Source: Calditrichota bacterium (GTDB taxonomy: Bacteria; Zhuqueibacterota; Zhuqueibacteria; Zhuqueibacterales; Geothermadaptataceae). From it: a DNA stretch of 64,000 nucleotides. The translations under genes and the position numbers were made by a program. The notes beneath the pieces are model-generated. The model saw nothing but the letters and a program-made list of their open reading frames with translations. It made no database searches and was not told where the DNA came from. How positions within the stretch are numbered: the stretch's first letter is position 1; every line of letters begins with the position of its first letter. The stretch is taken from assembly GCA_008501765.1 (NCBI GenBank), contig QQUE01000009.1, forward strand, positions 1 through 64,000, written 5' to 3'. This document shows positions 1 to 64,000 of this stretch, piece after piece.

Positions 1-53
1 GCACTTCTTTTGAATTCTGCGCTGTAACGACGGCGACTTTGTTTCTTGTTCAT
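1..53 (-). CDS. IS3-family-type transposase OrfA, N-terminal fragment (runs off the window)
   Basis: Reading the minus strand from the ATG at 53-51 gives 17 codons, MNKKQSRRRYSAEFKRS, before the window ends. The basic start followed by RRRYSAEFK is the usual opening of the helix-turn-helix OrfA proteins (HTH_Tnp_1) of IS3-like insertion sequences, which bind the element ends. Everything downstream lies outside the window, so the family call rests on this short stretch. The element end should lie between about 60 and 111, immediately beside the truncated sigma factor gene. A non-IS3 HTH_Tnp_1 protein is possible. Confidence 0.55.
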   Translation of the reverse strand, partial: MNKKQSRRRYSAEFKRS

Positions 54-111
54 TTTTTAAATTCTCGGTTAGTGATATGGGATTCACACTAACTTAACAT
101 TGTGTCCGTAA

Positions 112-495
112 AAATATAGCAATATCAATTCCAAACTTCACATACAAAATTATGAATCCTGGATATACGTGGTTACACATAACTATTGTCGCAAAAAAAT
201 TAAAAAATACTATGGTAAGAAAAATCTTTTTGTATCACTTACACCACAGCAATACAATGATATGATTGTTTACGATTCGACCGAACAAATTTTTGAACCG
301 ACTTTTAAATCTGACTTATTCAACCATATAAATAAACTTTCATTTCAACAAAAAAAATGCATCCAATTGTTTTATCTGGAAAATAAATCCTATAAACGGG
401 TTTCGCAACTGACAGGCTATACTTTAAAACAAGTAAAAAGTTATTTACAAAACGGTCGAAGACTACTCAGAAAAAGATTAGAGTACAATACTTAG
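112..495 (+). pseudogene. ECF-type sigma-70 factor, 5'-truncated
   Basis: The open frame after the stop at 109-111 encodes SWIYVVTHNYCRKKIKKYYG, which resembles the end of sigma region 2, then a linker, then a clear region 4 helix-turn-helix (LSFQQKKCIQLFYLE, then LKQVKSYLQNGRRLLRKRL). Region 4 binds the -35 element. Most of region 2, needed for core RNA polymerase binding and -10 melting, is missing. The only in-frame start I see, GTG at 169, lies inside the conserved part and has no clear ribosome site. The frame opens right beside a transposase gene pointing away from it, so the 5' part was probably removed by an insertion. A short protein from GTG 169 cannot be excluded. Confidence 0.6.
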
Positions 496-901
496 ATGAC
501 CTAAGATTTACAACCCACTGTTTCTAAAAGTGGATTTTTTCGAAAGCGCACAACAATATTATTTTAAAGCCATAATTCATTTAATCTGGTTGGAAAATGC
601 AGTTTAACGAGGATAATACCGAAATCTGTTTTTCAGAAATCAACTCGGTATCCTACCAAAAAACGCTTGCATGTTCTCGAATTATCTATTATCATCATAA
701 ATTCAACGCCGCCTCACCTGTTTAATAGATAACGTAAATCGTGCACCGCAGTAAATAAATTTAGCTTTTCAAGGTTAGATTCTGCATAAAAAATAATTTT
801 TCCTTTGAAATTGTTTATTAAATCTATTAATTAATCTCGATAACAAAGCAATAAACTACTGAAATACTAACCTTACCCAATCACATTAATGGAGGATTTG
901 C
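496..901 (+). promoter_or_regulatory. Leader region and ribosome binding site of the FG-GAP gene
   Basis: This 406-base stretch has no gene I can support. A weak hairpin (CCACT at 515-519 with AGTGG at 529-533, followed by six T) could end the sigma factor transcript. GGAGG at 891-895, six bases before the ATG at 902, fixes the start of the next gene. The rest is AT-rich and I see no clear promoter. Confidence 0.4.
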
Positions 902-3900
902 ATGAAGAAACTTGTGACTCTCGTATGTGCAACTGCGTTTATTCTGGGTCTGACCTTGTCGGTGACTCCAGTTCAAGCACAGTATAACCCGGGGCCAGGA
1001 ATGAAAGTATCCTGGCAACTCGACCCACGCGATGATGCTGATTTATTTGATCATGGCCCTGCTTTTGGTGCCCGCAGTGTGCTCGTTGGTATGGATTTCG
1101 ACGGCGATGGCCGCAGAGAAATTCTGTTTACGACCGATGAAACTCTCGCACCGAATGGTCCGGATCCTGGTTTTCTTGATGTCTTTCTTTATGAAGCCAC
1201 AGGAAATGATAGCTATGAGTACGTTTGGCATTACACGATGCCGGAAGGCTCAAACTCCCTGCCTGCCCTGACATATGGCGACATTGACAGTGATGGCAAA
1301 TGGGAAATCTATTTTGGTGTTCCAACGCTGGATAATCCGGCGAAAACACATATTTTTGAACAAGGCGATGACGGTCTTTTCCCCGCTACCCCAACTTTGA
1401 CTTATGATCACGGACGCGATCCTGCAGTCGACTTCCGTCCTGCCGGTTATGTTCTCGCAGATGTTGATGATGACGGCAAAATCGAACTAATTACGCAATC
1501 CCGTAAAAGCGGATTTCGTGAACTCACCGTATCCGAACTCATCGGCGAAAGCCTTGATGAATTTGCCGCATTCGAAATTGAATTCGAAGCTGGTGAAGAT
1601 CTTCTCGGTGGCGGTGGTACTTATGATATCGATGTTGCTGATTTTGATAATGACGGATTCAAAGAAATCTGGTTTAATACCTGGGATAATTTCAGTTTTA
1701 CAATTTTCGAAGCAACTGGTGAAGATACCTACGAATTGCAGGTTGATTTAAATGGCGTCAAACCAGTCAATGATCCAGGTTCCTTTAATAGCCATGAATT
1801 ATTTTTTGTGGATATTGATGGCGATGGTCTCCTCGAAGGCTGGTTCCCAATGACAGACGGTATTCTGTATTTCCTCGATGATACCGATGATGTTTCCACG
1901 CTCACCGGAGACAGCTTTATAGCCGTTGGTAAATTTGCCGCTAATGGCCGTTCACGTGGCGCCCACTATGGCGACATTGACAGCGACGGACGTCCGGACA
2001 TCGTGGCTGGCTGGGGTACAGGCGAAAAAGTCTCCCGCATCGAATACCAGGAAATTGGCGATCCTGCTGATTCTACTTCATACACCTGGTCGATTCTTCT
2101 TGATAGCTCCGGTGATCCGGCTGATCGTTACTATCCTCCACGCGTAGCCCCTGTTGATCTCGATGGCGATGGGCTGAAAGAAGTTGTTTTAACAAACCTC
2201 TACGCATCGGAAGATGGCCAACCAATTATTATTGTCCTTGAATACGATCCAAGCAGTGCTGATGTACTGGCCGCGAATTGGAGCAATTCTGCCAATGGTG
2301 CATGGTCAGAAGATGGCGCGATTGCCCTCGGTGCCCGTTCAACTTACGGCGGTATGGATATGGATCAGGACGGTAATAAAGAAGTTATCGTAACCAATTA
2401 TGGCGCTGGCGCTGTTAATGTTTTTGAATATAATGCCGGTGCTCTCGAACTCGTTTGGAGTTCCCCTGAAGATTCTTCAACAGGTAATAACCGCCGCCTC
2501 GGCTCCAGCCCACGGACAGTTGGTGTTGGCGATCTCGATGGTGATGGCAAAAGCGAAATCATTTTTCCACTGGCATCCGAGCCTTCCGGCTGGTATGTGT
2601 TTGAATGGGATGGCGTTGTCGGCAGTGATAATTACGGAACGGTTTATTCTTCTGTAATTGGAACTGAAATCGATACCTGCTGCGGTGCTGATTATACCGC
2701 ATTCCGTGCTGATCATGAGCGTACAACCATAGCTGATGTTGATGGCGACGGACAGCAGGAATTTATCTCCATGATTCGCAGAAATGCCAGTGGTGGCCAG
2801 CGCGGAACCCTCGTCAGCCATGTCGAAGGCGACATTGTTTTCGAAGGTGGCGGCAATGGTTTCGAAACATGGGTTGTTGAATTTTTTGTTAACAACGGTG
2901 AATATGGTGGCGGTTCTCCTTATCATTCCCAACCAGCTGATTTGGATGGCGATGGCAGCATGGAACTTGTCAACCACACCTGGAACAACTTTAATTTTTA
3001 CAATGTTGATGTAACTGGAACCGATACTTACGCTGTTGCTGATCCTGCATCTGGCACACAGTTTTTTAAAACTACAGAAGGCGATCACGTTTCCCTTTTT
3101 GGTGGTGACGCTGCCGATGTTGATGGCGACGGTGATGACGAGGTCTACTTTCCGAATTATTACACAGGTGATCTTTATGTAGTCAACTACAGCTCTGGTG
3201 ATGATGTTCTCGCAATAGGCGCTGACAACGTAGTCAAAGTTGCATCAGGCGTTGGCGTGTTCCATTGCAGTATATTTGATGTTGATAAAAATGGTACACC
3301 CAACATCTTCACTGGATCATCTTATCCAAAGACTATTGTAAATACAGAGTTTATTGGAACGGATGTTGAAAATCCCGCTGACTATATGACCTCGGTTGTT
3401 TACACAGGTGAAGCCGATGTAATGGGAAATATCGTTGTCACGGATTCTGCTGGTGTAATGACTACAACATTCAGCAACACCGGTGCATTTGCATCCAAAA
3501 CACAGGCACATTACATGGGTGAAGGTCTTGACTTCGACGGTGACGGTAATTTCGAAGTTTTGAGCAGCTACCAGTCTGTTGTTGACAGCATTTCAACAAC
3601 GAATTACACCTGGAACGAAACTACTTCCATGTGGGATACCGTTGTAACCAAAGTTGCCAACCCAAAACCCTGGACTGTCTCTGTATTTGAATTCACCGGT
3701 ACACCCGATGCAGTTAAAACCGATTTCGATCTCATCACGCCAGATGATTATACGCTCGAGCAGAACTATCCGAATCCATTTAATCCAAGTACAAAAATCC
3801 AGTACAAACTGCCTCTGCAGAAAAAAGTATCTCTGAAAATCTACAACATCCGTGGTCAGCTTATTAAAACGCTGGTCAACGGTCAAGTTCAGGATGCCGG

Positions 3901-4024
3901 AACGCACGAAGTCGTTTGGAATGGTTTGAACAAAAATGGTGTTCGCGTAGCAAGTGGTGTCTATGTTTATTCACTTGAGTTTGGTAACTTTAAGAAAACC
4001 AAGCGTATGACGTTGCTGAAATAA
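902..4024 (+). CDS. Secreted FG-GAP/VCBS repeat protein with type IX-like C-terminal sorting module
   Basis: The 1040-residue product starts with a signal peptide (about residues 1-26, ending VQA). Its body carries at least 14 DxDxDG motifs such as DFDGDGRREI and DLDGDGKSEI, spaced through residues 60-930. These are the calcium-binding loops of FG-GAP/VCBS repeats, which usually fold as an integrin-like beta-propeller, so an extracellular binding or adhesion role is likely. The last 90 residues contain NYPNPFNPSTKI and a FlgD/Por-type immunoglobulin-like fold ending KKTKRMTLLK, the tail that directs proteins through type IX-like secretion. GGAGG six bases upstream supports the ATG. A strong terminator follows, so it appears to be transcribed alone. 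The ligand is unknown. Confidence 0.85.
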   Translation: MKKLVTLVCATAFILGLTLSVTPVQAQYNPGPGMKVSWQLDPRDDADLFDHGPAFGARSVLVGMDFDGDGRREILFTTDETLAPNGPDPGFLDVFLYEATGNDSYEYVWHYTMPEGSNSLPALTYGDIDSDGKWEIYFGVPTLDNPAKTHIFEQGDDGLFPATPTLTYDHGRDPAVDFRPAGYVLADVDDDGKIELITQSRKSGFRELTVSELIGESLDEFAAFEIEFEAGEDLLGGGGTYDIDVADFDNDGFKEIWFNTWDNFSFTIFEATGEDTYELQVDLNGVKPVNDPGSFNSHELFFVDIDGDGLLEGWFPMTDGILYFLDDTDDVSTLTGDSFIAVGKFAANGRSRGAHYGDIDSDGRPDIVAGWGTGEKVSRIEYQEIGDPADSTSYTWSILLDSSGDPADRYYPPRVAPVDLDGDGLKEVVLTNLYASEDGQPIIIVLEYDPSSADVLAANWSNSANGAWSEDGAIALGARSTYGGMDMDQDGNKEVIVTNYGAGAVNVFEYNAGALELVWSSPEDSSTGNNRRLGSSPRTVGVGDLDGDGKSEIIFPLASEPSGWYVFEWDGVVGSDNYGTVYSSVIGTEIDTCCGADYTAFRADHERTTIADVDGDGQQEFISMIRRNASGGQRGTLVSHVEGDIVFEGGGNGFETWVVEFFVNNGEYGGGSPYHSQPADLDGDGSMELVNHTWNNFNFYNVDVTGTDTYAVADPASGTQFFKTTEGDHVSLFGGDAADVDGDGDDEVYFPNYYTGDLYVVNYSSGDDVLAIGADNVVKVASGVGVFHCSIFDVDKNGTPNIFTGSSYPKTIVNTEFIGTDVENPADYMTSVVYTGEADVMGNIVVTDSAGVMTTTFSNTGAFASKTQAHYMGEGLDFDGDGNFEVLSSYQSVVDSISTTNYTWNETTSMWDTVVTKVANPKPWTVSVFEFTGTPDAVKTDFDLITPDDYTLEQNYPNPFNPSTKIQYKLPLQKKVSLKIYNIRGQLIKTLVNGQVQDAGTHEVVWNGLNKNGVRVASGVYVYSLEFGNFKKTKRMTLLK

Positions 4025-4045
4025 GCGATGAGATCGCTTATTTTT
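4020..4045 (+). terminator. Rho-independent terminator overlapping a stop codon
   Basis: A perfect 10-bp stem (4020-4029 with 4033-4042, loop GAG) is followed by T residues. The TAA stop at 4022-4024 lies inside the 5' arm. Confidence 0.7.
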
Positions 4046-4120
4046 CGCGACACTATCGCTAAATTTTGCGAAAGCGATTCCATCAATTCGAGTGGTTGAA
4101 TCGCAGGCTTTCAGGAAGAG

Positions 4121-4154
4121 CCCCGGTGGAAGCAATTCTTCCGGGGTTTTTTTT
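4121..4154 (+). terminator. Second Rho-independent terminator
   Basis: CCCCGG at 4121-4126 pairs with CCGGGG at 4141-4146, with further pairing inside the loop, and eight T follow. It backs up the hairpin at 4020-4045. Confidence 0.8.
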
Positions 4155-4162
4155 AAAAAAAA

Positions 4163-4232
4163 CGTTACATGTTACACGTTAGAACGTCCCACCGGAAAAT
4201 CGTGTAACGTGATACATTTTAACATGTAACGC
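4163..4232. repeat. Palindromic repeat, upstream copy beside the S23 gene
   Basis: CGTTACATGTTA at 4163-4174 is a perfect inverted repeat of 4220-4231, and GTTACACG at 4171-4178 of 4201-4208. The 3' half (about 4193-4232) aligns with few mismatches to 4645-4683 downstream of the S23 gene. The gene therefore sits between two related palindromes in direct orientation. Confidence 0.75.
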
Positions 4233-4250
4233 AAAATATGGGGAGGGAAC

Positions 4251-4625
4251 ATGCCCGGTTTTAAAAAATTTGAAGATATTAAAGTCTGGCAGGAGGCGAG
4301 AGGTTTAACAAACTTAATTTATACTATAACAGCACAAGATGTGTTTAGGCGGGATTACGGTTTAACAGATCAAATCAGACGAGCAGCGATATCTGTTATG
4401 TCCAATATCGCTGAAGGCTTTGAACGGGAAACAGATAAAGAGTTTATTCGCTTTTTATACATTGCAAGAGCATCGGCGGGTGAAGTTCGAAGTCAACTAT
4501 ATATAGCTAAGGATTTAAATTACATTGCCAATGAAGAAATCAATGTGTTATTAGATCAATGTCTTAAAATCAGCAGTATGATCTATAATCTTATTCAATA
4601 TTTAAAAAAAGAACGTTCCACGTAA
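4251..4625 (+). CDS. Four-helix-bundle protein, S23/23S rRNA-intervening-sequence family
   Basis: The 124-residue product matches the family's usual length and motifs: FKKFEDIKVWQEAR at the start, YGLTDQIRRAAISVMSNIAEG in the middle, and EFIRFLYIARASAGEVRSQL near residue 80. These proteins fold as four-helix bundles and form pentamers. Relatives lie in rRNA intervening sequences and, as Avd, in diversity-generating retroelements where they bind nucleic acid; the role of stand-alone copies is not established. GGGAGG lies just before the ATG. No reverse transcriptase or rRNA is nearby. The gene is flanked by palindromic repeats, which suggests a small mobile unit. Confidence 0.85.
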   Translation: MPGFKKFEDIKVWQEARGLTNLIYTITAQDVFRRDYGLTDQIRRAAISVMSNIAEGFERETDKEFIRFLYIARASAGEVRSQLYIAKDLNYIANEEINVLLDQCLKISSMIYNLIQYLKKERST

Positions 4626-4683
4626 CTCGCTTAAACGTTGCACAGGAAAAACGTGTAACGTGAGACGTTTAAACGTGAAACGG
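4611..4683. repeat. Palindromic repeat, downstream copy beside the S23 gene
   Basis: TTAAACGT at 4631-4638 is an inverted repeat of ACGTTTAA at 4655-4662, with further imperfect pairing outward. The core CGTGTAACGTGA is shared exactly with the upstream copy at 4201-4212. The repeat begins within the last codons of the S23 gene. Confidence 0.7.
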
Positions 4684-4705
4684 AACAATTACTCGGAGGA
4701 ACCTT

Positions 4706-7402
4706 ATGTCATTGCCATTTTATAAACGATTGGCATTTTTGCTTTTCCTCGTTTTACTTCCATCCGCATTGCTGGCCAATACCGGAAAATTTTCCGGCAA
4801 GGTTATCGACAAAGAGACAGGTGATCCACTACCGGGAGTGAACGTGCAAATTGAAGGCACATCGCTTGGCGCGGCCACCAATTTAGACGGGGAATATGTC
4901 ATTCTTAATATTCCTTCGGGGACCTATACCTTACGCGCCTCTTTCATAGGTTATTCTGTTATGCGGGTGCAAAATCTGCGTATCAGTATTGGCAGCACTA
5001 CCGAACAAAATTTTTCCATGGCCTCCGAAGTTATTTCCGGGGAAGAGGTTGTCGTTGTTGCCGAACGACCCATGGTGCAAAAAGATTTAACCTCATCGCA
5101 GAAAACCACCACCGCTGCAGAAATTGAAGCACTGCCCGTGCTCACTTTCAGTGGTGTTGTTGAAACACAGGCCGGGGTTAACAGGGGTGCTGATGGCGCG
5201 CTGCATATTCGCGGTGGTCGCTCCAATGAAGTTGCATACTATATTGACGGTGTTGCCGTAAACAATCCATTTTTTACCAATAGTTTAGCCATCAGTGTTT
5301 CCAACAAAGCGCTGGAAGAACTGAGGGTTGTGAGCGGTGCTTTTAATGCCGAATATGGCAATGCCATGAGTGGTATCGTAAATATCCAGATTAAAGAAGG
5401 AAGCGCTCAATACCACGGTAGCTTTTCCGGATACACCGGCGATTATATTTCCGGAGCCGATGATATTTATCTCAACATCGACGATTTTGATCCCTTTGCC
5501 CGCGCCACTTTGGAGGGTACATTAAATGGACCCGTCCCCGGTTTTGGCAACAAGCTGACTTTTAATGTCAGCGGTAAATTCGATGACAACGAAGGCTATT
5601 ATTACGGAGTTCGCGAGCATCTGCCAAGCGATTCAGCTAATTTTACCAACTCGGAAAATTGGTACATCGAAATGGGTGGCGATAGCGCTGTGGTTCCTAT
5701 GAATCCCAGTAGTGGCTACAATACGCTGACAAAACTGACCTATCGAATTTCACCAAAAGTTAAGCTGTCAGGCCAGCTTTTATACGATTATGGCAAAGTA
5801 AAACCTTTTACTTCGACTTCACACCAATACCGCTATAATCCAGATGGCATGCCGACCGAATACAGCCGCAATGCCAACTACGCACTCAAATTCAACCATG
5901 CCTTCACCAAAACATTTTACGAAGCGCATTTATTTTATTCCACCACAGATTTTGATGCCTATGTATACGAAGATCCGACGGATTCACGCTATGTTCCAAC
6001 CGGTCGCGTCGTAGGAACTCCGGCTTCTCCATCGTTTGTTTTTGGTGGTATGAGTATGAATCACACTTACCGTGATTCGAAGTCACTGGGTGGAAAATTT
6101 GATATTACCAGCCAAATGACGCCGCGTCACGAAGTCAAAGCGGGCGTAAGTTTCCGGCAAGACAACTTGCAAGAGGAAATTTTCACCATACTTTACGATG
6201 GTTTCCGTTATCCGCAACCAACGGTTTTGCCGCGAAACGGTTCGCCAACCCATTCTTATTATGATAAAGACGCTCTGTTTTTTTCTGCTTATGCGCAGGA
6301 TAAAATCGAGTACAAAGATATGATTGTCAACGCTGGTCTGCGTTACGATTACTTCGATCCACAAGATGATTATTTCGTAAATTTGCTTAATCCGGATATT
6401 GCAGTGGGCGCTGAATTCTCCCCTGCTGATGCGAAAAACATGGTTGCTCCACGCCTTGGCGTTGCTTTTCCGATCACCGATCGCGGTATTCTTCATTTCT
6501 CGTATGGCCATTTTTATCAACTGCCGACGATGAAACGCCTCTACACGACAACGGTCATCGGTGCCGGCCAAACGCCCACGATCGGCTATGCAGATTTAAA
6601 ACCACAAAAAACTGTGAACTATGAATTTGGTTTGCAACAACAACTTACCGATGTTTTAGCCATAGAAGCAGTCTTGTTCTCTAAAGATATCCGCGACCTT
6701 TTAGCCCTGCAAACAATTCGTTACAACCACCCGGTCTACGGTCCGGCTTCTTACCAGGTCTACCTGAACAAAGATTATGGCACGATCAAAGGTTTCACAT
6801 TTAGCCTGAACAAACGTTATGATGCCGCAACAAAACTGTCAGCTTCCTTAGATTACACCTATCAAAAAGCCGAGGGTAACGATGTCCGCAGCGGTGCTTT
6901 TTTTGTCAGTGCTTTGTCCGGTGTTGAAGAAGAAAAAGATATTGTTCCGCTGGATTGGGATCAAACCCACTTACTTAATGCCACAGTTGGTATCAGCGAT
7001 CCCGGCAACTGGGGTTTGAGCTTTATCGGAAAATTACAGAGCGGCTGGCCTTACACACCGGAAGTTCTCGACGCAAACTATATTCCTGACGCCAATAGTG
7101 GACGCAAACCCTGGCAGAAAAATGTCGATATGCGTGTTCATAAAACATTAAAAGCCGGTGGCCTGGATTTCGTGCTGTTCGTGCAAGCGTTCAACTTATT
7201 TGATACCCGCAATGAACGCTATGTGTTTGATGATACCGGTCGATCCGGCTATACTTACGCGCGTCGAACGTCACAGGAGACGGCGGAGTTAATCAGCCAT
7301 TACGGCGAGCGCGGTGTGCACACCTGGGAAGAATATCAGACACGGCCACGCTATTATCGGTCGCCACGCAGCGTATTGACAGGACTTTCTCTTGAATTTT
7401 GA
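4706..7402 (+). CDS. TonB-dependent outer-membrane receptor with carboxypeptidase-regulatory-like domain
   Basis: The 898-residue product has a signal peptide (1-24, ending LLA), then a carboxypeptidase-regulatory-like beta-sandwich (about 25-105, GKVIDKETGDPLPGVNVQIE), then a TonB plug (about 125-230, with LHIRGGRSNEVAYYIDGV). A beta-barrel fills the rest and ends in phenylalanine (GLSLEF), as expected for outer-membrane insertion. Such receptors import bulky substrates using TonB energy; the substrate cannot be read here. CGGAGGA lies just before the ATG. The next two genes encode a large secreted protein and a PorV-like barrel in the same orientation, so the three may form one surface system, although a palindromic repeat lies in the 190-base gap to the next gene. 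Confidence 0.88.
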   Translation: MSLPFYKRLAFLLFLVLLPSALLANTGKFSGKVIDKETGDPLPGVNVQIEGTSLGAATNLDGEYVILNIPSGTYTLRASFIGYSVMRVQNLRISIGSTTEQNFSMASEVISGEEVVVVAERPMVQKDLTSSQKTTTAAEIEALPVLTFSGVVETQAGVNRGADGALHIRGGRSNEVAYYIDGVAVNNPFFTNSLAISVSNKALEELRVVSGAFNAEYGNAMSGIVNIQIKEGSAQYHGSFSGYTGDYISGADDIYLNIDDFDPFARATLEGTLNGPVPGFGNKLTFNVSGKFDDNEGYYYGVREHLPSDSANFTNSENWYIEMGGDSAVVPMNPSSGYNTLTKLTYRISPKVKLSGQLLYDYGKVKPFTSTSHQYRYNPDGMPTEYSRNANYALKFNHAFTKTFYEAHLFYSTTDFDAYVYEDPTDSRYVPTGRVVGTPASPSFVFGGMSMNHTYRDSKSLGGKFDITSQMTPRHEVKAGVSFRQDNLQEEIFTILYDGFRYPQPTVLPRNGSPTHSYYDKDALFFSAYAQDKIEYKDMIVNAGLRYDYFDPQDDYFVNLLNPDIAVGAEFSPADAKNMVAPRLGVAFPITDRGILHFSYGHFYQLPTMKRLYTTTVIGAGQTPTIGYADLKPQKTVNYEFGLQQQLTDVLAIEAVLFSKDIRDLLALQTIRYNHPVYGPASYQVYLNKDYGTIKGFTFSLNKRYDAATKLSASLDYTYQKAEGNDVRSGAFFVSALSGVEEEKDIVPLDWDQTHLLNATVGISDPGNWGLSFIGKLQSGWPYTPEVLDANYIPDANSGRKPWQKNVDMRVHKTLKAGGLDFVLFVQAFNLFDTRNERYVFDDTGRSGYTYARRTSQETAELISHYGERGVHTWEEYQTRPRYYRSPRSVLTGLSLEF

Positions 7403-7417
7403 TTATAGAATAAGAAC

Positions 7418-7528
7418 AAAAACGGACGCTGAGCCTGTCGAAGCGGAAATATTTTTTAGCAATGAATTGCAAAGAGACGCGCCCTTCGACAAGCTCAGGG
7501 AGCGTTACATTTTCCGAGCCGTCCGTTT
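7418..7528. repeat. Large intergenic palindrome (REP-like)
   Basis: AAACGGAC near 7420-7427 pairs with GTCCGTTT at 7521-7528. Inside, CTGAGCCTGTCGAAG (7429-7443) pairs with CTTCGACAAGCTCAG (7484-7498) with one mismatch. The GACAAGCTCAG motif is a common intergenic palindrome in unrelated bacteria. The RNA would fold into one long hairpin between the receptor gene and the secreted-protein gene. Confidence 0.75.
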
Positions 7529-7592
7529 ATTTTTGAGATGCAAAACAAATGGAAATAAGAAGACACAATAATTTCTGATTACGAGGAAATTT

Positions 7593-10500
7593 ATGAATAA
7601 TCAACAAAATTTTTCTAAACTAATTATGCTAATTTTCGGTGCGCTCGTTTTGAGTTTTTTCTGCACCCTATCAGCATTTTCCAAGGAAAACGGGCCTAAA
7701 CGCGGCTCCCTTGATTGGTTTTTGAAAGGTCCGCAAAAAACCTGGTCACCGTCTGACTACAACACCTATTATGAATGGGCAGATCGCCAGCACATGCTTG
7801 CGAAAAAGTCACAAGCCGATGATCAGTTACTCAGACGGCAAAATGCTGTGATTAACGGCAACAAAATCACCACTGAAATTTGGAACTATGGTTCTATTTC
7901 CCGGCCCGGAAACACGGTGACGGATATCGTCTGGGAAGGCCTTGGTTACGGTTATGAATTTGGCCCGTTTATAATTACCGAGATCGAAGTTCCCCGAGGC
8001 AGTCACCGGGATGTAAAACCAAAACGTGATGAAAACGGAGCTGTCGTCACCGACCAAAATGGCGATACACTGTGGGTTGCGACAATCATCAGCGACGGGC
8101 TTATCTCAAGTGGTGCTGAAATATCACCCGACGGCCGTGAATTTTGGACCTGGCAGCCGCTTTCCGCAAGCGATCAGGGCATTCCTTACGGCGATCCTCT
8201 TAGTACAAGAATCCCGACTTCCAATGACATTGACAGAGATGGCGACGGCAAACCGGATAGCTGGCCGGAAGGTTGGTACAATCCGAATATCAAAAATTAT
8301 GTCTGGCCGGGCGCCTTGCGCCAGGGGTCGAGCAACGCCGATCTGGAATCCTTTTTTGTTGTCGATGACCGGTCTAACAAAGAATTTGAATACTACCCGT
8401 TTCCCGACGATTCTACCCGCCGTGGCCTGGGAATTCAAATCGAATGCCGCTATTACCAATGGTCAAATCCCTTGGCAGAAGACATAATTTTCCTGATTTA
8501 TAAAGTTACCAATGTCAGTGATAAGGATTTAACCAATGTTACATTTGGAATGTACGGTGACCCGCACGTCGGCGGGCCCAGCGACTGGTCTGATGATTTG
8601 GCTTATTTCGCCCGGGATATCAACATGGTTTATGCCTGGGACGAGAACGGGAAAAGTGTCAATAATCCTGCTATCACACCCGGATATTTTGGTTATAAAT
8701 TTCTCGAAAGCCCGGGCAATCCGTTCGACGGCATTGATAATGACAACGATGGCATGATTGACGAAAGCATGACCAACGGTATCGATGATGACAATGACTG
8801 GAACCCGGAAAAAGATGATGTTGGACTCGATGGCGTGCCAAACACCGGCGATGAAGGCGAAGATGATGGGATGCCAACACCTGGCGATCCTTTTGATATT
8901 CGCAAACCGGGCGAACCCCACTTTGAGTGGACGGACCTCGATGAATCCGACCAAATTGGACTGACAAGTTTTGCCGGGCCTCCTTTCGGCGGTCAAAATG
9001 CCATCCGCAACGATGAGTACATGTATGATAACTATCTGCGCGTCGGTCATTTTGATACGACCAATATCGATCAGGCTGGCGACAATATTTTTCTCTACGG
9101 CTCAGGTACATTTCGCCTTCCGGCCGGGCAATCGCGCCGTTTTTCCGTCGCGCTGCTCGTTGGTCAGGATTTCGAAGATTTGACCCTAAATGCCGAAACG
9201 GCACAGCAAATTTATGAAATCAATTACCAATTTGCCAAGCCACCGGAAAAGCCAATCGTCACGGTTATTCCCGGCGATGAGAAGGTCACTTTGTATTGGG
9301 ATAAATTAGCGGAAAGTTCCTTCGATCCCATCGCAGAAGAAGAAGATTTTGAAGGCTATGTGATTTATCGCAGCACCGACCCAAATTTTCTCGATCAGCA
9401 AGTCATAACCGATGCCAATGGATCGCGCTTTTTATTCGAACCACTGAAGAATAAAAACGGTGCTCCTGTTCGATTTGACCTCATCAACGATTATTCAGGA
9501 TTGAGCAACATTCTGTTCCAGTCCCGGGGAATTGCCTACAATTTAGGCAACAACACAGGCTTGCAGCATAGTTTTGTGGATGAGAACAATGTTCGCAACG
9601 GGCAGACCTACTACTACGCTGTCGTTTCATATGATCACGGCAGTGACAGCCTCGGCGTGCCGCCCTCCGAATGTTCAAAAACGATTACCGTAAATCCTGA
9701 AACCAACGAAATCATTTTCGATGTCAATACAGCGCAGGCAGTTCCGCGAGTTGCCGCCGCCGGATTTGAAGATGGGCACTTGCAGGATACCGGCACCAGC
9801 AACAATATCATTCACGAGTCGGGTTCAGCGACTGGTATCTTCAAAGTTGATGTTATCGATCCACAAAATTTTGAAGAAGATAATGAATTTGAACTGACAA
9901 TTCAGGAAAATCCGACTCGTTACACAGTCGAAGATCTTTTGCCTGTTGAGTCTAAATTACTTGCCCGGTTAGACCAGTTTGTCCAGCTGCCAAACAAAAA
10001 TGTGCGTGGGGAGACATTTAAATTAGAAAGTCAAGTCACCGGGAAAATATACACTGCTGATGCGGATTTTGAGCTGTTGGCCGAAGATGGTCTTTTCCGA
10101 TCGCTGGTTGGCGGCGCAATTCCAGACCGCGATACCGTACTGGCGACTTATACTTACTTTCCAATTTTTGAGAGTGAACGGTTTGCCATGCAAGAGGGAA
10201 ATCCCATTTTTGATGGCATGACTATTTATGCACAGGATTTTGAACTGGATTTAAATGACGACGCCATCAAATGGTCTGAAACCAGCAAAACAAACTATAT
10301 TGCCGGCAATATCAAACCATTTAATAATATTAACAGCAACAAATATCCGGGTGATTTCGAAGTCCGTTTTGCCAACGAGCTTATTAGTAATTCGGGACAC
10401 CCAAGTTTTGCGCATATCCGGTCCAATTTTGAAATCTGGGATGTAACCACCGGCCGCATTCCGGAAAAATTGAGCTTCATTATGCTTGATGAGGTATTAA

Positions 10501-11045
10501 AAGACAGTCTCTGGACGCCCGGTGAGCGCATCATTTTACAAACAAATACCGATCCGGTCAAACGCATTTGGGAACTTACATTTCTCGCTCCGGATGGAGT
10601 GGAGCCAATTGCACCCACCGAAGGTGATGTTTTTTACATCGGGACGCACAGGCCGTTCAATGCAGAAGACGTTTATACTTTTAAAACGACGGCCGCTAAA
10701 ATCGTCCGGGCAGAGGCAAAATCCAATCTCAACGAAATTGCTGTTGTGCCAAACCCTTATGTTGTGACCAATGTAATCGAACCCGTTGATCGGCAAAACC
10801 CGTTTGATCGTGGTGCCCGGCGCCTGTATTTCAAGGGTTTGCCACAGAACTGCACCATTCGGATTTTTACGACAACAGGTGAGCTCGTTGACACAATCGA
10901 GCACAGTGCAGCGATGAATGATGGGCAGGCTTATTGGGATTTGACCACAAAAGATAACTTCCCGATCGCATACGGAATTTACATTTATCATGTAGATGCC
11001 GGTGATCTGGGTGAAAAAATTGGCCGTTTTGCAGTGATCAAATAA
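7593..11045 (+). CDS. Large secreted protein with acidic DxDxD stretch, FN3-like domain and FlgD/Por-like C-terminus
   Basis: The 1150-residue product has a signal peptide (about 1-30). An aspartate-rich stretch at about 375-430 (GIDNDNDGMIDESM and similar) looks calcium-binding. Residues near 555-700 look like a fibronectin type III domain (KVTLYWDKLAESS, then GYVIYRSTDPNF). The end (about 1050-1150, VVPNPYVVTNV, then TIRIFTTTGELVDTI and AYGIYIYHVDAG) is an immunoglobulin-like sorting module of the FlgD/Por type. It is probably exported and surface-bound, and may work with the receptor upstream and the PorV-like barrel downstream. I recognise no catalytic motif. Confidence 0.75.
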   Translation: MNNQQNFSKLIMLIFGALVLSFFCTLSAFSKENGPKRGSLDWFLKGPQKTWSPSDYNTYYEWADRQHMLAKKSQADDQLLRRQNAVINGNKITTEIWNYGSISRPGNTVTDIVWEGLGYGYEFGPFIITEIEVPRGSHRDVKPKRDENGAVVTDQNGDTLWVATIISDGLISSGAEISPDGREFWTWQPLSASDQGIPYGDPLSTRIPTSNDIDRDGDGKPDSWPEGWYNPNIKNYVWPGALRQGSSNADLESFFVVDDRSNKEFEYYPFPDDSTRRGLGIQIECRYYQWSNPLAEDIIFLIYKVTNVSDKDLTNVTFGMYGDPHVGGPSDWSDDLAYFARDINMVYAWDENGKSVNNPAITPGYFGYKFLESPGNPFDGIDNDNDGMIDESMTNGIDDDNDWNPEKDDVGLDGVPNTGDEGEDDGMPTPGDPFDIRKPGEPHFEWTDLDESDQIGLTSFAGPPFGGQNAIRNDEYMYDNYLRVGHFDTTNIDQAGDNIFLYGSGTFRLPAGQSRRFSVALLVGQDFEDLTLNAETAQQIYEINYQFAKPPEKPIVTVIPGDEKVTLYWDKLAESSFDPIAEEEDFEGYVIYRSTDPNFLDQQVITDANGSRFLFEPLKNKNGAPVRFDLINDYSGLSNILFQSRGIAYNLGNNTGLQHSFVDENNVRNGQTYYYAVVSYDHGSDSLGVPPSECSKTITVNPETNEIIFDVNTAQAVPRVAAAGFEDGHLQDTGTSNNIIHESGSATGIFKVDVIDPQNFEEDNEFELTIQENPTRYTVEDLLPVESKLLARLDQFVQLPNKNVRGETFKLESQVTGKIYTADADFELLAEDGLFRSLVGGAIPDRDTVLATYTYFPIFESERFAMQEGNPIFDGMTIYAQDFELDLNDDAIKWSETSKTNYIAGNIKPFNNINSNKYPGDFEVRFANELISNSGHPSFAHIRSNFEIWDVTTGRIPEKLSFIMLDEVLKDSLWTPGERIILQTNTDPVKRIWELTFLAPDGVEPIAPTEGDVFYIGTHRPFNAEDVYTFKTTAAKIVRAEAKSNLNEIAVVPNPYVVTNVIEPVDRQNPFDRGARRLYFKGLPQNCTIRIFTTTGELVDTIEHSAAMNDGQAYWDLTTKDNFPIAYGIYIYHVDAGDLGEKIGRFAVIK

Positions 11046-11131
11046 GTTGTTAGCGTTTAGGAGTTAGGGGTTAGTAAGTGATGTTTTCTAACAATACTTA
11101 TTAACTAACACCTAAAAACTATCACCTAACT
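11046..11131. repeat. Long imperfect palindrome built from TTAGG-like units
   Basis: The 5' arm (11046-11080, repeated GTTAG/TTAGG) is imperfectly complementary to 11096-11130 (repeated CTAAC/CCTAA). It fills nearly the whole gap between the secreted-protein gene and the PorV-like gene; AGGAGAT at 11140-11147 is the next ribosome site. The design resembles the palindromes beside the S23 gene, although the sequence differs. Confidence 0.6.
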
Positions 11132-11153
11132 ACTGATTTTAGGAGATAAATAA

Positions 11154-12188
11154 ATGAAAAAAACGAGTTTTGCCATAATACTTTTGATGGTTTTCTGGTC
11201 AACTGCCCAGGCACAGATCGACAATACGCAGACCATCACCAAAACAGGCACGACGGCAGCCCAATTTTTAAAAATTGGTGTCGATGCCCGTGCGGCATCC
11301 ATGGGTGGTGCATTTGTTGGCATCGGCGGTGATATCAGTTCGATATATTGGAATCCTGCAGGCCTGGGGCACATTACCGGTATGCAGTTTGTGGCGGTGC
11401 ACAATCAGTGGCTCGCCGACATGGATTTTAACTTTCTCGCCTTTGGCATGGAATTGCCGTCAATTGGTGTTTTTGCGGCCAGTGTCACCTATCTCGGTGT
11501 GCCGGATGACAAAGTCCGCACAATTGCAGAACCCAACGGGACAGGTGAGCTGTTTTCAGCCAATGATTTTGCTGTCACATTAAGCCTGGCACGGCAATTA
11601 ACCGATAAATTTTCTCTTGGTGGGAATGTAAAATATTTGCGGCAAAGTATTTGGAATGAAAGTGCAAAAACAATTGCCGTCGATATCGGTGCTTTGTTCG
11701 AAACACCATTTTACGGCATCCGTCTTGGAGCCAGCATTTCCAACTTTGGTGGCGACATGCGTCTCGAAGGCCGGGATCTTCGTTTCAGCATGGATCCGGA
11801 TCCCAATGGGCAGGGAAATGTCGAATTCGTCAATGCAACTTACGAAACCGACCGCTATCCGCTGCCATTATTTTTCCGTGTCGGTATTGCGGGCGAACTG
11901 ATGAAAACAGACAATACGCGCATCACTTTTGGGATCGATTCAATGAATCCAAACGACAACACTGAAAGTGTCAACAGTGGCGTTGAATTTGCGTTTAATG
12001 AAATGTTCTTTTTGCGCACCGGGTATAAAGCGTTATTCCAGGATGATTCTGAAGAAGGATTCACATTTGGAGGCGGCGTTCACTACCGGTTGTGGGGATC
12101 GAGTACGCAGTTAAAACTGGATTACGCCTATGCTGATTTTGGTATGCTGGAAACTGTAAACAGGTTTTCACTTGGCGTCAGTTTTTAA
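11154..12188 (+). CDS. PorV/PorQ-family outer-membrane protein
   Basis: The 344-residue product has a signal peptide (1-20, ending AQA) and the family hallmark DARAASMGGAFVGIGG, then SSIYWNPAGL, near residues 43-70. The remainder is alternating beta-strand sequence of a FadL-like barrel, ending RFSLGVSF with a terminal phenylalanine. PorV is the shuttle of type IX secretion: it takes substrates carrying the C-terminal sorting module from the translocon to the surface. That fits the three proteins in this window that carry such a module. AGGAGAT precedes the ATG and a strong terminator follows. Which paralogue (PorV or PorQ-like) it is cannot be decided from the sequence alone. Confidence 0.82.
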   Translation: MKKTSFAIILLMVFWSTAQAQIDNTQTITKTGTTAAQFLKIGVDARAASMGGAFVGIGGDISSIYWNPAGLGHITGMQFVAVHNQWLADMDFNFLAFGMELPSIGVFAASVTYLGVPDDKVRTIAEPNGTGELFSANDFAVTLSLARQLTDKFSLGGNVKYLRQSIWNESAKTIAVDIGALFETPFYGIRLGASISNFGGDMRLEGRDLRFSMDPDPNGQGNVEFVNATYETDRYPLPLFFRVGIAGELMKTDNTRITFGIDSMNPNDNTESVNSGVEFAFNEMFFLRTGYKALFQDDSEEGFTFGGGVHYRLWGSSTQLKLDYAYADFGMLETVNRFSLGVSF

Positions 12189-12228
12189 CGAAAGTGCATA
12201 ATCGAATTCAATAATTTTTACACCATTT

Positions 12229-12269
12229 AAAGCCCTGAGTCTGCGTTCATCGATCAGGGCTTTTTTTTT
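12229..12269 (+). terminator. Rho-independent terminator after the PorV-like gene
   Basis: AAAGCCCTGA at 12229-12238 pairs with TCAGGGCTTT from 12254, followed by a run of nine T. Confidence 0.9.
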
Positions 12270-12285
12270 GACGCGAGAAGAAACC

Positions 12286-12318
12286 AAAAAAAAAGCCCGC
12301 CAAATATGACGGGCTTTT
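12286..12318 (-). terminator. Rho-independent terminator of the minus-strand barrel gene
   Basis: On the minus strand AAAAGCCCG (12318-12310) pairs with CGGGCTTTT (12299-12291), and more T follow. It lies 70 bases past the stop of the gene ending at 12387, back to back with the plus-strand terminator. Confidence 0.85.
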
Positions 12319-12386
12319 GTGCCATGCAGTAGAAATTTGCGTTGTCGTGCAAGGTGTCTGTCGGTGCAAAAGGATTCGATGCAGTT

Positions 12387-13586
12387 CTAATTGTTGTCTT
12401 CTTCCTGATCCTTCTTTTTCTCCTGCTGACGTTTGTATTTTTCCATAATTAATTGTTGCAATCGTTGCAATTCCCGTTCAGCTTTCCGCCGCTCCAACTT
12501 TATACGCTCCACTTCTTTTTGCGCAACATCGGTTTCATCTTTATCCCGGATAATCTGTTCAAACAATTCTTTCCGTGATTCAGCCTTGCGGATGAGCACA
12601 TCGCGCTCGCTAATCGTATATGTCGTGCGCGGGAGCAAAGTAAATTGTGCGCCGATATTAAATCGCCATGGAGGGTAATTTGGCATGCCGGTGAGCTCAA
12701 CCATTCCCGGAGAAGTATAATCCGTATCATCGTCGAGGGAGAGCAAGCGAATATCACAGGACATATCAAAATTCATCCAATGATAGGGTTTATAGCGAAT
12801 ACGCGGTGAAATATAACCGACATTTTCCCGGCTATAAGCCGTAACCGGGGGTTGTGTGAGAAATATATTGCCAAAATATTCCAGCGAAAAATCGAATTTC
12901 AAAGTCGGAAAATTTATTCCAAATCCGTAGAGAAATTCCATTGTCGGTTCGGTTACGCGTACCGAATCAATGCTTCCGAGAGCATCGGTCAGTTTTTCTC
13001 CGACATCATTATGGTTCCAATAGCCGGCATTAAAGTGCAGCGTAATTCCATCATCCGGGTAATAGGGGCGCGCAGCGAAAGTAAAACGGGTATTCACCCC
13101 AAATCCGATTCGGCCGGAGGAATAAGGCTCAAAAATAATATTATGCATTTCGCCTGTCGGGAAACGAACGGCCAGGTCAATCCCTGATTTAAATTGGCTC
13201 CCTCGCGGGCCCAGGGAACCAAATTTTAGCGTGACAAAAATATCATCGATAAAATTATACTGGCTGACTCCACGGTTGGTATCCTGGTATAAAATTGGAC
13301 TCAAGGCGAATTCCAAATGCTCGCTGATGCCGAAATTTAAAGAGAGTGTACTCTGTGAGTTAAAAAGTGTATAAGAGCCAGTCTCTCCATTTGAATTTAC
13401 TTTATCGGCGACCTGGCCAAAAAACCGACCGTGGCTATACATGAGCAAATACCCCGGCTCAAGGTTCCAGGCAGAGCGCACATACATGAGTCCGCGGCCG
13501 CCATTGACCTGCGCCATTGCAGTGCTGGACACTGCCAGAAGATGCAGCGAGAACAAAGCCGCATAAAAAAATCTATTACCCGTCAA
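12387..13586 (-). CDS. Outer-membrane beta-barrel protein with C-terminal coiled coil
   Basis: The 399-residue product has a signal peptide (1-25, ending AMA) and about 300 residues of alternating aromatic strands typical of a small barrel (LNFGISEHLEFALSPI, then GIDLAVRFPTGEM). Residues about 325-399 are a highly charged helix (KEVERIKLERRKAERELQRL) predicted to form a coiled coil in the periplasm or outside. The start is TTG at 13586: GGAGG lies exactly six bases upstream (13597-13593 on the minus strand). I do not recognise a named family. The barrel-plus-coiled-coil layout suggests an envelope link or channel, which is inference. Confidence 0.65.
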   Translation of the reverse strand: MTGNRFFYAALFSLHLLAVSSTAMAQVNGGRGLMYVRSAWNLEPGYLLMYSHGRFFGQVADKVNSNGETGSYTLFNSQSTLSLNFGISEHLEFALSPILYQDTNRGVSQYNFIDDIFVTLKFGSLGPRGSQFKSGIDLAVRFPTGEMHNIIFEPYSSGRIGFGVNTRFTFAARPYYPDDGITLHFNAGYWNHNDVGEKLTDALGSIDSVRVTEPTMEFLYGFGINFPTLKFDFSLEYFGNIFLTQPPVTAYSRENVGYISPRIRYKPYHWMNFDMSCDIRLLSLDDDTDYTSPGMVELTGMPNYPPWRFNIGAQFTLLPRTTYTISERDVLIRKAESRKELFEQIIRDKDETDVAQKEVERIKLERRKAERELQRLQQLIMEKYKRQQEKKKDQEEDNN

Positions 13587-14169
13587 AAAATGCCTCCATT
13601 ATCCAACACGTGACCAACAATAAAAATGATCATCGAGCTGCAGAGTTTAAACTTATTAAAATTATGGCGGGAAAGTCTTCGGGTGATGTAGAGAATTGTT
13701 GACTTTCCCTGTCAAATATTCAGCAATTAAAAATTGTCAATCAAACCTGAAATAATCGTTGGGCTCCAGCGCACTCAACCCTTTTGTTCGCGGTCCATTT
13801 TATATCTATCGTCAAAAAATCAGCTCAGTCATTAGTTACATGCAGGTTTTAAGTGAAATGAGAGAAAAAATACTTTTCATGCAATCGAGAGATTTATGAA
13901 AACAGGCAAAAGAATCTATTACATTTGCTTTTAATAAAACCCAGTTTCTTAATAAAATCCAGTTAAAAATTACCTGCCTTACACTCGGTTCGCAGAAATC
14001 TGACCTGTCCGAATAGAATTCTTTGATCTCAGGGTTATGCACAAATAGCTGAAACAATACTCGTAAATCCACCTGTATACTCGTGTTAAATTCCCTCAAA
14101 AAACCAAAATTATTTAAATGACCGCCCCATCGATTTGAGCTCAAAATGCCAGCACTTTTATTCGATAGA
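13587..14169. other. Gene-poor stretch between barrel and sensor genes
   Basis: It must hold the promoter of the barrel gene. A 102-codon open frame at 14144-13836 on the minus strand starts at TTG without a ribosome site and has no recognisable domain, so I do not call it. Confidence 0.3.
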
Positions 14170-15447
14170 TTAAGACTGCTGCAATACTATTTCGAAAACA
14201 GTCCCATATTTTTCATCATTCCGAATTTCCAACAAATATCCGTGCAGTTCGACCACTCTTTTCGAGATAAACAACGCCAATCCGGTACCCGGGCTGATTT
14301 TTGTGCCATTGTAAAATAAATCCAGCAAATGTTCGATTTCTTCATTGGTCAAGCCCGGTTTGCCGTTGGCAATTGTAACTTTCACATTATTCTCATCTTC
14401 CAAAACCGAGACAATTAATCGCGGAACGACATCCGGCCCGGCCAGGCTGCCGATCATTCGCATAAGATTTTGTAAAACGCTGAACAGTAGAACGCGGTTT
14501 CCGAGAACCAACGGAATCGAATCAGCCATTTCGATAGCAAATCCCAATCGTCCTTCGTTACTCGCACACCAGGATTGCTCCAATTCTTCGATTAGACTGC
14601 TCAAATTTACGCTCGAAAAGTGGGGCACCGTATCGTGGGACAGGCCGACCAGATTGTGAATCAAATAAGAAATTCTGTAGATTTTTTCTTCGATCAGGTC
14701 AAGTTGCTTCTTCATCTGGGGTTGATCAACGATTCTCGAATTTATTTGCAAGTTCTGGCTAATTTTATATATATCATCCAGCGGTTGCGTAAGTTCTTGC
14801 GTCACTCCAACACTCAAAATTCCCCAATTTTCCAAATATTCCCGTTGATCCTTTGCGCGGTCAAGCCGGTAGCTATCCGTTATTTCGATCAAAGACAGGA
14901 TGATGTATTTTACACTTTTCTCACCATTCATTGCTGCCATGCGATATTTGAAAACACGGCGGTCAGCGGCAGATGATCCCAGCGAACAAATATTTGTCTT
15001 TTCCACGCCACTTTTTAGGATTTCATTGAATGCCGGGTGGAGAAAATTTTCAAATGCCGGCGGCAATACTGAAAATATATTTTGACCAAATTCAGCAAAT
15101 TGTGGGATTGCAACCATGCCCGCAAGCGCTTTATTCCAGTAGCGAATACTAAGGGTATAATCGATAATAGCGATTCCTTCCTGCAAATGGTCAAATACTT
15201 GAAACTGGACCATCTGATTCCGGCCTTGTTTTTGCTTTTTCTGGTGAGTGCTGCCAATTAGTTTACCGTAATCGGCTTTCAAGCTTCGTCGTATCTGCGT
15301 TTGAGTCAAGGTTGTTGAATGCTGTTCCACAGGTGTCTGTCCTTTGAAGAAGTGATTCTGGTTAAAATAATTCCATTCCATGAAAGTGTTCGGGAGAGAT
15401 GAAGCAGTAGGCGCGCAGTCCCGATGAGAATGCCAGCACTTAGACAA
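14170..15447 (-). CDS. PAS-domain sensor protein with degenerate histidine-kinase core
   Basis: The product (up to 425 residues) has a PAS-like domain at about 85-200 (FDHLQEGIAIIDYTLSIRYW), a dimerisation helix and an ATPase domain ending in the G2 box GTGLALFISKRVVELHG. Three catalytic residues appear lost. The H-box reads GVTQELTQPL, with Gln (CAA) where His is expected. The N-box reads QNLMRM in place of NLxxNA. The G1 box reads ANGKPG without the Asp of DxGxG. It is therefore probably not an autophosphorylating kinase, but may sense and regulate as a pseudokinase. No response regulator lies beside it. The start is unsure: TTG 15447 gives the longest frame, while ATG 15381 and ATG 15213 are alternatives; none has a good ribosome site. 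Confidence 0.7.
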   Translation of the reverse strand: MSKCWHSHRDCAPTASSLPNTFMEWNYFNQNHFFKGQTPVEQHSTTLTQTQIRRSLKADYGKLIGSTHQKKQKQGRNQMVQFQVFDHLQEGIAIIDYTLSIRYWNKALAGMVAIPQFAEFGQNIFSVLPPAFENFLHPAFNEILKSGVEKTNICSLGSSAADRRVFKYRMAAMNGEKSVKYIILSLIEITDSYRLDRAKDQREYLENWGILSVGVTQELTQPLDDIYKISQNLQINSRIVDQPQMKKQLDLIEEKIYRISYLIHNLVGLSHDTVPHFSSVNLSSLIEELEQSWCASNEGRLGFAIEMADSIPLVLGNRVLLFSVLQNLMRMIGSLAGPDVVPRLIVSVLEDENNVKVTIANGKPGLTNEEIEHLLDLFYNGTKISPGTGLALFISKRVVELHGYLLEIRNDEKYGTVFEIVLQQS

Positions 15448-15711
15448 ATATAATGCCAGAAAACAGGAATAAATTATTTATTGAATCTTATTCAGAAATT
15501 AGGCAGGAGATACAAAATCAATCGTTTGAAGGACTCGATTTTTGAATGATAAATGCAATTAATGTTCAATTTTGAGTGGGATAAAATAGGCCAATTGGCA
15601 CAACAGGAAACAGGTGCCGTAACAAATTCGAAACTGCCGGATAATTATAAACATAAAATAATCGCAGTTCTTCGAAGGAAAGATCCAAAAAAAACAGAAT
15701 TCATTGATACG

Positions 15712-15738
15712 AAAAAAAGCCGGTTAGTAGAACCGGCT
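15712..15738 (-). terminator. Rho-independent terminator of the four-repeat secreted protein
   Basis: AGCCGGTT on the minus strand (15738-15731) pairs with AACCGGCT (15725-15718), followed by seven T. It lies just past the stop of the gene ending at 15748. The rest of 15448-15747 holds nothing I can name. Confidence 0.85.
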
Positions 15739-15747
15739 CTTATTAAT

Positions 15748-17496
15748 CTAATTGACTTTGTAAATTGTAATACCCCAATGCGTTTGATCACGTGGCGGGG
15801 ATGCATTCCAATCTCCAAAAGAATGGGATCCATCGGTTTCATAATAGAGAGTGTACTGCCCGGCTTTCAAATATATCGTATCATCAAAAACCCGGTTTTT
15901 CGTTGCGCCACCCGCGTGATCTGTATCCCGGTAGCGCATTTCCCAGGCTGTGCGGCCATTGGCTTTCTCGATCCAGCCATAGTCAAACATGTCACCGCGG
16001 TCACCTTCACCAAGGGCATAAATACGGACTTCCGAATTTTTTTCCAGTTTAAAATCGATACTTTTATGCGCGTGATCACGGACACGCCATATTTTGGCGA
16101 TTATATTCTGGTTTTCCTCGACTTCAATTTTTTTAACGTCTGATGGCGATATCTTATCATCGGCGATATAAATTGTCAAACCCCAGGAACGGCTATCGTG
16201 CGGTCGGGTTGAGTTCCAATTGCCGTAGGAATGGGTGCCATCGCTCTGGTAACAGGCGATATAATCACCCGGCCCCAAGTCGATTACCTCATCGAAAATC
16301 CGGTTTTTGCGTGCGCCACCGGCATGGTCGGTTTCATCGTATTCCATCTCCCAAACACGTCGATGTGTTTTCGCATCGATGATCCAGCCATAATCAAACA
16401 TATCGCCGGCGCGGCCTTCGCCAATAGCATAGATTCTAAATTTACCGCTTTTTTCTATACGAAATGCCTGTTCCAAATACTCACTGTCGCGAACCTTTGT
16501 TAGCGAAACCACGGTCTGCTGTTCGGCAACTTTATTGTAGTCGAATTTTCTGGCAAATTTTTCTCCACCCGGCTGAACTGATCGAATAGACATTCCCCAC
16601 GAACCCGGATCGTAAGGAGGTGGCGAATTCCATTCCTCGCCGGAATGGGAATCATCCGTTACAAAAATTGCAGCGTACCGGCCCTTTTTCAAGGTGATTA
16701 TTTCGCGGGCTTGACGATTTTTTAAAGCACCACCAGCTTCTTCAGTATCCCAATATTCCATTTCCCACACTTTTCGACGGGAATCAGCATCGATAATCCA
16801 GCCATAGTCATAACGACCATTTTCCCGCAATTCACCACATGCCAAAATTTCCACTTCAGCATCGCGCGTGAGTTCAAATCCTTGTTCCATATATTCATCA
16901 TCCCGATTGGCGACAAGCTGCACAAGATAGTTACGCGACTGTTTTTCAGCCACTCTCTTCAAATCCGCACCGGAAAGCGAGTTGCCATCACCGATTATCG
17001 TAATATGGAATTTCTCACAAATTCGATCAAAATCTTGCTCATCCCAATCATCAAAATCAAATCCTTTCAGGATGCCTACAATAAATTTTCCAATGGAATA
17101 ATCTTCATCATAGTTCCATTTATTGTGGGATTGGTAGTAGGGAAACGATGAATAATAGACTTCGTACCTCCCTTTTTCCAACATAATTTCATCTTTTTGC
17201 TCTCGCGCTTTTATATGGCGGGATTTGATCCGTTCAGACTTCATCTCCCAAACCAGCGCACGGGTTTCGGCGTTGATGATCCAGCCGTAACCAAAGATAA
17301 TATTGTTTGAGTTGGATTTTTGGAAAGCACCGGCAGCGTGAATTTCAACCTGCCCATCTTTTTGTAATTCAAAGCCCTGAACCTGGATTTCCTGCGGATA
17401 AACCTGGTCGATTTTCACAAGTTCCTTTTTACCGGCAAAAACCAGGACTGGTAGCAAAAACAACGTGGAAAATGTGATATAATTAGTGCGCTTCAT
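15748..17496 (-). CDS. Secreted protein made of four tandem copies of one uncharacterised domain
   Basis: The 582-residue product has a signal peptide (1-21, ending VFA). The rest consists of four copies of a domain of about 125-150 residues. The signature is DYGWIIDA, then VWEMEY, then AGGAxKNR, then an aromatic strand and SHSxxxWN, ending in WGxTIY. Copies start near residues 25, 185, 320 and 450. Copies 2-4 are close to each other; copy 1 is divergent and lacks AGGA. The WEM and SHS/WN motifs could form a binding site, but I see no catalytic triad or metal motif. GGGAG seven bases before ATG 17496 supports the start. I do not recognise the family; a carbohydrate- or protein-binding surface role is a guess. 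Confidence 0.7.
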   Translation of the reverse strand: MKRTNYITFSTLFLLPVLVFAGKKELVKIDQVYPQEIQVQGFELQKDGQVEIHAAGAFQKSNSNNIIFGYGWIINAETRALVWEMKSERIKSRHIKAREQKDEIMLEKGRYEVYYSSFPYYQSHNKWNYDEDYSIGKFIVGILKGFDFDDWDEQDFDRICEKFHITIIGDGNSLSGADLKRVAEKQSRNYLVQLVANRDDEYMEQGFELTRDAEVEILACGELRENGRYDYGWIIDADSRRKVWEMEYWDTEEAGGALKNRQAREIITLKKGRYAAIFVTDDSHSGEEWNSPPPYDPGSWGMSIRSVQPGGEKFARKFDYNKVAEQQTVVSLTKVRDSEYLEQAFRIEKSGKFRIYAIGEGRAGDMFDYGWIIDAKTHRRVWEMEYDETDHAGGARKNRIFDEVIDLGPGDYIACYQSDGTHSYGNWNSTRPHDSRSWGLTIYIADDKISPSDVKKIEVEENQNIIAKIWRVRDHAHKSIDFKLEKNSEVRIYALGEGDRGDMFDYGWIEKANGRTAWEMRYRDTDHAGGATKNRVFDDTIYLKAGQYTLYYETDGSHSFGDWNASPPRDQTHWGITIYKVN

Positions 17497-17752
17497 TCAA
17501 AAACTCCCTTCAGCATGCATGCTTGCAAATTTCAATACAACATCCTACGCACCTGTTTTTTAATTGTTACAATGAAATTCATAATCGCCTATTATTTTTA
17601 TGCCTGCTCTCAAATTCGGATCAGGTTGTTAAAATACTCCTCTGATTTTCTTTGAAAAATAGCCGGGAATATCTTAACCTCGAGCCATGTTAATCATATA
17701 AATTCACTGTTGTCCTGGCTCTGCATCGTATACCTAATATTTTTACAAAAAA

Positions 17753-17781
17753 TTGCATAAATAAATATTCTGCTTGGATAT
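17753..17781 (+). promoter_or_regulatory. Candidate promoter for the threonine-type leader
   Basis: TTGCAT (17753-17758) and GGATAT (17776-17781) are separated by 17 bases. This would place the RNA start about 50 bases before the leader peptide. The match to consensus is modest. Confidence 0.3.
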
Positions 17782-17840
17782 TGAAGGAAATCGATTATCT
17801 TTATCATTCACAAAATATCTTATTAACCGAAAATAGAATT

Positions 17841-17930
17841 ATGAATTTAATTACCACCTCAAAAACTACGATGTGCACAACGATCATTACCATGACTTGT
17901 AATATCTGTTTTTGGCGAGGTGGATTATAG
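17841..17930 (+). CDS. thrL: Threonine/isoleucine-rich leader peptide of a thr-type attenuator
   Basis: The 29-codon frame reads MNLITTSKTTMCTTIITMTC followed by nine more residues and TAG. It has 8 Thr, 4 Ile and 3 Met codons, the same amino-acid bias as the E. coli thr leader, and Thr, Ile and Met are end products of the aspartate pathway encoded just downstream. A Rho-independent terminator follows 27 bases after the stop. The ribosome site is weak, which is the main doubt. The symbol is given by analogy of role and not by homology. Confidence 0.75.
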   Translation: MNLITTSKTTMCTTIITMTCNICFWRGGL

Positions 17931-17991
17931 TATTTAGCATATATTTTTGCAGTCTATAAAAAGCCTTTCCACTCGGAAAGGCTTTTTTTTT
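17854..17991 (+). promoter_or_regulatory. Transcription attenuator of the asd-aspartokinase operon
   Basis: Three alternative pairings are visible. CCACCTC (17854-17860, at Thr codons 5-6) pairs with GAGGTGG (17917-17923), the 1:2 stem. GAGGTGGA (17917-17924) can instead pair, with one bulged G, to TCCACTC (17968-17974), the antiterminator. The terminator is a 13-bp stem (17958-17970 with 17975-17987) ending in nine T from 17983. When charged Thr-tRNA is scarce, a ribosome stalled at the Thr codons would cover segment 1, freeing segment 2 to block the terminator. This is the classical attenuation layout; the mechanism is inferred from the sequence. Confidence 0.75.
17958..17991 (+). terminator. 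Attenuator terminator hairpin
   Basis: A perfect 13-bp stem with loop ACTC is followed by a long T run. It sits between the leader peptide and asd, 40 bases before the asd start. Confidence 0.9.
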
Positions 17992-18030
17992 GCATAAAAT
18001 TCAGTAAGAAAATCGCCAAAGGAATCATCC

Positions 18031-19059
18031 ATGAAAAATAGAATCAAATGCGCTGTACTCGGATCAACAGGCATGGTTGGGCAAGTGTTTTTATCGATGC
18101 TCGCCAACCATCCCTGGTTTGAATTAACGATTATCCTAGCTTCTGACCAGCGCACGGGCAAACAATATAGTCAATCCGCGACCTGGCTTTTACCACAGCC
18201 AATACCGGAAAATATCGCCACATTCACCTTTGCGAAATTTGACATTGATTATTTAAAATCCCAAGGTGTACAAATTATATTTAGCGCACTGCCGGCAGAT
18301 ATTGCCAAAAAAAGTGAAGCTGAACTGCGCGATGCTGGATTCTGGGTGTTTTCCAATGCCAGCGCCTTTCGTTACGAAGAGAATGTGCCAATACTAATCC
18401 CGGAAGTAAATCCCGAGGCGCTCAAATCGATAGAGAGTCAGGGATATCCGGAGAAGGGATTTATTATTACCAATTCCAACTGTACAACTGCGGGATTGGC
18501 AGTGGCTTTAGCGCCCTTGCGGCAATTTCAGATAAAGAAAATATTCGTTTCAACGTATCAAGCTATTTCGGGTGCAGGCTATCCTGGATTGTCGGCGCTG
18601 GATATTATTGGAAATGCGATTCCATTTATTGGCGGCGAGGAAGAAAAAGTTATCCTCGAGAGCAAGCAAATTCTCGGAATCGATGCCGAAGTCTATCCGT
18701 CCTGTGTGCGTATCCCGGTGAAATTTGGTCATCTTGAGTCTGTATTATTGGATTTCGCGAATCCTGTTTCCACTGAAGATATTTTGCAGGCATGGAAAAA
18801 CTTCGGTCTGAACAAACCACCATTGCCAAATGCGCCTCACGCACCCGTGGTTTATGATCCGGCACCCGATTTTCCACAGCCTAAAATTGCTTTTAACGGC
18901 GACCCCACAGGTATGCAGGTTTTTACTGGCCGTCTGCGTCAACAGCATACAATGTTTGGTTTCTTTTTGCTGGCCAACAATATTGTGCGCGGCGCCGCAG
19001 GGGGATCAATTATTAACGCGGAATCTTTCATCTTTCAATACCAAAGGCATTTATTATGA
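18031..19059 (+). CDS. asd: Aspartate-semialdehyde dehydrogenase
   Basis: The 342-residue enzyme reduces aspartyl-4-phosphate to aspartate semialdehyde with NADPH (EC 1.2.1.11), the second step towards threonine, methionine, isoleucine and lysine. The N-terminal nucleotide-binding loop is LGSTGMVGQVF (residues 10-20). Cys151 in NSNCTTAGLA is the active-site nucleophile and His234 in RIPVKFGHLES the likely acid/base. The NCTTAGL context is that of the archaeal/yeast-type branch. AGGA precedes the ATG. Its stop overlaps the aspartokinase start as ATGA, so the two are translationally coupled, and both lie behind the threonine-type attenuator. Confidence 0.95.
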   Translation: MKNRIKCAVLGSTGMVGQVFLSMLANHPWFELTIILASDQRTGKQYSQSATWLLPQPIPENIATFTFAKFDIDYLKSQGVQIIFSALPADIAKKSEAELRDAGFWVFSNASAFRYEENVPILIPEVNPEALKSIESQGYPEKGFIITNSNCTTAGLAVALAPLRQFQIKKIFVSTYQAISGAGYPGLSALDIIGNAIPFIGGEEEKVILESKQILGIDAEVYPSCVRIPVKFGHLESVLLDFANPVSTEDILQAWKNFGLNKPPLPNAPHAPVVYDPAPDFPQPKIAFNGDPTGMQVFTGRLRQQHTMFGFFLLANNIVRGAAGGSIINAESFIFQYQRHLL

Positions 19060-20483
19060 ATAAGAGAGTTATTAAAATCGGTGGATCCAACTTAAAATCT
19101 AAAGCAGACATCGGTAAAATTATCGATGTCATAAGGTACTACAATCAGCCCCTGGTTATCGTAGTTTCTGCCTGGTATGGAATCACTGACCGCTTGCAAG
19201 AAACGATGGCCAGAGCTGCTGGTGACCGCACTGTCATCAGCGATTTGAGCACCTACCTTACAACGCTGAAACATGAAATTATCCATCAATATATCGATCT
19301 GCCAAATGAGAGGGAACGTGCTGTCAATAAAATAAATGTTCGGGTCGATGAACTCGCAAAATATCTGAAGGGCGTCCACTATCTCGGTGAAGCGCCAGAT
19401 TTCACTGAAGATATGGTACTCAGTTTTGGCGAAAGGCTTTCCGCGCTGTTGCTGGAGTCAATTTTAACTTCGGCGGGTATTGCCTGCGAGAAAGTGACTC
19501 CAGAGGAAATGGGCCTTATTACCGATGGGCGGTTCGGCAATGCCCGTGTTGATTTTGAACGTGCACAACCGCTGGTGAGAGCACGGCTCAACAATGATGT
19601 TATAAATATTGTCCCGGGTTTTTACGGGGTCTCGCGCGACGATGGCCGGGTCACATTATTGGGACGTGGTGGCAGCGATTATACAGCAGCAGCCATTGCG
19701 CGCTGCATCGACGCGCCTTCGCTCGATACATGGAAAGATGTGAGCGGCTTTTTGAGCGCAGATCCGAAAATTATCGGTGAACCCCGTGTCATCGAACATC
19801 TCACTTATCGTGAAGCGGCCGAGCTCGCCTATTTTGGCGCTACAATTCTGCATCCGATGACTGTTGAACCGCTGATTGACGCCAATATTCCTGTGCGAAT
19901 TTTCAACATTAACGACGTTCGCGGCATGCATGGTTCCCATTCGATAATTCATAATAATGAACCGCATGAAAGCGGTGAAGTCAAAAGTGTGACATACACG
20001 GATGATGTGGCCTTGTTAAAAATCTCTGGCCCGGGCATTGGGATAAATCCGGGGATAATTGGCAAAATAACGCACAAATTTGATGAAGATGAAATTAATA
20101 TCAAGTCGATTTTCACTTCCCAAACTTCGATTAATTTTCTCGTTTCCCGGGAAAATTTACAAAATAGTGAAAAACTCATTTTATCGCTGGGCTTGCCAAG
20201 CATCCAGAAAATAACCGCGCTGGATGATATCTCACTCGTCGCCCTCGTCGGCGAAGGCATTGCAGAACATCCGGAAATTACCAACCAGGTTTTGCGGGCA
20301 TTTATCAATCGCAATATCAACCTGCAACTGGTTTCAATCGGAGCTTCTTCGGCAGCCGCTTACTTTATTGTCTCTGCAGCCGAATGCTTTCGTGCAGTTT
20401 CTGCAATACATGACGATATTTTTTCTGAGGCCGTGCCAATAAATGAAAATTTCACAATTGGATTGCTAACGCATCAAATATAA
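19056..20483 (+). CDS. lysC: Aspartate kinase with two C-terminal ACT domains
   Basis: The 475-residue enzyme phosphorylates aspartate (EC 2.7.2.4), the first step of the pathway. The kinase domain (1-300) has KIGGSNL near residue 7 in place of the usual KFGGTS, and LGRGGSDYTAAAIA, TWKDVSGFLSADP and ELAYFGATILHP as expected. Two ACT domains follow, one starting at about 310 (VALLKISGPGI) and one at about 395 (ISLVALVGEGIA, then NINLQLVSIGASS). These normally bind threonine or lysine for feedback inhibition. There is no homoserine dehydrogenase domain, so it is not a ThrA fusion, although it resembles the ThrA kinase half. The leader upstream suggests a threonine-controlled isoenzyme. The symbol is the generic one for a monofunctional enzyme. 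Confidence 0.92.
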   Translation: MNKRVIKIGGSNLKSKADIGKIIDVIRYYNQPLVIVVSAWYGITDRLQETMARAAGDRTVISDLSTYLTTLKHEIIHQYIDLPNERERAVNKINVRVDELAKYLKGVHYLGEAPDFTEDMVLSFGERLSALLLESILTSAGIACEKVTPEEMGLITDGRFGNARVDFERAQPLVRARLNNDVINIVPGFYGVSRDDGRVTLLGRGGSDYTAAAIARCIDAPSLDTWKDVSGFLSADPKIIGEPRVIEHLTYREAAELAYFGATILHPMTVEPLIDANIPVRIFNINDVRGMHGSHSIIHNNEPHESGEVKSVTYTDDVALLKISGPGIGINPGIIGKITHKFDEDEINIKSIFTSQTSINFLVSRENLQNSEKLILSLGLPSIQKITALDDISLVALVGEGIAEHPEITNQVLRAFINRNINLQLVSIGASSAAAYFIVSAAECFRAVSAIHDDIFSEAVPINENFTIGLLTHQI

Positions 20484-20532
20484 TTTCCCAAGCCATAGAA
20501 TTTGATGCCCTGGATGCATAAAAACAAATGCT

Positions 20533-20904
20533 ATGGAACAGCAAGCAAGCAGAAAATACGACCGCCGTCGAGGCCCTGATAAGCTGATAAAATCTTTACG
20601 CTGGTTGGCCATCACCGGCTGGATAAATTTTGCTATTTCGCTCATTCTTTATGATGAAGCAAAACCCGACTTCGAAACATTTTTTGATCGGTTATTTCAT
20701 GTCCAAATGCGATATCACTGGAATGAAACGCTCGCTTTTCTTTCTTTTGTGTGGTTTGTACTTTGCCTGGTTTTAAGTGTAGTTGGAATATTTATCAACA
20801 AAAAAAGGCATCGCCGCCGCAATGATGAATACCGTTTAAACTTGATTGTACTGGGTTTAATCTCGCTCGTCGGGGCTGTCTCATATATTTTTATTCTCGG
20901 ATAA
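20533..20904 (+). CDS. Small membrane protein, three transmembrane helices
   Basis: The 123-residue product has a basic N-terminus (KYDRRRGPDKLIKSLR), a first helix near 25-42, a second near 68-88 (ALAFLSFVW-like), a basic loop (KKRHRRRNDEYR) and a third helix near 103-122. I recognise no family. It follows the aspartokinase gene by 50 bases without a clear ribosome site, so co-transcription is possible but a functional link is not shown. Confidence 0.6.
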   Translation: MEQQASRKYDRRRGPDKLIKSLRWLAITGWINFAISLILYDEAKPDFETFFDRLFHVQMRYHWNETLAFLSFVWFVLCLVLSVVGIFINKKRHRRRNDEYRLNLIVLGLISLVGAVSYIFILG

Positions 20905-21060
20905 AAAAAGACATGCTTTATTGTCCGTGGTCGCTTATCTTCCCACCTAAACTGTGAATCTCTACAAAACGATTGCTGGAACCGGACAGGGTGATTCAGC
21001 CATTGCCTCTAAATTTTAAAACTTTCCGGTCTGTGTATTTCCAGAGAAATTTGATTAAAT

Positions 21061-22365
21061 ATGCCTTCGTCTAATCTCACACTAAAAACGATATTTAAAT
21101 TTTGGCTACCGTTGTTTCTCACCTGGCTCATGATGGCTTTCGAAGGCCCATTTCTCACCGCGATCATTGCACGCATGGCATCATCAACATACAATCTTGC
21201 CGCTTATGGCGTCGCTTTTTCATTCGCACTGATTATCGAAGCCCCGGTAATAATGATCATGACAGCCTCAACCGCACTGATAAAAGATAATCTTTCATTT
21301 TGCCGTTTGCGAAATTTTACCTACGCACTCAATATAATTATTACAGCGAGCATGCTGATCATTCTCATTCCGGATATTTTCAATTATTTAACCATCACGC
21401 TTATCGGCTTGGAAAAAAATGTTGCCCATTTAACGCATATTACGACCCTGATTTTGCTGCCCTGGCCCGGTGCTATAGGCTACCGGCGTTTTTATCAGGG
21501 AATATTAATTCGCAGCCATCAAACGCGCAAAGTTGCCTATGGCACAGCTGTTCGTGTTATCAGCATGTTTTTTACTGCCCTGATTTTGTATTTATTTTCA
21601 CAAATTTCCGGAGCCTATATCGGAGCTATTGCGTTGAGTACGGGCGTTATCTTAGAGGCTGTAGCAGCGCGTATCATGGCTCACAAAGCGACAAATAACA
21701 TTAGAAATAAACAACTGACCGCAGGCACCACCCATTTAAGTTACCGCGGAATCAGCCTGTTCTACTATCCCTTGGCACTGACTTCATTTTTAGGACTTGG
21801 CATCCACCCGCTTGTCACATTTTTTATCGGTCAAAGTAAAAATTCGCTGGAGTCCCTCGCTATTTTGCCCGTGGTCAATGCCATCGTTTTTGTATTTCGC
21901 GCTTTTGGATTATCCTTTCAGGAAGTGGCAGTTACCTATCTGGGAAGCGGAAGAGAAAATAGGATGGCAGTCAATAAATTTGCCGCTTTATTAGCGTTGG
22001 CCGCATCTGCCGGTCTTTTCATCATTGCCATGCCGCCATTTTTCACACTGTGGTATACTAAAATTTCCGGATTGTCCCCGGAATTAGCCCAATTTGCACG
22101 CATTCCGACGCTGGTATTAATTCTTCTGCCAGGTTTTTCAGTATGGCTCTCATGGCAAAGATCTGTTCTGGTTGCGGGCCAATTTACCAAGCCAATTACA
22201 TTTGCCACAGCTATTGAAGTGTGCGGTATTGCAGCCGTTATCTTTATCCTCATTCAATATTTTGATTTTATCGGAGCGACGGCAGCTGCCTGTGCTTTTT
22301 TAATCGGGCGTTTTGCTGCGAATGTGTATCTCATAAAACCAGTATCAAAACTGCAACAGCGATAA
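21061..22365 (+). CDS. MATE-like multidrug/metabolite exporter
   Basis: The 434-residue product is almost entirely hydrophobic with about 12 predicted membrane helices. The conserved opening FWLPLFLTWLMMAFEGPFL, followed by NLAAYGVAFSFALIIEAP and MIMTASTALI, is typical of a bacterial MATE/MurJ-superfamily branch that also resembles animal ANKH. Such transporters exchange Na+ or H+ for organic cations, or export metabolites such as pyrophosphate or lipid-linked sugars; the substrate here is unknown. No regulator lies beside it. The start ATG has only a weak ribosome site. Confidence 0.7.
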   Translation: MPSSNLTLKTIFKFWLPLFLTWLMMAFEGPFLTAIIARMASSTYNLAAYGVAFSFALIIEAPVIMIMTASTALIKDNLSFCRLRNFTYALNIIITASMLIILIPDIFNYLTITLIGLEKNVAHLTHITTLILLPWPGAIGYRRFYQGILIRSHQTRKVAYGTAVRVISMFFTALILYLFSQISGAYIGAIALSTGVILEAVAARIMAHKATNNIRNKQLTAGTTHLSYRGISLFYYPLALTSFLGLGIHPLVTFFIGQSKNSLESLAILPVVNAIVFVFRAFGLSFQEVAVTYLGSGRENRMAVNKFAALLALAASAGLFIIAMPPFFTLWYTKISGLSPELAQFARIPTLVLILLPGFSVWLSWQRSVLVAGQFTKPITFATAIEVCGIAAVIFILIQYFDFIGATAAACAFLIGRFAANVYLIKPVSKLQQR

Positions 22366-22475
22366 AATAAACGAGATCGCATTGTCCATCAGAAAAACAC
22401 TTGAAATCTTCCCGGATTTCATGTAAAATAAACTTCGCTTTTTTTACACCAAATCGATACTACCAGGAGAAAAGA

Positions 22476-23987
22476 ATGCAATTTAATATTGAAGAAATAC
22501 TACTGATCGCAAAAAAAATTGAAAACAATGGCTATCATTTTTATACGGCGGCAGCCGAAGCCAACGAAGAGCATCGTGAGTGGTTGACTGAGCTGGCGCA
22601 GGAAGAAATCGGCCACGAAAGTGCAATCGACGATTTCGCCCGCTCTTTTGTCGCTCCGCAAGATGATCCGGATGACCCGGACAACCTGGTATTGCTCTAC
22701 CTGCATTCCATCGCCGACAGCCTCATTTTTAGCGCTGGTCAGGATCCGCGCACATTCTTCAACAAGGAAGTCACGATCGATGAAATAATCGAAGATGGAT
22801 TGCGCCGCGAACACGAAGCCGTGGCTTATTATTCCGCGCTAAAAGACGTGATGGTTGATGAAGATGCAAAAGCGCAGGTCGATCTCCTGGTAAAAGAAGA
22901 AAAAAACCATATTGCCTGGCTGCGTCGAAAACAGGAAGAAATCGAAAACGAGAGAACACAACAAAATAAAGAAAAAATCTACGAGCTCATAATCATCGGG
23001 GCTGGGCCGGGTGGAATCAGCATGGCTGCGGAGGCCATTTCTGCCGGCATCGAAAGCGAAAAAATTCTCATTCTCGAGGGCGCCCCTAAATCTTCGTGGA
23101 TGATTCGCAAACTCTATCCGAATAAACATCTGGTGACCACCAGCTACAAGGGAGAATCGACGCCAAGCAAAGGCGTGTTGAAAATGCGGGATATGAGCAA
23201 AGAAAGCATTGTGCAGATGTTATCGGACGCAGTCGAAGATTTCGGCATAAATATCGTTTATAATTGCCCCGTTTCCGCCGTCGATAAAAAAGATGGACTT
23301 TTCAGTTTTCAGGGAAAAGATGGCACTTACAAGGCAAAATATGGTGTAATTTCCATCGGAATTTTCGGCAGACCCAATCGCCCGGACTATACAATTCATC
23401 CTGAAATTGAAGACCGTGTGCGTTTCGAAATCGACGTGGTAAATGTCAGAAATTCAAAAGTTTTAGTTGTGGGTGGTGGAGATACAGCTGCTGAGTTTAT
23501 CCAGGAATTACTCAAATTCGGTAATAACATCACCTTGTCCTGCCGGGAAAAAAATTTTGAAATGATGAATAATACCAACCGGCGAAAAGTTGAAACCGCC
23601 AAAGTTGCAAAGTCAATTCAGGTGCTGGCCGGGAGTGATATTTCCGAAATTTCTGCCCACAACGACGGCATTCAGGTTTTCTTTAAAAATGAAAATCCTG
23701 AAGAAATGATTTTTGATTATATTATTTATGCCCTCGGCGGCACCACAGCGAAGAAATTGCTAAATATCACTGGAATTTTTATGCGCGGAAAAAGGCCCAC
23801 CTTGAGTGCGGCCAACGAGAGTAATATTCCGGGGCTGTATCTCACTGGAGATCTCGCAGCGCGCAGTGAAATCGGTACGATTGCCGCCGCGTTTAATTCA
23901 TCATTTTATGCAGCGCAGGATTTGGTGCAAAAGTATTTCCCGCAGCTTAGCGCAAAGGCGGAATCTTCGTCACCAAAACAAAGTTAA
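22476..23987 (+). CDS. Fusion of a rubrerythrin-like ferritin domain and an FAD/NAD(P) reductase
   Basis: The 503-residue product joins two redox domains. Residues 1-150 are a ferritin-like four-helix bundle with two carboxylate/histidine sets, E16 and E44-x-x-H47, then E112/E114 and E142-x-x-H145, the diiron ligands of rubrerythrin-type peroxidases. Residues 169-490 are a pyridine-nucleotide-disulfide-reductase fold with GAGPGG (175-180) for FAD and GGGDTA for NAD(P). There is no CxxC, so it resembles the YpdA/thioredoxin-reductase-like branch without the dithiol. A single chain could thus take electrons from NAD(P)H to a diiron peroxidase, which is inference. AGGAGAA before ATG 22476 fixes the start; longer upstream reading lacks a ribosome site. 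Confidence 0.82.
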   Translation: MQFNIEEILLIAKKIENNGYHFYTAAAEANEEHREWLTELAQEEIGHESAIDDFARSFVAPQDDPDDPDNLVLLYLHSIADSLIFSAGQDPRTFFNKEVTIDEIIEDGLRREHEAVAYYSALKDVMVDEDAKAQVDLLVKEEKNHIAWLRRKQEEIENERTQQNKEKIYELIIIGAGPGGISMAAEAISAGIESEKILILEGAPKSSWMIRKLYPNKHLVTTSYKGESTPSKGVLKMRDMSKESIVQMLSDAVEDFGINIVYNCPVSAVDKKDGLFSFQGKDGTYKAKYGVISIGIFGRPNRPDYTIHPEIEDRVRFEIDVVNVRNSKVLVVGGGDTAAEFIQELLKFGNNITLSCREKNFEMMNNTNRRKVETAKVAKSIQVLAGSDISEISAHNDGIQVFFKNENPEEMIFDYIIYALGGTTAKKLLNITGIFMRGKRPTLSAANESNIPGLYLTGDLAARSEIGTIAAAFNSSFYAAQDLVQKYFPQLSAKAESSSPKQS

Positions 23988-24071
23988 TCTAAATTTTCAT
24001 CCGGTGATGCCGCGCTACACATGATGTATTGCAGTCGAATCCTAGTCAATATTAAATTCATGGGAGAATTA

Positions 24072-25142
24072 ATGCACTCGACTCTTTCTTGCTCACAAAA
24101 GTATTTGATTTTTACTTTAGCCCTGCTGCTCAGTGGCTGCGTTACAGATACCCGTGACAGATTTACCACAGATCGTGTTGATCCGCTGTTTCGGGAATAT
24201 CAGGGAGATGACAAACCCGGCGCCGCCGTCAGCATCATCCACAAAGGGGCGCCAATTGTGACCAAAACCTATGGTATGGCAAACCTGGAAGAAAACTTAC
24301 CTGTAAAAAGCGAGACTAATTTCCGGCTGGCATCCGTGACAAAACAATTCACTGCGCTCTGCATAATGCTGCTGGTGGAAAGAGACAGTCTCAGTTACAG
24401 TTCAACTTTGAAAGATATTTTCCCCGAATTTCCAGAATACGGTAGCCAAATTACAGTCCAGCACCTTCTGCAGCACCAATCCGGTCTAATCGCGTACGAA
24501 GATTTAATTGCGGCAGATATGAAGGTGCAGGTGCACGACAGCGATGTTCTCCAATTGATGAAAAATGAAACCAGCACTTATTTTCAGCCCGGAACAGACT
24601 ATCGTTACAGCAACTCCGGTTACGCCGTTCTGGCGATGATTATAGAGAAAATTTCCGAAAAATCCTTTGCCGAATTTTTACAGGAAAATGTGTTTGCTCC
24701 CATCGAAATGAATAATTCGGTTGCTTTTGAAAATGGCAAATCCACAGTTTTGCACCGGGCATACGGCTATTCCGTCGAAGCAGATTCGATCTATCGCAAC
24801 GACCAAAGCATCACCAGCGCTGTTCTCGGCGATGGCGGCATTTATTCCTCACTCGACGATTTATTTCGCTGGGATCAGGCGCTTTACACAGAGCTGCTCG
24901 TGTCGAAAGAATCGATGCAGCACGCTTTTACTCCGGCTTTGAGCAACTACGGATTTGGCTGGCGCATCGACAATTACAAGGGACATTCGCGGGTGCACCA
25001 CACGGGCAGTACCCGCGGATTTCGAATTGTCATTTCCCGCTTCCCGGATGATGAGTTCACCGTGATTATTCTGACAAACCGCAATGGCCCTGCTGTATCG
25101 CAAATCGCAGACGAGTTGACAGATATTTTTTTAATCGAATAA
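24072..25142 (+). CDS. Serine hydrolase lipoprotein, beta-lactamase/class C-like family
   Basis: The 356-residue product starts with a lipoprotein signal (LALLLSGC, acylated Cys23). The catalytic S88-V-T-K91 motif lies in LASVTKQF, the second motif is YSN in YRYSNSGYAVLAMI, and the third is HTG in HHTGSTRGF. This is the penicillin-binding/beta-lactamase fold, whose members include peptidases, esterases and D-amino-acid amidases; the substrate cannot be told and antibiotic resistance should not be assumed. GGGAG at 24062-24066 supports ATG 24072. It is probably anchored in the periplasm. The glycosyltransferase gene starts four bases after its stop. Confidence 0.85.
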   Translation: MHSTLSCSQKYLIFTLALLLSGCVTDTRDRFTTDRVDPLFREYQGDDKPGAAVSIIHKGAPIVTKTYGMANLEENLPVKSETNFRLASVTKQFTALCIMLLVERDSLSYSSTLKDIFPEFPEYGSQITVQHLLQHQSGLIAYEDLIAADMKVQVHDSDVLQLMKNETSTYFQPGTDYRYSNSGYAVLAMIIEKISEKSFAEFLQENVFAPIEMNNSVAFENGKSTVLHRAYGYSVEADSIYRNDQSITSAVLGDGGIYSSLDDLFRWDQALYTELLVSKESMQHAFTPALSNYGFGWRIDNYKGHSRVHHTGSTRGFRIVISRFPDDEFTVIILTNRNGPAVSQIADELTDIFLIE

Positions 25143-25146
25143 ATTA

Positions 25147-26394
25147 ATGCCCCTAAAAATACTCCACCTCATCAGCCAGCGCCCGGACTCCACTGGCAGT
25201 GGAATTTACCTGCAGGCAGTTCTGCAACAAGCGGCAGCGAAAAAACACCATAATTTTTTAATGGCGGGAATCCAGAAAAACCAATTTCCGGATCTAAGTT
25301 TTATTGATTCGAATCAGTGCACTTTCCTGCAATTTGAAGATGATATAAAATTTCCCATCGTCGGAATGAGCGATGTGATGCCCTATGCCAGCACACGGTT
25401 TTCAGATTTAAATGCCGCACAACTCGCCGAATACGAAGCTGGATTTATGGCTAAATTAGACGACGTGGTGCAGCATTTTCAACCCGACCTCATCCACAGC
25501 CACCATTTGTGGATTTTATCGGCTTTGTCGCGCCGCCGTTTTCCGGAATTACCAATCGTTACCTCCTGCCATGGAACAGACGTGCGGCAATTTCAAAATT
25601 GCCCTCACTTGGCAAAAAGAGTGCAGAGTGCCTGCCAAAAACTCGATGCTGTTTTTGCGCTGAGTCATGCTCAAAAACAAGAGATAATCGAAATTTATAA
25701 TATACGAGAGACAAAAATACATGTCGTTGGCGCCGGATTTAACAATCTGCTCTTTACACAAAAAACCAAACCAGAGCCAGCGCCTGTGCGGATAGTTTAT
25801 GCTGGCAAGTTGAGCAATTCAAAAGGGGTGCCGTGGCTTTTGCGCGCACTTAAAAAAATCAATTCACCTGCATGGCAGTTGCATTTAATTGGCGGCGGCA
25901 GCGGCGCAGAAAAAGAAAAGTGCCTGAGATTGGCAAAAAATCTCGGCGGTAAAGTCAAAGTTTACGGTATTCTGCCACAAAACGAATTAGCACGTGTCAT
26001 GCAGCAATCGCACATATTCGTCCTGCCATCATTTTTCGAAGGTTTACCGCTGGTTTTGTTAGAAGCGCTTGCCTGTGGTTGCCGAATAATTGCCACAAAA
26101 TTACCAGGCGTGGAAGAAGTTTTCGGAAAACTCGATGCCGATTTCATCCGCCTGGTGCCAATTCCGCGATTGCAGTTTATCGATAAACCATTTGCAGAGG
26201 ATGAAATTAAGTTTGAAAAGAATCTGCAAACTGCATTGCATAAATCCATTCAGGATGCCGCAGAAAACCCACAACTCGATTTATCCCCTTATCAATCCTA
26301 CCTCGATAGATTTACCTGGCGCCATGTATTTCATAAAATCGAGTCAAAATATTACGAAACGCATGCCTCCCGCACGCAGGGAAACAGAGGCTAA
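25147..26394 (+). CDS. Glycosyltransferase, GT4 family
   Basis: The 415-residue cytoplasmic or membrane-associated enzyme has a GT-B fold. The N-terminal half contains DLIHSHHLW and TSCHGTDVRQF. The C-terminal half starts near residue 215 with RIVYAGKLSNSKGVPWLLRA and contains the GT4 EX7E motif in FFEGLPLVLLEALACG, where the nucleotide-sugar is bound. It would move a sugar, with retention of configuration, to a lipid, polysaccharide or small molecule; donor and acceptor are unknown. It has only a four-base gap to the hydrolase gene, so the two are probably co-transcribed. Confidence 0.85.
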   Translation: MPLKILHLISQRPDSTGSGIYLQAVLQQAAAKKHHNFLMAGIQKNQFPDLSFIDSNQCTFLQFEDDIKFPIVGMSDVMPYASTRFSDLNAAQLAEYEAGFMAKLDDVVQHFQPDLIHSHHLWILSALSRRRFPELPIVTSCHGTDVRQFQNCPHLAKRVQSACQKLDAVFALSHAQKQEIIEIYNIRETKIHVVGAGFNNLLFTQKTKPEPAPVRIVYAGKLSNSKGVPWLLRALKKINSPAWQLHLIGGGSGAEKEKCLRLAKNLGGKVKVYGILPQNELARVMQQSHIFVLPSFFEGLPLVLLEALACGCRIIATKLPGVEEVFGKLDADFIRLVPIPRLQFIDKPFAEDEIKFEKNLQTALHKSIQDAAENPQLDLSPYQSYLDRFTWRHVFHKIESKYYETHASRTQGNRG

Positions 26395-26493
26395 ATTCAA
26401 TTTCGTTTCTATTATTTGCTGGAATTTTAGAGGATTTTTCAAGGTTGCAGTAGAATGCATACTTTATTCAGTTAAAATCCAAAGGGAGAAAAC

Positions 26494-27501
26494 ATGGGCG
26501 ACTCATTGAAAAATTCAGTCATTGTATTTTTTCTGCTTTTATTTTTTGCAAGTGTATTATTTGCACAGGAAAGTCCGGTGATGAAAGAGTTTGAACAAAT
26601 TCTGCCCCGCGGCCGGATAGCAGCCATTACAGAACCAATTTACGTTCCTGCTCAAGCCGCAAAAATCGGTGACGAAAGCTGGGTACTCGGCGTCATTATC
26701 GATGGCGAAGCGCGTGCCTACAGCCTGACGTTGCTGAACAGTCATGAAATTGTCAACGACAAAATTGGCGAAACGGCGTTTGCCGCAGTTTGGTGACCGC
26801 TGGCAAACACTGCCGTCGTGTATGGCAGAGATTACCAGCAGCAGACGCTTAATTTTGAAGCCTCCGGCGGTCTGATTAAGGGATCGCTCATAATGCAGGA
26901 TCAGGAGACAGATACTTATTGGTCGATCATGACCGGCGAGGCCATCGCCGGAAAAATGCACAAAACAAAACTTGCTGAATTGCCCGTCAGTGAAAAAATG
27001 CAATGGAAAGATTGGGTAAAAAAATACCCCAATACGGCCGTACTTTCCGTTGATGGCGAAGAAGAGTCTCCGGTTGATTATTATTCCAACTATTTTAAAT
27101 CGGAACAAGGCTTTCGCAAATTAAAGGCGAAAGATAAACGCCTGAGAACCAAAGAACCAATTTTCGCATTTCAGTACGAAAACCGAAAAATTGCTATTCC
27201 GCATAGCGCATTTTGGGGCGGCAAAGCTTTCGACATTGGGGGAGAGAGCGTTTTTCTGTTCCGCTCACCAACAGATGCCATTTTTGCTTCGACAAAGGCT
27301 TTTATTGCTCCGGCGAATACCTTCAAAAAACAAAATGAACAGTGGATTGAAACCAGTTCACAGCACTTCTTTGATGCCAAATCAGGGAAATTTACCGGGA
27401 ACAAATCTGAGAACGAAAGTCCAAAACCACTCAATGGTTTCGATACATTCTGGTATAACTGGAGTTTGACGAATAAAGAAACTGAAGTTATTAAAAAATG
27501 A
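26494..27501 (+). CDS. DUF3179-family protein, probable selenoprotein (Sec101 at an in-frame UGA)
   Basis: The frame is 336 codons including the final stop, with one internal TGA at 26794-26796. The product has a signal peptide (about 1-25, ending LFA) and DUF3179 features on both sides of the UGA: HEIVNDKIGE before it, and PLANTAVVYGR right after it. In family members the same place reads V-x-Y-C-P-L-C/A-x-T, so the UGA sits at the conserved cysteine. The second cysteine of CPLC is Ala here. A symmetric hairpin with a G-starting apical loop follows the UGA (see 26794-26839). I therefore read the whole span as one gene and not a broken one. GGGAG supports ATG 26494. The function of DUF3179 is not known; a thiol/selenol redox role in the periplasm is inferred. 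The alternative is a recent nonsense mutation. Confidence 0.78.
26794..26839 (+). promoter_or_regulatory. Candidate bacterial SECIS element
   Basis: Directly after the UGA (26794-26796), GCTGG at 26799-26803 pairs with CCAGC at 26835-26839, and CTGCC at 26810-26814 with GGCAG at 26824-26828. The segment between keeps register, with only single mismatches (C-A, A-A, A-A) and A-T and C-G pairs. The nine-base apical loop GTCGTGTAT starts with G and lies 18 bases after the UGA, within the 16-37 base range described for bacterial SECIS elements. Confidence 0.7.
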
Positions 27502-27910
27502 TAGGTTGTGGAAATTTAATGCTCACCCCGCATTAGTTACAGTCTTGTGTTTGTCATTCCGGTTTTCACAGAGTGAAATACAGAGATGTCATCGCTTTTG
27601 GCGTAGACTCAATGAGATTCCGGTATTGCAAAAAGAAGCAAACAGGAAGGACAAATGACACCAGTCAAAGTATATCTGTAGGTAACGTGAATCGATATAA
27701 GAAGAATTGGAACAAAACGAATTAATTATAGGATATAGTCCGAAGGCGTCCCGCCGAGGATAACCCACGAAACGCTCGGCGAGACGCCTTCGCTCTATCT
27801 TAATTATGCTTGGTAAAGAATGTTACAGCTTACTTCGATTTCACGTTAGGTATATATTTTTTGCTCTACAAATTAATTGAATCAACCAGAAAACAGACAG
27901 GAATGCACAA
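27502..27910. repeat. Intergenic stretch with REP-like palindrome
   Basis: CGAAGGCGTC and GCCGAG at 27742-27759 pair with CTCGGC and GACGCCTTCG at 27776-27793, with two mismatched bases between the blocks, giving a strong hairpin without a T tail. The sequence before it (27556-27622) contains GTCATTCCGG and GAGATTCCGG, which look like a decayed copy of another palindrome. I see no gene. Confidence 0.65.
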
Positions 27911-28420
27911 ATGAACCGCCCAGAAAAAAATGAATATGCAGAATATTATGAAACCTACGTCAGCCTTGTTCCAGCAGGAGATATTTGTACAATCCTTACC
28001 GAGCAGTTGAACACTTCACTCAAATTCCTTGCAGAAATTGACGAGCACAAAGCAAATTTTCGGTATGCAAAAGGAAAATGGAGCGTGAAGGAAGTGGTTG
28101 GACACATTGTGGATTGCGAGCGCGTTTTTGCCTACCGTGCTTTGTGGTTTGCGAGAAACGATCCGCAGCCGCTGCCTTCGATGGATCAGGATGATTTCAT
28201 GACTTTTTCCAATTTTGCAGACCGCCAATTAAAAGATATTTGCGCCGAATTTTCCCACGTGCGGCAATCCAATATTATTTTGCTCAATAGCTTTAACGAT
28301 GAAATTTCACGACGAAAAGGAAAAGCCAGCGGCACTGAAATGTCTGTTCGGGCGATCGCTTATATTTTAGCAGGGCATGAAAGGCATCATTTAAATATCA
28401 TCAAAGAACGCTATATTTAG
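27911..28420 (+). CDS. DinB-family (DinB_2) protein
   Basis: The 169-residue product has the family's four-helix layout with the histidines that bind a divalent metal: one in VGHIVDCERVFAYR (near residue 64) and two in GHERHHLNIIKER at the end. The WSVKEVVGHIVD signature is characteristic. Members are metal-dependent hydrolases or thiol (bacillithiol/mycothiol)-dependent transferases; the substrate cannot be told here. The neighbours give no hint. Confidence 0.88.
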   Translation: MNRPEKNEYAEYYETYVSLVPAGDICTILTEQLNTSLKFLAEIDEHKANFRYAKGKWSVKEVVGHIVDCERVFAYRALWFARNDPQPLPSMDQDDFMTFSNFADRQLKDICAEFSHVRQSNIILLNSFNDEISRRKGKASGTEMSVRAIAYILAGHERHHLNIIKERYI

Positions 28421-28462
28421 TTTCAGGTGGGAAATTGAACTTAGTGAGAATTCGTCGTTTTT

Positions 28463-28876
28463 TCAACTGCGCGGACTTGAAAGAGATTTCAGGATCGATT
28501 TAATTTTATTGGGCAGGGGTATTTTTTTGCCGGATTTAATATCGATGGTCACATGCACTGTACGAACTGTTCCGACAAATTCCGTTGCATTCCTAAGAAT
28601 TCGATAATCGAGAATGAAAGAAGTTGTGCCGATTTTTTGCACACTGATTTCAACATCGATGGCATCGCTGGCGCAAAGCTCACCCAAATAGTCTGCTTCG
28701 ACATGCACGATCGGCAGAGAAAAATCGTATCGCGTGCACAGATCACGCAGCGGAAAGTCATTCTGCAGCAGGAATTCTTCCCAGGCATCGTGGGCAATTT
28801 TCAGTTGTTCGGCGAAAAACATACGCCCGGCTGCATCGGTTTCGTGCAGTTTTATGCGTGTTTGGTATTTGTACAT
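28463..28876 (-). CDS. Acyl-CoA thioesterase, 4-hydroxybenzoyl-CoA/YbgC type
   Basis: The 137-residue hot-dog-fold protein starts MYKYQTRIKLHETDAAGRMF. The Asp in HETDAAG is the catalytic residue of YbgC-type enzymes, and the long helix AEQLKIAHDAWEEFL follows as usual. Such enzymes hydrolyse acyl-CoA or aryl-CoA thioesters in the cytoplasm. AGGAA lies close before ATG 28876. It converges with the DinB gene, with 42 bases between the stops. Confidence 0.87.
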   Translation of the reverse strand: MYKYQTRIKLHETDAAGRMFFAEQLKIAHDAWEEFLLQNDFPLRDLCTRYDFSLPIVHVEADYLGELCASDAIDVEISVQKIGTTSFILDYRILRNATEFVGTVRTVHVTIDIKSGKKIPLPNKIKSILKSLSSPRS

Positions 28877-28977
28877 TGGTTCCTATATCAATTCATATAT
28901 AGTGTCGGTTTCACTTTTTTACTAGATGAATTATTATATTTGTAATGAACTTCAGCAATTTACTAAAAGTTTGATTC

Positions 28978-29709
28978 TCAAGTATTTTTAATCAGCTTAT
29001 AAAGTAATAATTTTAGAAAATATACACTCAACAAAACAATGAGCAGTAGGAATCCACCATTTCCCAAAATAAGCAGGCAGTATAAAGTAAATATTTCTAA
29101 AAATATTCGCTGATAAAATAGGTCAAAATCAAACCATGCAGGTGAATAAATAAATATAACAAATGTAGAGATTAAAACCATAGGCAAGGAGAGAAATACG
29201 GGAATTAATAAAAAACTTTCAACTTTTTGAATAATTAAATAAGAAGTACATAAAAATGCGGCAAGTACAATTACTTCACTTGAAAAATAAAACCAAAGCC
29301 AGTGACTTCTGTATGAAATCGATATCGAAATATCTTTTTCAACCATACATTGAGTAAAAACTATGCCTAACAGACCCTCAAGATTTTGTCTATCAAACTT
29401 ATGTAAATGATTGTGCAAAAAATATTTTTCTCGTATAAAAATAGAATGTTCTGCAATCTCATAAATCACTAAATTTGTGCTAGAATATTCCTTTCTTAAT
29501 TTTCCATCATTCGCGTTACCCTTAAGATAAGCCAAGCCTTCGACACATTGATCGAGAGGTAAAGGCCGCAAAGGAAAAAAACAATGTTCGTCTCCCATCA
29601 AGTCACTCCCATCCCATCGCAGGAACAGAAATAAAGTTATAATTGCCAACGAACAAATTAAAGAACCAATTATTATTGACTTCGTTTGAACCTGAGCAAT
29701 TATTTTCAC
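28978..29709 (-). CDS. Membrane protein of unknown function
   Basis: The 243-residue product has an N-terminal helix (about 12-31), an extracytoplasmic region of about 105 residues with four Cys, and three or four closely packed helices from about 135 to the end. GTG 29709 is the likely start, with GGGGAT upstream. It is markedly more AT-rich than its neighbours, which may mean recent acquisition. I recognise no family. Confidence 0.5.
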   Translation of the reverse strand: MKIIAQVQTKSIIIGSLICSLAIITLFLFLRWDGSDLMGDEHCFFPLRPLPLDQCVEGLAYLKGNANDGKLRKEYSSTNLVIYEIAEHSIFIREKYFLHNHLHKFDRQNLEGLLGIVFTQCMVEKDISISISYRSHWLWFYFSSEVIVLAAFLCTSYLIIQKVESFLLIPVFLSLPMVLISTFVIFIYSPAWFDFDLFYQRIFLEIFTLYCLLILGNGGFLLLIVLLSVYFLKLLLYKLIKNT

Positions 29710-29860
29710 TTTTTTGATCCCCAGTGTGGCAATAAAGAAAATTTATCCTGTCCAAAATTTCAATTGAGACATTCAATTCTTACTGGTTTATTTTTATACA
29801 AATGCCAATACCTGTTTGTATATTCACTGTTTAGTTTACTTGCGCAAACAAATAAGCATA

Positions 29861-29900
29861 AAAAAAGCGATTCAAAGTATTTTCAACTTCAAATCGCTTT
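29861..29900 (-). terminator. Terminator of the alternative complex III operon
   Basis: On the minus strand AAAGCGATT (29900-29892) pairs with AATCGCTTT (29872-29864), followed by more T. It lies about 70 bases past the actF stop. A second hairpin without a T tail (29931-29963) lies between. Confidence 0.75.
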
Positions 29901-29971
29901 CATTTAAATTCTCAATCCCCAAAAAAGGGAGCGATAACATCACTAAAAAGCAGTGATCTCATCGTAAGGTT

Positions 29972-31159
29972 TTACATATTGGTAAAGTGCAGCGACTCTT
30001 TCAGCTCGGGATCGTTCATCGGGACGAGTTTATTGCCAGTGAATTTTCTCCAGAAAATTGCCATAAATATCCCGCCAACTCCCAGCATGGCTGTGAAATC
30101 GAGCCAGGAAAAATGGGCGGAGTGTTTGTGGAATGTCGGCAGTACTAACCAATATAAATCAATCCAGTGGATGATCAAAAACCAGAAGCCCATCACCCAG
30201 AGTAATTTCAGATTCCGTTTTGAATTGCGAGTGACTAAAATTACAAATGGCAGTACAAAGTGGCCGAAAACGATGATCATGCTGATCGTTTTCCAGCTTC
30301 CTTCCCAGCGGTGCAGAAACCAGATTGTTTCTTCGGGAATATTGCCGTACCAGATGAGAAAATACTGTGAGAAGGCAATGTAAGCCCAGAAAACCGTGAA
30401 CGCAAAGAGCAATTTAGCGATATCCTGATAATGTTCGATCGTGACCACTTCTTCGAGAAATCCTTTGCTGCGTAAAAACAAGGCGACTAACATAATTGTG
30501 GACAAAACAGCCAACACGCTGCCTGAAAAAATATAAACACCGAAGATGGTTGAGTACCAATGAGGATCGAGAGACATCAGCCAATCAAACGAAGCGAAAG
30601 TCAGACTGAGGGCAAACAGCAGCATGCCGGGAGCGCTGATTTTCTTGAATTTTGCGGTGATGCCAGGTGTATGTTGCTGATCCTGTTTAACCGATAATTT
30701 AAATAAACTTAAGCTCAAAAGAATCCAGATGACAAAATAGCCAATACCACGAATTGTGAAAAATGTCGGGTTGAGGAATCCGGCTTTTCCTTGCAGCAGA
30801 TGATCTTTTGCTACAACTTCTTCGTGGCTCCAGTGATACAATTCATGCAGACCGAAAATGACCGGGATAAAAAAGAGCAGCATCCACGGCAATGCCGCCA
30901 TCAAGCTTTCAGAAAATTTCCGCAGTACGACGCTCCAAACTGCGCCTGTCAGGTGGTGCAGCAACGTAAAAAACAAGCCACCTAATCCGATTGTTACCCA
31001 AAAGAAAAATGCCGTCAAATAAGAATGGTACATCTGGCCGGGGGAAACAACAAAATAACCAATCGCAGTCAACACCAATCCGATTACACCACCGATCAAT
31101 GCAAACGTGCCAAATTTGCTGCTCTCAAGCAGTCTTGTATGTTCTCTGTTTAAATCCAT
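29972..31159 (-). CDS. actF: Alternative complex III subunit ActF
   Basis: The 395-residue product has about ten membrane helices and the conserved FASFDWLMSLDPHWYSTIFG and YGNIPEETIWFLHRW segments of the ActF/ActC-like (NrfD-related) subunits. It binds quinol-side partners in the quinol:cytochrome c oxidoreductase complex. ATG 31159 is chosen because longer reading would run far into actE. GGAGG lies 15 bases upstream, which is longer than usual. It is the last gene of the act operon. Confidence 0.88.
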   Translation of the reverse strand: MDLNREHTRLLESSKFGTFALIGGVIGLVLTAIGYFVVSPGQMYHSYLTAFFFWVTIGLGGLFFTLLHHLTGAVWSVVLRKFSESLMAALPWMLLFFIPVIFGLHELYHWSHEEVVAKDHLLQGKAGFLNPTFFTIRGIGYFVIWILLSLSLFKLSVKQDQQHTPGITAKFKKISAPGMLLFALSLTFASFDWLMSLDPHWYSTIFGVYIFSGSVLAVLSTIMLVALFLRSKGFLEEVVTIEHYQDIAKLLFAFTVFWAYIAFSQYFLIWYGNIPEETIWFLHRWEGSWKTISMIIVFGHFVLPFVILVTRNSKRNLKLLWVMGFWFLIIHWIDLYWLVLPTFHKHSAHFSWLDFTAMLGVGGIFMAIFWRKFTGNKLVPMNDPELKESLHFTNM

Positions 31160-31181
31160 ATTAAACTCGCTTTTCCTCCGA

Positions 31182-31778
31182 CTATTCGCCTTTTGGGGCG
31201 CTTTGCATTTTACGAAGATGAGCAACAATTGCCCACCGGTCTCGCACACTAATCTGGTGCCGATACGAAGGCATGGTTCGCACACCATTCGAGATCACGC
31301 CAAAAATATAACCATCGGTAAAATTCTTCACTTTGTCATCCATAAAATTAGGCGGCGGCAACATGCCTTTTTCAATTATCAACCCTTTGCCGTCACCATT
31401 GCTATTGTGACAAGGGGTGCAGTAAATTTCATAACGTTCTTCGCCACGCGCTAAAAGTGCCGTTGTGATATCCAGCGCATTGGAAGTGATTTCGTTGCCT
31501 GCAGTATTTTTGCCAGTATAAAAAGCAGCATTTTCCCGCAAATCACCGCGGGCGACAGTTCCGGCAACAGGCATGCGCATTGTCGAGCTGTTGATGAAAA
31601 AATTGCTGTGCGCCTGCGCCTTGTACTTTTTCTGGCTATCCATATTTGGGTTGAGATGGATTGGTGGTTTTTCTGAAGTTCCGCCCCGGCATCCGGCAAA
31701 AATCAAAGCAAATAAAAACGATGCGAGCAGGGCATAAATACTGTTTTTTGAGGGAAAAATATTGAGCAGCTTTCTCAT
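31182..31778 (-). CDS. actE: Alternative complex III monoheme cytochrome ActE
   Basis: The 198-residue lipoprotein (LIFAGC near residue 30) has one haem site, CTPCHNSNGDGKG, and a likely Met ligand in NGVRTMPSYRHQ. ActE passes electrons from the complex to a soluble acceptor in the periplasm. The segment MRMPVAGTVARGDLREN is typical of the family. It lies between actD and actF, 22 bases before the latter. Confidence 0.92.
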   Translation of the reverse strand: MRKLLNIFPSKNSIYALLASFLFALIFAGCRGGTSEKPPIHLNPNMDSQKKYKAQAHSNFFINSSTMRMPVAGTVARGDLRENAAFYTGKNTAGNEITSNALDITTALLARGEERYEIYCTPCHNSNGDGKGLIIEKGMLPPPNFMDDKVKNFTDGYIFGVISNGVRTMPSYRHQISVRDRWAIVAHLRKMQSAPKGE

Positions 31779-31812
31779 TATTATCTCAAGATTTAGTAAA
31801 AAAAATAAAGCG

Positions 31813-32358
31813 TTACTTCGCTTCGATTATTTCGAGCGAAGTCCCACCAATTGAAGTTAAAAATTCTTTTGTTTTTGTTTCATCAAATTTTGGATCACCC
31901 GCTTCAATACTGACCATGAATCCATCGTCCGTAACTTTGGCGAACTGCTCCGAATAAAAAACATTGTGGAACAACTGCGGCAATCGATTTAAATGAAACA
32001 TGCCGAATACCGTTGCGATGGCTGCAAACAAAATCGTCAATTCAAAAGCGACAGGCACAAATGCCGCAAAACTAAAGAAGGGTTTGCCAGATATTACCAG
32101 CGGATATTCAATAGCGCTCACCCATCCCTGCAAACCAAATCCGCCAATGCAACCAATAAGACCGGCAATTCCGGCTATGAATCCCAGTTTGCTTTGCCTC
32201 AAACCCATGGCATTATCCATTCCGTGCACCGGAAATGGAGAATGAACATCAAACTTCCGGTAACCCGCGTCACGGATTTGCTCTGCTGCTTTTAAAAGCT
32301 CGCCAGGGTTGGCAAATTCGGCTAAAATACCCAGGGCTTTTTTATTTTCTGTACTCAT
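31813..32358 (-). CDS. actD: Alternative complex III subunit ActD (DUF3341)
   Basis: The 181-residue product has a cytoplasmic start (LGILAEFANPGELLKAAEQI) and two membrane helices (about 58-80 and 95-118) with the motif SPFPVHGMDNAMGL. This is the DUF3341 pattern of ActD, which stabilises the membrane part of the complex. Spacing to the neighbours is 34 and 28 bases, as in an operon. Confidence 0.92.
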   Translation of the reverse strand: MSTENKKALGILAEFANPGELLKAAEQIRDAGYRKFDVHSPFPVHGMDNAMGLRQSKLGFIAGIAGLIGCIGGFGLQGWVSAIEYPLVISGKPFFSFAAFVPVAFELTILFAAIATVFGMFHLNRLPQLFHNVFYSEQFAKVTDDGFMVSIEAGDPKFDETKTKEFLTSIGGTSLEIIEAK

Positions 32359-32386
32359 ATTTTATCTCACACTTTCAAATTCTAGC

Positions 32387-33778
32387 CTAATGGTTTTCGT
32401 GGGCATGTGGATTAGCTTGCGGCAAAATAAACTTAACTTCAGCCATTGCGATGGTTGGCAAAAATCGCAGAAAAATCAAAAATAGCGACAGAAAAATACC
32501 AATCGTTCCGACATAAATTCCCACATCAAAAATGGTTGGGGAGAAATAATCCCAGTTTGCCGGGATAAAATCGCGTGATAATGAAGTCACCGTGATCACA
32601 AATCTTTCGAACCACATTCCGACATTTATCAAAATAGAAGCAATAAAAAGCACAATCGGTTTGCCACGCATTTTTTTGCTCCAGAAAATCTGTGGCACCA
32701 CAACATTGCAGAAAATCATTGTCCAATATGCCCACGCGTAGGGGCCGAAGGCTCGATTTATAAAAGCAAATTGCTCATATTCGTTACCGCTGTACCAGGC
32801 AACAAAAAATTCACAGCCATAAGCATAGCCGACCATATATCCAGTGAGCAACATCACCATCGCCATGTTGCCGAGGTGTTTATCGGTGATAAAATTCTTC
32901 AAACCAAAGAAATGGCGCACCGGAATGGCCAGCGTCGTCACCATGGCAAATCCGGAAAAAATAGCGCCGGCGACAAAATACGGTGGGAAAATGGTCGTAT
33001 GCCAGCCGGGCAACTGGGAAACTGCAAAATCAAAACTAACAACGGTGTGTACTGATAAAACCAGCGGCGTTGAAAGCCCGGCCAGTAGCAGATAGGCTTT
33101 TTCATAATGTTGCCAATGGCGATTCGCACCGCGCCAGCCCAATGAAAAAGCAGCCAAAACATATTTGCGCACGCCTTTTTTCGCCCGATCTCGCAGTGTC
33201 GCCAAATCAGGAATGAGGCCAACATACCAGAACATCAGTGAAACGATAAAATACGTGCTGACCGCGAAAACATCCCAAAGCAACGGGCTGCGGAAGTTGG
33301 GCCACATACCCATCTGGTTTGGCAGCGGAAACATGTAATAGGCCATCCAAACGCGCCCAACGTGGATGCCGGGAAAAATGAGAGCACAGATAACGGCAAA
33401 AATGGTCATCGCTTCTGCAAAACGGTTAATGGAAGTCCGCCATCGCTGCCGCAGCAAAAATAATATTGCTGAAATCAAAGTTCCGGCGTGGCCGATACCA
33501 ACCCACCAGACAAAATTGACGATAGCCCAACCCCAGCCTACGGGATTATTGAGGCCCCAGATACCTGTGCCTTCCCAAATCAGATATCCGATCATTGAAA
33601 TGCCCATTGCGGCTAAAACGACAGCAACCGAAAAGATCCCCCACCAGATGCGCGGCGGTTTATTTTCTACAATTCCGCTGATCGTCTCAGTTACGGTATT
33701 AAAAGTCGGGTTCCCTAATATTAAGGGGACTTTACCGTTTGCGGGAGCTGCTTCTGTTGATTTTACTGTACTTTCCAC
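32387..33778 (-). CDS. actC: Alternative complex III integral membrane subunit ActC (NrfD/PsrC family)
   Basis: The 463-residue product has about ten membrane helices. Family segments are [39 protein letters not shown] and [15 protein letters not shown]. It is the quinol-binding membrane anchor for the ActB iron-sulfur domain. GTG 33778 is the likely start. It lies 28 bases after actB. Confidence 0.93.
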
Positions 33779-33806
33779 AGGTTTATCATTCCGTTCAGAT
33801 TAATAA

Positions 33807-36800
33807 TTATACATGCTCAGCATGTTCTTTTTTTTCTTCAACCAATGCAGGGTTTGCATTGCGTATTTTTGCCTGATATGTCGTCCGTGGACGATTATTC
33901 AGTTCAGCAATAATGCTGTAGTCCCGGTTCTGAGCTCTGACTTTCGATACTTCACTTTCAGGATCGAGAATATTTCCAAAGACGATGGCATCCGCCGGGC
34001 AGGTTTGCTGGCATGCTGTAACGACATCACCGTCTTTTAATGATCTGTTATCAACTTTGGCCTTGCGCTTTGCTTCATTTATCCGCTGCAGGCAGTACGT
34101 GCATTTTTCCATGACACCGCGGAACCGAACCGTAACATCAGGATTCATCGCCATTTGTACGATTTCCGGCGTATCATTTGTATAATTGAGAAAATTAAAT
34201 TTCCGTACTTTGTAGGGACAGTTATTTGAACAATATCGTGTACCGATGCAACGGTTGTAAGTCATCACGTTGATGCCTTCTTTGTCGTGGGAAGTTGCCG
34301 CTACCGGACAGACTTCTTCACACGGCGCCAACTCACAATGCTGACAGGCAACAGGCTGCGTGGCCATTTCCGGATTATCTTCATCGCCGGAAAAATAACG
34401 ATCCATGCGCATCCAATGCATTTCACGGCCGCGATCAACCTGGTCTTTACCAATAATCGGAATATTGTTTTCGCTCTGGCAGGCGATTGTGCAGGCGCTG
34501 CATCCGGTGCAGGTTGTGAGGTCAATTGCCATGGCCCACTGGTTGCCTTTATCGTATTTGTGATCTTCCCACATGGATTTGAGCGGCGGATGTTCAACCA
34601 TTTCCGGAGCAAATGTCGGATCTTTCCGGTACTCGTCCAGCGTGGCTTCGCGAATCAGAGCACGGCCTTCCATCGAACTATGATCCTGTGTATTGGCCAC
34701 TTTTGCAGTCGTACCCTTGGCACTCAAAATACCACCTACGCTGTAGTAAGAATTTGCCAACGAGCGTAAGGGATAAACATTTACCCCGGCATCTGTGGCA
34801 ATTCTACCCAATTTTGTATGCCCGTAACCCAGCTCGAGCACAACGGTATTTTCAGCGATTCCCGGCTGCACCCAGACTGGCAATTGAATTTCGCCAGTTG
34901 CTAATTTAAGTTTAACAACATCACGGCTTTGAACGCCCAGTTTTTTTGCCGATGCCACACTGATGAGCGCGACATTTTCCCACGTTACTTTTGTTACCGG
35001 GTCCGGCAATTCCTGCATCCAGCCATTGTTGGCAAACCGGCCGTCAAAAACTGAGGCCGATGCTGCAAAAACAACATCAAAATCATCTTCTTTCGCTGCG
35101 GTTGTGGGAAATGGCTTTGCTGTCAAAGCTCTGGAAATCGCAGCCATGCGCAATTGCGGTTGCATTGCAGTCAGTGCGCTATTTTTCAAAACACCATCGT
35201 GTAAAACACGGCGCCAGTTTTTCTCAGAATTGCTAAATCCAGGCAGGTTCGTCCATGTTTCCTGAACGATGTCGTGCGCTGTTTTTTCCTCAGACGAGGC
35301 GATAAAATGCAGCAGTTCTGTTTCAGATTTTCCATTAAAAAGCGGTGCGATAAGTGGTTGCACGAGACTTAAAGTTCCATCGATTGCCCGTGCATCGCCC
35401 CAATTTTCTAAAGCGTGGGTGCCGTTAATGTGCCATTCAGCCTGTGAACCCGTCTCATCGGCATGCATGCCGATGTGAATTGTATGGGTCAGTTTTTGAA
35501 AAGCGGCGGCGAAATCCAGTTCGGCTGATGCATCGTAGACAGGGTTGCTGCCAAGCATAATCAGTGTAGAAATTGAGCCATCGGCAATGCTTTTCGTCAT
35601 GTCAGAAAAGTCGGCTTGCGAAGACAGAGCTTTGTCGACCAATGAATAATAATTTACAGTGGCGCCGTTATTTCGCAGGGCTGCATTGATTGCATAAACA
35701 AGAGCGTGAATTTCGGGTGCCAGACTCTGACCTGCAGTAACCAGGCATTGGCCGGATGCTGTGCGTAAATCTTGCGCCACCGCCGATAGCCATTTGGTAT
35801 CGAACGAATGATTCTTGTAGCTACTGAGAGCTGAGACATCGATACTTAGACCTTGAGCTTTGAGCTCAAGTGCAAGCGCGGCCGTAAAAGCGCCCATCTG
35901 GCGTGCCTGAATTTTAACGCGATGATCAGCCATACCTCCGGTTACTGAATAGGATGGCTCGGCAACATAAAGACGATTCATTTCATCTTTTTCGGAAGTC
36001 AGGCGTCGACCACTGGCGAATCCTTTGTTGTTGCGAATGCTTTCAGGCTCAGTTAGCAGTAAATCAGCATCCAGGGATAAAATAACTTTGGCCTTTTCCA
36101 GTGAATAAACCGGAACGAGTGGGGAGCCTGTTGCTAATTGCACACCGGCAATTTTATTTTCATCCGAGATTGAATCGTAGGTGACCCAACGCGCCCGTGG
36201 AAATGTTTTTAGAAATGCGCGTTGCAGCCGCGCCATCGTTGGAGATGACCAGGATTTTGCCAGAATGGCCAGCCCCTCACCATTGCTCTCTTTGTAATCC
36301 GCAGAAATTTGTTCCCACGCTGCTACAAATTTTTTCCATGATGATTTATTACCATTATTCAAAACATATTTCGAGCGATCGGGATCGTACAAATCGAGAA
36401 GCGAAGCCTGGAGCCAGGAATTGGACGCGCCCATCGTCGAGGGATGCAGTTCATTGCCCTCAATTTTTGTCGGGCGGCCTTCATGGCTTTCGACCAATAC
36501 ACCGTAAGAGTTCAAACCAAACGGCAGGGTACTGGCGTAGTATTTTGCCACTCCGGGAACAACCTCTTCCGGTGCTTTCACGTATGGAACAATTTTTTCG
36601 ACAGGCCGGCGGCAACTTGCCAAACCTGCAAGCGCCATCGATGCGCCCATAATTGAAAAGAACTTGCGTCGACTGACAGGATCGCCGAGTTCGGATGCAC
36701 CCTCGGGAAATTCACGATGCAGGAATTTTTTAAACTCTGGCGTTTCAGCAAGTTGATCCATACTCCGCCAGTATTCTTTTTGATTTATTTTCTTTTCTAC

Positions 36801-36809
36801 TGATGACAT
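33807..36809 (-). CDS. actB: Alternative complex III iron-sulfur protein ActB
   Basis: The 1000-residue protein starts with a twin-arginine signal (SRRKFFSIMG, residues 46-55), so it is exported folded. Residues about 60-740 resemble molybdopterin oxidoreductases, a domain that in ActB carries no cofactor. The C-terminal ferredoxin part (about 755-930) has 15 cysteines in CTGCSACTIAC, CQHCELAPCEEVC, CIGTRYCSNNC, CTYC and CQQTC, matching three 4Fe-4S clusters and one 3Fe-4S. ATG 36809 is chosen: GGAGG lies ten bases upstream, while the in-frame TTG at 36818 is too close to it. The start overlaps the actA end by 13 bases. Confidence 0.94.
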   Translation of the reverse strand: MSSVEKKINQKEYWRSMDQLAETPEFKKFLHREFPEGASELGDPVSRRKFFSIMGASMALAGLASCRRPVEKIVPYVKAPEEVVPGVAKYYASTLPFGLNSYGVLVESHEGRPTKIEGNELHPSTMGASNSWLQASLLDLYDPDRSKYVLNNGNKSSWKKFVAAWEQISADYKESNGEGLAILAKSWSSPTMARLQRAFLKTFPRARWVTYDSISDENKIAGVQLATGSPLVPVYSLEKAKVILSLDADLLLTEPESIRNNKGFASGRRLTSEKDEMNRLYVAEPSYSVTGGMADHRVKIQARQMGAFTAALALELKAQGLSIDVSALSSYKNHSFDTKWLSAVAQDLRTASGQCLVTAGQSLAPEIHALVYAINAALRNNGATVNYYSLVDKALSSQADFSDMTKSIADGSISTLIMLGSNPVYDASAELDFAAAFQKLTHTIHIGMHADETGSQAEWHINGTHALENWGDARAIDGTLSLVQPLIAPLFNGKSETELLHFIASSEEKTAHDIVQETWTNLPGFSNSEKNWRRVLHDGVLKNSALTAMQPQLRMAAISRALTAKPFPTTAAKEDDFDVVFAASASVFDGRFANNGWMQELPDPVTKVTWENVALISVASAKKLGVQSRDVVKLKLATGEIQLPVWVQPGIAENTVVLELGYGHTKLGRIATDAGVNVYPLRSLANSYYSVGGILSAKGTTAKVANTQDHSSMEGRALIREATLDEYRKDPTFAPEMVEHPPLKSMWEDHKYDKGNQWAMAIDLTTCTGCSACTIACQSENNIPIIGKDQVDRGREMHWMRMDRYFSGDEDNPEMATQPVACQHCELAPCEEVCPVAATSHDKEGINVMTYNRCIGTRYCSNNCPYKVRKFNFLNYTNDTPEIVQMAMNPDVTVRFRGVMEKCTYCLQRINEAKRKAKVDNRSLKDGDVVTACQQTCPADAIVFGNILDPESEVSKVRAQNRDYSIIAELNNRPRTTYQAKIRNANPALVEEKKEHAEHV

Positions 36810-37444
36810 GCTGAACAATCCTCCGGCGGCGCGATATTTTTATCTTTTTTAAATTGGGCGACGAATTCAGAATGATTTTCCGGGGCCACCCAGGTCATAT
36901 TCGTTATTTCGGAAACAGGACGTAAATAGGGGTCTGGATTTCGATGGCAATCGAGGCACCAGGACATGCTTAATGGCTGGTTCTGCGCCACAACTTCCAT
37001 CGTGGCAATATTGCCATGGCAACTGACACAGCCAATGCCGGATGCGAGATGAACGCTGTGATCAAAATAGGCGTAGTCTGGCAGTTTGTGCACCCGAATC
37101 CATTGTATAGGCGTGTCGTTATTCCAGCTTTCATTGACAGGGATCATTTTCTCACTGTCCGCTTTTATCATAACATGACAATTCATGCAGGTCTGGGTTG
37201 GGGGGATATTGGCTTCGTGTGAAACTTCTACAAAATTATGACAATAACGGCAATCAACACGCATATCGCCGGCATGCACTTTATGACTGAATTCAACCGG
37301 CTGCACCGGACGATAGCCGACATCCGTGTACCACGGAGAGCCGTAATAGGCAAAAAAACCATACACACCCGCACCAAGCAGGATGGTACCGACAAGCAAA
37401 ATCAGCGGTAACCTGTTTGTCCATTGTGGGAACAATTGTGCCAA
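36797..37444 (-). CDS. actA: Alternative complex III pentaheme cytochrome ActA
   Basis: The 215-residue protein has one N-terminal membrane anchor (about 12-33) and five haem sites: CRYCH, CMNCH, CVSCH, CLDCH and CSACH. It carries electrons from ActB towards ActE or other cytochromes on the periplasmic face. TTG 37444 is the start, with GAGGA seven bases upstream. It is the first gene of actABCDEF, which runs without a break to 29972. No cytochrome oxidase follows, unlike in many genomes. Confidence 0.93.
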   Translation of the reverse strand: MAQLFPQWTNRLPLILLVGTILLGAGVYGFFAYYGSPWYTDVGYRPVQPVEFSHKVHAGDMRVDCRYCHNFVEVSHEANIPPTQTCMNCHVMIKADSEKMIPVNESWNNDTPIQWIRVHKLPDYAYFDHSVHLASGIGCVSCHGNIATMEVVAQNQPLSMSWCLDCHRNPDPYLRPVSEITNMTWVAPENHSEFVAQFKKDKNIAPPEDCSACHQ

Positions 37445-38131
37445 GGGAAAGTCCTCTGTTATAAATCAATTTATCAGATTACTACAATAGTAATTTCAGA
37501 AAAATTAATTTTAAAATGATTTTTAATTAAATGACGAGACAGTTAGACTAAAAAACAATAAATAAATATAATGTGCAGCCTCTCAATGCGCAAGAAAAAT
37601 AATTTAAATCATTGCTATAAAGAATATTATTTTTGATAAATCCATTTACATATTAAAATTTAAAATTCAATGAATAAGCAAAGTAGTAATTAGAATATAA
37701 ATATATTTAATTCGATCTATAAAATTTTCGAGCAAGAATATTGCATCACTATAAACGATTCATTCAACTAAAATAATTTAATTTTGCCTTCATTGAGGAG
37801 TAATGAATGTGCCAAATATTCAAACTGAGATTTATATTATCAACTGCAAACCGTAAAATAATATTAATATCAAGTATCAATTATTTTAAAGTATTTTATA
37901 TTCAAATAAAACGCTTGAGTTGCTCCATGTTTTAAACTCAGAGAAATTCGACAGAATTACTATCGCCAATAAGAGAAAATATGCATGATATTCAAGTATT
38001 GAAGAAGGCCAGGAAACTTTCGGGGATGTTTTCCTTGCCTTTCATTTATGCAGATTGTAATTTTGGCCTGAGAGAACGACAGGATTTACAACAAAACTAT
38101 TTACCCAAACTTCAATCGGAAGTGCTAAAAA
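37445..38131. other. Divergent intergenic region
   Basis: This very AT-rich stretch of 687 bases must hold the act operon promoter on the minus strand and the promoter of the gene at 38132 on the plus strand. A 79-codon frame at 37981-38220 has no recognisable domain and overlaps the next gene, so I do not call it. I see no hairpins or repeats of note. Confidence 0.35.
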
Positions 38132-39151
38132 ATGAGCAACTTGGCAAAAGCAATACTTGGTGGGCTTGCCCTGTTTATGGCCTTGGGAGGGCCGCATCTT
38201 TTCAAAAAAAATCCGGATAAAAAGCAACCTGCGCAGGTGCAAAAACAACGAACGGAAGAAGCACCCTCGGTCAAGACGCCGGCACCGGCGAAAATTGTGC
38301 AAAACAAGAACGCGAATTCGGAAACTTTTTTATCACAACCGAGGAACCAGATTTTTTCGTTAGATTGGTTAGAGAAAAATGGCCAACGGGCCAAACAGGC
38401 GTCAGGTGTGCGCATAACCTATTACTTGCTCGCGAACAGTCAACGCTGTCACGTCGATTCTCTATCCCAATGCATCCGCGATAAAATTGCCGCCAAAAAT
38501 ATCGACGCAATGGAATTTCAATATACCTATTTTCTCGACCGGGTGATGATTGCCGGATCCGGCGTGCTCGAATGGGAAGGCCAGCGCTACGTTACCCGCT
38601 ATGATTTACTGCGCAAAGCCGGCTGGAACAAAGATGACTACGAAGGTAAAAATAATTATACCTGCAGAAATTTTAAATTTAACAATAAAAACGCGCTGCC
38701 TTTCATCGCCTCGACGATCAAAATGGATGGTATTTTCACAAAATGGCAGGATCACCCAACCCCCAACGGCCGCACTTTTTCAGGTCAACAAGCTGAAGAC
38801 TGGCGCTCTGTTTCGGTTAACTTAAAAAATTTCCCGGTGTCGGTCCCCGATCAGAATCGGCGAAAAAGTCTGGCGGCAAAATTTAAAGGAAAGAATATAA
38901 AAGGGCCGTTTGCCAGGTCATTTATCGTTATTAAAACGAATGATGGTAAACAGTTTCTCACTGAAGCAATGGACACAGGATCAGGTGTCAAAGAAAACTG
39001 GATCGACTGGCGCATCGGCAACTCATCGACGGAAATAAAATACTTTCTTTCACTTGGTTCTATCGTGGATGCCACCTGTTACACATTTAACGATCCGAAT
39101 ATCACCCTGGAAAAAGTATTGCAGAATAGCCGAAATTTTACCGCAAAATAG
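38132..39151 (+). CDS. Membrane-anchored protein with a 3D/MltA-like domain
   Basis: The 339-residue product has one N-terminal membrane segment (about 5-24) and a Lys/Pro-rich linker (to about 75). A globular part follows whose end has EAMDTGSGVKENWIDWRIG (near residue 285). That segment resembles the double-psi beta-barrel of 3D and MltA domains (DTGxxIKGxxID), where the Asp residues are catalytic in lytic transglycosylases. Four Cys near 107, 116, 187 and 319 may pair. A role in peptidoglycan or sugar-polymer cleavage is inferred and weak. GGAAG lies before the ATG. Confidence 0.55.
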   Translation: MSNLAKAILGGLALFMALGGPHLFKKNPDKKQPAQVQKQRTEEAPSVKTPAPAKIVQNKNANSETFLSQPRNQIFSLDWLEKNGQRAKQASGVRITYYLLANSQRCHVDSLSQCIRDKIAAKNIDAMEFQYTYFLDRVMIAGSGVLEWEGQRYVTRYDLLRKAGWNKDDYEGKNNYTCRNFKFNNKNALPFIASTIKMDGIFTKWQDHPTPNGRTFSGQQAEDWRSVSVNLKNFPVSVPDQNRRKSLAAKFKGKNIKGPFARSFIVIKTNDGKQFLTEAMDTGSGVKENWIDWRIGNSSTEIKYFLSLGSIVDATCYTFNDPNITLEKVLQNSRNFTAK

Positions 39152-39232
39152 ATTAAAAAACGTGAGTCCGGCGTAAAGATTACTTTTTAGTAGTCAAACA
39201 TCATTATTCAGAATTAAACTGTAAAATATATA

Positions 39233-39310
39233 TTTGCCACTGATTCTCACTGATCACACACAGATCTTTTCATAAAAATATAAAAAAATCCGTGCGAATC
39301 AGTGTCCAAC
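39233..39310. repeat. Intergenic palindrome, CACTGATTC class
   Basis: CACTGATTC at 39238-39246 is a perfect inverted repeat of GAATCAGTG at 39296-39304, with further imperfect pairing inside (ACACAGAT with ATCCGTG). This looks like a decayed copy of a widespread intergenic repeat. The rest of 39152-39459 holds nothing I can name. Confidence 0.6.
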
Positions 39311-39459
39311 TGTAGCTAAAACCAGGCCGCTCTCCGTAAAGGTGCTTAAATCGAACTCAGGTAAAATAATTTCAGTGTTGCCTTTTTTCTGCGGCGATGA
39401 TTTTTTATAATGTGCATGTTACTCCAGTTCAATCTACGACAAAATAGATTAATACACCC

Positions 39460-42400
39460 TTATCGAACCAGGGCAAGTTTTATCATTTTTTCAAACTCGC
39501 CAGCCTGCATCCTGACAAAATAAGTGCCACTCACCACTGTTCGTCCAAAATTGTCATTTCCCTGCCACACAACCCGATGCTGCCCCGCATTCATTTTAGC
39601 GGTAATCAGGTCGTTTACAAGTCTGCCATTTATATCAAAAATTTGCAGTTGGACAAATTCCCCACGCGGCAAATCAAAAACAAGCGTGGTTTGCGGGTTG
39701 AATGGATTCGGATAATTTTGATACAGTGCAAATGATGCCGGTTCCGCATCACTCTCCTTGATGCTACTTGAGAGTGCCGTTTCGATACGCCACTCAATAT
39801 TTGTGGTAAAAGTCCCATCCATGACCATGAGGCGCACACTGTCAACGGAACCGGATGCCCCGGCAAAAATAGTGTAGGTTGTATCGCGGCTCACACCGTC
39901 GCCATTGAGCAGCCAAATATAGGAGAGCGCTTCGTTGTCAAAATCGATCGCGGTAAAATCGAAACGAATTTCCTCACCGGGTTCAGCTTCGACAATGCCA
40001 ACAGGCGGAAATGCCCACAAAACTGCCGGTGGATTGTTACTGGCAATCGGATTATCGCGAGAGGGATAAACCCGAAATCGATCTTGGGGCGATACGAGTA
40101 ATTCGTCTATATCCTTCGTTCCAAGGTAATTATATCTGGCTTCGATTTTCGATTCCCCACTCCCCAAATGGACAAGAGCGTTGCCATATTTGCCGCCATA
40201 ATTATTGAAAATATCATTGCCCAGGCCGGGGATGCCGCCAATTTTCACGTTCGCCTCTTGAATAAACGCGATTGTCCCGCCTTGCTCTGCATCCATAATT
40301 TCATTCGAGACAATCTGATTCAAATGCATTGCCCCGGTAACCCAGGAAGTAAAAAAAAGAGCTGATCCCGTGGATTGAGCCTTGTTTGCGTAGATCTTGT
40401 TCTGCCAAAGATTCATAAAACCATCGGCAGCATAAATCGCAGCGCCAGTGGCAACATTGTTAAAGAACCGACAATCTTGCACCAGTAACGAATCAGCCGA
40501 GAGCACAACGATTCCGCCACCCTCACGAGCAGTATTTTTTTCAAAAGTGGAATTAAGAATATCGATATTTCCAGATTCACTGCGAATAGCGATCGCACCA
40601 CCCCTCTCGGATTCCGCTTTATTTGCCAGAAAATGAACCTGGTCAAACATAACATTATCACTACCGGTAATCCGCACACCACCACCATCCTCAGCGGCTG
40701 CGGCATGGCCATTTTTGATAGTCACCTGCTTGATTTTTATACCAGCCAAGTACTCCAATTCAAAAATACGGTTGCGGTTTTCAGCATCAAAAACAACACT
40801 GCCTGCTTCACTGCTGTCACCGGTCATGTTGACAAATTCTTTTAAGTAGAAGGGGAAATTGCCGCCGTTTTCCGGTGTATATACACCAGATAAAAAATAA
40901 AATTCTATGGGATCATCCGCGGTTCCGGCAACTATTTTTCTGGCGAATTCAAAATTTTGCAAAGGTGACGCCGCAGATATTCCTGAATTGTTATCATCGC
41001 CATTTGGTGAAAAATAAATCCGCCGGGTGGCGACAGGCAGGCTAATCGATACTTTGCGGAAATTTTCAAAGTGCACAGCCGGATTATTCCCGAACAAGAC
41101 TTCAGTTGGAATATTCCCCCAAAAATTGCCGCGTGCGTTCAAAGAATCCGTTTCTCCTGCAAAAATCTCCGGCGCAAGTTCATCGGCCGAATTGAAACAA
41201 AAATCGTTGCTGCTATCTTCGTTTCCACCAACTAAACTTTCATTGTCCCCATAGAAATACAAAGCCCCGCCTTTTTTTGAGGAGTTGGTGGTAAAACGGT
41301 TGCTGGCGAAAATCCCTCGGCTCAAAGACACGGCAACGGCGCCACCAAGCTCGCCTCTGTTTTCCAAAAAACTGTTATTGCTTAAATTTACCGAAGACGA
41401 ATTGACAATCGCAACAGCACCGCCGCTTTCGAGTGGTGCAGAATTTTTGGTAAAAATGCTGTTACTGATATCGATGAAACTCGAATCGATGAAAATGGCA
41501 CCCCCCTGTTTCGCTGCTGCATTATTATTAAAAACAGTGTTCGACAGCGTGCTGTTAAAAGTCGCTTTCCAGGAACAAGCCCCGCCATTTTCAGCTTTAT
41601 TATTGTCGAATATTGTGTTATCAATCAATATCTGATCGCAATTTGAGATCGCAAACGCACTGCCATCAAAATCGGATTTCGCCGCGGAAAAATGCATATT
41701 TTTCACAGTGATATTTTTACAGTTTTGCGCAACGAATAGGCTGGTTTGATCGCCGCCATCGAACATGGTTGTCTGGGGGCCTGCGCCATTGTAAAGGGTG
41801 TACGGCCGTAATTTTACCGGGAAATTTTCACCTGTTTCCGTGGCAGAATAAGTCCCTGCTGCAATTTCAAGCTCCATGTTTCGTGACGCGGTACCAAAAA
41901 ATTGGGTCAATGCATAGGACAGGGTTTTCCAGGCTTGAGCCGCTGAAGTGCCTGAATTTGCATCATCACCGTCGGGGGCGAGATACAATTTTTGCGTGGT
42001 TGGTGATAGTTTAATACTGGTATTGAGAAAGATATCGGCGATAAACTCCGCAGCCGGATAGATGAGCGCTTCGTTTGGTGCATCCCCCCAATAATTATAA
42101 CGGATGCCCACTTTATCACCAGCACCCAAGCGGGCGATTTGGCTGCCGAATTGCCCGGCGGAATTGCTGTAAATATCATTGCTACGGCCGTCCGGGCCAC
42201 CAATTTGTGGCATCGAGGCGCTGTCGAGTGCGATGGCGCCGCCAATTATTTCAGCGTGGTTTTCGACCATTGTGTTGGCATAAAACAATGGACGCGCCAT
42301 TTCGATGAAAACAACACCGCCTGTATCCGCCACATTGTCGGCAAAATAATTTTGCAAAAACTGTGTCGCACTCGCCGAATCGACCAGGACGGCGCCCCCT

Positions 42401-43977
42401 GCTTTAGCCGAATTATTCCTGAAAATATTACGTTCGAAAACAGATTTGTCCAAATATGTGCAGACAGCGCCACCCTTATTTGCCACATTATTTATAAACT
42501 CATTATCACAAATCTGACTGTCCCGCGATAAGGCTATCGAAAGCGCAGCGCCGCGCTCAGCCGTATTATTTTTAAAACGGCACAACTCGACAACCAACCC
42601 GGTTACTTTTTGGAAATTGGCCGCGCTCGCAGTGCCGCTGTTTCCGTTGCGAATTTCGACATTCTTAAGCCGGATGCTCACCACATTCTGGGCCTGAAAA
42701 ACCGGAATGCCAATCCGGGACTCTGCATCAAAGACCACATTCTCCCCGGCGCCAACCACGCTGCTGAAATGGTCAAATTTTACCGGAAAACTCTCCCCGG
42801 TTCCGGTAGTGGAATATATACCATCGGCCACATAAATTGTGAAAGAATCGACCGCTGTAGTGTAAAATTGTGTAAATGCAAAAGAGAGTGTTTGAAAGGC
42901 GGTTGTCATCGAAGTTCCATTATTAGCATCACTGCCAACAGTCGAGACAAATAATTCATTGGAATTTAAAGGGATACGCGCTGCAACATTGCGATAATCA
43001 GCCACCGATACTAATGCGTCCGGATAAACGTACAGCCGGGTTGGTTCTGCTCCCCAATAGTTATAGGAAGCGTCAATTGGGTTATCGCCAAAGGCATAAA
43101 ACTGCGTGCCTTTGCTCCCGCCCTCGTTATCATAAATATCATTGACATCGTTTGGATTGCCACCGATTTTTACCTTCGAATAAAATGAAGTTATGCCACC
43201 AGCCCCGGATTCACTTTCCGCCGCTCTGATATTGGCATAAATGCGGTTATTTTTAAAATCTGCCTGGGCTATTCTCAAATATACGGCTCCACCAGAGGAG
43301 GCCGCACGGTTATTTGTCATTTCATTGTTTATAAATGAAACTTCGCTGTTTTCACCACTGTACACGGCCCCCCCTGAATCAGCGGAACAGTTTTTAAATA
43401 TACAATTTTGAATTGTAAACAAAGTATCCCCCCGATGATAAACCGCACCACCGGAAACCGCAGCGTGATTATCTTCAAAAATGAGAGAATCGAGCCGGCA
43501 ATTTATTGTATTGGCACTAAAAATCGCACCACCATTTCCAGCATTCGCGGATTCACTTTCAGCGCGCCCACCTTTCAGAGTAAGGTTAGCGATTATGCAA
43601 TCCGCTTTATTGTCGATTTCGAACAGACGATTGGGCGTAAACCTACCGTCGATAATAATGTTCTCGGCTTGCCCACGCCCACGAACAGTCACAGAATCGG
43701 GCAGAGACATTGGAAAATTCTCATCGGAATAAATCCCAGGTTCGATTAAAATTTGAACTGGTTTTACGGCATCATCCGCTTCTATAATAGCTTGCGAAAC
43801 CGTCTTAAATGAAGTTACCAAAGTTTTGCCGTCATTTGCGTCATCACCTGCCGGAGAAACATACAGGGTTGTGCTATAATTGATTGCATTGGCAGCAGCT
43901 AAATTAACCATCGAAGCGAGGAAAAAAAACATGCAGAAAAAACGGAGAGATAAGCGCGCAAAAGCTGTGGCTCTCAA
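39460..43977 (-). CDS. Giant secreted right-handed beta-helix protein, four modules, with type IX-like sorting tail
   Basis: The 1505-residue product has a signal peptide (about 1-30, ending AAANA). Four modules of about 310-330 residues follow. Each opens with a DUF1565-type start (LYVSPAGDDANDGK, LFVSTVGSDANNGTS, LYLAPDGDDANSGTS, IYFSPNGDDNNSGIS) and continues as parallel beta-helix turns rich in NNxAxxGGAI patterns. The end holds an Ig-like domain and then NYPNPFNPQTTLVFDLP with a Por/FlgD-type tail ending KMIKLALVR. It is probably displayed on the surface; such folds often bind or cleave polysaccharides, but no catalytic residues are evident. TTG 43977 is the start: AGGAGG lies six bases upstream. 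Reading from 44001 would include the ribosome site itself. Confidence 0.85.
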   Translation of the reverse strand: MRATAFARLSLRFFCMFFFLASMVNLAAANAINYSTTLYVSPAGDDANDGKTLVTSFKTVSQAIIEADDAVKPVQILIEPGIYSDENFPMSLPDSVTVRGRGQAENIIIDGRFTPNRLFEIDNKADCIIANLTLKGGRAESESANAGNGGAIFSANTINCRLDSLIFEDNHAAVSGGAVYHRGDTLFTIQNCIFKNCSADSGGAVYSGENSEVSFINNEMTNNRAASSGGAVYLRIAQADFKNNRIYANIRAAESESGAGGITSFYSKVKIGGNPNDVNDIYDNEGGSKGTQFYAFGDNPIDASYNYWGAEPTRLYVYPDALVSVADYRNVAARIPLNSNELFVSTVGSDANNGTSMTTAFQTLSFAFTQFYTTAVDSFTIYVADGIYSTTGTGESFPVKFDHFSSVVGAGENVVFDAESRIGIPVFQAQNVVSIRLKNVEIRNGNSGTASAANFQKVTGLVVELCRFKNNTAERGAALSIALSRDSQICDNEFINNVANKGGAVCTYLDKSVFERNIFRNNSAKAGGAVLVDSASATQFLQNYFADNVADTGGVVFIEMARPLFYANTMVENHAEIIGGAIALDSASMPQIGGPDGRSNDIYSNSAGQFGSQIARLGAGDKVGIRYNYWGDAPNEALIYPAAEFIADIFLNTSIKLSPTTQKLYLAPDGDDANSGTSAAQAWKTLSYALTQFFGTASRNMELEIAAGTYSATETGENFPVKLRPYTLYNGAGPQTTMFDGGDQTSLFVAQNCKNITVKNMHFSAAKSDFDGSAFAISNCDQILIDNTIFDNNKAENGGACSWKATFNSTLSNTVFNNNAAAKQGGAIFIDSSFIDISNSIFTKNSAPLESGGAVAIVNSSSVNLSNNSFLENRGELGGAVAVSLSRGIFASNRFTTNSSKKGGALYFYGDNESLVGGNEDSSNDFCFNSADELAPEIFAGETDSLNARGNFWGNIPTEVLFGNNPAVHFENFRKVSISLPVATRRIYFSPNGDDNNSGISAASPLQNFEFARKIVAGTADDPIEFYFLSGVYTPENGGNFPFYLKEFVNMTGDSSEAGSVVFDAENRNRIFELEYLAGIKIKQVTIKNGHAAAAEDGGGVRITGSDNVMFDQVHFLANKAESERGGAIAIRSESGNIDILNSTFEKNTAREGGGIVVLSADSLLVQDCRFFNNVATGAAIYAADGFMNLWQNKIYANKAQSTGSALFFTSWVTGAMHLNQIVSNEIMDAEQGGTIAFIQEANVKIGGIPGLGNDIFNNYGGKYGNALVHLGSGESKIEARYNYLGTKDIDELLVSPQDRFRVYPSRDNPIASNNPPAVLWAFPPVGIVEAEPGEEIRFDFTAIDFDNEALSYIWLLNGDGVSRDTTYTIFAGASGSVDSVRLMVMDGTFTTNIEWRIETALSSSIKESDAEPASFALYQNYPNPFNPQTTLVFDLPRGEFVQLQIFDINGRLVNDLITAKMNAGQHRVVWQGNDNFGRTVVSGTYFVRMQAGEFEKMIKLALVR

Positions 43978-44210
43978 GATAAACCTCCTGTTCAAACCCA
44001 ATTAAAAAAACCACCAGAACCCGATCATTATACAAATCTTATGGGAGTCGAAATTTCCAACTGGACATCATGAAACTTCCTATTTTCCTGGCCATTTTAG
44101 AAGATCAATAAAATAGAACAACCTACCTTATTTGTGTATTACCAACATTGAATAGAAAAGCAGAATTTTATAAATTTCAAATTATAAATGATGCTTGTAG
44201 ATATAAATAA

Positions 44211-44237
44211 AGCCCGGACAAAATATCTGCCCGGGCT
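44211..44237 (-). terminator. Terminator-like hairpin on the minus strand
   Basis: AGCCCGG (44237-44231 on the minus strand) pairs with CCGGGCT (44217-44211), followed by TTATTTAT. No coding gene precedes it on that strand for 1.6 kb. The bases just before it (TCCCAGCC and ATG-A) resemble those before the terminator at 63338. Confidence 0.5.
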
Positions 44238-44278
44238 CATTGGCTGGGATGGGAGGGATTCTATTATAAATTGCCTTA

Positions 44279-44319
44279 AAATGATACCTGATGCCATCCC
44301 TGGCGTCACAGTATCATTT
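44279..44319. repeat. Long near-perfect hairpin
   Basis: AAATGATAC (44279-44287) pairs with GTATCATTT (44311-44319), and inside it GATGCC (44290-44295) with GGCGTC (44302-44307), leaving loop ATCCCT. There is no T tail. It could be an RNA element or a small palindromic repeat. Confidence 0.55.
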
Positions 44320-44541
44320 ACGGGTCGATCAATTCATTAAATCACAATTATATATCAAGCGAGTTCAATTTCCAGGGAGACTAAAGTGAGGTAAAAAAAT
44401 GGAAGGTTGGCGGTTGGAGTTTCTGCGGAATAACCTGTATCATTCCGGCTCAAACACAACTTCATTTTTCTGCTTCACTCAACGGACTACTTTAACTCAC
44501 AAATGTAAAACTTCCTTTTTTACATAGCGATAAAATTAAAA

Positions 44542-44880
44542 GCGCATCCATGCGCAAAGCATAAAAAAGACAGGGAGCCGGTCACCCAGGTGCAATTCGG
44601 CCAAAGATAACACAAAAGACCATTTTCTGTCCAAATCCGTGACATGTTGTGTACCCATCCATGGGAGGAGGTTGGGTGGAACTAACAACCACAAATTACC
44701 AATTTAAATACATCTGGAAGAGAAACCGGTATTTTGCGACGCTATAACATAAGTGGTCGTTGCTCATTCGTGAGCTGGAACCCGCCAATCCCTGGCGAGC
44801 CGTGTATCCTGGCAGTAGCAAAGCCGAGACCGATCGATGATGAAATTGACCAGCCCTGTCTTTCCCATCATCCAGATGGG
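44542..44880 (-). ncRNA. Candidate structured RNA (class unknown)
   Basis: Several short perfect stems follow one another: CCCATC/GATGGG (44864-44880), CGCCA/TGGCG (44783-44797), GCTCA/TGAGC with loop TTCG (44762-44775), and GCGCA/TGCGC (44542-44555). GACAG (44569-44573) pairs with CTGTC (44627-44631) around an inner GCCG/CGGC stem. On the minus strand the last structure is followed by six T (44568-44563), like a terminator. It matches no RNA class I know. Short stems can arise by chance, so this is tentative. Confidence 0.25.
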
Positions 44881-45078
44881 ATAAAGTCAAATTCCCCAAG
44901 TAAAATATGATACGTAATCGGTACAAATTTCATTTATTTGTTTTGCAGAACACTGCTCCGGGGAACTTGTCTGCCATTCCTTAGCGGACAAGCCCTCGAA
45001 CCAGAGATACTTCAAAACTGATACATCACATCATTTCGGATGGCGAGCACAAAAGACTTGTTTAAAATGCGTGTTAAG

Positions 45079-45143
45079 GCTGAAATATCAACAATTCTTT
45101 TGACAACCAAAATAATATTTGCAGCGCTCTATCCTTGAGCTAA
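45079..45143 (-). pseudogene. tRNA-like remnant (D-arm intact, rest decayed)
   Basis: On the minus strand TTAGCTCAAGGATAGAGCG (45143-45125) matches a tRNA D-arm exactly in form (GCTC/GAGC stem with GGATA loop). After it the anticodon stem cannot form, the T-arm region lacks GTTCGAATC, and the acceptor ends do not pair. It is either a decayed tRNA gene or a fragment left by integration. Confidence 0.35.
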
Positions 45144-45879
45144 TTGCTTAATCAGGGAACGTCCTTGCCCCTTTCTGGCAAACCATTAAACAATATCCAT
45201 GCCACAAAAATCAAAGTGCTAATTATGTGAAGAGACAGGTTAAATATTGGCTGTATTTTATCCAAAATATCAGCACGTCGATAAATCCAACCATCCCGCA
45301 AGTTTAGATTAATCTTTTTTTGAATTTAAATTTTAAATCAATTATATATGCTGCGTGCTCAGGTAAAGAGCAGACAAATTTCCGCAGTTTTCCTTATAAT
45401 GGGATCGTCCATTTATCGCGCAACAACAGGTCAGATTTTGTATAATTTTTGATGGGGCAGCAAGGGAACAGTCCGGTGAATTTTTCAAAAAATCGAATAA
45501 CTTTTCAAAAAACTATTAATAAATCAGAGTGGCCTTTAGTTAATACGAAATTCGTAATTTGATTCCATTTTTGAAATTAATTACAAAAATGTACTTCGTA
45601 AATGGAAGAAAATATAATTTGAAATGCGAAACAGTTTCGAGACCAAGCGGGGTGAAATTGCACATTTGAGTTCAGATGGATGAAATTCGATTTTGATATT
45701 TTGAGAAACGAACTAAAATTCAGGTAAGAATAAAATCATGATTTGATATCTGCACCATTCTGCTACAATATTTTTTGCGTTCATATTTCACAATACAAGC
45801 CAATTCACAGATAACAAATTTATGAGAAATAAATTTATAATTTTACAAAATTGCATCGACTTAATTGGTACGGAATGTA

Positions 45880-48051
45880 TCAATCATCCGCCAGCATCGA
45901 CAAACTGATACGGCCCTTAATCGCATCAATTGAAATGATTTTCACATCGACAACATCTCCCACACTGACGACATCCATTGGATTTTTTACATAGCGATTG
46001 GCAAGTTTTGAAATATGCACCAGACCATCTTGTTTCACACCGATATCCACAAAAGCGCCAAAATCGACAACATTGCGAACGGTACCTTTTAGCATCATCC
46101 CAGGTTGTAAATCTTCCATTTTCAAAACATCGCTGCGAAAAATAGGTTTGTCCATGGCATCGCGGGGATCGCGTTCCGGTTTTTCGATTGCCTCAAGAAT
46201 ATCCTGCAAAGTAGGCAGCCCCACGGCCAAGTCTTCAGCCAATTGGTTTATCGTACGCCCGATAGATTTTAACTTTAATTTTAAAACATGGCCTGCGGAA
46301 CGAGCTTCTTTGGGCACAATGGAGAGGCGTTGTAAAAATTTTTCCGCCGTTTCGTAACTCTCGGGATGGATCGCCGTGCTGTCAAAAAAGAGATCGCTGT
46401 CAGGGATGCGTAAAAATCCCGCGCACTGTGTGAAAACCTTGGGCCCCAGACCTTTAACTTGCAACAATTGATTACGACTTCTGAATTGCCCGTTTTCATT
46501 CCGAAACTCAACAATATTGCGCGCAATCGAGCGGCGAATTCCGGCAACGTGATTTAACAGAGCAACCGAAGCTGTATTCAAATTAACCCCGACATTATTA
46601 ACAGCACTTTCGACGACGCGATCGAGCTCGGTGACGAGATTCGTCTGGTTGACATCATGCTGATACAGTCCAACTCCGATAGATTTTGGATCAATTTTCA
46701 CCAGTTCAGCCAAGGGATCAAGCAGGCGGCGGGCGATAGAAATATTGCCGCGCTGCGCTGCATCGAGGTCGGGAAATTCCTCCTTCGCTAGCGGTGAAGC
46801 CGAATAAACCGAAGCGCCAGCCTCATTCACTATTATATACTGCAGTTCGCGTTCCGGGATTTCTCCAATAGTTTCAGCAACGAGCTGCTCTGTCTCCCGG
46901 CTGGCTGTTCCGTTACCGATGGCAATCGCGGTCACATCGTATTTTTCAATCAACTCTTTTATTTGTATCTTCGCGAAGTCCCAGCGATTTTGTGGCTGAT
47001 GCGGGTAAATCGTATCGCCATCAAGGTATTTCCCCGTCCCATCGATAACAGCAATTTTGCAGCCGGTGCGAAACGCTGGATCGATGCCCATAATAATGTG
47101 CCCTTTAACCGGCGGTTGCATCAGCAGATTGCGCAAGTTTTCCGAGAATATTTTTATAGCATGAGCATCGGCGAGTTCCGTGAGTTTATTGCGCACCTCT
47201 CTTTCAATGGCCGGTGCTATCAGGCGGGAATAACCGTCAGCTACGGCTGCCTCAATTTCATCTGCAAATATGCAACTGTCATTTGTAACCACCTTTTTCG
47301 TAATTGAGGCGATAATTGCATCGTCAGGTGCTGCAATTTTTACGCGTAAAAAACCATCCCGCTCCCCCCTGTTTATTGCCAAAACTCGGTAGGCAAGGAT
47401 TTTTTTCACTGAATCGCGATATTCGGCATAAATTTCGTAAACATCGATATTTTTTGGATCCTTTGCCTCAGAAATCAGTTCTCCCTCTTCCCAGGTATTT
47501 TCCCGCGCATATTTTCGAAAATCAGCCGTATCAGAAATCTGTTCCGCGATGATATCCCGCGCCCCGGCCAACGCCTCACCGGCGGTGGCAACTCCTTTTT
47601 CCGCATCAATAAATTCCGCTGCAATGTGCTCAGGATCTCCATGAAAATCGGTTTGTGCGAACATGCGTTCTGCCAGCAGCTCCAATCCTTTTTCTTTGGC
47701 GATTGTTGCCCGCGTCCGGCGTTTGGGTTTATACGGCAAGTATAAATCTTCAACTTCCTGGAGTTTTGTTGCAGTTGAAATAGCGTGCTGCAATTCAGCG
47801 GTCAATTTCCCTTGCTCTTCGATGGAATTGCGAACAGTTTCCTTGCGCTCCTGCAAGATTCGCAGGTAACGAATCCTGTCTTCCACAGCTCGAATTTGCT
47901 CTTCGTCGAGGCCACCTGTCGCCTCTTTCCGGTAACGGGCGATAAACGGAACGGTATTTTCATCATCAAGCAATTCGACAGTGGATGAAACTTGCCCCGG
48001 TTTTAGCACGAGTTCTTTTGCAATCAATTTAATGAATTCTGGCTGTGTCAA
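45880..48051 (-). CDS. tex: Tex-family S1 RNA-binding transcription accessory protein
   Basis: The 723-residue protein shows the full Tex layout. There is a helical N-terminal part with VPFIARYRKEATGGLDEEQI (near 30-55), a YqgF/RuvC-like domain (about 320-450, GIDPAFRTGCKIAVID), helix-hairpin-helix segments (about 490-560, LLQVKGLGPKVFTQCAGFLR), and a C-terminal S1 domain (about 645-715, LKGTVRNVVDFGAFVDIGVK). Tex binds nucleic acid and acts with RNA polymerase in transcription. TTG 48051 is the start, with CGGAG seven bases upstream. The gene stands alone between two long gene-free stretches. Confidence 0.95.
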   Translation of the reverse strand: MTQPEFIKLIAKELVLKPGQVSSTVELLDDENTVPFIARYRKEATGGLDEEQIRAVEDRIRYLRILQERKETVRNSIEEQGKLTAELQHAISTATKLQEVEDLYLPYKPKRRTRATIAKEKGLELLAERMFAQTDFHGDPEHIAAEFIDAEKGVATAGEALAGARDIIAEQISDTADFRKYARENTWEEGELISEAKDPKNIDVYEIYAEYRDSVKKILAYRVLAINRGERDGFLRVKIAAPDDAIIASITKKVVTNDSCIFADEIEAAVADGYSRLIAPAIEREVRNKLTELADAHAIKIFSENLRNLLMQPPVKGHIIMGIDPAFRTGCKIAVIDGTGKYLDGDTIYPHQPQNRWDFAKIQIKELIEKYDVTAIAIGNGTASRETEQLVAETIGEIPERELQYIIVNEAGASVYSASPLAKEEFPDLDAAQRGNISIARRLLDPLAELVKIDPKSIGVGLYQHDVNQTNLVTELDRVVESAVNNVGVNLNTASVALLNHVAGIRRSIARNIVEFRNENGQFRSRNQLLQVKGLGPKVFTQCAGFLRIPDSDLFFDSTAIHPESYETAEKFLQRLSIVPKEARSAGHVLKLKLKSIGRTINQLAEDLAVGLPTLQDILEAIEKPERDPRDAMDKPIFRSDVLKMEDLQPGMMLKGTVRNVVDFGAFVDIGVKQDGLVHISKLANRYVKNPMDVVSVGDVVDVKIISIDAIKGRISLSMLADD

Positions 48052-48707
48052 GGTATTTCTCCGTAATTTTGTTAATTCAAAACAGGACTAAAATACAGAA
48101 ATTTGCGAAAGATGCAAGAGGGAGTTGCAACGCAATTTCTTGAGTAATGGAGATGGGTACATTGATTAATTCAAGCGACACATTCGACTGGAGAGCGCCA
48201 TTGTTTTGGCAAATTAATTGCCAATTTTGAGGTGATTTTGTTGAATCGACAGACAAAGGATCATTGTGAAAATGAGGAGGTGTATAAAACTTGACGCTAT
48301 TTTATTATTAGGCACTTTAATATTATACAAAATTAAATATTGCCGAAATACAACTGACAGGTGCATAATTTATAAATAAAAATCGTCCTGTTTTTAAAAA
48401 TATAGCTCATAAATTTGATTACTTTAATCAGCAAATTCCCCAACCGGTAATATACAATCTAAGAATAAAAGAAACAAAATATAAGAACGGGAAATACTCA
48501 TAATTAATATTTATAAAAAATCGAAGAAAACAAAAAATTGGAGAATCAAAGATTGACTCTTTTATTAAAAATTATTACTATCCAACCGACTCTACATAAA
48601 GAATAAATGCACCTAATAATAGAATTTAAAAAAATAGAAATATAATGTATCAATTGTGCTCATATTCAATGAGTTTAAGTTAATTTACCGAAAAGGAGAA
48701 ACGGTTC
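48052..48707. other. Divergent intergenic region before the cytochrome island
   Basis: This AT-rich stretch of 656 bases should hold the tex promoter and that of the first cytochrome gene. AGGAGA at 48693-48698 is the ribosome site for ATG 48708. I see no strong hairpin and no gene. Confidence 0.35.
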
Positions 48708-49310
48708 ATGAATAAGGTAAAACTTTTTCTATTGGTTGCACTCGGGATGAGTTTTTTGAGTGGTGAAATGTTAGCTCAAAAAGCGAAAACATTTGACTAT
48801 GTTGGTGCGCTCGGCTGTAAGAAATGCCACAAATCAGCAAAAAGCGGCGCCCAATACAAAGTATGGTCAGAAAAAAAACACTCGAAAGCGTATGCCACGC
48901 TCGCATCTGAAGAATCGATGAAAATCGCGAAAGCAAAAGGCATTGCTGATCCGCAAAAAGCCAAAGAATGTCTCAAATGCCATGTAACTGCATATGATGT
49001 AGCTGCAGAACGCCTGGGCACGAAATATTCAATTGAAGATGGTGTCGGCTGCGAATCGTGTCACGGCGCTGGCAAAGCCTATTCAAAGAAAAAAGTGAAA
49101 AAAGCCATTGTTGCTGGTGAGATTAAAGGCGAATCTGTTGGTCTTTTAACGATCACCGAAAAAACCTGCACAACGTGTCACAACGAAGAAAGCCCAACAT
49201 TCAAGGCATTTGACTACGAAAAGGCAAAAGCTGAAATTGCGCATCCCAAACCCGAAGGTGATAGTGACGACGACGATAGCGATGATGATGATGATGACGC
49301 AACTCCATAA
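48708..49310 (+). CDS. Tetraheme cytochrome c, c554-like
   Basis: The 200-residue periplasmic protein has a signal peptide (1-23, ending LAQ) and four haem sites: CKKCH, CLKCH, CESCH and CTTCH. The pattern HSKAYATLASEESMKIAK, ECLKCHVTAYD and DGVGCESCHGAG is that of the cytochrome c554 family, small electron shuttles. The last 16 residues are almost all acidic (DSDDDDSDDDDDD), which its close paralogue at 58318 lacks; the tail could be a docking surface for a basic partner. It starts the respiratory island, 24 bases before the undecaheme-type gene. Confidence 0.88.
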   Translation: MNKVKLFLLVALGMSFLSGEMLAQKAKTFDYVGALGCKKCHKSAKSGAQYKVWSEKKHSKAYATLASEESMKIAKAKGIADPQKAKECLKCHVTAYDVAAERLGTKYSIEDGVGCESCHGAGKAYSKKKVKKAIVAGEIKGESVGLLTITEKTCTTCHNEESPTFKAFDYEKAKAEIAHPKPEGDSDDDDSDDDDDDATP

Positions 49311-49334
49311 TTGAATTTGAATGGTCAATAATTC

Positions 49335-50597
49335 ATGAAAAATATCCTGTTATTTATCGGGATTTCACTTTCCTGCGCTTTCACAATGAAAGCGCAGGAA
49401 TTTGTCGAAATCGAAAACACGGAATGCTTTGAATGCCATAATGATCCTGAAATCGAAGAGGAACGATCCGATTCCACTCAGGTTCTTTTTGTTGATAAAA
49501 CGAAGTTTACTGACAGCATACATGGTGACATGTACTGCACAGAATGCCATATTGACGTTACGGATTCTGACCACGACGAAGACTTGAACAAAGTTACCTG
49601 CGGCAGCTCTGACTGCCACGAAGATAGCAAAGAAGATATCATGGCCAGCGTTCATGGCGAGACAGCCATGCCGGAATATCCGGAAGATTTACCATCTTGT
49701 GCGACCTGCCACGGCACCCATTATATTGCAGAGGTTGCAGATGAAAACTCTCTGATGAGCAAAGCCAACCAGGCCAAAGTATGTCAGCAGTGCCACGGCG
49801 ATGCGGCAATTGTAGCCCGGCATGATATTTCAGCGAAACATCCCGTAGCAGAATACAGCAGTAGCGTGCATGGTAAACTGGCAGAATCAGGAAATAACGA
49901 AACAGCTACCTGCAGTGATTGCCATGGGCAGCATAAAATGCTGCATTCAACGGATACAAATTCGACAGTTTATAGAATAAATATAGCTGAAACATGTGGT
50001 GTATGTCATGAGGCTCCCAAGAACCAATATGTAATTGGCAAACACGGTAAATCTGTGGCCAAGGGAAGATTGGATGCACCGGCGTGCAATGACTGCCATT
50101 TTGAGCATAATATTATCTCTAAAAATGATCCGAAATCGCCAACCGCAACAGTAAATATGGCGCTGCAAATCTGTTCACCCTGCCATGCGTCAGAACGTCT
50201 CGTGCATCGCTATGGACTGCTAACAGATCGGGTGACAAGCTATGAACACAGTTACCACGGTCTCGCCTTGCGCGGTGGTAAGGCCACAGTCGCGAATTGC
50301 GGTAGTTGCCACGGCGTTCACGCGGTTTTACCGGCATCGGATCCACGCTCATTGATCCATCCGGATAACCTGGCTGCCACGTGCGGCGAATGTCATCCCA
50401 ATGCTTCGAAGAATTTCACTGAAAGTAAAATCCACCTGGTTGCCGGAACGCAAGAAATGACAATTCTTTCGATTGTGGAGCAAATTTATATTTTGCTAAT
50501 TTTTGCAGTGATCGGTTTTATGCTCCTGCATAATTCACTCGATTTTTTCGTTAAAGCTAAACATATAAGGGCCCAAAGATATCATGGAAGCAAATAA
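49335..50597 (+). CDS. Multiheme cytochrome c (ten CXXCH plus one CX4CH), C-terminally anchored
   Basis: The 420-residue protein has a signal peptide (1-20, ending MKA). Ten CXXCH sites follow (CFECH, CTECH, CATCH, CQQCH, CSDCH, CGVCH, CNDCH, CSPCH, CGSCH, CGECH), with one CGSSDCH (CX4CH) between the second and third. A membrane helix lies near 380-400 and a basic cytoplasmic end follows. The repeated SVHG/KHG motifs before each site supply distal histidine ligands. Its end overlaps the next gene, a cytochrome b, by 14 bases, so the two very likely form one quinol-cytochrome c complex. Whether the CX4CH site carries haem cannot be read here. Confidence 0.88.
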   Translation: MKNILLFIGISLSCAFTMKAQEFVEIENTECFECHNDPEIEEERSDSTQVLFVDKTKFTDSIHGDMYCTECHIDVTDSDHDEDLNKVTCGSSDCHEDSKEDIMASVHGETAMPEYPEDLPSCATCHGTHYIAEVADENSLMSKANQAKVCQQCHGDAAIVARHDISAKHPVAEYSSSVHGKLAESGNNETATCSDCHGQHKMLHSTDTNSTVYRINIAETCGVCHEAPKNQYVIGKHGKSVAKGRLDAPACNDCHFEHNIISKNDPKSPTATVNMALQICSPCHASERLVHRYGLLTDRVTSYEHSYHGLALRGGKATVANCGSCHGVHAVLPASDPRSLIHPDNLAATCGECHPNASKNFTESKIHLVAGTQEMTILSIVEQIYILLIFAVIGFMLLHNSLDFFVKAKHIRAQRYHGSK

Positions 50598-51279
50598 TCA
50601 AAGACTCTTTTTACGATGGACCCTCAACGAACGAATCCAGCATTGGTTGCTCGCAGGCTCTTTTATTACCCTGGTAATTTCGGGATTTGCCTTGCGCTAT
50701 CCCGATACATGGTGGGCAATTCCAATGGTTGTCGGAGATTCAATCGATTTACGCTCAATCGTTCACCGTATCGCCGCAACAATTAACACAGGTGTTGCGG
50801 TCTACCATGTTGGTTATCTCCTTTTTACCTCCAGAGGACGATTTCAACTCAAACACCTCATTCTGAAGCCGGAAGATTTCAGACATTTGCGCGATAAAAT
50901 GCTGCAAAATTTAGGGGTGAAAACCAAACCCATTGTTTTTTCGCATTATACTTATTGGGAAAAATTCGAATATTGGGCCCTTATCTGGGGCACAATCGTT
51001 ATGCTGGTTACCGGGGTCTCTTTATGGTTTGAAAACTTCGCCCTGCAATACATCTCATTATTTTACCTTGATGTGGGCAGAGTAATTCACTATTATGAAG
51101 CTATACTTGCTTCGTTATCAATTCTTGTTTGGCATTTCTATTTTGTCATAGCCAATCCTGAAACCTATCCTGTGAATTTTAGCATGTTTAACGGGTACTT
51201 AACCCAGGAAGAAATGGAAGCGGAACACGACGGTGAATTGAAGGATATTTTGGAAGAAGAACATAACCAATCGAGGTAG
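50584..51279 (+). CDS. Cytochrome b subunit (dihaem, FdnI/cytochrome b561-like)
   Basis: The 231-residue protein has four membrane helices and histidines placed as haem b ligands (RIQHWLLAGS, IVHRIAATIN, HVGYLLF, VIHYYEA, LVWHFYF). The sequence is closely paralogous to the C-terminal part of the next gene: both contain YWEKFxYxA and end with a P-x-N/T-F/I-G-x-L/T-E-E-x-E stretch. It would oxidise or reduce membrane quinone and exchange electrons with the overlapping multiheme cytochrome. Confidence 0.85.
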   Translation: MEANNQRLFLRWTLNERIQHWLLAGSFITLVISGFALRYPDTWWAIPMVVGDSIDLRSIVHRIAATINTGVAVYHVGYLLFTSRGRFQLKHLILKPEDFRHLRDKMLQNLGVKTKPIVFSHYTYWEKFEYWALIWGTIVMLVTGVSLWFENFALQYISLFYLDVGRVIHYYEAILASLSILVWHFYFVIANPETYPVNFSMFNGYLTQEEMEAEHDGELKDILEEEHNQSR

Positions 51280-51282
51280 GAG

Positions 51283-54141
51283 ATGCCGAGTTGTCACACC
51301 GTGCTTTGCAGGTTGCAGTCTGTTCCATCACAATTTTTTAAGTTCCTTTACATTCTCTTTCTGATCCTTGCCACTTCATCCGTTTTAGCCCAGGATGAAG
51401 TGGATGAATGCCTTGATTGCCATGGTGATGACGAAGAAACCATGGAACGGGACGGCAAGGAAATTTCTATCTTTGTGGATCGAAATAACTTTATGAGTTC
51501 TGTCCACGCTGAAGAAGAATGCACTTCCTGCCACCAGGATATCGATCTCGAAGAACACCCGGACGATGAAACGCCCATTTCCCCGGTAAATTGCTCGGAT
51601 TGCCACGAGGATGCGGTAAAACATTACAAACGCAGCCTGCACGGTGATGCCTGGGAAAAAGGAGCCTACCTGGCGCCCAATTGCGAATCCTGCCATGGTA
51701 AACACGATATTCTATCCGCAAAAAATAAAAAATCCAAAACCTATGTTTTGAACATTCCCAATCTCTGCGGCGAATGCCACAAAGAGGGCACCCCCGTTTC
51801 CAGATTACAGCAGATTTCAGAGCATTCGGTTTTAGAGAACTATTCCCAATCGATTCACGGTGACGGCCTTTTCCGGCGCGGCCTCATTGTTACGGCTGTC
51901 TGTACAAGCTGCCACACTTCCCACGATATTTTACCACACGAAGATCCGAAATCATCCATCAACCGGCAAAATATCCCGATAACTTGTGAAAAATGCCACG
52001 CTGAAATTGAACGTGTGCATACCAAGATAATTCGCGGTGAACTGTGGCAAAAAAGACCGGATGAGATCCCCTTATGCATTGACTGCCACCAACCTCACCA
52101 GGTTCGCCGCGTCGATTATGAGATAACTTTTCCAGACTCCGATTGTATCGAATGCCACATCAAAGAGGATGTTTTCAAAACGGTTGACGGGGAAAAAATC
52201 TCCCTGACCATCGACCCTGAACATATAAAAAATTCAGTGCATTTCGAAAACACATGTATAAAATGCCATAGCACTGTCAGCATTTCCCAAAACCCTGTTT
52301 GTAAAAACAGTGGAAAAGTCGACTGCTCGATGTGCCATGCCGAGGAAGTTGAACTCTATAATGGGAGCCAGCATGGCACGCTTTTCGCGAAATCCGACTC
52401 TACCGTGATCGCACCCTATTGTTCCGATTGTCACGGCACGCACGAAATGAAAGCCAAATCGGACATTGATTCACCGACTTTTGCCCGCAATATTCCTGAT
52501 TTGTGCGGCAAGTGTCACAGAGCAGGTGAAAAAGCTGCTGTAGCCTACAAGGGCGAAGAAAAAAATATTATTAAAAATTACACCATGAGTATCCACGGCA
52601 AAGGGCTGCTGGAAAGTGGACTCATGGTAACGGCAACTTGTGTTGACTGCCACACAGCGCACAATGAACGGCCAATTTCTGACTCAACATCAACTGTTTT
52701 CCCTGCAAATATATCCACGACATGCGCCCAATGTCACCTCGGAATTTATGAAGTTTTTAAAACCAGCATTCACGATCCCTCCGTTACAAAAACCGAAGAA
52801 AAACTGCCGGCGTGCAACGATTGCCATTCATCCCACACAATTTCACGCGTCGATGTCAGCGATTTCAGGCAGGATATACTCAACCAGTGTGGGCGCTGTC
52901 ACGAAAAAGTTGCCGAAACTTATTTTGAGACTTTTCACGGTAAGGTTTCAACGCTTGGTGAAATCTCAACTGCCAAATGCTACGATTGCCATGGGGCGCA
53001 CAATATATTGAAAACGGACAATCCAGCTTCGACATTACACGCGTCAAATATTGTCGAAACCTGCAAAACATGCCACAGCAACTCGAACGCACAATTTGCC
53101 AGCTATCTGGCCCATGCGACCCATCACGACAAAGAAAAGTACCCCTATTTATATTATTCCTACTTTTTCATGACCGCGCTTCTTTTGGGGACAATTGGCT
53201 TTTTTGGCATGCACACACTTTTATGGATTCCACGCGCTATCTGGGAACGGCGGAAAATCGTTCGCGCTAAGAAGGAAGCCAAACGGGTCAACGCGCACGC
53301 TATACCATACGAAGAAAAACACATTCAGCGATTCGATCCTTTTTCGCGATTTTTACATATTTTAGTTATTTTGAGTTTTATCTCGCTTGCTTTAACCGGA
53401 TTAACGATAAAATTCGCACGAGTCGGTATATTCCAGACTATTTCAAAAATCCTTGGTGGATATGCGGTGACAGGCTATGCGCACCGGTACGCGGCTATCA
53501 TTACAGGGCTCTATTTTGTTTTGCATCTCGGCTATTTAATACGCAAATTAAAGAACAAAAAAGTCAGCTTTAAAAACATGTTTTCCGGCGAAGATACGCT
53601 GGTTCCGCGCTGGCACGATGTGGTCGAATTCTGGCAAACTATAAAATGGTTTTTAGGGCTCGGCAAACGCCCGAAATATGGAAGATGGACTTACTGGGAA
53701 AAATTTGATTATTTCGCTGTATTTTGGGGTGTGGCTATTATCGGCCTCAGTGGGCTCATTCTCTGGTTCCCGGAATTTTTTACACAGTTTGGTATGCCGG
53801 GTTGGGCAATTAATGTTGCAACGATTATTCACAGTGACGAAGCGCTCCTGGCAACATGTTTTATTTTTGCTATCCACTTTTTCAACACCCATGCACGTCC
53901 GGATAAATTCCCCATGGATACTGTTATTTTTACAGGTAGTGTTACTTTAAAAGAATTGAAGGAAGAACGTCCGCGGGAATTTGAGCAGCTTATTAAATCA
54001 AAAAACATTAAAAAACACCTGACGGATCCACCTTCAAAATGGATGAAAAGATGGGCACGAATTTTTGGTTTTGCTGCACTGGCATATGGAATCACCATCG
54101 TTGTACTGACAATTTATGCGCTTGTTTTTCTGTACAATTAG
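51283..54141 (+). CDS. Nineteen-haem cytochrome c fused to a cytochrome b domain (CbcL-like layout)
   Basis: The 952-residue protein has a signal peptide (about 1-36, ending VLAQ), 19 CXXCH sites between residues about 43 and 600, and then five to six membrane helices (about 620-950). The membrane part carries cytochrome b histidines in FLHILVIL, YAHRYAAII, FVLHLGYL, IIHSDEALL and AIHFFN. The haem part looks duplicated: two stretches each begin with a SLTID/ISIFVD-type segment, SVHxE and CTSCH/CIKCH, and run through similar site orders. Geobacter CbcL has the same order (multiheme c, then b) but about half the haems, and passes electrons from menaquinol to the periplasm. It follows the gene pair that carries the same two functions separately. 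Confidence 0.85.
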   Translation: MPSCHTVLCRLQSVPSQFFKFLYILFLILATSSVLAQDEVDECLDCHGDDEETMERDGKEISIFVDRNNFMSSVHAEEECTSCHQDIDLEEHPDDETPISPVNCSDCHEDAVKHYKRSLHGDAWEKGAYLAPNCESCHGKHDILSAKNKKSKTYVLNIPNLCGECHKEGTPVSRLQQISEHSVLENYSQSIHGDGLFRRGLIVTAVCTSCHTSHDILPHEDPKSSINRQNIPITCEKCHAEIERVHTKIIRGELWQKRPDEIPLCIDCHQPHQVRRVDYEITFPDSDCIECHIKEDVFKTVDGEKISLTIDPEHIKNSVHFENTCIKCHSTVSISQNPVCKNSGKVDCSMCHAEEVELYNGSQHGTLFAKSDSTVIAPYCSDCHGTHEMKAKSDIDSPTFARNIPDLCGKCHRAGEKAAVAYKGEEKNIIKNYTMSIHGKGLLESGLMVTATCVDCHTAHNERPISDSTSTVFPANISTTCAQCHLGIYEVFKTSIHDPSVTKTEEKLPACNDCHSSHTISRVDVSDFRQDILNQCGRCHEKVAETYFETFHGKVSTLGEISTAKCYDCHGAHNILKTDNPASTLHASNIVETCKTCHSNSNAQFASYLAHATHHDKEKYPYLYYSYFFMTALLLGTIGFFGMHTLLWIPRAIWERRKIVRAKKEAKRVNAHAIPYEEKHIQRFDPFSRFLHILVILSFISLALTGLTIKFARVGIFQTISKILGGYAVTGYAHRYAAIITGLYFVLHLGYLIRKLKNKKVSFKNMFSGEDTLVPRWHDVVEFWQTIKWFLGLGKRPKYGRWTYWEKFDYFAVFWGVAIIGLSGLILWFPEFFTQFGMPGWAINVATIIHSDEALLATCFIFAIHFFNTHARPDKFPMDTVIFTGSVTLKELKEERPREFEQLIKSKNIKKHLTDPPSKWMKRWARIFGFAALAYGITIVVLTIYALVFLYN

Positions 54142-54364
54142 AAGGCCGGTTTGACCTGCACAATTCACAACACATCAGATAAACGAACTTTAACTGTTGA
54201 AAATTTCTGCTTGGGTTATTGGAAAAACCAAGATCTGCAAACAAAAAGCATCTCTCACTGAGCCGCTAAGCATGGCCCGGTTTTGTATTTGATAAATTTG
54301 TTCATTATAGACTCTGCGACACAGTGTGAGAAATATTCAGGTCAGAGAATTAGTACAAATTTTA

Positions 54365-54413
54365 AAAACAGGTTAACAATTCAAATGATATATTGTTTAA
54401 CCTGTTTTTTTTT
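54365..54413 (+). terminator. Rho-independent terminator after the cytochrome c/b fusion
   Basis: ACAGGTTAACAAT (54368-54380) pairs with ATTGTTTAACCTGT (54392-54405) with one bulge, followed by nine T. The rest of 54142-54464 holds nothing I can name except the GGAGG ribosome site of the next gene. Confidence 0.85.
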
Positions 54414-54464
54414 GTTATTTTTTGATTAATGCGTCTTGTTAAATGGTATTGAGAGGAGGAAGAA

Positions 54465-55955
54465 ATGGGCGAACAAAAACGAAAGTACAGTGAGTCGTTT
54501 TACAATTTTATCAGTCTGGCAGGGGCCACCTTAGCCGGGGTTATTTTTTGTATCATCATATTACTCGTGCTACTTGATGCTGTCTCACCTTCTGAAACAC
54601 CTTACTTTGGGATTCTAACTTACATCATTTTACCGGTGTTTCTAATAATTGGATTGCTAATTATTCCCATCGGCGCCTTGCGGGAGCAGCGGCGGCGTCA
54701 CCGGGGTTTGAAAGCACAACGCTTGCCAAAAGTTGACCTGAATAATCCGCAACACATGCGCAGCGTCATTTTTTTTGTAACCGCGACTTGCATACTTGCA
54801 CTTTTCACCTCCCTCGGCACTTACCGCGCTTTCGAATTTACTGAATCTGTTACATTTTGCGGCCAGGTTTGTCATGATGTTATGAAACCTGAATTTGTGG
54901 CCTATCAAAACAGCCCGCACGCCCGGGTTAGCTGTGTCGATTGCCATGTTGGACATGGGGCCGAATGGTATGTACGCTCCAAGCTTTCCGGAGCATATCA
55001 GGTCTATTCCGTTCTGTTTAATAAGTTTGAACGGCCGATTGCAACCCCAATTCGCAATCTTCGTCCGGCACGGGAAACATGTGAAAAATGCCACTGGCCG
55101 GAAAAATTTTATGGTAAAAAACAGGTAAACCGGATTCATTTTCTCGAGGATGAGGAAAATACCCGCTGGGCCTACAACTTGCTTTTACGCGTTGGTGGTG
55201 GGACAGGCCAGGACCAGGCAAAAGAATCCAGCATTCACTGGCACATCAATAACAATGTGGAATACATTGCAACGGATATGAGACGACAGGAAATTCCATG
55301 GGTGCGATCGATTGATAAAAATGGCAATGTTAAAGAATTCAGAACTGTGGGCATGGAAGATTTTAACCCGGATGGTAATGAAATTCGTCGCATGGATTGC
55401 ATCGATTGCCACAACCGGCCAGCTCATATTTATCAGTACCCGCAATTTACGATTAATTCCGCCATGGAATTGGGACGGATTTCTATCGATTTGCCTGAGA
55501 TAAAACTTAAAGCTATGGAAATTCTCGCAGCCATAGAAGCGGATACGACGACTGAACAAGGTATGACTCGTATAAAAGAAGAAATTTATTCCTTTTATGA
55601 GGAAGATTATCCGGAGGTATTTGAAGAAAACCAATTGGAAATTGAAGCAGCGATTGAGGGTTTACAGACAATTTTTCAAAATAACTATTTCCCTGAAATG
55701 AAAGCGAACTGGCGTGCATATCCCAACAATATTGGACATATTTCTGCACCGGGCTGCTATCGCTGCCATGATGGCCAACATGTCTCAGAAAATGATGAGA
55801 TTATCTCAAATGATTGCAATATTTGCCACCTGATCATCGAACAGGGCAATGGAGAATTCACACAAACTGATTTAAATGGTTTGGAATTTAAACACCCGGA
55901 AGATATTGATGAAGAATGGAAAGAAGAAGGATGTTATTCATGTCACGCTGAATAA
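54465..55955 (+). CDS. NapC/NirT-type multiheme cytochrome c, seven haem sites
   Basis: The 496-residue protein has three N-terminal membrane helices (about 15-40, 48-68, 95-115). The NapC signature FCGQVCHDVMKPEF, then NSPHARVSCVDCHVGHG, follows; the first site is CX3CH, which I know from other members of this subfamily. The further sites are CEKCH, CIDCH, CYRCH, CNICH and CYSCH. NapC-type proteins oxidise menaquinol and feed periplasmic reductases or cytochromes. It is longer than plain NapC/NrfH (about 160-200 residues), with extra C-terminal haem sites. GGAGGAAGAA precedes the ATG. It stands between two terminators, so it is probably its own unit. Confidence 0.85.
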   Translation: MGEQKRKYSESFYNFISLAGATLAGVIFCIIILLVLLDAVSPSETPYFGILTYIILPVFLIIGLLIIPIGALREQRRRHRGLKAQRLPKVDLNNPQHMRSVIFFVTATCILALFTSLGTYRAFEFTESVTFCGQVCHDVMKPEFVAYQNSPHARVSCVDCHVGHGAEWYVRSKLSGAYQVYSVLFNKFERPIATPIRNLRPARETCEKCHWPEKFYGKKQVNRIHFLEDEENTRWAYNLLLRVGGGTGQDQAKESSIHWHINNNVEYIATDMRRQEIPWVRSIDKNGNVKEFRTVGMEDFNPDGNEIRRMDCIDCHNRPAHIYQYPQFTINSAMELGRISIDLPEIKLKAMEILAAIEADTTTEQGMTRIKEEIYSFYEEDYPEVFEENQLEIEAAIEGLQTIFQNNYFPEMKANWRAYPNNIGHISAPGCYRCHDGQHVSENDEIISNDCNICHLIIEQGNGEFTQTDLNGLEFKHPEDIDEEWKEEGCYSCHAE

Positions 55956-56601
55956 CATTAAAAGTAATTATAATAATTTTCTAAAATATAAATACTTGAT
56001 TTCTATGCTGTAAATTATTATCCTTATCTTGTCATTATTTAAAATTATAAAAATATTCTATATTTATAAAACTGCATACCGTGATTTAAGTTATTTGAAC
56101 TTGAAATTTCGTATGCAGTTTTTTTTGGAAAAAAAACTTCCCCCTACTGCAATTAATATAATTAATCAAATTACTAAACTTGTTGTATAAAAATAATAAA
56201 AATACCCGGCAAAACAACTTCTGTATTCAAAACTTGAGACTATTTTTCTTGACATAGTTCTCTATTGAACATACCTTTATTTAAATATTGATAAAATTCA
56301 GATAAAGTAAATTTCTATAAATCATTATTTTAAAAGATATTCTCATCGATTTGCGGATTAGAAAGCTAAATAACGGTATGGCATATAAATATTATTATTT
56401 TCTTTTGAAATTTAGAATTTTACTTCACGCACCCCTCCACCACCTGGAACCAGAGTACTCTGAGATATTTAATTTTATAAAAAGTGTATAACATAAAGCG
56501 AGTCATTGGAACGCGACTGCCTGCTTCAATTCAGACTCTAATTAGTTTTCGTAAGATTCTTTTGAGCTGATAACAGGATACTAAACTACCCCAGGTAAAC
56601 A
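55956..56601. other. AT-rich intergenic stretch
   Basis: It contains the terminator at 56069-56128. Beyond that I see no gene and no convincing repeat; the promoter of the gene at 56602 should lie here. Confidence 0.35.
56069..56128 (+). terminator. Rho-independent terminator after the NapC-like gene
   Basis: AAACTGCATAC (56069-56079) pairs with GTATGCAGTTT (56111-56121), followed by further T. The long loop holds a small AAGTT/AACTT stem. Confidence 0.85.
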
Positions 56602-58242
56602 ATGTCCAAATCTGGCCCAGTACGAGGATTGATACTTAGTGATTTAATCGAAAAACTGGATAAGATTGAACTGCGTGTCAATAATATCGAAAAACTTCTT
56701 GATTTGCCGGCCTTTGATCCTGAGAATGTGGATTCAAATCACGTTAAAGCTGAAGGCACCCAAGATATCTCTGACAGCGAAACTGTCGAATCAAAAATTG
56801 GGGAATTTGGGCTTGCATGGCTGGGAGCGATTGTTCTTCTTTTAAGTATTTCTTTTTTAATGACTTACTTATATGAAAACGGCTTCATTATATTTTCCAG
56901 CCTTCTTGGCTATTCAGTAGCCGCAGGAATATTTATATTCACTTATTTTGGGGGACGCTCCATCCCCTATCTGGTATTGCTGCTCACGCTAATTGGGCAT
57001 ATTCTCATTTATTATACCACGTTGCGCCTGCATTTTTTTTCTACGCAACCGCTTATTTCATCAACAGCTTTCATACTCATTTTACTGAGTCTTGCAATTG
57101 GGACTCAGCTTTATTTTGCTATGCGTAGAAAATCTGAATTGTTAGCGGGATTGGCCATTCTACTTATGATGGCAACTGCGATTATTGCCGATGCAACGCA
57201 CGTCTCATTATCGATTGTCAGCCTCACAGCAGCTGTCACATTGTCTCTATTAATTACGCATTCCTGGTGGCGATTATTTTTAATAACCATTGTACTCGTG
57301 TATTTCTGCCACTTCCTTTGGCTGTTGAATAATCCGATGATGGGGAATCCGATAAAGGCTGTGAACACGCACCAATTCAATTTTGTCTATTTAGCTGGAT
57401 ATGGTATTCTCTTCTCATCTGCTCTGCTTGTCCAGCCACAAAAAAAACTACCGGAGAATATTTTTCCTGCTATTTTCTTTATCAATGGCATTAGCTTTTT
57501 CGTCATATGCATGCTGGTAATTTTAACATTTTTCCAGGAAAATTATGCAGGTATGGGTTACGCAATATCAGTATTTTGCATCTTATTTTCTATACTTCTT
57601 AATAAAAAGACGACTCTTCACTATGCACCTTCATTTTATGCATGTTTTGGTTTCATGGCTTTAAGCATGGGCATGGTTGCAATGGCCGGACTCCCGGCTG
57701 CCTATCCCTTGCTGACGCTGCAAAGTTTGCTTGTTGTCTCCATGGCATTGTGGTTCAAATCCAGGATAATAGTCGTGGTTAATACACTATTATTTGTTTT
57801 CTTTCTGCTGGCTTATTTAATCAGCGCCCCATCTGAAAATTTCACCAACTTTGCCGTTGTCTTCACGGCATTGGCGACTGCACGAATAATTAACTGGCAG
57901 AGGGAACGCCTCACTTTAAAAACTGAAATGATGCGAAATGCATACTTGATCTCAGCGTTTTTTATGGTGTTATTCAGTCTTTACCATGCTGTTCCCGGCA
58001 AGCACATCACACTGGCATGGGCCGGAGCGGCAATTGTATATTTTATATTGAGCATATGGCTGCAGAATGTTAAATACCGCTGGATGGCGATTTTAACATT
58101 GATTTCTGCCTGCATATATTTATTTACTATAGACCTGGCAAAGATGGAAATTGGCTACAGTATCGTGGCTTTCCTGGTACTTGCAATAATATCAATAAGT
58201 GCCTCATTGTATTACACCAAACGCAGTAAAAAGCGCACATAA
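56602..58242 (+). CDS. Polytopic membrane protein, DUF2339-like
   Basis: The 546-residue product has an N-terminal helix likely to be a coiled coil (LIEKLDKIELRVNNIEKLL), a short acidic linker, and about 17-18 membrane helices from residue 68. An N-terminal coiled coil followed by KIGEFGLAWLGAIVLLLSI is the DUF2339 pattern. The family's function is unknown. It lies inside the cytochrome island but carries no haem or metal motif, so any respiratory role is unproven. Confidence 0.7.
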   Translation: MSKSGPVRGLILSDLIEKLDKIELRVNNIEKLLDLPAFDPENVDSNHVKAEGTQDISDSETVESKIGEFGLAWLGAIVLLLSISFLMTYLYENGFIIFSSLLGYSVAAGIFIFTYFGGRSIPYLVLLLTLIGHILIYYTTLRLHFFSTQPLISSTAFILILLSLAIGTQLYFAMRRKSELLAGLAILLMMATAIIADATHVSLSIVSLTAAVTLSLLITHSWWRLFLITIVLVYFCHFLWLLNNPMMGNPIKAVNTHQFNFVYLAGYGILFSSALLVQPQKKLPENIFPAIFFINGISFFVICMLVILTFFQENYAGMGYAISVFCILFSILLNKKTTLHYAPSFYACFGFMALSMGMVAMAGLPAAYPLLTLQSLLVVSMALWFKSRIIVVVNTLLFVFFLLAYLISAPSENFTNFAVVFTALATARIINWQRERLTLKTEMMRNAYLISAFFMVLFSLYHAVPGKHITLAWAGAAIVYFILSIWLQNVKYRWMAILTLISACIYLFTIDLAKMEIGYSIVAFLVLAIISISASLYYTKRSKKRT

Positions 58243-58317
58243 TTCAACTGACAACTTCAGAATAATATATCAAGAAATAGCACGTGGTTCATTCATTTAA
58301 ATTAGGAGATTATTCCG

Positions 58318-58869
58318 ATGAGATTTTACAGATGGCTCATTCCTTTCGTATTCACATTAATTTTCGCTCTTCCAGCTTTTGCACAAGAAAAAGCACCGAG
58401 TATGTTTATTGGTGCAGACGGGTGCAAAACGTGCCATAAAAAAGAAAAATCGGGTGCACAATTCGGCAAATGGCAAAAAGCCAGACACTCGAAGGCCTAT
58501 GCTACGCTCGCATCCGAAGAAGCACTAAAAATTGCCAAAGAAAAAGGTATTGGAAATCCGCAAAAAGCCGCTGAATGCCTCAAATGCCACGTCACCGCCT
58601 ATAATGTCAAGGCTGCTCTACTGGGTAAAAAATACGCGGTAGAAGATGGCGTTGGCTGTGAATCCTGTCACGGGGCAGGCTCCAATTATAAGAAGAAAAA
58701 AACGATGAAGGCGATCACCGCCGGGACACTCGACGGCGCAACCGTCGGATTAATTAAACCCGACAAAAAACTTTGCCTTGGTTGCCACAATGATGAAAGC
58801 CCAACATTTGTTGCTTTTGATTATGAAAAAGCCTTAGAAAAAATTGCACACCCAATTCCAAAAAAATAG
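58318..58869 (+). CDS. Tetraheme cytochrome c, c554-like (paralogue of 48708)
   Basis: The 183-residue protein has a signal peptide (1-22, ending AFA) and haem sites CKTCH, CLKCH, CESCH and CLGCH. It shares long identical stretches with the protein at 48708 (ARHSKAYATLASEEALKIAK against the same segment there), but ends in KK without the acidic tail. The pair is probably a recent duplication giving two small shuttles for different partners. AGGAG precedes the ATG. Confidence 0.88.
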   Translation: MRFYRWLIPFVFTLIFALPAFAQEKAPSMFIGADGCKTCHKKEKSGAQFGKWQKARHSKAYATLASEEALKIAKEKGIGNPQKAAECLKCHVTAYNVKAALLGKKYAVEDGVGCESCHGAGSNYKKKKTMKAITAGTLDGATVGLIKPDKKLCLGCHNDESPTFVAFDYEKALEKIAHPIPKK

Positions 58870-59184
58870 TTTCGTGAACCAGTGGTCTGTCAAACCTAAA
58901 ACTGTGAACGGATTTAAAATCTAACATTACCAATTGGAGTGCAAGCCTTGTATGGATTGCCTGTACCTGCATTGCATAATGGCAATGCACTCAAAACTCA
59001 CGAGTTTAAAATTGACAAGCCGCTAAAAAAGAAACTAACGTACCGGGAAAATCATTCAGATGGCACATTTGCTGAGATAAATCTGGAAATAATGGCCGCG
59101 TGCCTCTGGATCGATTTCCCAAACCAAAGGATGAAATAGATTAAAAACAAATAATTGAATCCCGAATAAAACTGGAGACCGTTC
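58870..59184. other. Short gap before the Rieske gene
   Basis: TGCATTGC (58968-58975) pairs with GCAATGCA (58982-58989) around loop ATAATG. A 66-codon frame at 58939-59139 has no ribosome site and no domain, so I do not call it. GGAG at 59173-59176 is the ribosome site of the Rieske gene. Confidence 0.35.
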
Positions 59185-59625
59185 ATGGCTTTTAATCGTC
59201 GCGCGTTCTTAAATACAATTCTTGGAGGAGGCGTTATCGGATGGCTTGGCAGTATTTTTTATCCAGTCATCTCGTTTTTGATTCCCCCAAAAATTCCGGA
59301 AGCCAATGTTCAATCTGTCAATGCCGGTTCAATCGCAGATATCGCGTTAAACAGCAGCCAAATTCTCAAATTTGGCCGCACTCCCGTATTGCTCATCCGC
59401 TCAAAGACGGGTGAATTTAAAGCGTTGGCAGCAACCTGCACCCACCTCGATTGCACAGTGCAATACCGTCAGGACAGGCAGGATATTTGGTGTGCCTGCC
59501 ACAATGGGATATACAATCTTTCCGGCCGAAATTTATCCGGCCCGCCTCCAAAACCGCTCAGTGAATATCTCGTTAATATAATTGATAAAGAAGTTATCAT
59601 ATCAAAACCGAAGCAGATGGGATAA
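59185..59625 (+). CDS. Rieske 2Fe-2S protein of a bc-type complex
   Basis: The 146-residue protein has a twin-arginine-like start (NRRAFLNTIL), a membrane helix (about 10-32) and both Rieske boxes, CTHLDC (85-90) and CACHNG (103-108). Cys85, His87, Cys103 and His106 would hold the cluster, and Cys90/Cys105 the disulfide. It is the high-potential acceptor from quinol. It is followed after two bases by cytochrome b. Confidence 0.95.
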   Translation: MAFNRRAFLNTILGGGVIGWLGSIFYPVISFLIPPKIPEANVQSVNAGSIADIALNSSQILKFGRTPVLLIRSKTGEFKALAATCTHLDCTVQYRQDRQDIWCACHNGIYNLSGRNLSGPPPKPLSEYLVNIIDKEVIISKPKQMG

Positions 59626-59627
59626 CT

Positions 59628-60710
59628 ATGTTTAAAAAATCGGCAGAGAAATCATATAATTGGCTCGACGATAGATTCAAAATAACACCGCTCGTTGAGT
59701 TCATGCGCCATAAACAAGTTCCGATTCACAAACACAGTCTATGGTATTATATGGGTGGCGTCGCGTTATTTTTATTTCTCGTACAAATCGTCAGCGGAAT
59801 ATTGCTCCTGCTCTACTATCAACCGGGTGTTGACAGTGCCTACGAGAGCATTCGATTTATAACGACAAAAGTCAGTTTTGGCTGGCTGTTCCGGTCCGTC
59901 CACAGTTGGTCGGCCAATATCATGGTATTTTTTGTATTTGTGCACATGTTCAGTACTTTTTTTACCCGAACCTACAGCAAGCCGCGCGAGTTAACCTGGT
60001 TAACCGGTTCGGTTTTATTGGTTCTTTCCCTCGTCTTCGGTTTCAGCGGTTATTTGCTGCCCTGGAACGAGCTTGCCTTTTTTGCCACAAAAGTCGGAAC
60101 TGATATCGCCGGAGCGATTCCTTTGATTGGTGACCCGATTAAGTTGCTGCTGCGCGGCGGCGAAGGGGTCACGGGGGCGACGTTGTCCCGATTTTACGCC
60201 TTTCACATTGCTCTGATTCCTGCGGTTTTCACCTTATTTTTGTTTTTGCATTTGCTCTTCGTGCAACGACAGGGCATGCATGAACCGGAATTCTTTCATA
60301 AACTGCCTGAAAACAAAAAACGAATGATGCCATTTTTTCCAAATTTCGTTTTGCGGGATGCTTTACTTTGGCTGCTTGTTCTCAATATAATAATATATTT
60401 AGCTGTATTTTTTCCATGGGAAATTGGTGTAAAAGCCGATGCCTTTGCGCCGGCGCCGGACGGCATTAAACCCGAGTGGTTTTTTATGTTCATGTTTCAA
60501 GCACTCAAACTTCTGCCAGCGCACATGTTCATCATGGAAGGCGAAGTTTTCGGTATCCTGTTTTTTACACTCGCAGGACTGGTGTGGTTTACCGTCCCGT
60601 TTTGGGATGTATTTATCAAGGAAAGTATGCGGCCTAAAATCATGAAATTATTCGGAATATCAGTAATCGCCTTTATTTTGATACTGACAATCTGGGGTTA
60701 CTTAGTCTGA
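59628..60710 (+). CDS. Cytochrome b of a bc-type complex (b6 and subunit IV fused)
   Basis: The 360-residue protein has about eight membrane helices. The haem ligands lie in VHSWSANIMVFFVFVH (H-x13-H) and FHIALIPAVFTLFLFLH (H-x14-H); the latter spacing is that of cytochrome b6. GYLLPWNELAFF is the Qo-side loop and PEWFFMFMFQALK the PEWY-type motif that follows in subunit IV. With the Rieske protein before it and the nonaheme cytochrome after it, it forms a quinol:cytochrome c oxidoreductase without a classical cytochrome c1 or f. Confidence 0.95.
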   Translation: MFKKSAEKSYNWLDDRFKITPLVEFMRHKQVPIHKHSLWYYMGGVALFLFLVQIVSGILLLLYYQPGVDSAYESIRFITTKVSFGWLFRSVHSWSANIMVFFVFVHMFSTFFTRTYSKPRELTWLTGSVLLVLSLVFGFSGYLLPWNELAFFATKVGTDIAGAIPLIGDPIKLLLRGGEGVTGATLSRFYAFHIALIPAVFTLFLFLHLLFVQRQGMHEPEFFHKLPENKKRMMPFFPNFVLRDALLWLLVLNIIIYLAVFFPWEIGVKADAFAPAPDGIKPEWFFMFMFQALKLLPAHMFIMEGEVFGILFFTLAGLVWFTVPFWDVFIKESMRPKIMKLFGISVIAFILILTIWGYLV

Positions 60711-60720
60711 AAGGTAAATT

Positions 60721-61992
60721 ATGGATAAAAAACTGAGCATAAAACTCTTCGTATTCTTCTGTAGTTGCCTTTCAATTATATTATTTGCAACAACAGTACA
60801 AAGTCAAGAGAAGGCAAAATACGGTGAAGATGATCAATGCATTGTTTGTCATAAAGATGAGGAAATCTTGCCGGAAGATTTCAGCGAATTTGATATTCAC
60901 CTGCAAACTGGATTATCGTGCAAAGGCTGTCACGGCGGCGATGAAACGAGCGACGATGAGGATTTGTCGATGAGTAGCGAAGCCGGATTTATCGGTGTTC
61001 CGGAAAAAATTGAGATTGCAGCCATGTGCGGAAAATGCCATTCTGATATTAATTTTATGCGGCAATATCAACCACGCATTGCCACGGATCAAGTCCAGCA
61101 ATACCATGAAAGTGTGCACGGCAAAAAGCTGGCCCAGGGAGATACAAAAGTGGCTGATTGCACAAGCTGTCATTCAGTCCACAACATACTACCCGCGATT
61201 GATGCACGGTCAACAATTTATGCATTGAATATTCCGGCAACGTGTAAAAAATGCCACAGCGACAAAGAATATATGGCAGAATACGGAATTCCGACAACAC
61301 AATATGATGAATATGTCGAAAGTGTACACGGTGTAGCCTTGCTTGAACGGCAGGACACCGGTGCTCCAGCCTGCAACGATTGCCACGGCAACCACGGTGC
61401 AATGCCCCCGGGCATTGCCTCAATCGGCCATATCTGCGGCACGTGCCATGTGAATAATCAGGAATATTTCTCCAAAAGTAAAATGGCGATTGAGTTTCAG
61501 CGGGATGAGCTGCACGCTTGCGAGGAATGCCATGGAGATCACGATGTCAAAAAAACATCCGATGATATGATTGGTGACAGCGACTCATCCACCTGCGTCG
61601 ATTGCCATGAGGAAGGCGAAGAAGCCTATGATACAGGCATAAAAATCCGCCAAAGTTTAGGTGGATTGGTAACAGCTTATGATTCGGCAGCGACACTGCT
61701 TAAAACTGTAGAGCATGCCGGAATGGATGACCTGGAAATGAGTTATGCGGTAAAAGATGCGAAGCAAAGCCTGACGCAAGCACGGACGCTCGTACATACT
61801 TTTGATTTTGAGCAAGTGAAAGTCAAAACAGACGAAGGCAAAACGTTTGTGACACAAGCATTAAAATTAGGGAATACACAAATGCAGGATTTGCGATTCC
61901 GGCGATTGGGCTTTGGCATCGCCACCTTTTTTATGACGATCGTTCTGGTAGCGCTCTATTTTAAAATAAAGGATATTGAACGGGAAGATTAA
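60721..61992 (+). CDS. Nonaheme cytochrome c, C-terminally anchored
   Basis: The 423-residue protein has a signal peptide (about 1-29), nine CXXCH sites (CIVCH, CKGCH, CGKCH, CTSCH, CKKCH, CNDCH, CGTCH, CEECH, CVDCH) in the first 300 residues, a helical stretch, and one membrane helix near 395-415. It takes the place of cytochrome c1 after the Rieske and cytochrome b genes, ten bases downstream, and would receive their electrons. AAGG precedes the ATG. Confidence 0.9.
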   Translation: MDKKLSIKLFVFFCSCLSIILFATTVQSQEKAKYGEDDQCIVCHKDEEILPEDFSEFDIHLQTGLSCKGCHGGDETSDDEDLSMSSEAGFIGVPEKIEIAAMCGKCHSDINFMRQYQPRIATDQVQQYHESVHGKKLAQGDTKVADCTSCHSVHNILPAIDARSTIYALNIPATCKKCHSDKEYMAEYGIPTTQYDEYVESVHGVALLERQDTGAPACNDCHGNHGAMPPGIASIGHICGTCHVNNQEYFSKSKMAIEFQRDELHACEECHGDHDVKKTSDDMIGDSDSSTCVDCHEEGEEAYDTGIKIRQSLGGLVTAYDSAATLLKTVEHAGMDDLEMSYAVKDAKQSLTQARTLVHTFDFEQVKVKTDEGKTFVTQALKLGNTQMQDLRFRRLGFGIATFFMTIVLVALYFKIKDIERED

Positions 61993-62012
61993 TATATTGA
62001 TCTCCAGGCAGA

Positions 62013-62052
62013 AAAAGTCCATTTTCAAATTTGAAATGGACTTTTCTCTTTT
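62013..62052. terminator. Bidirectional Rho-independent terminator
   Basis: AAAGTCCATTT pairs with AAATGGACTTT with extra CAAA/TTTG pairing inside and one bulged T. T-rich ends lie on both strands, so it can serve the nonaheme gene and the converging rfbA gene. Confidence 0.8.
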
Positions 62053-62191
62053 TAGCATGACTCTCGCGCACAACAAAAAAAATATACATGGCTGGATTTA
62101 TTCTGCTGGCTAATTGGGCGAAAATTATAACGGACGTGGCGAAATTCCAGATATAAGTGCCATTTGCCGTTGCGGATTTATAAGATGAACC

Positions 62192-63061
62192 TTATCTCCT
62201 TTTCAACATTTCAAGCAAATAGGTGCCATATTCATTCTTTGCCAAAGGGGCCGCAAGTTTTTCAACTTGTGCCGCATCGATATATTTCATACGATACGCA
62301 ATCTCTTCGATGCAGGAAATCTTCAAACCCTGCCGGTTTTCAACAGTTTCAACAAAATTGCTCGCTTCTGTTAATGATTGATGCGTCCCTGTATCAAGCC
62401 AGGCATAACCACGCCCCAATAGCTCGACATGCAATTGATTTTTTTGGAGATAAACTTTATTCAAATCCGTGATTTCCAACTCACCACGCCGTGATGGTTT
62501 CAAGGATTTCGCGTATTCAACCACATTATTATCGTAAAAGTATAATCCAGTGACAGCGTAATTGGATTTTGGATTCTGCGGTTTTTCCTCCAGACTGATA
62601 ACTGCACCGGTATCGTCAAACTCGGCAACGCCATAGCGGTGCGGATCACGCACATAATAACCAAAAACCGTGGCGCCCTCAACTTTGCTGCTGACACGCT
62701 GCAACATAGTGGACAAACCATGCCCATAAAAAACATTGTCTCCCAAAACCAATGCGGCCGCATCTGAGCCAATAAATTTTTCACCAATATGAAAAGCCTG
62801 CGCCAAGCCTTCCGGTTTCGGTTGCTCTTCATAGCTGAATTGCAGCCCCCACTGGTTACCTGAGCCAAGTAATTTTTCGAACATGGGTAAATCTGTTGGT
62901 GTTGAAATTATGAGAATTTCACGAATTCCGGCAAGCATTAGAACCGAAAGCGGGTAGTAAATCATCGGTTTATCATAAATCGGCAATAGTTGTTTACTTA
63001 TGGCCTGGGTAATCGGATACAGGCGTGTACCACTGCCGCCTGCTAAAATAATCCCTTTCAT
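62192..63061 (-). CDS. rfbA: Glucose-1-phosphate thymidylyltransferase
   Basis: The 289-residue enzyme makes dTDP-glucose from glucose-1-phosphate and dTTP (EC 2.7.7.24), the first step to dTDP-rhamnose for surface polysaccharides. It starts [20 protein letters not shown], with [17 protein letters not shown] next. [12 protein letters not shown] holds a metal-binding Asp, and [20 protein letters not shown] and [10 protein letters not shown] are further conserved parts. GGAG five bases before ATG 63061 supports the start. Other rfb genes are not in the window. Confidence 0.95.
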
Positions 63062-63306
63062 GACTGCTCCATTTTAAGTATTTGCAAGATCAATTATTTC
63101 TATTTTCGGCCTGAGAATAAAAGTCGAGATACATTACCGTTCATTTTTTTAATCAATTTGAAATGGATATCAAAGTTAGAAATATACATGCTATTTTGTT
63201 GAATGCAAATATATTACGATCATATTATTTATTTGCATGATACAACATTGATTGCCATCGGGATTTTTCGACATTAACACAACGGTAGTCGATTATTATT
63301 GAAATT

Positions 63307-63338
63307 AAAAAACCCCGTGCAATGCGCTGCACGGGGTT
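63307..63338 (-). terminator. Rho-independent terminator after the LysM gene
   Basis: On the minus strand AACCCCGTGCA (63338-63328) pairs with TGCACGGGGTT (63321-63311), followed by T residues. The rest of 63062-63374 should hold the rfbA promoter; I see nothing else. Confidence 0.85.
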
Positions 63339-63374
63339 CATCTGGGGGCTGGGAAGATATGAGGGATGTTTTTA

Positions 63375-64000
63375 TTAGATTGCTACCGGTGCCTTGTTAT
63401 TTTTATGTGCTGCAATAGATTTTGGCGCAGCTTTTTTGTCTTCTTTTTTTGGTGATTCGATGGACGGCAGCTTTTCAAATTCATCTAAAATATTAACTGA
63501 GGTAACATTCAATGGTTTAAATGCTTTGTTCATTTTTTTCCTTCTGTAGCTCACCAGTCCATATGCCACCCCAACGATCCCGACTCCGAATAACATGATT
63601 CCCAGCCAGCCGATGCCCGCCTCCTGCGGTTCGGCAGAATGCTGCAATGTGGCTGCGTCAAGACTGGATTGCGAAGATAAGTCAGTCGATGGAAGTATTT
63701 CACTATCAAGTTCCTCGGTATTTTCGAGCGGAGCGGAATCTAAAACCGGTTCTTCAGATAAATGCGAGTCATTTTCTGGCAAAGGTTCAGGTTTTGTTTG
63801 AGCCGGTGCAGTCTGCTCAGATGTTGCAATCCGCTGTTTCGCAGTGAATTCTTTTGCCTGTTGTTGGCTCTCTTGCGTGGCCAACTGCTCTTGTTCACCA
63901 ACCAATTTATTCACTTCCGAGAGCCGGGTTGAACGCGCGAGTTTGTCGATAACATTTACTGTTGGCAGCAATATTTGCTCGCCCGGAAAAATATTGTCAG
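63375..64000 (-). CDS. LysM-domain membrane protein, N-terminus outside the window
   Basis: The frame is open to the window edge. The first visible residues, DNIFPGEQILLPTV, are the end of a LysM peptidoglycan-binding repeat. A low-complexity linker rich in Glu, Ser, Pro and Thr follows (about 100 residues), then one membrane helix (GIGWLGIMLFGVGIVGVAYG) and a basic cytoplasmic tail of about 55 residues. The protein would link the membrane or cytoplasm to the cell wall. TTG 63971 is not the start, since the LysM motif continues upstream of it. Confidence 0.7.
   Translation of the reverse strand, partial: DNIFPGEQILLPTVNVIDKLARSTRLSEVNKLVGEQEQLATQESQQQAKEFTAKQRIATSEQTAPAQTKPEPLPENDSHLSEEPVLDSAPLENTEELDSEILPSTDLSSQSSLDAATLQHSAEPQEAGIGWLGIMLFGVGIVGVAYGLVSYRRKKMNKAFKPLNVTSVNILDEFEKLPSIESPKKEDKKAAPKSIAAHKNNKAPVAI

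Follow-up and report, generated by a model that had tools for sequence, protein, structure and literature searches.

A Predicted Threonine-Rich Leader-Peptide Attenuator Upstream of asd and Aspartokinase in a Calditrichota Bacterium and Its Relatives

The attenuator of the Escherichia coli thr operon carries a threonine-rich reading frame, thrL. The asd gene, which encodes aspartate-semialdehyde dehydrogenase, feeds the synthesis of Thr, Met, Lys and Ile, and the control of Lys and Met genes is usually credited to riboswitches. Eight ACC codons are described for thrL (PMC1183508). An older survey states that, until it added a Firmicutes case, leader peptides had been known from no groups other than Proteobacteria and Actinobacteria (PMC2965389). 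In Flavobacterium psychrophilum, ‘strong clues’ to leader-peptide attenuation upstream of amino-acid operons have been described, and conserved structured 5′ elements of this species lack Rfam matches; pheA and hisG are named among the genes with structured 5′ elements (PMC9723704). The initial annotation of the locus described here called attenuation of this kind best known from Proteobacteria; the contrast is weaker than this implies, because leader-peptide attenuation is reported in F. psychrophilum (PMC9723704).

We analyzed a stretch of 64,000 nucleotides from a Calditrichota bacterium, called the window here. A short open frame in it is followed by an intrinsic terminator and the genes asd and aspartokinase (Table 1). 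From sequence comparison, we consider it very likely that this arrangement is a ribosome-mediated transcription attenuator controlling asd–aspartokinase, the trunk genes of the aspartate pathway. It shares with the E. coli thr attenuator a short Thr-rich frame, mutually exclusive helices, an intrinsic terminator and a downstream aspartokinase. Unlike in the E. coli thr operon, the leader stands before asd and a monofunctional aspartokinase, and not before thrABC. Unlike in thrL, there is an excess of Met and, when relatives are included, of Lys codons but none of Ile codons, and the Thr codons of the window leader are mixed (ACC, ACT, ACG and ACA).

The genome (5.9 Mb in 21 contigs, 98.9% complete) had been taken to be of the FCB type. 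This is supported by 150 matches to the T9SS C-terminal domain, which was matched in two of 14 control genomes. The assignment of the operon as asd–aspartokinase was confirmed by TIGR00978 and by aspartate-kinase models. The aspartokinase start overlaps the asd stop, and asd begins about 40 nt 3′ of the hairpin. Elsewhere in the window (22476–23987), a single frame joins a Rubrerythrin-like N-terminal stretch, below the cut-off, to a pyridine-nucleotide-disulphide oxidoreductase domain.

The leader frame of 29 codons, with 8 Thr, 4 Ile and 3 Met codons (start included), is present as first described. A weak promoter-like match places a putative start site about 60 nt 5′ of the leader; the consensus scan finds 27 sites of such strength in 7 kb versus 17 in shuffles. 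By eye, a TTTACA is also seen upstream of the leader in the same-genus genome G001, and no clear Shine–Dalgarno sequence is seen before the ATG of the window leader.

Table 1. Coordinates of the features at the locus, numbered from the first letter of the window.
Feature	Position	Strand	Description and evidence
Promoter-like site, weak	17742..17771	+	TTTACA, spacer 16-18; consensus scan only, 9/12 matches
Leader peptide frame	17841..17930	+	MNLITTSKTTMCTTIITMTCNICFWRGGL, stop TAG at 17928-17930; open frame, counterparts in relatives, codon excess
Control region, codons 4 to 19	17850..17897	+	Thr x8, Ile x3, Met x2
Segment 1	17854..17865	+	CCACCTCAAAAA, partner is 17909-17923; fold and helix scoring
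Segment 2	17909..17930	+	TTTTTGGCGAGGTGGATTATAG, partner is segment 1 or, alternatively, segment 3; joint p 0.008
Segment 3	17954..17971	+	CTATAA (17954-17959) with TTATAG; GCCTTtCCA (17963-17971) with TGGcGAGGT; predicted antiterminator
Intrinsic terminator (segments 3 and 4)	17958..17991	+	13-bp stem 17958-17987, 4-nt loop, T-run; -17.4 kcal/mol
asd, aspartate-semialdehyde dehydrogenase (asd_EA type)	18031..19059	+	TIGR00978, 350 bits, over cut-off
Monofunctional aspartokinase, two ACT domains	19056..20483	+	PF00696, PF22468, PF13840; TIGR00657 over cut-off

The whole leader folds with an energy of −44.2 kcal/mol versus −25.6 kcal/mol in dinucleotide shuffles (z −5.2). Three pairings had been proposed. 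The pairing of CCACCTC (17854–17860) with GAGGTGG (17917–17923) between segments 1 and 2 (1:2) was confirmed, with p 0.030 when scored alone, and the terminator stem (3:4) with its T-run is in place. The proposed overlap of segment 1 with the first Thr codons is also borne out. For the remaining pairing, GAGGTGGA with TCCACTC, a core of 6 bp (GGTGGA/TCCACT) is present, but it is probably not the main antiterminator register. It reaches just the last 3 of the 13 bases in the terminator 5′ arm and would thus exclude the terminator poorly. Before segment 4 is made, the window leader prefers to pair segments 2 and 3 (2:3) as TGGcGAGGT/GCCTTtCCA plus TTATAG/CTATAA, at −16.4 kcal/mol. An equivalent register recurs in both genus relatives, G001 and G002. 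The 2:3 helix of the window leader has a p of 0.16 by itself. Completion of segment 4 makes the terminator the more stable fold of the window leader, as it is in known attenuators, and the switch would therefore have to be kinetic.

These elements suggest the following mechanism. As RNA polymerase proceeds along the leader, a ribosome would be translating the 29-codon peptide. With an ample supply of Thr (and of Met and Lys, as the comparison of relatives suggests), the ribosome would reach the stop codon at 17928–17930 and cover segment 2. The 3:4 terminator at 17958–17987 would then form, and asd–aspartokinase would be off. On a leader without a ribosome, 1:2 and 3:4 would form, and transcription would stop as well. 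Lack of charging of a control tRNA would stall the ribosome in codons 4–19, where it would cover segment 1 and leave segment 2 free. Free segment 2 would pair with segment 3 in the TGGcGAGGT/GCCTTtCCA plus TTATAG/CTATAA register, and transcription would continue. The frame, the codon excess, the three pairings, the terminator and the conserved design are read directly in the DNA; co-transcriptional switching, stalling and the amino acids relevant in the cell are what we infer from them.

The asd gene was sought in 82 genomes of the phylum, of which 57 gave a match and 48 were usable. A leader frame and then a terminator precede asd in nine of the 48: the three genomes of the genus and six of the eight readable loci of f8, another family of the same class (G045, G036, G049, G042, G058 and G047). 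A comparison of the region upstream of asd in relatives had been proposed as a check, and its outcome was mixed. All three same-genus genomes have the leader, and no such leader was found in 10 more distant ones that keep asd followed by aspartokinase. Aspartokinase directly follows asd in 13 of the 48 genomes, and 10 of these 13 have no such leader. An intrinsic terminator lies between leader and first gene in all nine cases. The distance from the terminator to the asd match is 26–56 nt in eight of them and 115 nt in G002.

The genus leaders all stand before asd–aspartokinase and have different sequences and the same anatomy. Their peptides are MNLITTSKTTMCTTIITMTCNICFWRGGL in the window, MKIKSTTKTMKMTMMKTMTCTCGFWKGGL in G001 and MIKSIIKTTKTTMMTTTCKCRFRKGGL in G002; the latter two end in FWKGGL and FRKGGL, respectively. 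Of the 29 codons of the G001 frame, 7 encode Thr and another 7, start included, encode Met. Terminators are present before asd in G001 and G002 too. The six f8 leaders look like an independent version of the design. They resemble those of the genus in their Thr/Lys/Met-rich frame, their 1:2, 2:3 and 3:4 pairings and a terminator 26–56 nt before the asd match. Unlike the genus leaders, they are richer in Lys, and their segments are built on GGGCTT/AAGCCC (AGGCTTGG/CCAAGCCT in G049), not on GGCGAGGT/GCCTTTCC. No aspartokinase was found after asd in the six genomes, of which G042 and G047 are readable for only 130 and 244 nt downstream. The idea that the f8 leaders are Lys-rich owing to a dapB gene after asd was not borne out by the genes downstream. 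The gene after asd in G036 has only a GFO_IDH_MocA C-terminal domain in Pfam, and neither this gene nor its counterpart in G045 has an NCBIfam match. In G049, G058 and the f8 genome G023, asd seems to stand alone.

Other loci show parts of this layout. G023 has a weak hairpin and no such leader frame. In G061 (f8; L112:1–158), the terminator is kept before asd, and the stretch with the leader start is missing relative to its near relative G042; this could be attenuator decay or an assembly error in a draft genome with 158 nt available. In the f6 genomes G033 (L142 / L008) and G057 (L013), terminator hairpins precede asd–aspartokinase, with no recognizable leader frame. In G057, the terminator arm contains AGGCCCA, with which TGGGCTT could pair as judged by eye, and this locus may therefore have an attenuator of a different kind. 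On visual inspection, no comparable leader was seen before three asd genes from Spirochaetia (56, 55 and 54% identical). A quick asd tree places the genus together with Spirochaetia and one Acidobacteria-labelled MAG, beside a clade of f6, f8 and f10. The presence of the leader requires 5 changes on this tree, at least 3 of them on well supported branches, and a single origin with losses and two origins are thus both compatible with it.

As background for codon usage, we took the 16,094 residues of 31 long frames in the window, for the f8 leaders too. Thr accounts for 8/28 in the window leader versus 1.6 expected (p 1.3e-4), and for 8/19 in its control region versus 3.0 expected from dinucleotide shuffles (p 0.0013). 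Thr is the only single amino acid significant in the shuffle test of this leader. For the window leader alone, Met (p 0.10–0.12), Ile (0.14) and Lys (0.70–0.77) are not significant. The three genus leaders together (82 codons) contain 22 Thr (p 9e-10), 9 Met (3e-5), 12 Lys (1e-3), 8 Ile (0.23) and 7 Cys (8e-5) codons. The f8 leaders (142 codons) contain 24 Lys (3e-7), 19 Thr (5e-4), 8 Met (6e-3) and 8 Ile (0.81). In the nine control regions, dinucleotide shuffles predict 15.1 Thr, 6.3 Met and 18.4 Lys codons, and 38, 16 and 28 are observed, each with p 3e-4, the smallest value possible in the test. Ile (10 vs 9.2, p 0.45) and Cys (4 vs 2.4, p 0.19) are near expectation there. The nine frames are enriched in codons for products of the pathway whose biosynthetic gene or operon they precede.

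It is possible but doubtful that the leader is a simple Thr (or Thr/Ile) attenuator like E. coli thrL, in which chance or base composition would explain the Met and Lys codons. The strongest excess is indeed that of Thr, and among pathway products the window alone is clearly significant for Thr only. Such a reading does not account for the Met count of the genus, the Met and Lys counts of the nine leaders against shuffles, or the 7 Thr and 7 Met of G001, and Ile is at expectation. The purely ‘thr-type’ label of the initial annotation is too narrow, with Met at 9/82 in the genus and Lys also in excess, and Ile not. Putative sensing of Thr by the leader is well supported. Predicted sensing of Met and Lys is supported too, by the set of nine and not by the window leader, and it makes sense because asd feeds all of these branches. 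In the genus leaders, which have Cys in excess, two or three Cys residues lie just ahead of the conserved F[WR][KR]GGL end; a sulfur-amino-acid signal and an RNA constraint are candidate meanings.

The position of the control codons was also considered. In the window leader, 15 nt separate the end of the last Thr codon from segment 2. If a stalled ribosome is taken to cover 12 nt downstream, Thr, Met and Lys codons make up 82 of the 129 codons at which stalling keeps segment 2 accessible, versus 12 of 95 elsewhere (p 3e-15), with the codon set and segment-2 positions chosen after seeing the data and a G-rich segment 2 that by itself disfavors these codons. The control codons are placed such that a ribosome stalled on them would mask segment 1 and free segment 2.

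Alternative pairing of segment 2 was scored jointly across the nine leaders. The score demands contiguous helices of a single segment 2 with segment 1 on the one hand and with the terminator 5′ arm on the other, and it was compared with dinucleotide shuffles. The joint p values are 0.008 (window), 0.002, 0.064 (G002), 0.004, 0.016, 0.005, 0.011, 0.005 and 0.002; eight of the nine are thus at or below 0.016. Fisher's method over the nine gives 1.7e-11, with the genomes treated as independent, which they are not fully. An earlier RNAduplex test, in which the ribosome footprint was fixed, gave mostly nonsignificant values (1:2 p 0.04–0.98; 2:3 p 0.02–0.93); in several f8 leaders, the reason was that this footprint truncated segment 2. 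Contiguous-helix scoring replaced that test, and the segment definition was chosen afterwards. The joint p values are therefore exploratory. Taken by itself, the 2:3 helix of G002 does not exceed shuffles (p 0.61). The joint solution for G049 has a 1:2 helix of only 4 bp, and the best 1:2 helix adjoins the 2:3 helix without overlapping it. An antiterminator-type fold forms in G001 from GGAAAGGT/GCCTTTCC plus ATAGTCT/AGACTAT (−19.2 kcal/mol), and G002 has one of the same layout (−12.8 kcal/mol). In a three-row DNA alignment of the genus leaders, the G002 terminator was misplaced, and this alignment was excluded from pair counts.

The frame could instead encode a functional small protein, for example a Cys-rich one with CxC near its end, with the hairpin as its terminator and a separate downstream promoter for asd. 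The Cys excess of the genus (7/82, p 8e-5) and the conserved C-terminus would fit such a protein. However, what the N-terminal parts share is composition and not sequence, the conserved end falls together with segment 2, the leader peptide has no match in Pfam or NCBIfam, and the terminator-to-asd gap is as short as given above in eight of nine leaders. We regard this explanation as improbable. A riboswitch or T-box-like element overlapping a spurious frame is highly improbable. Riboswitches have the same layout, with a structured leader and a terminator preceding an amino-acid operon, but no Rfam family, and with it no known amino-acid riboswitch or T-box family, reaches the gathering cut-off in the window. 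At a lax threshold on the leader stretch, the best hit is Phe_leader (29.5 bits vs 55), and RF00506 Thr_leader reaches 19.8 of the 55 bits required, so that the leader is not a member. In addition, the frame is open and rich in Thr, Met and Lys in all nine genomes although the RNA sequence differs. A plain terminator with spurious pairings and no translation-linked regulation, which the frameless hairpins of G033 and G057 and the weak outcome of the first pairing test might suggest, is very improbable, as leader composition, control-codon position and joint pairing coincide in nine genomes.

Other amino-acid operons were inspected for comparable leaders. A Thr-rich frame with an intrinsic terminator was not found before f8 thrA–thrC or before genus hom, thrC or ilvB. 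In G036 and G045 (L175:600–624 and L176:1490–1514), terminator-like hairpins AGGCACAGCC...GGTGTGCC with a T-run lie upstream of thrA–thrC, with no Thr-rich frame in view. In the genome of the window (G000), ilvD–ilvB–ilvN is preceded by a 75-codon frame rich in Ile, Leu and Val (L196:612–839; G000:C3:243911–244135), as it is in G001 (G001:C96:14143–14367), with 56% identity between the two. Within about 10 nt, this frame is followed by a long-loop hairpin, AGAAGCGAATCC / GGAATCGCTTCT, with a C-/A-rich loop of about 40 nt and no T-run. This layout recurs before ilvB in G049, where the frame has 64 codons (L201:1652–1846). Among 63 genomes of the class, the ilv peptide has a clear match only in G000 and G001. 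Frame and hairpin could be a candidate ilv leader acting through Rho or translation.

Taking the asd leaders together, we see an even chance that one leader peptide reads tRNA charging for Thr, Met and Lys and so sets the whole aspartate-family flux. On this reading, at least two lineages of an FCB phylum would have retained the design or evolved it anew, with the codon mix shifted to Thr/Met where aspartokinase follows and to more Lys where asd stands without it. If this is true, one small peptide would integrate several end products of a branched pathway. With nine leaders for comparison, the set described here carries predicted leader-peptide attenuation into an FCB lineage that is uncultured.

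In the open-access literature, we found no description of an attenuator that reads Met or Lys codons, nor of one before asd in this bacterial group; Met and Lys would therefore be unusual as control codons. As in the F. psychrophilum cases, a ribosome-mediated design is proposed here in an FCB bacterium for an element with no Rfam match. Unlike those cases, the leaders described here belong to another lineage and to other operons, and asd/aspartokinase is not among the operons named in the excerpts of that report (PMC9723704). Compared with the known systems, the design itself is classic, and it is probably the bacterial group and the mix of amino acids sensed that are new.

Follow-up and report, generated by a model that had tools for sequence, protein, structure and literature searches.

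Evidence for selenocysteine at an in-frame UGA in a DUF3179 gene of a Calditrichota bacterium

The DUF3179 reading frame and its product

The window, a stretch of 64,000 nucleotides at the start of contig QQUE01000009.1 of a Calditrichota bacterium, carries on its forward strand a gene of the DUF3179 family, the features of which are collected in Table 1. Translation of 26494-27501 gave a product with a hydrophobic N-terminus and a single internal stop, the TGA of codon 101, which lies between AAVW and PLANTAVVYGR. Downstream of this codon the frame of the gene contains no stop, compared with 7 and 18 in the two other frames, and 234 codons separate it from the terminal TGA, which is adjoined by a TAG; the single TGA followed by a long open frame described in the initial annotation was therefore seen, although its length had been given as 235 codons. 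With the TGA read through, DUF3179 was the sole Pfam family matched (E 9.6e-51, 173.4 bits against a gathering cut-off of 27), which bears out the earlier observation that features of this family occur in one frame on both sides of the stop. The mechanical list of open reading frames breaks the gene into two at codon 101. Standard gene callers likewise cut selenocysteine genes in two at the TGA, and the family is therefore probably under-annotated. The AF2 model of the read-through protein was confident (pLDDT of 93.8 for the full protein and 95.0 for the N-terminal domain), suggesting a well-formed fold, with pLDDT values of about 57-62 across residues 1-30, the region of the probable signal peptide.

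Table 1. Features of the DUF3179 locus, with positions in the window
Feature	Position	Strand	Details and basis
Ribosome-binding-site-like AGGGAG	26483..26488	+	5 nt upstream of ATG; sequence
Predicted DUF3179 selenoprotein gene	26494..27501	+	335 residues, Sec = codon 101; TGA then TAG at end; translation, Pfam, orthologues
Probable signal peptide, residues 1-24 (...ASVLFA/QE)	26494..26565	+	read from sequence
DUF3179 domain (PF11376), residues 41-325	26614..27468	+	Pfam profile search
His84-Glu85	26743..26748	+	residue conservation in DUF3179 alignment
UGA codon for predicted selenocysteine 101 (U-P-L-A)	26794..26796	+	translation and orthologue comparison
Lower stem of SECIS element (26799-26803 with 26835-26839)	26799..26839	+	predicted, window sequence only; absent from RNAalifold consensus
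SECIS hairpin	26810..26828	+	stem 26810-26816 with 26822-26828, loop CGUGU 26817-26821; folding, covariation, synonymous constraint

Conservation of the UGA, the hairpin and the decoding machinery

Orthologues were sought in related genomes and in a bacterial and archaeal set with each species represented by one genome. About 50 were found, from many phyla and with 40-57% identity, each holding exactly one TGA, in the same column as codon 101. All 49 distinct selenocysteine (Sec) members of this branch read VW-U-PLAN, so that Ala104, the fourth motif position, is common to them and the window protein; by record title or taxonomy they belong to KSB1/Calditrichota, Acidobacteriota, Gammaproteobacteria, Krumholzibacteriota, Latescibacterota, Myxococcota and Planctomycetota. 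Cys at the Sec column was not found among the approximately 50 members of this UxxA branch that were read. Outside the branch, the anammox bacteria Scalindua/Brocadiaceae have W-C-PLAN and Anammoxibacter has W-U-PLAN. The column thus holds TGA or Cys across relatives, as the initial annotation had suggested it might, and the window gene has an in-frame UGA where homologues have Cys, the usual mark of a selenoprotein. One planctomycete of the Sec branch (L076:5001-5909), on a long branch of the tree, has Ser in place of Sec (V-W-S-P-S-S-N) despite the presence of SelB, SelA and tRNA-Sec in its genome, indicating that the residue can be lost.

The SECIS-like fold proposed initially proved to be real. 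The hairpin, with a 7-bp stem, a 5-nt loop (CGUGU) and 20 nt spacing after the UGA, conforms to the published bacterial SECIS model, which specifies a hairpin lying 16-37 nt from the UGA, with an apical loop of 3-9 nt, a G at one of the first two positions of that loop, a stem of 4-16 bp and an MFE of at most -7.5 (PMC13188914); as the Val109 codon dictates the loop GU too, the invariance of these two bases alone proves nothing. When 51 nt were folded, the MFE was -18 kcal/mol (z -2.2; 4 of 200 shuffles were as good). A 41-nt cut folded alone gave a different structure that was no better than shuffles (z -0.5); single-sequence folding is therefore weak here, and the argument rests on covariation. 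Across 49 sequences, 88.6% of cells were paired with 16 double changes, and covariation reached 0.181 versus 0.094 in shuffles (0 of 500 reached the observed value) and at most 0.119 in slid controls. Pair 21-31 was C-G in 40 sequences, U-A in 9 and broken in none. The same helix was independently recovered by RNAalifold, minus pair 20-32, which is formed in only part of the sequences. In the 10 Cys relatives, the same columns were without covariation and several pairs were broken, the 51-nt fold averaging -6.4 kcal/mol versus -14.3 in the Sec forms. Furthermore, codons 107-111, inside the hairpin, had the lowest synonymous variation among all sets of five successive scored codons in the gene; scaled to the codon usage of these genes, the ratio was 0.36, versus a mean of 0.92 outside codons 102-112. 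As the kinship of the sequences inflates the shuffle tests, the agreement among these separate measures outweighs any single number.

The search for the decoding machinery suggested at the outset returned every component in the source genome: tRNA-Sec (66 bits), SelB (343 bits, about 2 kb from tRNA-Sec), SelA (544 bits) and SelD (353 bits). The SelD gene (L033, C3:229267-230187) itself contains one in-frame TGA and is probably a selenoprotein of a known kind. Among the genomes with the Sec form, SelB was present in 35 of 38 and tRNA-Sec in the other 3, versus 9 of 10 Cys-form genomes without SelB, tRNA-Sec and SelA (Fisher p 6e-9, the Cys genomes being close kin and in effect representing one or two events). 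The remaining Cys-form genome (L090) has a complete Sec system. Of 51 genes read in the branch, 15 end in TGA, from which it follows that TGA has not been reassigned wholesale.

From one sequence, a lone stop in an intact frame looks the same whether it is recoded or is a nonsense mutation or sequencing error with the downstream frame as a remnant. The latter reading was rejected because the same TGA, with an open frame and no other in-frame stop, is conserved in distant relatives from many phyla, and the covarying hairpin also speaks against it, leaving it exceedingly improbable. Neither frameshifts nor further stops were present in the gene or its close orthologues; these and a missing machinery were the findings that the initial annotation had named as contrary to its proposal. 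Near-cognate tRNAs can read through UGA, and decoding as another amino acid, whether through code reassignment or through plain read-through to give Trp, would likewise leave the frame intact. Against this stand a column that is otherwise Cys, the SECIS hairpin and the way in which the TGA form tracks SelB/tRNA-Sec genome by genome; a changed code was rejected because TGA stops genes elsewhere in the branch, and decoding as an amino acid other than Sec is thus very unlikely. Selenocysteine at residue 101, as claimed in the initial annotation, is predicted with near certainty from the conserved UGA column, the covarying, codon-constrained hairpin and the machinery in the genome. On this comparative evidence, the UGA would be decoded as selenocysteine by SelB and Sec-tRNA during translation, under the direction of the hairpin 14-32 nt downstream. 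That the gene as a whole would encode an exported DUF3179 selenoprotein, with its UGA read as Sec via the hairpin, is very strongly favoured on the same grounds.

Relation to known selenoproteins and to sister branches

The initial annotation knew of no described selenoprotein in DUF3179, and on this point it was mistaken. The family is already tabulated with the motif UxxC/T in two reviews (PMC9312934; PMC13188914, Table 1), both of which cite Zhang and Gladyshev 2007 for these selenoproteins. The gene therefore adds no new family to the known selenoproteins, and its novelty is lower than had been proposed. By the rule stated with the published selenoprotein tables, however, different Sec motifs count as subfamilies (PMC9312934, PMC13188914). 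The window protein resembles the UxxC/T proteins in belonging to PF11376, in having Sec at the first Cys of C-P-L-C and in combining a TGA with Sec machinery, but its fourth motif residue is Ala104 rather than Cys or Thr, and its branch is separate, well supported and without a Cys form. Within the open-licence literature, neither the UxxA and UxxV/I/E motifs nor the likely anammox change from Sec to Cys appears in the tables of PMC9312934 and PMC13188914. Sec motifs holding no Cys are known from GPX-like (UxxT) and TsoY (UxxV) proteins (PMC13188914 Table 1), in which, as here, Sec acts without a motif Cys; these, however, are other families, and no solved structure was matched significantly by the DUF3179 model.

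In a tree of 80 rows, from which the two motif columns were left out, nearly all Sec forms fell in one clade (support 99/96) within which the UxxA branch was nested (100/99). The Cys forms of anammox bacteria were nested in the Sec clade too, with the Sec forms of Anammoxibacter as their sister group (98/95); the inner order of that clade had only moderate support (85/86). One distant Desulfobulbaceae Sec form was placed outside the clade with weak support. On these sequences, the simplest reading would be a single origin of Sec in the clade with a later Sec-to-Cys change in Scalindua/Brocadiaceae accompanied by loss of the Sec system; given the 85/86 inner support, Sec may also have been gained independently. 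The Cys proteins (W-C-P-L-A-N) share the motif and its Ala with the window protein, at 32-36% identity over the whole length, but have Cys for Sec and do not keep the hairpin, and 9 of their 10 genomes lack SelB and tRNA-Sec. A reversion from Sec to Cys in anammox bacteria is thus likely, as judged from the tree and the gene content, and would add to bacterial Sec-to-Cys changes on record that are mostly confined to FdhA and SelD (PMC13188914). The anammox set (L085-L097) comprises Anammoxibacter with Sec and the Sec system, and Scalindua/Brocadiaceae with Cys and mostly without it, a Sec/Cys contrast in nature that follows the distribution of the machinery.

The source genome also contains two adjacent, shorter DUF3179 genes (L143 and L147, C14:61721-62974) with one TGA each and the motif Y-U-P-L-V. 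These belong to a second Sec branch (UxxV/I/E), a neighbour of the UxxA branch that is common to many related genomes; tandem copies also occur in L149.

A putative single-selenol site

The initial annotation had further proposed that the Sec would act alone, the second motif Cys being Ala, and this held: no Cys was present among the 335 residues. Sec101 would take the place of the first Cys of the family C-P-L-C motif and be the sole thiol or selenol in the protein. The selenoprotein branch, well supported and spanning about 50 species, has one Sec and usually no other Cys, a C-terminal Cys pair being present in only 13-14 of 49 members; with no Cys form in the branch, this argues against Sec belonging to a redox pair within the protein. 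Branch-invariant residues include Asn82, His84, Glu85, Asn88, Asp136 and Trp143. Glu85 was found in 99% and His84 in 93% of 115 DUF3179 rows, and both in 100% of the UxxA branch; they are probable active-site neighbours of Sec101. It may be, then, that Sec101 is a single-selenol redox centre beside His84-Glu85 that acts in the cell envelope, reducing or binding a substrate that is oxidised or thiophilic, and that, as there is no internal resolving cysteine, would be recycled by an outside thiol. An exported single-selenol redox protein with this chemistry is put forward tentatively, as a possibility with somewhat less than even chances. A family of unassigned role gains a defined residue for functional tests. 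No sequence relative of the protein was found among solved structures, NCBIfam held no name for it or its relatives, and no conserved gene neighbours pointing to a substrate were seen in the Sec branch. A radical-SAM neighbour seemingly shared within that branch was only apparent, being a chain of different families.

Alternatively, Sec101 could be a metal or metalloid ligand and not a redox nucleophile, the N-terminal domain being a Rieske-like fold minus the iron-sulphur cluster. The best Foldseek matches of the N-terminal domain include the Rieske proteins 3dqy (probability 0.87, TM 0.51 by target), 8hn2 (0.51 and 0.53), NirD 3c0d, 4aiv and 3d89, and N-x-H-x16-U-x-x-A is spaced identically to the C-x-H-x16-C-x-x-H motif in 15 Rieske domains from related genomes. 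That exact register, however, came from one hhalign setting, most settings giving other registers and all of them a probability below 1%; every fold E-value for this domain exceeded 0.2, and neither the full model nor the N-terminal domain (searched with Foldseek) had a significant match among solved structures. Moreover, the ligand pairs C-x-H and C-x-x-H are absent, the window protein having N-x-H and U-x-x-A, and counterparts exist for just two of the four Rieske ligands, the first His and the second Cys, the latter being Sec here. The homology is accordingly a lead only, and a ligand role of this kind is unlikely. Doubtful to a slightly greater degree is the fuller proposal that DUF3179 is a cluster-less Rieske-like domain with Sec in place of a cluster-ligand cysteine, forming a new type of active site centred on selenium; this site would be without a Cys swap in the many-phyla branch, and only the anammox bacteria that lost the Sec system would have gone back to Cys.

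An Rfam scan found no known element. Beyond the gene, an intergenic inverted repeat lies downstream at 27740-27810 (CGAAGGCGTC...CCGAGG / CTCGGCGAGACGCCTTCG), and on the minus strand, at 29972-37444, there is a cluster that, by eye from the translations, resembles alternative complex III, with a multihaem cytochrome and molybdopterin-type and NrfD-like subunits.
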